This document shows, piece after piece, positions 1 through 10,345 of a stretch of 10,345 nt of DNA (positions are counted from its first letter, which is position 1; each line of letters starts with the position of its first letter). Origin of the DNA: Lysobacterales bacterium (GTDB lineage: Bacteria > Pseudomonadota > Gammaproteobacteria > Xanthomonadales > Rhodanobacteraceae); the NCBI GenBank assembly GCA_013298265.1, contig JAAFHE010000074.1, forward strand, positions 1 through 10,345. Reading direction: 5' to 3'. The translations under genes were made by a program, and so were the position numbers. The notes beneath the pieces were generated by a model that saw nothing but the letters and a program-made list of their open reading frames with translations, ran no database searches and was not told the DNA's origin.

Positions 1-2
1 GT

Positions 3-71
3 GACGTCCTGATTGATGGCGTGCTCGCGGCGGGGCTGTCGGCCGTCGTGTTCCTGCCGCGATGGGCATAG
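3..71 (+). CDS. C-terminal end of an unidentified protein (partial, enters from the left edge)
   Basis: An open frame runs from the left edge to a TAG at 69-71 and encodes 22 residues. They include a hydrophobic stretch (LAAGLSAVVFLP) that could be the end of a membrane helix. The other two plus-strand frames close within the first 15 bases. A gene ending here would converge on the minus-strand gene that stops at 134. Too little is present to assign a family. The call rests only on the open frame and its hydrophobic character, so it may be chance. Confidence 0.4.
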   Translation, partial: DVLIDGVLAAGLSAVVFLPRWA

Positions 72-133
72 GGAGCCGGCGCGGCTAGTCTGAGGCTCGA
101 TGGGTCAGGTTCGACGGGTTATCCGGGCTACGG

Positions 134-628
134 TCACTGCGCCTCGTCCGGGCACAGGGCGCAGACACCGGAAATGCCGTCGCTCAGTTCATAGACTTGG
201 TGATGGTCCGCGTCCAGGAACGAGGCGGGTCCGTCGAATATCGGCACGACGAGGCCGCCGTCGGGAAACTCTGTGCTTGCGTTCGCATAGGCGGTGCAGG
301 TGGCGAGTGCGAGCGCGCGCGCGACGCGGTAGTCATCGTCAAATTCGCCGCAGGTCTTCGCCGGACACGTGACCATCGGGATCGAAATGGAGTTGACGCG
401 GCAGACCGGCGGCTGGCCGCTGCCGCCCGAACCGCGTAGCTGAGGATTGTTTGCTTCGCGGCGCAGGCAGATCCGGTACTCCCGCAGGCCTGTCTCGGCG
501 TAGCCGAAGGCGCCGAGGTGGAAGGCCTGCTGGCCGCTACAGGCGGTGGGGGTTGGCAATTGGCCGTGCGCCAGCGCAGGGCCGGCGGCGGCCAACAAAA
601 GCAGGGCGATGGAAATGCGGTAGTTCAT
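134..628 (-). CDS. Small secreted cysteine-rich protein of unknown function
   Basis: Encodes 164 residues. I recognise no family. Residues 1-20 are a good Sec signal peptide: short positive N-region, a core of Leu/Ala, and a Gly-Pro-Ala-Leu-Ala cleavage site before His21. There is no lipobox cysteine. The mature part has eight cysteines (30, 54, 76, 88, 93, 111, 156, 159), including a CPAKTC pair and a C-terminal CALC, so several disulfides in the periplasm or outside the cell are likely. The open frame extends upstream to 1024, but the ATG at 628 is preferred: the signal peptide begins there and a GGGGAA motif lies about ten bases upstream. The gene is divergent from another small exported protein at 1018. 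Existence of the gene is fairly safe; function is unknown. Confidence 0.72.
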   Translation of the reverse strand: MNYRISIALLLLAAAGPALAHGQLPTPTACSGQQAFHLGAFGYAETGLREYRICLRREANNPQLRGSGGSGQPPVCRVNSISIPMVTCPAKTCGEFDDDYRVARALALATCTAYANASTEFPDGGLVVPIFDGPASFLDADHHQVYELSDGISGVCALCPDEAQ

Positions 629-1017
629 CGAACGGTTTTCCCCAGGCAGGATGCCGGGCAAGCGAGGTCGCGCACTGCTCCCGGCGGATGATTTTTGCAG
701 CGCACGGGTACCGCTGCCGGGCCAATCAATGGCAGCGACGCGCGCGGGTTGCAAGCCCGGCCTGGGATCAAGCCGGGAAGAAATTTTGGCAATCACTTGA
801 TTTGGCTTGGGTTTTTCGGGGGTGGGCGATGTGCAGCCCAGGAGTTGCGGCGAATCCTTCGCCGTAAGCGACTTACGCGCGAAAGCATCCCGCGCGGGCC
901 GGGTTCCTGCCCGGGTTCGCCCCGTTTTGTGGTCGCAGTCGACGGCAACAGGGCATAGCTTGGAGTCGCCCACGGCCAACGCGGCCGTTGCGGGCTTCCA
1001 CCTCCAGGAGAGTCTCA
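629..1017. other. 389-base divergent intergenic region with overlapping inverted repeats
   Basis: Spacer between two divergently transcribed genes for exported proteins, so it should contain both promoters. I cannot place convincing -35/-10 pairs. It holds an inverted repeat at 756-761/772-777, two overlapping hairpins at 845-883, and GC-rich hairpins at 899-914 and 912-924, the latter followed by TTTT. Open frames crossing the region lack a ribosome-binding site and a plausible protein, so I call no gene. Confidence 0.6.
845..883. repeat. Two overlapping, mutually exclusive hairpins
   Basis: Hairpin A pairs 848-854 with 858-864 (CGGCGAA / TTCGCCG, 7 bp, loop TCC); a G-T pair and two A-T pairs extend it outward to 845 and 867. 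Hairpin B pairs 858-868 with 872-883 (TTCGCCGTAAG with CTTACG, one bulged C, then GCGAA; 11 bp, loop CGA). Segment 858-867 takes part in both, so only one can form at a time. This is the geometry of an attenuator or another two-state RNA, or of a compound operator. It lies about 135 bases before the ATG at 1018. The pairing is read directly; a regulatory role is inference. Confidence 0.5.
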
Positions 1018-1443
1018 ATGTCACTTCGCTCGCTTCGCGTTTTCGCCGGTTTCGCCCTGATGCTCGGAGGCCTCTCGGCCCAGGCGGAGATGCCTTCCGG
1101 CACCGTGTTCTATTCGGCCGTCCTCAAGTTCGCGCATCCTTCTCCCTCGTCTGCCATCAGCGAGTACGTTGTCAGCGTGCCGACCATGGCCGAGTGCCAG
1201 AGTCAGGCCAGCGCCATCATCGAGGTGCGCACCCACAGCCCGTACAACTACAACCTGATCTCGCTGAGCGGCTGCGCCTTCCATATCACCGGTTTCTCGA
1301 CCGGGAGCATGGAGGCCGCGCTGCAGCCGATCCTGTTCACCGACTTCAACCACTACGAGGGCGTGCTGCGCGAACGCTATCGGATTGACGAATACGAGAA
1401 CGAAATCAGCAAGCTGTATCAGCGCCTGCAGCCCGCTCGCTGA
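1018..1443 (+). CDS. Small exported protein of unknown function
   Basis: Encodes 141 residues. I recognise no family. Residues 1-23 form a Sec signal peptide (Arg-containing start, hydrophobic core around residues 8-19, Ala-Gln-Ala before Glu24). The mature part has two cysteines (60 and 86) that could form one disulfide, several aromatic residues, and a charged, probably helical C-terminus (about 125-141, with DEYENEISKLYQRL). The ATG at 1018 is supported by AGGAG at 1006-1010, seven bases upstream. The gene is divergent from the secreted cysteine-rich protein at 134-628 and is followed by a 12-bp hairpin. It has no visible link to the trp genes downstream beyond proximity. Confidence 0.78.
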   Translation: MSLRSLRVFAGFALMLGGLSAQAEMPSGTVFYSAVLKFAHPSPSSAISEYVVSVPTMAECQSQASAIIEVRTHSPYNYNLISLSGCAFHITGFSTGSMEAALQPILFTDFNHYEGVLRERYRIDEYENEISKLYQRLQPAR

Positions 1444-1458
1444 GCCTGACCGCCGTAT

Positions 1459-1491
1459 ATCCGGGCCGGCCTTCACCACGCCGGCCCGGAT
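1459..1491 (+). terminator. Perfect 12-bp hairpin after the exported-protein gene (possible terminator, no T-tract)
   Basis: ATCCGGGCCGGC at 1459-1470 pairs perfectly with GCCGGCCCGGAT at 1480-1491 around a nine-base loop. It starts 15 bases after the stop codon at 1443, where a terminator would be expected. No run of T follows, so as an intrinsic terminator it is atypical. It could instead protect the 3' end of the mRNA or assist factor-dependent termination. Confidence 0.5.
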
Positions 1492-1611
1492 GCTGCCCAG
1501 CCCTCACCGGATTGCTATGCCGGACATATCGGTCTTGGCCGGATGTACCCAGCAATCACCAGGCGCCCGGATTCCACATCGGACATCCGTGACGAACGCA
1601 TCGGATGACCC
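1487..1611 (+). repeat. Imperfect tandem repeat, two full units and a partial third
   Basis: Five short blocks recur in the same order. Unit 1: CGGATG at 1487, CCCAG at 1496, TCACC at 1504, CGGATT at 1508, CGGACAT at 1521. Unit 2: CGGATG at 1540, CCCAG at 1548, TCACC at 1556, CGGATT at 1568, CGGACAT at 1580. A third unit begins with CGGATGACCC at 1602. Units are about 53 and 62 bases, differing mainly by an insertion between TCACC and CGGATT. The conserved order argues for a diverged duplication. Function unknown. Confidence 0.55.
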
Positions 1612-1738
1612 GGCGGGAGCACGCTCCGGCGGCGTCCGCTGACCGCAGGGGGCGTTGCAGCGTCACGGCACCGGCTTATGCCCAGGCCGACACTGATCTT
1701 TCCGCCCGGACTCCTTATCATCGCCGGCCCGAACTGTC

Positions 1739-1742
1739 GGAG
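1739..1742 (+). promoter_or_regulatory. Ribosome-binding site deciding the trpD start
   Basis: GGAG lies six bases before the GTG at 1749. It supports this start over the longer in-frame option at 1605, whose extra residues do not look like the family's N-terminus. Confidence 0.6.
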
Positions 1743-1748
1743 CCGGCC

Positions 1749-2780
1749 GTGGCGATCACCCCGCAACAGGCGCTGCAGCGCACCATTGAACATCGCGAGA
1801 TCTTCCACGACGAGATGGTGGATCTCATGGGCCAGATCATGCGCGGCGAGGTGTCGCCGACCATGGTCGCCGCGATCATCACCGGCCTGCGCGTGAAGAA
1901 GGAAACCATCGGCGAGATCAGCGCCGCGGCCGAAGTCATGCGCACGATGTCCACGCGCGTGACGACGCCGGCCTATCCCTATTTCGTCGATATCGTCGGC
2001 ACCGGCGGCGACAGCGCCAACAGCTTCAACATCTCCACTGCGTCCATGTTCGTCGTCGCCGCCTGCGGCGTGCATGTGGCCAAGCACGGCAACCGCAGCG
2101 TGTCGTCGAAGTCGGGCAGCGCCGACGTGCTCGAAGCCCTGGGTGCACGCATCGATCTGGATTCGGACCGCGTTGCCGCCTGCCTCGAAGAAACCCGCAT
2201 CGGCTTCATGTTCGCGCCCAACCATCATCCGGCCATGAAGGTGGTCGCGCCGGTGCGCAAGGAAATGGGCGTGCGCACGCTGTTCAATATCCTCGGCCCG
2301 CTGACCAACCCGGCCGGCGCGCCCAACATTCTTATGGGCGTGTTCCATGCGGACCTCGTCGGGATCCAGGTGCGCGTGCTGCAGCGGCTTGGCGCGACCC
2401 ACGCGCTGGTCGTGCACGGCCGCGACGGTCTTGACGAAATCTCGCTCGGCGGCGCGACCCTGGTCGGCGAGCTGCGCCATGGCGAGATCCGGGAATACGA
2501 GATCCATCCCGAGGAGCTCGGCTTTGCCATGGCATCCTCGCGCCAGCTCGCGGTCAACGACGCGGCCGAGTCCCGCCAGCGCGTGCTCGAGGTGCTGGAC
2601 AACCAGACTGGCGTCGCACGCGACATCGTCGTGCTCAATGCCGGCGCCGCGCTGTACGCCGCCAATCTGGCCGGCTCCGTCGCCGAGGGCGTCGCGCTGG
2701 CCAACGAGGCCATCGCGACGGGCGAAGCGCGGGCCAAGCTTGACCAGTTCGTTGCGGCGACACAGCGGCTGGCCGACTGA
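1749..2780 (+). CDS. trpD: Anthranilate phosphoribosyltransferase
   Basis: Second step of tryptophan synthesis: transfers phosphoribose from PRPP to anthranilate, in the cytoplasm. With a GTG start at 1749 the protein has 343 residues, the usual length for stand-alone TrpD. Visible signatures are the N-terminal helical domain ([10 protein letters not shown] near 14-23, MRGEVSP at 31-37, GLRVKKET at 46-53), the PRPP loop [14 protein letters not shown] (84-97), [15 protein letters not shown] (112-126), the anthranilate-site Arg in APVRKEMG (Arg170), LGPLTNP (182-188) and the metal-binding Asp-Glu pair in GLDEISL (229-230). No key residue is missing. trpC follows after 68 bases on the same strand, probably co-transcribed. 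There is no fused TrpG domain, and no trpE or trpG next to it. Confidence 0.97.
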
Positions 2781-2848
2781 GGCGCCCGCGATCGACGTGG
2801 CGGCCGAGGCTGCCGCGGTTTCACTTATCCAGGCTTTCAAGGACAGAT

Positions 2849-3646
2849 GTGAGCGACATTCTGAAGAAAATCCTCGCGCGCAAGGTCGAGGAAATCCAGG
2901 CACGCAGCACGACGCTGACGTTGCGCGCGCTGTCGGCCCAGGTCGATGCGGCACCGCCCGTGCGCGGCTTCGCTGCCGCGCTGAAGGCACGCATCGCCGC
3001 GCAGCAGCCGGCGGTGATCGCCGAGATCAAGAAGGCCAGTCCGAGCAAGGGCGTGATACGGGCTGATTTCGATCCGGTCGCGATCGCGCGCAGTTACGAG
3101 GCGGGCGACGCGGCCTGCCTGTCGGTACTGACCGACGTGGATTTCTTCCAGGGCAGCGACGACTACCTGCAGCAGGCGCGTGCGGCCTGTGCGCTGCCGG
3201 TGCTGCGCAAGGACTTCACGATCGATGCCTACCAGGTATACGAGGCGCGGGTCCTCGGAGCCGATTGCATCCTGTTGATCGTCGCCGCGCTCGGCGACGC
3301 GGCGCTGATCGAACTCGCGGCGCTCGCGGTCGACCTCGGCATGGACGTGCTCGTCGAAGTGCACGATGCCGAGGAAATGGAGCGCGCGCTCGCGGTTGCG
3401 GAAGCGCTGCCGGTGCTGATCGGAGTCAACAACCGCAACTTGCGCACCTTCGCGGTATCGCTGCAGACCACGCTCGATCTGCGCACGCGCGTGCCGGCCG
3501 GGCAGGTGCTGGTTACCGAGAGCGGCATCGTCGCACCGGGTGACGTGGCGCTGATGCGCGACAACGGCGTGCATGCGTTCCTTGTCGGAGAGGCCTTCAT
3601 GCGGGCGCCTGATCCGGGGGCGGAGCTGCTGCGCCTGTTCGCCTGA
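2849..3646 (+). CDS. trpC: Indole-3-glycerol phosphate synthase
   Basis: Converts carboxyphenylamino-deoxyribulose phosphate to indole-3-glycerol phosphate, a later step of tryptophan synthesis than TrpD; the isomerase TrpF acts between them and is not in this window. 265 residues, a single (beta/alpha)8 barrel without a fused TrpF domain. Family residues are visible: Glu59 and Lys61 in [12 protein letters not shown], Lys121 in LRKDF, Glu170 in VEVHD, the Asn-Asn-Arg of GVNNRNL (194-196), Glu224-Ser225-Gly226, and the phosphate-binding LVGEAFMR near the end. The GTG start at 2849 is preceded by AAGGA at 2839-2843. An ATG overlaps this start at 2847 but is out of frame. The gene ends nine bases from the stop of the convergent HAD gene, leaving no room for a terminator between them. 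Confidence 0.97.
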
Positions 3647-3655
3647 GCGTCGTGC

Positions 3656-4315
3656 TCAGCGCAGGCGTACGAGTTCCAGCGTATCCCCGAGCGCCGCGCG
3701 CAGCACCCGTTCGTGCAGGGCGCTCGGCTCGACCAGTACTGCTTTGTGCGCCGCGGCAAGTATCGGCAGGTCGGCCAGGCTGTCGCTGTAACTGATCGCC
3801 CACGGCGCGTGCACACCGGCCTTCGCGAGGGTCGTCAGTTTGGCTTGGCTGTAGTTGTGCCGCGGCACGCGCAGGCCCAGCCGGCCGAACTCGACCTGCG
3901 TGCCGAGTGCGGTGACCCCGTCGATGGACAGGCCCCTCAGCAGGCTCTCCAGCAGTTGGTGCGCGGTGCCGCTGACCACGAGCACGCGCGCGCCGGCGGT
4001 CACATGGTGGCGCAGGCGCGCGACCAGGGTGTCGATGACGCGCCCTTCGGGCGCCAGCCACACGGCGCTGAAGGTATCGATCTCCGCGTCGAAGCGGTTG
4101 CGGTCCAGGCCCAGCGTCAGCGCGCGCGTGAACAGCTTGGCGGTCCACGGCAGCGTGCGAGGATGGCGCAGCAGCGGCAACAGCGGCAGCAAGGGCAGGG
4201 CGGCGAGCACGCGCCACCATTTCTGTCGCGTGCGCCAGTGCAGGTAGCCGGCGAAGCTGTCGCCGCGCAGCAGCACACCGTCGAAATCGAAGACGATGGT
4301 CTCGGGTTGATTCAT
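3656..4315 (-). CDS. HAD-superfamily phosphatase (HAD-IB / phosphoserine-phosphatase-like)
   Basis: Encodes 219 residues. All four HAD motifs are present: motif I DFDGV with nucleophile Asp10 and Asp12, motif II Ser115 in VVSGT, motif III Lys159, and motif IV with Asp178 and Asp182 in YSDSLADLP. A phosphomonoester hydrolase acting in the cytoplasm is therefore likely; the substrate cannot be read from the sequence. The cap region contains a hydrophobic, proline-punctuated stretch (VLAALPLLPLLPLL, 36-49), as in some HAD-IB proteins thought to touch the membrane. The ATG at 4315 begins right before motif I; its Shine-Dalgarno is poor. A GTG at 4342 is an alternative nine codons longer, also without a good site. 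The gene lies 76 bases downstream of clp on the same strand and may be co-transcribed with it. Confidence 0.88.
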   Translation of the reverse strand: MNQPETIVFDFDGVLLRGDSFAGYLHWRTRQKWWRVLAALPLLPLLPLLRHPRTLPWTAKLFTRALTLGLDRNRFDAEIDTFSAVWLAPEGRVIDTLVARLRHHVTAGARVLVVSGTAHQLLESLLRGLSIDGVTALGTQVEFGRLGLRVPRHNYSQAKLTTLAKAGVHAPWAISYSDSLADLPILAAAHKAVLVEPSALHERVLRAALGDTLELVRLR

Positions 4316-4391
4316 GCAATCCGTCGCCCCGGCCCTGCCCACGGCGCGTGCGCGCGGGAAGGGGGATGCGTACGGAGCGGCGTGTCCGTGC

Positions 4392-5065
4392 TCAGCGTGT
4401 GCCGAGCACCACGATGGTCTTGCCGGCGACCGTGATCATGCCCTGCTCCTCGAGCTGCTTGAGCACGCGCCCGACCATCTCCCGCGAGCAGCCGACGATG
4501 CGGCTGATTTCCTGGCGCGAGATGCGGATCTGGCTGCCCTTGGGATGGGTCATCGCGTCCGGTTCCTCGGTCAGGTCGATCAGCGTCTTGGCGACGCGGC
4601 TCGTGACGTCCATGAAGGCCAGGCGGCTGACCTTGCGCGAGGTATGCAGCAGGCGGTTGGACAGCTGCGCGCCGATCGCGAACAGGATCTTCGGACATTC
4701 GCTGGCCAGACTGGTCTCGAACAGGTGGAACAGGCGCTCGTAGCTGATCTCGGCCAGTTCCACCGGCGTGCGCGAGCGCACCATGACCTCGCGCCGCGGG
4801 GTTTCCACGAACAGGCCCATCTCGCCGATGAACTCGCCGCGGTTGATGTAGGCCAGGATCAGCTCGCGGCCTTCCTCGTCTTCAGTCAGTACCGTGAGCG
4901 AGCCGTCGATGATGTAGTACAGGATGTTGGCGGAGTCGCCGGGCCGGATGATGGCCGTCTTGCTCGGGTCTCCATGGCGGCGCGGTCCGGCACCAGCATC
5001 GGTGGCGCCTGGACTTTGTTGACGGCCTGTTGCAAGTTGTAACGAAAGTCAGCGATTTTCTGCAT
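4392..5065 (-). pseudogene. clp: Clp/CRP-family transcription regulator, disrupted by an apparent 31-bp deletion and frameshift
   Basis: The 5' part (5065 to 4970) encodes 32 residues from MQKIADFRYN to DRAAME. The 3' part (4967 to 4392) continues in another frame with PSKTAIIRPGD and encodes 191 residues. No stop-free path joins them: the 5' frame stops at 4886, and the 3' frame has no ATG, GTG or TTG before 4820. Xanthomonas Clp has about 11 residues at the gap (a FLAH-HRRRY segment). Restoring 31 bases gives 234 codons against 230 residues in Xanthomonas Clp. The rest looks functional: cyclic-nucleotide beta-roll with GEFIGEMGLF, then the HTH with SRQEIS and GCSREMVGRVL, matching E. coli CRP's DNA-contacting Arg-Glu-Arg, and a C-terminal KTIVVLGTR. 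At the position of CRP Ser83 there is Glu, as in c-di-GMP-responsive Clp. The ATG at 5065 lacks a clear Shine-Dalgarno; an upstream GTG (5173) is less likely. An internal ATG at 4820 could give only a 142-residue fragment lacking most of the sensor domain. Confidence 0.85.
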
Positions 5066-5298
5066 GCCCGGATGCCCCAATTCCTCTTCGAGCCGAGTAT
5101 GCCGGCGCGACTGATGTGTGTGGCCGGTCCTGGCCTCTGCGGTTGCGGCGGGTCCTCTGAGTCCCGTCCGCACGAGCTCGCATCTTAGTCGAAAGCAGCG
5201 TGGCTTAACGAATGCGGTGACGGCGGTGTAATCCGTAACCCGAATGGTCCATAATCCGCGCCCTTTCCCCCACCCCGGCCCGTGCGAGGTAATACGCC
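5066..5298. other. Divergent clp-speD intergenic region
   Basis: This 233-base spacer should hold promoters for both genes. For speD, CATAAT at 5250-5255 resembles a -10 box, but no good -35 stands at the right distance. For clp, TAAGAT (minus strand, 5187 to 5182) with GTTAAG 16 bases upstream is a weak candidate. I see no palindrome of the TGTGA-N6-TCACA type, so there is no sign of Clp/CRP autoregulation here. The speD ribosome-binding site is GAGGT at 5286-5290. Confidence 0.4.
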
Positions 5299-6090
5299 GT
5301 GGTAAAGCCGCTCCCGCGTCTGAAGCTCCAAGGTTTCAACAACCTGACCAAGGCGCTCAGCTTCAACATCTACGATATCTGCTATGCGGTGACGCCGGAG
5401 CAGCGTGATCGCTACATCGAATACATCGATGAGCAGTACGACGCCGACCGGCTGACCCAGATCCTCACGGACGTGGCCGACATCATCGGCGCGAACATCC
5501 TCAATATCGCGCGCCAGGACTACGATCCGCAGGGTGCCTCGGTCACGATCCTGATTTCCGAGCAGCCGGTCATCGACAAGAAGCTCGCCGGCCGCGATGT
5601 CATCTCTGACGCCGTGGTCGCGCACCTGGACAAGAGCCACATCACGGTCCATACCTATCCGGAAACGCATCCGCACAACGGCATAGCGACCTTCCGCGCG
5701 GACATTGACGTGGCCACCTGCGGCGTGATCTCGCCGCTGAAGGCGCTGAACTACCTGATCGAGAGCTTCGAGTCCGACATCGTCACGATGGACTACCGCG
5801 TGCGCGGCTTCACCCGCGACGTGAAGGGCAAGAAGCACTACATCGACCACAAGATCAACTCGATTCAGGATTACCTGAGCAAGAGCATCAAGCAGCGCTA
5901 CGAGATGATCGACGTCAACGTCTATCAGGAAAATATCTTCCACACCAAGATGCATGTGAAGGAGTTCCTGCTCGACACCTACCTGTTCGAAGCGAACGCG
6001 TCCGACCTCTCGTTCAAGGACCGTCTGCGCATCGAACAGCAGCTCAAGTACGAGATCGAAGAACTGTTCCACGGCCGCAATCTCGGCTGA
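5299..6090 (+). CDS. speD: S-adenosylmethionine decarboxylase proenzyme
   Basis: Decarboxylates S-adenosylmethionine to give the aminopropyl donor for spermidine synthesis. 263 residues, closely matching E. coli SpeD (264): [20 protein letters not shown] near the start, [18 protein letters not shown] (64-81), the self-cleavage site Lys112-Ser113 in HLDKSH, the conserved cysteine in [15 protein letters not shown] (Cys141), YRVRGFTRD, and [13 protein letters not shown]. Cleavage before Ser113 would yield the beta chain and a pyruvoyl-bearing alpha chain. The start is GTG at 5299, eight bases after GAGGT. No speE is beside it. The gene stands alone, divergent from the broken clp gene, and ends in a strong terminator. 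Codon use matches its neighbours. Confidence 0.97.
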
Positions 6091-6117
6091 GCCCGGCTTG
6101 TCACCGTGACGTCCGCG

Positions 6118-6150
6118 AACCCCCGGTCAGTGATGGCCGGGGGTTTTGTC
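6118..6150 (+). terminator. Intrinsic terminator of speD
   Basis: AACCCCCGG at 6118-6126 pairs with CCGGGGGTT at 6137-6145 (9 bp) around a ten-base loop, and the sequence continues TTTTGTCTT. It starts 28 bases after the speD stop. Stem, spacing and T-rich tail all fit a rho-independent terminator on the plus strand. Confidence 0.92.
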
Positions 6151-6293
6151 TTCTGGCCCCGCCGCAACGCCGCGGCTGCCGGGCAGGGCGGAACGTACCG
6201 CGGCACCGTGCGGGCTACCGTGACCCACAGCACCGGCATCGTGCAGGCGGCGCTGATAGCATGGCCGCATCTTTTCCTGCTATGCCTACTTCC

Positions 6294-8870
6294 ATGTCAC
6301 GCCGTTTGCCCACGACCTTGCTGTGTGCTGCGTTGATGCTCACGATCGGGGCCTCCGCGACGTTCGCCGCGCCCTACCCGCTGCTCAAACTCGAAACCCC
6401 GGCCGACGCCGACGAGGCCGCGCCGGTCGTTCCGCCGGACACGGCCGACGCGGTCGAGCGCAAGATTCACGCCCAGCTGCGCACCGCGACCGGCGGCGAC
6501 GTGGCCGTGCTGCCGCAGATGCTGGCTTCGGACGACAACGTGCTGGTCGAACTGCGTTTCACGGCCGATGCCGGCCTGCAGCGCGCCGAACAGGCCCTGG
6601 GCCGCGCCAAGGCTGAAGTGCGCAACGTGCTGGCCGCCGATCGCATCGAAGCGCGCGTCGCGCGCGGCCAGCTCCATGAGCTCGCCCGCGATGCCGATGT
6701 GGTCAGCATCGTGCCGGCGCGCCTGGTGCGGCCGCGGATCGGCAGCCGCACTACTGAGGGCGTCGCCGCCGGCCGCGCCGATCTGTGGCACGCGAACACG
6801 CCCGCGCTGAACGGCAGCGGCGTGACCATCGCCGTGGTCGACTCCTTCGACGATACCAGCGGCGAGATCAACAGCCTGCAGCTCGCGGCCAACAACAACT
6901 GGCCGCCGGACAGCCGCGTGGTCTTCCAGAACTACAAGACGCTGCCATCGCCGGCTCCGGCCGGGTGTGTCACGAATACTTTCGGCTGCCTCGGCGTCAG
7001 TCACGGCAACGCGACAACCGAAATCGCCTACGACGTCGCGCCCGGCGCGAACTTCCGCGTCTACGACACCTACACCGTCGGTGACTGGCGCCGCGCGATT
7101 CTCGACGCGGCCAACCTCAACAGCTCAGGCGGCTCGGCCGGCGCGGTGCGTGCGCAGGTCATCTCCGCGTCACTGGGTGCGCCGCTCGACGGCAAGGGCG
7201 ACGGCAGTGCGCTGCCGGGTTCCATCGCCGAGGCCGCCGGCTGGGCGCGCAACCGCGGCGTGCTCGTGGTCAATGCCGCCGGCAACGAGCGGCAGCAGCA
7301 TTGGGACGGCCTCTTTCGCGCGTCGTCCACCGGCAACGGCTTCCACACCTGGACCACCGGCGCTAACACCGTCTACAACGTGTTTGGCAACGGCAGCGGC
7401 TCGGCGTACTGCATCCCCGCCGGCGAAACCATCGCCGTTGACCTGTACTGGAACAACTGGGTCTCGCCAGGGGCGAACCGCAACTACGATCTTTACCTGT
7501 ACCGCCGTACCAACGCCTCGACCTGGGAGGCATTGCCCGTCGCGCAGTCCACCCTGATCCAGGGCGGCGGCAGTGGCCAGACGCCGCAGGAACAGATCAC
7601 GTTCACGGCCAGCGGTTCGACGACCGGGTGTGCGGCCAACAGCGCTGTTTTCGGCATCGCCGTGGTACGCGTTGCCGGTACGACAACATTTGAAAATCTG
7701 GAAGTGTTCACTAATATTCCGCTGGACACGCGCGTGACCGCGCGCAGCCTGGGCTTTCCGGCCGATTCGCCGAACGTGCTCAGCGTAGCGGCGATCAACG
7801 TGGCGACAGCGGGCACGAATCCGCAGGAAGCCTTCAGCTCCGAAGGGCCAGTGCTGGCCGCCGGTGGTGGCCTGCCGTCGACGAGCGCGCCGACCGATCC
7901 CAATCTCAAGCCCGACGTCGCGAGCTACGACAACGTCAGCACGGTGAGCTACGGTGTTGGCGGCACCAATCCGATTCCGGCGACGAGTTTCACCGGCACC
8001 TCGGCGTCCACGCCCCATGTCGCCGGCATGGCGGCGCTGCTGATGCAGCGCAACGGCACGCCGACCACGGCCGCACAGCTCGACACGCTGATCCTGACGC
8101 CGCTGCGCAGCCTGGCGGCGACCGGCAGCAATGATCTCGGCACGGCCGGGCGCGACTACCAATACGGCCATGGCCGCGTGCGCTTCCAGCGCGAAACCAC
8201 GCTGGCGTACCTGCAGCAGCCCGCCGCTACCGCAGTCAATACGGCCATCACGCCGGCGGTCAAGGTGCGTGTACTCGACGACGAGGGCCTGCTCGTGCCC
8301 AACGGCCTGCTCGCCGGCGCCAGCATTGCGATCGGCACCGACCCCAATGGCGGTAGCGCGCTGCTCAGCAACGGCGGAACCGCGGCACTGGTGCAGGGGG
8401 TAGCGACCTGGAGCAACCTGAGCATTGATCTCGGCGGCAGCGGCTACACCCTGCGTACGAGCGGCGGCGCTTTGCCGGCGATCAACAGCAGCGCGTTCAA
8501 CATTACGACCGGCGCGGCGAGCGCATTGGCGTTTGCCCAGCAGCCGTCGACCACGCAGGCCGGTACGACGATGGCGACGATCACTGTGCGGGTCGAAGAC
8601 AACAACGGCAACCTCGTCACCAGTGACAACGCCACGCAGGTGCAGCTCACGCGCTCCACCTGCACGGCCAGCCCAGTTCGTGGCGGCGGACCCGTCACGG
8701 CCGTGAACGGAATTGCCACCTTTGCAAATGTGGCTCTATATACGCCGGGCTCCAGCCTGCGGCTGACCGCGAGCGCGCCCGGACGCAGCAGCGACAACAG
8801 CAGCACGTTCACCATCAGTGCAAACAGCAACCTCCTGTTCCGCAGCGGTTTCGAGGCGTGCCTGCCGTAG
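6294..8870 (+). CDS. Secreted subtilisin-like serine protease (S8 family) with two C-terminal Ig-like repeats
   Basis: 858 residues from the ATG at 6294. Residues 1-25 form a Sec signal peptide ending in ATFA. About 26-155 look like a propeptide that inhibits and folds the enzyme. The catalytic domain has Asp183 (IAVVDSF), His237 (SHGNA), oxyanion Asn331 (NAAGN) and Ser570 (GTSASTPHVAGMAALL), a complete triad. About 240 residues separate Asn331 from Ser570, longer than in plain subtilisin; the Tyr/Asn-rich stretch about 345-480 looks like an inserted beta-sandwich. Two tandem Ig-like repeats follow (from about 637 and 743), each opening with a QQP motif and sharing G-A-T-Trp/Phe and S-x-F-x-I positions. 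The protein ends NLLFRSGFEACLP. Expected role: degradation of external protein. The start is uncertain: 6261 and 6282 are also in frame, none has a Shine-Dalgarno, and the codons before 6294 are less GC-rich at third positions. The Asp region also recalls S53-like annotated subtilases. Confidence 0.92.
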   Translation: MSRRLPTTLLCAALMLTIGASATFAAPYPLLKLETPADADEAAPVVPPDTADAVERKIHAQLRTATGGDVAVLPQMLASDDNVLVELRFTADAGLQRAEQALGRAKAEVRNVLAADRIEARVARGQLHELARDADVVSIVPARLVRPRIGSRTTEGVAAGRADLWHANTPALNGSGVTIAVVDSFDDTSGEINSLQLAANNNWPPDSRVVFQNYKTLPSPAPAGCVTNTFGCLGVSHGNATTEIAYDVAPGANFRVYDTYTVGDWRRAILDAANLNSSGGSAGAVRAQVISASLGAPLDGKGDGSALPGSIAEAAGWARNRGVLVVNAAGNERQQHWDGLFRASSTGNGFHTWTTGANTVYNVFGNGSGSAYCIPAGETIAVDLYWNNWVSPGANRNYDLYLYRRTNASTWEALPVAQSTLIQGGGSGQTPQEQITFTASGSTTGCAANSAVFGIAVVRVAGTTTFENLEVFTNIPLDTRVTARSLGFPADSPNVLSVAAINVATAGTNPQEAFSSEGPVLAAGGGLPSTSAPTDPNLKPDVASYDNVSTVSYGVGGTNPIPATSFTGTSASTPHVAGMAALLMQRNGTPTTAAQLDTLILTPLRSLAATGSNDLGTAGRDYQYGHGRVRFQRETTLAYLQQPAATAVNTAITPAVKVRVLDDEGLLVPNGLLAGASIAIGTDPNGGSALLSNGGTAALVQGVATWSNLSIDLGGSGYTLRTSGGALPAINSSAFNITTGAASALAFAQQPSTTQAGTTMATITVRVEDNNGNLVTSDNATQVQLTRSTCTASPVRGGGPVTAVNGIATFANVALYTPGSSLRLTASAPGRSSDNSSTFTISANSNLLFRSGFEACLP

Positions 8871-8887
8871 CGTGACCGGCAGTCACA

Positions 8888-9538
8888 TCAAACCCGGTAG
8901 ACCACCGCTTTCATCGCCGCCGCCGCCATGCGCATGAGGTCCGGAATCGGGCGCGGCAGCGCGCGCGCGCCGGCGCCCAGTGCCTGCTCCGCGTGGCGTG
9001 CCTCGTCGTCCTTCATGACCGCGACGATGGCACGGCTGCGTGCATCCTGGACCGGCAGTCCGGTCTGCTCCAGATGCTCGTCGAGATGCGCCTCGACCTG
9101 GCGTTCGGTCTCGACCACGAAACCCAGATTCCAGCCGTCACCGCGCAGACCGGCCGCGAGCCCCATGGCGTAGGCGCCGGCGTACCACAGCGGGTTGAGC
9201 AGGCTGGGTCGGCTGCCCAGTTCCTCCAGGCGATCCTGGCACCAGGACAGGTGGTCGGTTTCTTCCTGCGCAGCTTCCAGCAGGTGCACGCGGGTTGCTT
9301 CGTCACGGGCGACCGCGGCCTGGCCGAAATAGAGCGCCTGCGCGCAGACCTCGCCCGTGTGGTTGATGCGCATGAGCCCGGCTGCATGCGTGCGTTCGGT
9401 CTCGTCGAGTTCCGCAGCCGGCAACTCGCCGGCCGGGTTCGCGCGCGCGGCCTCGGCGCGCGCACCCAGCGCGGTGCCGAGCGCTTGTTCGATCTGCCCG
9501 AGAACGTGGTCGATGCGGCTGTAGTGACGCGTGAACAT
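8888..9538 (-). CDS. coq7: Ubiquinone biosynthesis hydroxylase (demethoxyubiquinone hydroxylase)
   Basis: Carries out the late ring hydroxylation that turns demethoxyubiquinol into the precursor of ubiquinol, at the inner membrane face. 216 residues, the usual bacterial Coq7 length. The di-iron site of this ferritin-like fold is complete: Glu63 in NHTGEVCAQALY, Glu93 and His96 in EETDH, Glu145 in ETERQVEAH, and Glu179 with His182 in DDEARHA. The segment LWYAGAYAMGLAAGL (117-131) is the hydrophobic part expected to touch the membrane or the quinone. It may be transcribed with the Fe-S protein gene 26 bases upstream. It converges on the protease gene with a 17-base gap. Confidence 0.97.
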   Translation of the reverse strand: MFTRHYSRIDHVLGQIEQALGTALGARAEAARANPAGELPAAELDETERTHAAGLMRINHTGEVCAQALYFGQAAVARDEATRVHLLEAAQEETDHLSWCQDRLEELGSRPSLLNPLWYAGAYAMGLAAGLRGDGWNLGFVVETERQVEAHLDEHLEQTGLPVQDARSRAIVAVMKDDEARHAEQALGAGARALPRPIPDLMRMAAAAMKAVVYRV

Positions 9539-9544
9539 GGGCAA

Positions 9545-9549
9545 CTCCT
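9545..9549 (-). promoter_or_regulatory. Ribosome-binding site deciding the coq7 start
   Basis: On the minus strand AGGAG stands six bases before the ATG at 9538. An in-frame TTG at 9544 directly abuts this motif and would be too close to use it, so the ATG is chosen. Confidence 0.8.
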
Positions 9550-9564
9550 GGATGGACGAAGAAT

Positions 9565-10345
9565 TCAGTGCGCAATGACATCCGGCGACAGGGATGTGGA
9601 AAGGCTGTCCGCTCTGCCTGTCAACTGTCGCGCGAGCAGTGTGATGGGATGAATCACCGTGATTGCCTGGCCGCGGGCGCGCAGCCCGTTGCCCAGGTGA
9701 ATGCGGCAGCCGATGTTGCTGGTCAGCAGCAGATCGGCCTGCTGCGCCTGGACCTGGTCCAGGCGTTCGTCGCGCAGCGGATCGGCGATCGCCGGGTAAC
9801 GCAGGAAATGGCTTCCGCCCGCGCCGCAGCAGCCCGGCTGTTCGGGTAGCTCTGCAATGTTCAACTGTGGAATAAGGGGCAGAAGGGCGCGAACCGCGGC
9901 TGCCGCGCCCACGGTGCTCTTGAGCGAGCAGGGCCGGTGAAGCGCCGCTGTCAACGACAGTGGCCGGAATTTCAGTGTTGCCAATTGCGGATCGGCCGCG
10001 AGGAACTCGCCGATCTCGCGTACGGCGATGCCGCTATTCACGAGCGCGATATCCCGCATGTCGCCGTAGCAGCCTGAAGCCGACACCAGCACCGTATCGA
10101 CGGCGGCCTCGACGAACGCCCGTCGCGTTGCTGCGGCCAGGGGCTGCGCCACGCTTACGTGCCCCGCATGCCGCGGCAGCGCGCCGCAACAGCCCTGTCC
10201 CGGCGGCTCGCTCACGGTATAGCCCAGCGCCGCGAGCAGTTGACGTGCGGCCGCGTGCGTATCGCGATCGAAGGCCGAGGCCACGCAGCCGAGGAACAGG
10301 CCGATACGGCGGCGTTCGCCTGCAGCGGGAATCGCCGACACCGGC
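9565..10345 (-). CDS. GlcF/LutA-type iron-sulfur oxidoreductase subunit, C-terminal part (gene continues beyond the right edge)
   Basis: The frame is open to the window edge and the product is at least 259 residues. It contains two cysteine-rich (CCG) domains, numbered here from the GTG at 10341: Cys19, Cys51-Cys52 (GQGCCGALP) and Cys91 in the first; Cys138, Cys171-Cys172 (PGCCGAGGSH) and Cys212 in the second. Such paired domains bind iron-sulfur cofactors in the Fe-S subunits of glycolate oxidase (GlcF), lactate oxidase (LutA) and related enzymes. GlcF has about 400 residues with two N-terminal 4Fe-4S ferredoxin motifs; that part would lie outside the window, so the GTG at 10341 is not taken as the true start. 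The C-terminal layout (NIGCRIHL) follows GlcF best. The substrate cannot be decided here. coq7 follows 26 bases downstream on the same strand. Confidence 0.85.
   Translation of the reverse strand, partial: PVSAIPAAGERRRIGLFLGCVASAFDRDTHAAARQLLAALGYTVSEPPGQGCCGALPRHAGHVSVAQPLAAATRRAFVEAAVDTVLVSASGCYGDMRDIALVNSGIAVREIGEFLAADPQLATLKFRPLSLTAALHRPCSLKSTVGAAAAVRALLPLIPQLNIAELPEQPGCCGAGGSHFLRYPAIADPLRDERLDQVQAQQADLLLTSNIGCRIHLGNGLRARGQAITVIHPITLLARQLTGRADSLSTSLSPDVIAH

What the first reader, a model, noticed from the sequence alone, without database searches (positions are those of the whole stretch)
4960..4980. Global regulator clp/crp broken by what looks like a clean 31-bp deletion at a 3-bp microhomology
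Seen: conserved N-terminal residues (to DRAAME, ending at 4970) and conserved C-terminal residues (from PSKTAI, at 4967) are in different frames, with two bases where the family has about 11 codons. If the lost segment read Thr-(nine residues)-Tyr-Pro with ACC for Thr and TAC-CCG for Tyr-Pro, recombination between two ACC triplets would give exactly the observed junction ATGGAGACCCGAGC and remove 31 bases. Known: Clp in Xanthomonas is a c-di-GMP-responsive activator of secreted enzymes. Inference: loss would rewire many genes, perhaps including the protease 1.2 kb away; or this is a consensus error at a hairpin-prone GC-rich site.
Basis: partly seen in the sequence, partly recalled or inferred. 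Interest (0 to 1): 0.72.

Follow-up and report, generated by a model that had tools for sequence, protein, structure and literature searches.

The report
Regulator gene broken by assembly gap
A master-switch gene looks cut in two by 31 missing letters, but the evidence points to a badly closed gap in a patchy genome pieced together from environmental DNA rather than to a real mutation.

Summary
On the minus strand, the two halves of a clp/crp regulator gene are out of frame and meet at 4968-4969. Exactly 31 nt are absent compared with relatives: 80 of the 80 named loci read have the gene in one frame.

The window is a whole contig of an 833-contig, 87.6% complete genome that groups with genus Tahibacter. 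The proposed ACC microhomology fails: the first missing codon is Arg or Lys in all 79 loci read, never Thr.

I think it is an assembly error (about 0.8). Contigs appear to be numbered by length, and this one is among 5 of 122 that are too short for their rank. Two of the other four hold a 10-N scaffold gap, one of which stands for 86 nt in 4 of 4 relatives. The same genome has unmarked breaks in two other conserved genes.

Against this: two other out-of-order contigs show no break, the two other broken genes lie on in-order contigs, and frame breaks are no commoner than in relatives. No reads were available, so a real, recent loss is not excluded.

The parts
4970..5065 (-). N-terminal part of clp/crp, MQKIADF...DRAAME (start codon inferred)
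   Evidence: Translation; matches the named genus relatives' N-termini with few changes.
4968..4969 (-). Junction: two bases stand where relatives have 33 nt, so 31 nt are missing
4392..4967 (-). C-terminal part of clp/crp with stop codon, in another frame (cyclic-nucleotide domain and Crp helix-turn-helix)
   Evidence: P0001, 191 aa; Pfam PF00027, PF13545, PF00325; NCBIfam NF008732 above its cut-off; 97-98% identity to 7 of 7 same-genus genomes.
4392..4820 (-). Longest ORF left of the C-terminal part that has a common start codon (142 aa, ATG)

Best explanation
The 31-nt loss is most likely an assembly artefact. Two assembled pieces meet inside clp, the short stretch between them was never assembled, and a small placeholder gap (3-13 nt by the length bookkeeping) was closed to nothing, which left a clean but false junction. 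The organism then carries an ordinary, working Clp. Shown: the break, its size, the intact gene in the relatives examined, the contig's length anomaly, and other unmarked breaks in conserved genes of the same genome. Inferred: that contig numbers are length ranks, that the length anomaly and the junction are one event, and that a gap-closing step did it.
For: (1) In 122 contigs (ranks 41-163 without 61; 1.154 Mb) lengths fall with rank except in 5, and the window is one of them: it lost 3-13 nt after ranking. (2) Out-of-order contigs are enriched in 10-N gaps: 2 of 7 contigs with N against 3 of 115 without (Fisher p 0.026; 0.016 leaving the window out). (3) In L183 the 10 N stand for 86 nt in 4 of 4 relatives, so it is 76 nt short, inside the 59-82 nt that its neighbours' lengths allow. 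(4) The same genome has N-free breaks in an aspartokinase (50 nt short against 3 relatives, 53 against the fourth) and an alanine racemase (38 nt extra against 4 of 4), the latter with a 46-nt, 98% copy of a stretch 419 nt away; family matches of the pieces. (5) The clp codons behind the break show no relaxed selection: 3-6 residue differences from six relatives, dN 0.010-0.022, dS 0.30-0.44. (6) No homology at the deletion ends.
Against: No reads were seen. Model frame events are no commoner here (9 outside N runs in 1.154 Mb) than in relatives' loci (5 in 0.512 Mb). Two other out-of-order contigs without N (L201, L228) show no frame break, and the alr, aspartokinase and beta-helix breaks lie on in-order contigs; among N-free contigs, break against out-of-order gives p 0.10. 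The contig lost 3-13 nt after ranking, not 31, so an unrelated end trim plus a real deletion would also fit. Five of the 7 contigs with N are in order.
Confidence: 0.8

Rival explanations
1. A real, very recent 31-nt deletion that inactivates clp in this lineage. The N-terminal helix is lost, the frame shifts, and at most a 142-residue C-terminal fragment could still be made.
For: The consensus sequence itself; the contig continues with the same gene order as relatives on both sides; no general excess of frame breaks in this genome; 4 of the 61 genomes (G043, G053, G054, G055) have no strong Clp match, so the gene can be lost in the wider order.
Against: 80 of 80 named loci examined are intact, and the gene shows full constraint up to now. 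The deletion ends share no homology. The contig's length is anomalous. Two further conserved genes of the genome are broken in similar style.
Confidence: 0.16
2. A split but working gene: the C-terminal 142-residue frame (ATG at 4820, ending at 4392) is made as a separate DNA-binding protein.
For: A 142-aa ORF with the whole DNA-binding part is open.
Against: It starts in the middle of the cyclic-nucleotide domain. The codons between 4820 and the junction, outside that ORF, are as conserved as the rest (97-98% identity over all 191 residues). No locus examined is split.
Confidence: 0.02

Closest known systems
Clp, the CRP-like c-di-GMP-responsive regulator of Xanthomonas
   Same: Best solved-structure match of the C-terminal part is 3iwz, E 2.4e-76, gap-free over 191 residues (deposited as Catabolite activation-like protein, that it is Xanthomonas Clp is recalled). 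E99, R154 and D170 are kept.
   Different: D70 is E and R166 is K; the gene in this contig is not open. Ligand response in Tahibacter is untested; one search for papers with both Tahibacter and Clp gave 0.
CRP of Escherichia coli
   Same: NCBIfam NF008732 (CRP) scores 286.6 bits against a cut-off of 266 even on the C-terminal part alone.
   Different: Glu instead of Ser beside the pocket Arg in the alignments (that this Ser contacts cAMP is recalled).
Unmarked small mis-joins in fragmented metagenome assemblies
   Same: Clean indels of tens of bases in conserved genes, shortened contigs, and 10-N runs that stand for longer stretches.
   Different: Reads and pipeline are unknown, so the exact step cannot be named. 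One paper search on the theme gave a single off-topic listing.

Membership tests
Clp/CRP regulator | cyclic-nucleotide-binding domain and Crp helix-turn-helix | tested here: met
   PF00027, PF13545 and PF00325 on P0001.
Clp/CRP regulator | Clp-type Glu99 | tested here: met
   Glu at the aligned position.
Clp/CRP regulator | one open reading frame for the whole protein | tested here: not met
   Frame broken at 4968-4969 in this consensus; intact in 80 of 80 named loci.
Clp/CRP regulator | DNA binding that c-di-GMP relieves | not testable with these tools
   Needs biochemistry.
microhomology-mediated deletion | short direct repeat at both ends of the lost segment | tested here: not met
   First lost codon never Thr in 79 loci; no shared base against six named genus relatives by reading.
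assembly gap artefact | contig length changed after ranking | tested here: met
   10345 nt stands between 10358 and 10348.
assembly gap artefact | same kind of break elsewhere in the assembly | tested here: inconclusive
   Unmarked breaks in alr and an aspartokinase, but these lie on in-order contigs, and the rate of model events is not above that of relatives.
assembly gap artefact | drop in read depth or lack of spanning reads at the junction | not testable with these tools
   No reads are held.

The most novel reading that the evidence does not exclude
A wild Tahibacter population has very recently lost its global regulator Clp through a 31-nt deletion without end homology: a natural knock-out of the regulator that in Xanthomonas ties c-di-GMP to secreted enzymes.
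Probability: 0.15. Interest if true: 0.35.

Novelty: not a real feature. Interest (0 to 1): 0.1.

Why it matters
Mostly as a caution. A clean, N-free, plausible-looking deletion in a regulator gene of a metagenome-assembled genome can be a collapsed scaffold gap, and the order of contig lengths can hint at this without reads. If the loss were real, it would be a natural clp null in a relative of Xanthomonas, useful for asking what Clp controls outside plant disease.

Tried and rejected
Microhomology deletion: rejected. Strong hairpin at the site: only moderate. Second or intact clp copy in the genome: none found, but the 19 contigs under 3 kb that I fetched read as N, so such contigs seem not to be searchable, and completeness is 87.6%. 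Deletion shared by relatives: none among those examined. The same broken protein in other assemblies: one search with the 59-residue N-terminal piece and its shifted tail gave one hit, an intact relative's fragment. Excess of frame breaks over the whole genome: not supported. The model gives 9 events outside N runs in 122 contigs (and 6 at N runs); by my reading 5 of the 9 are gene boundaries and 4 are breaks: clp, alr, an aspartokinase and a beta-helix protein. The 5 events in relatives' loci were not read one by one; one of them, L061, is a frame-split trpD. Control genes in the 80 named loci: 298 whole and 2 frame-split (L047 at a contig end and L061, both metagenome-assembled); 24 other partial matches (trpD 21, trpC 2, speD 1) and all protease matches (6 partial) were left out of that count. 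Contigs L201 and L228 match relatives only in part, so no break could be sized there. N gaps: L160 and L248 too diverged; the 10 N of L235 stand for about 6-11 nt in three relatives, the fourth (G002) being uninformative. L205, L224 and L251 were not compared. The upper bound printed for L183 (52) was spoiled by another out-of-order contig; 82 comes from its neighbour of 9873 nt. In ranks 720-738, 3 of 19 contigs are also out of order, but their letters are withheld. The dN/dS of the N-terminal piece was set in the wrong frame and is not used. In one search the row L006 was in the wrong orientation; only L005 is used. Papers: seen as listings; PMC3749722 and PMC6637768 as passages; one search gave 0 papers.

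Full report
What is there. The window is the whole contig C701 of a genome of 4.65 Mb in 833 contigs, 87.56% complete with 1.2% contamination. I take it for a metagenome-assembled genome; that is inference. Of 60 related genomes searched besides its own, seven are of the same genus. Genes in the window include trpD and trpC (by reading), a HAD hydrolase, the broken clp, an S-adenosylmethionine decarboxylase (speD), an S8 protease, coq7 and a protein with CCG cysteine-rich domains.

The break. The N-terminal part of clp runs from 5065 to 4970 and the C-terminal part from 4967 to 4392 on the minus strand, with two bases between them. Relatives have 11 codons there, so 31 nt are missing. The seventh genus member, G004, is not among the named loci; its aligned stretch is 718 nt against 687 nt here, also 31 more.

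It needs a Thr codon ACC at the start of the lost segment. In the 79 loci read the codon is CGN in 76 and AAR in 3. By reading the six named genus relatives, the two ends of the deletion share no base. The fold of the region in these six is moderately strong, at ranks 8-28 of 143 windows. Neither a microhomology nor an exceptional hairpin explains it.

Organism or assembly? No reads are held, so I looked at bookkeeping and controls. The contigs seem to be in the lexicographic order of names 1 to 833, with names given by length; this is inferred from the lengths. I took the contigs of ranks 41-163 except rank 61: 122 with the window, 1.154 Mb. Lengths fall steadily except for five that are shorter than a later rank: the window (by 3-13 nt), L160, L183, L201 and L228. 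Seven of the 122 hold one run of exactly 10 N; two of these are out of order, against three of 115 without N (Fisher p 0.026, or 0.016 leaving the window out). A loss of 13 nt would show in only 28% of contigs, so in-order contigs may have been shortened too. In L183 the 10 N stand for 86 nt in 4 of 4 relatives, so the contig is 76 nt short, inside the 59-82 nt that its neighbours' lengths allow. There at least, shortening after ranking happened at a scaffold gap. The window, shortened and without N, fits a small gap that was closed to nothing. If the 31 nt themselves had been cut out after ranking, the contig would have ranked two places higher, so they were probably never in the assembly.

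Other breaks. I wrote a three-periodic coding model with frame-shift states, trained on 439 long ORFs of the fetched contigs. It finds the clp break and no other in the window. Over the 122 contigs it gives 9 events outside N runs and 6 at N runs. On reading the 9, five look like gene boundaries and four like breaks: clp, an alanine racemase, an aspartokinase and a beta-helix protein. The two alr pieces match positions 2-181 and 196-363 of TIGR00492, and the aspartokinase pieces match 4-138 and 161-243 of NF006959; as pieces, all but the second alr one score below the families' cut-offs. Against relatives, the aspartokinase lacks 50 nt in three of four and 53 nt in the fourth. The alr has 38 nt too many in four of four and holds a 46-nt, 98% copy of a stretch 419 nt away. 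I find such lesions in three conserved genes easier to explain as joining errors than as biology.

What goes against that. The event rate is no higher than in relatives' loci (9 in 1.154 Mb against 5 in 0.512 Mb). L201 and L228 are out of order and N-free, yet show no frame break. The alr, aspartokinase and beta-helix contigs are in length order, and among N-free contigs the link between break and out-of-order is weak (p 0.10). The window lost 3-13 nt, not 31, so an unrelated trim plus a real deletion would also fit.

Selection. The 191 codons behind the junction differ from six relatives by 3-6 residues, with dN 0.010-0.022 and dS 0.30-0.44. The relatives differ among themselves by 1-6 residues, with dN 0.002-0.024 and dS 0.14-0.64. 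The gene was under constraint until the break, if there was one; this fits an artefact and a very recent loss alike.

Other copies. No second clp is found in the searchable contigs. The fetched contigs under 3 kb read as N, so this is not proof. One protein search with the 59-residue piece that crosses the junction gave a single hit, an intact relative's fragment.

What the gene would do. Clp of Xanthomonas binds promoters without a ligand, and c-di-GMP binding prevents this (PMC3749722, passages). PMC6637768 (passages) lists D70, R154, R166 and D170 for c-di-GMP and E99 among others for promoter binding, and names D70 and E99 as key for c-di-GMP in the Xanthomonas oryzae protein. The protein here has E, R, K, D and E at 70, 154, 166, 170 and 99 (numbering from the gap-free alignment to 3iwz). 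So a c-di-GMP response is plausible but untested.

Verdict. The biological reading is probably wrong: about 0.8 for a wrongly closed assembly gap, about 0.16 for a real recent loss.

Noticed in passing
L203 (G000:C9) near 975: An alanine racemase gene is broken by 38 extra nt against 4 of 4 relatives and contains a 46-nt, 98% copy of a stretch 419 nt away; looks like a joining or gap-filling error.
   Followed up: partly
L234 (G000:C43) near 2767: An aspartokinase gene lacks about 50 nt against 4 of 4 relatives (50 in three, 53 in one) without any N.
   Followed up: partly
L163 (G000:C368) near 10509: A beta-helix-type protein (my reading) changes frame in mid gene.
   Followed up: no
G043, G053, G054, G055: 4 of 61 genomes have no strong Clp match (best E 2e-8 to 1.9e-4, while the next weakest is 2.4e-72), so the regulator seems absent in parts of the wider order.
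   Followed up: no
L061 near 5625: trpD of a Dokdonella metagenome-assembled genome is frame-split.
   Followed up: no
window 8832-8870; L141; L160: The S8 protease ends in LLFRSGFEACLP. Two of 3069 open frames of 150 codons or more in the other contigs end in a similar F-x-x-G-F-E tail, and 0 have it at mid-frame; possibly a sorting tail.
   Followed up: partly
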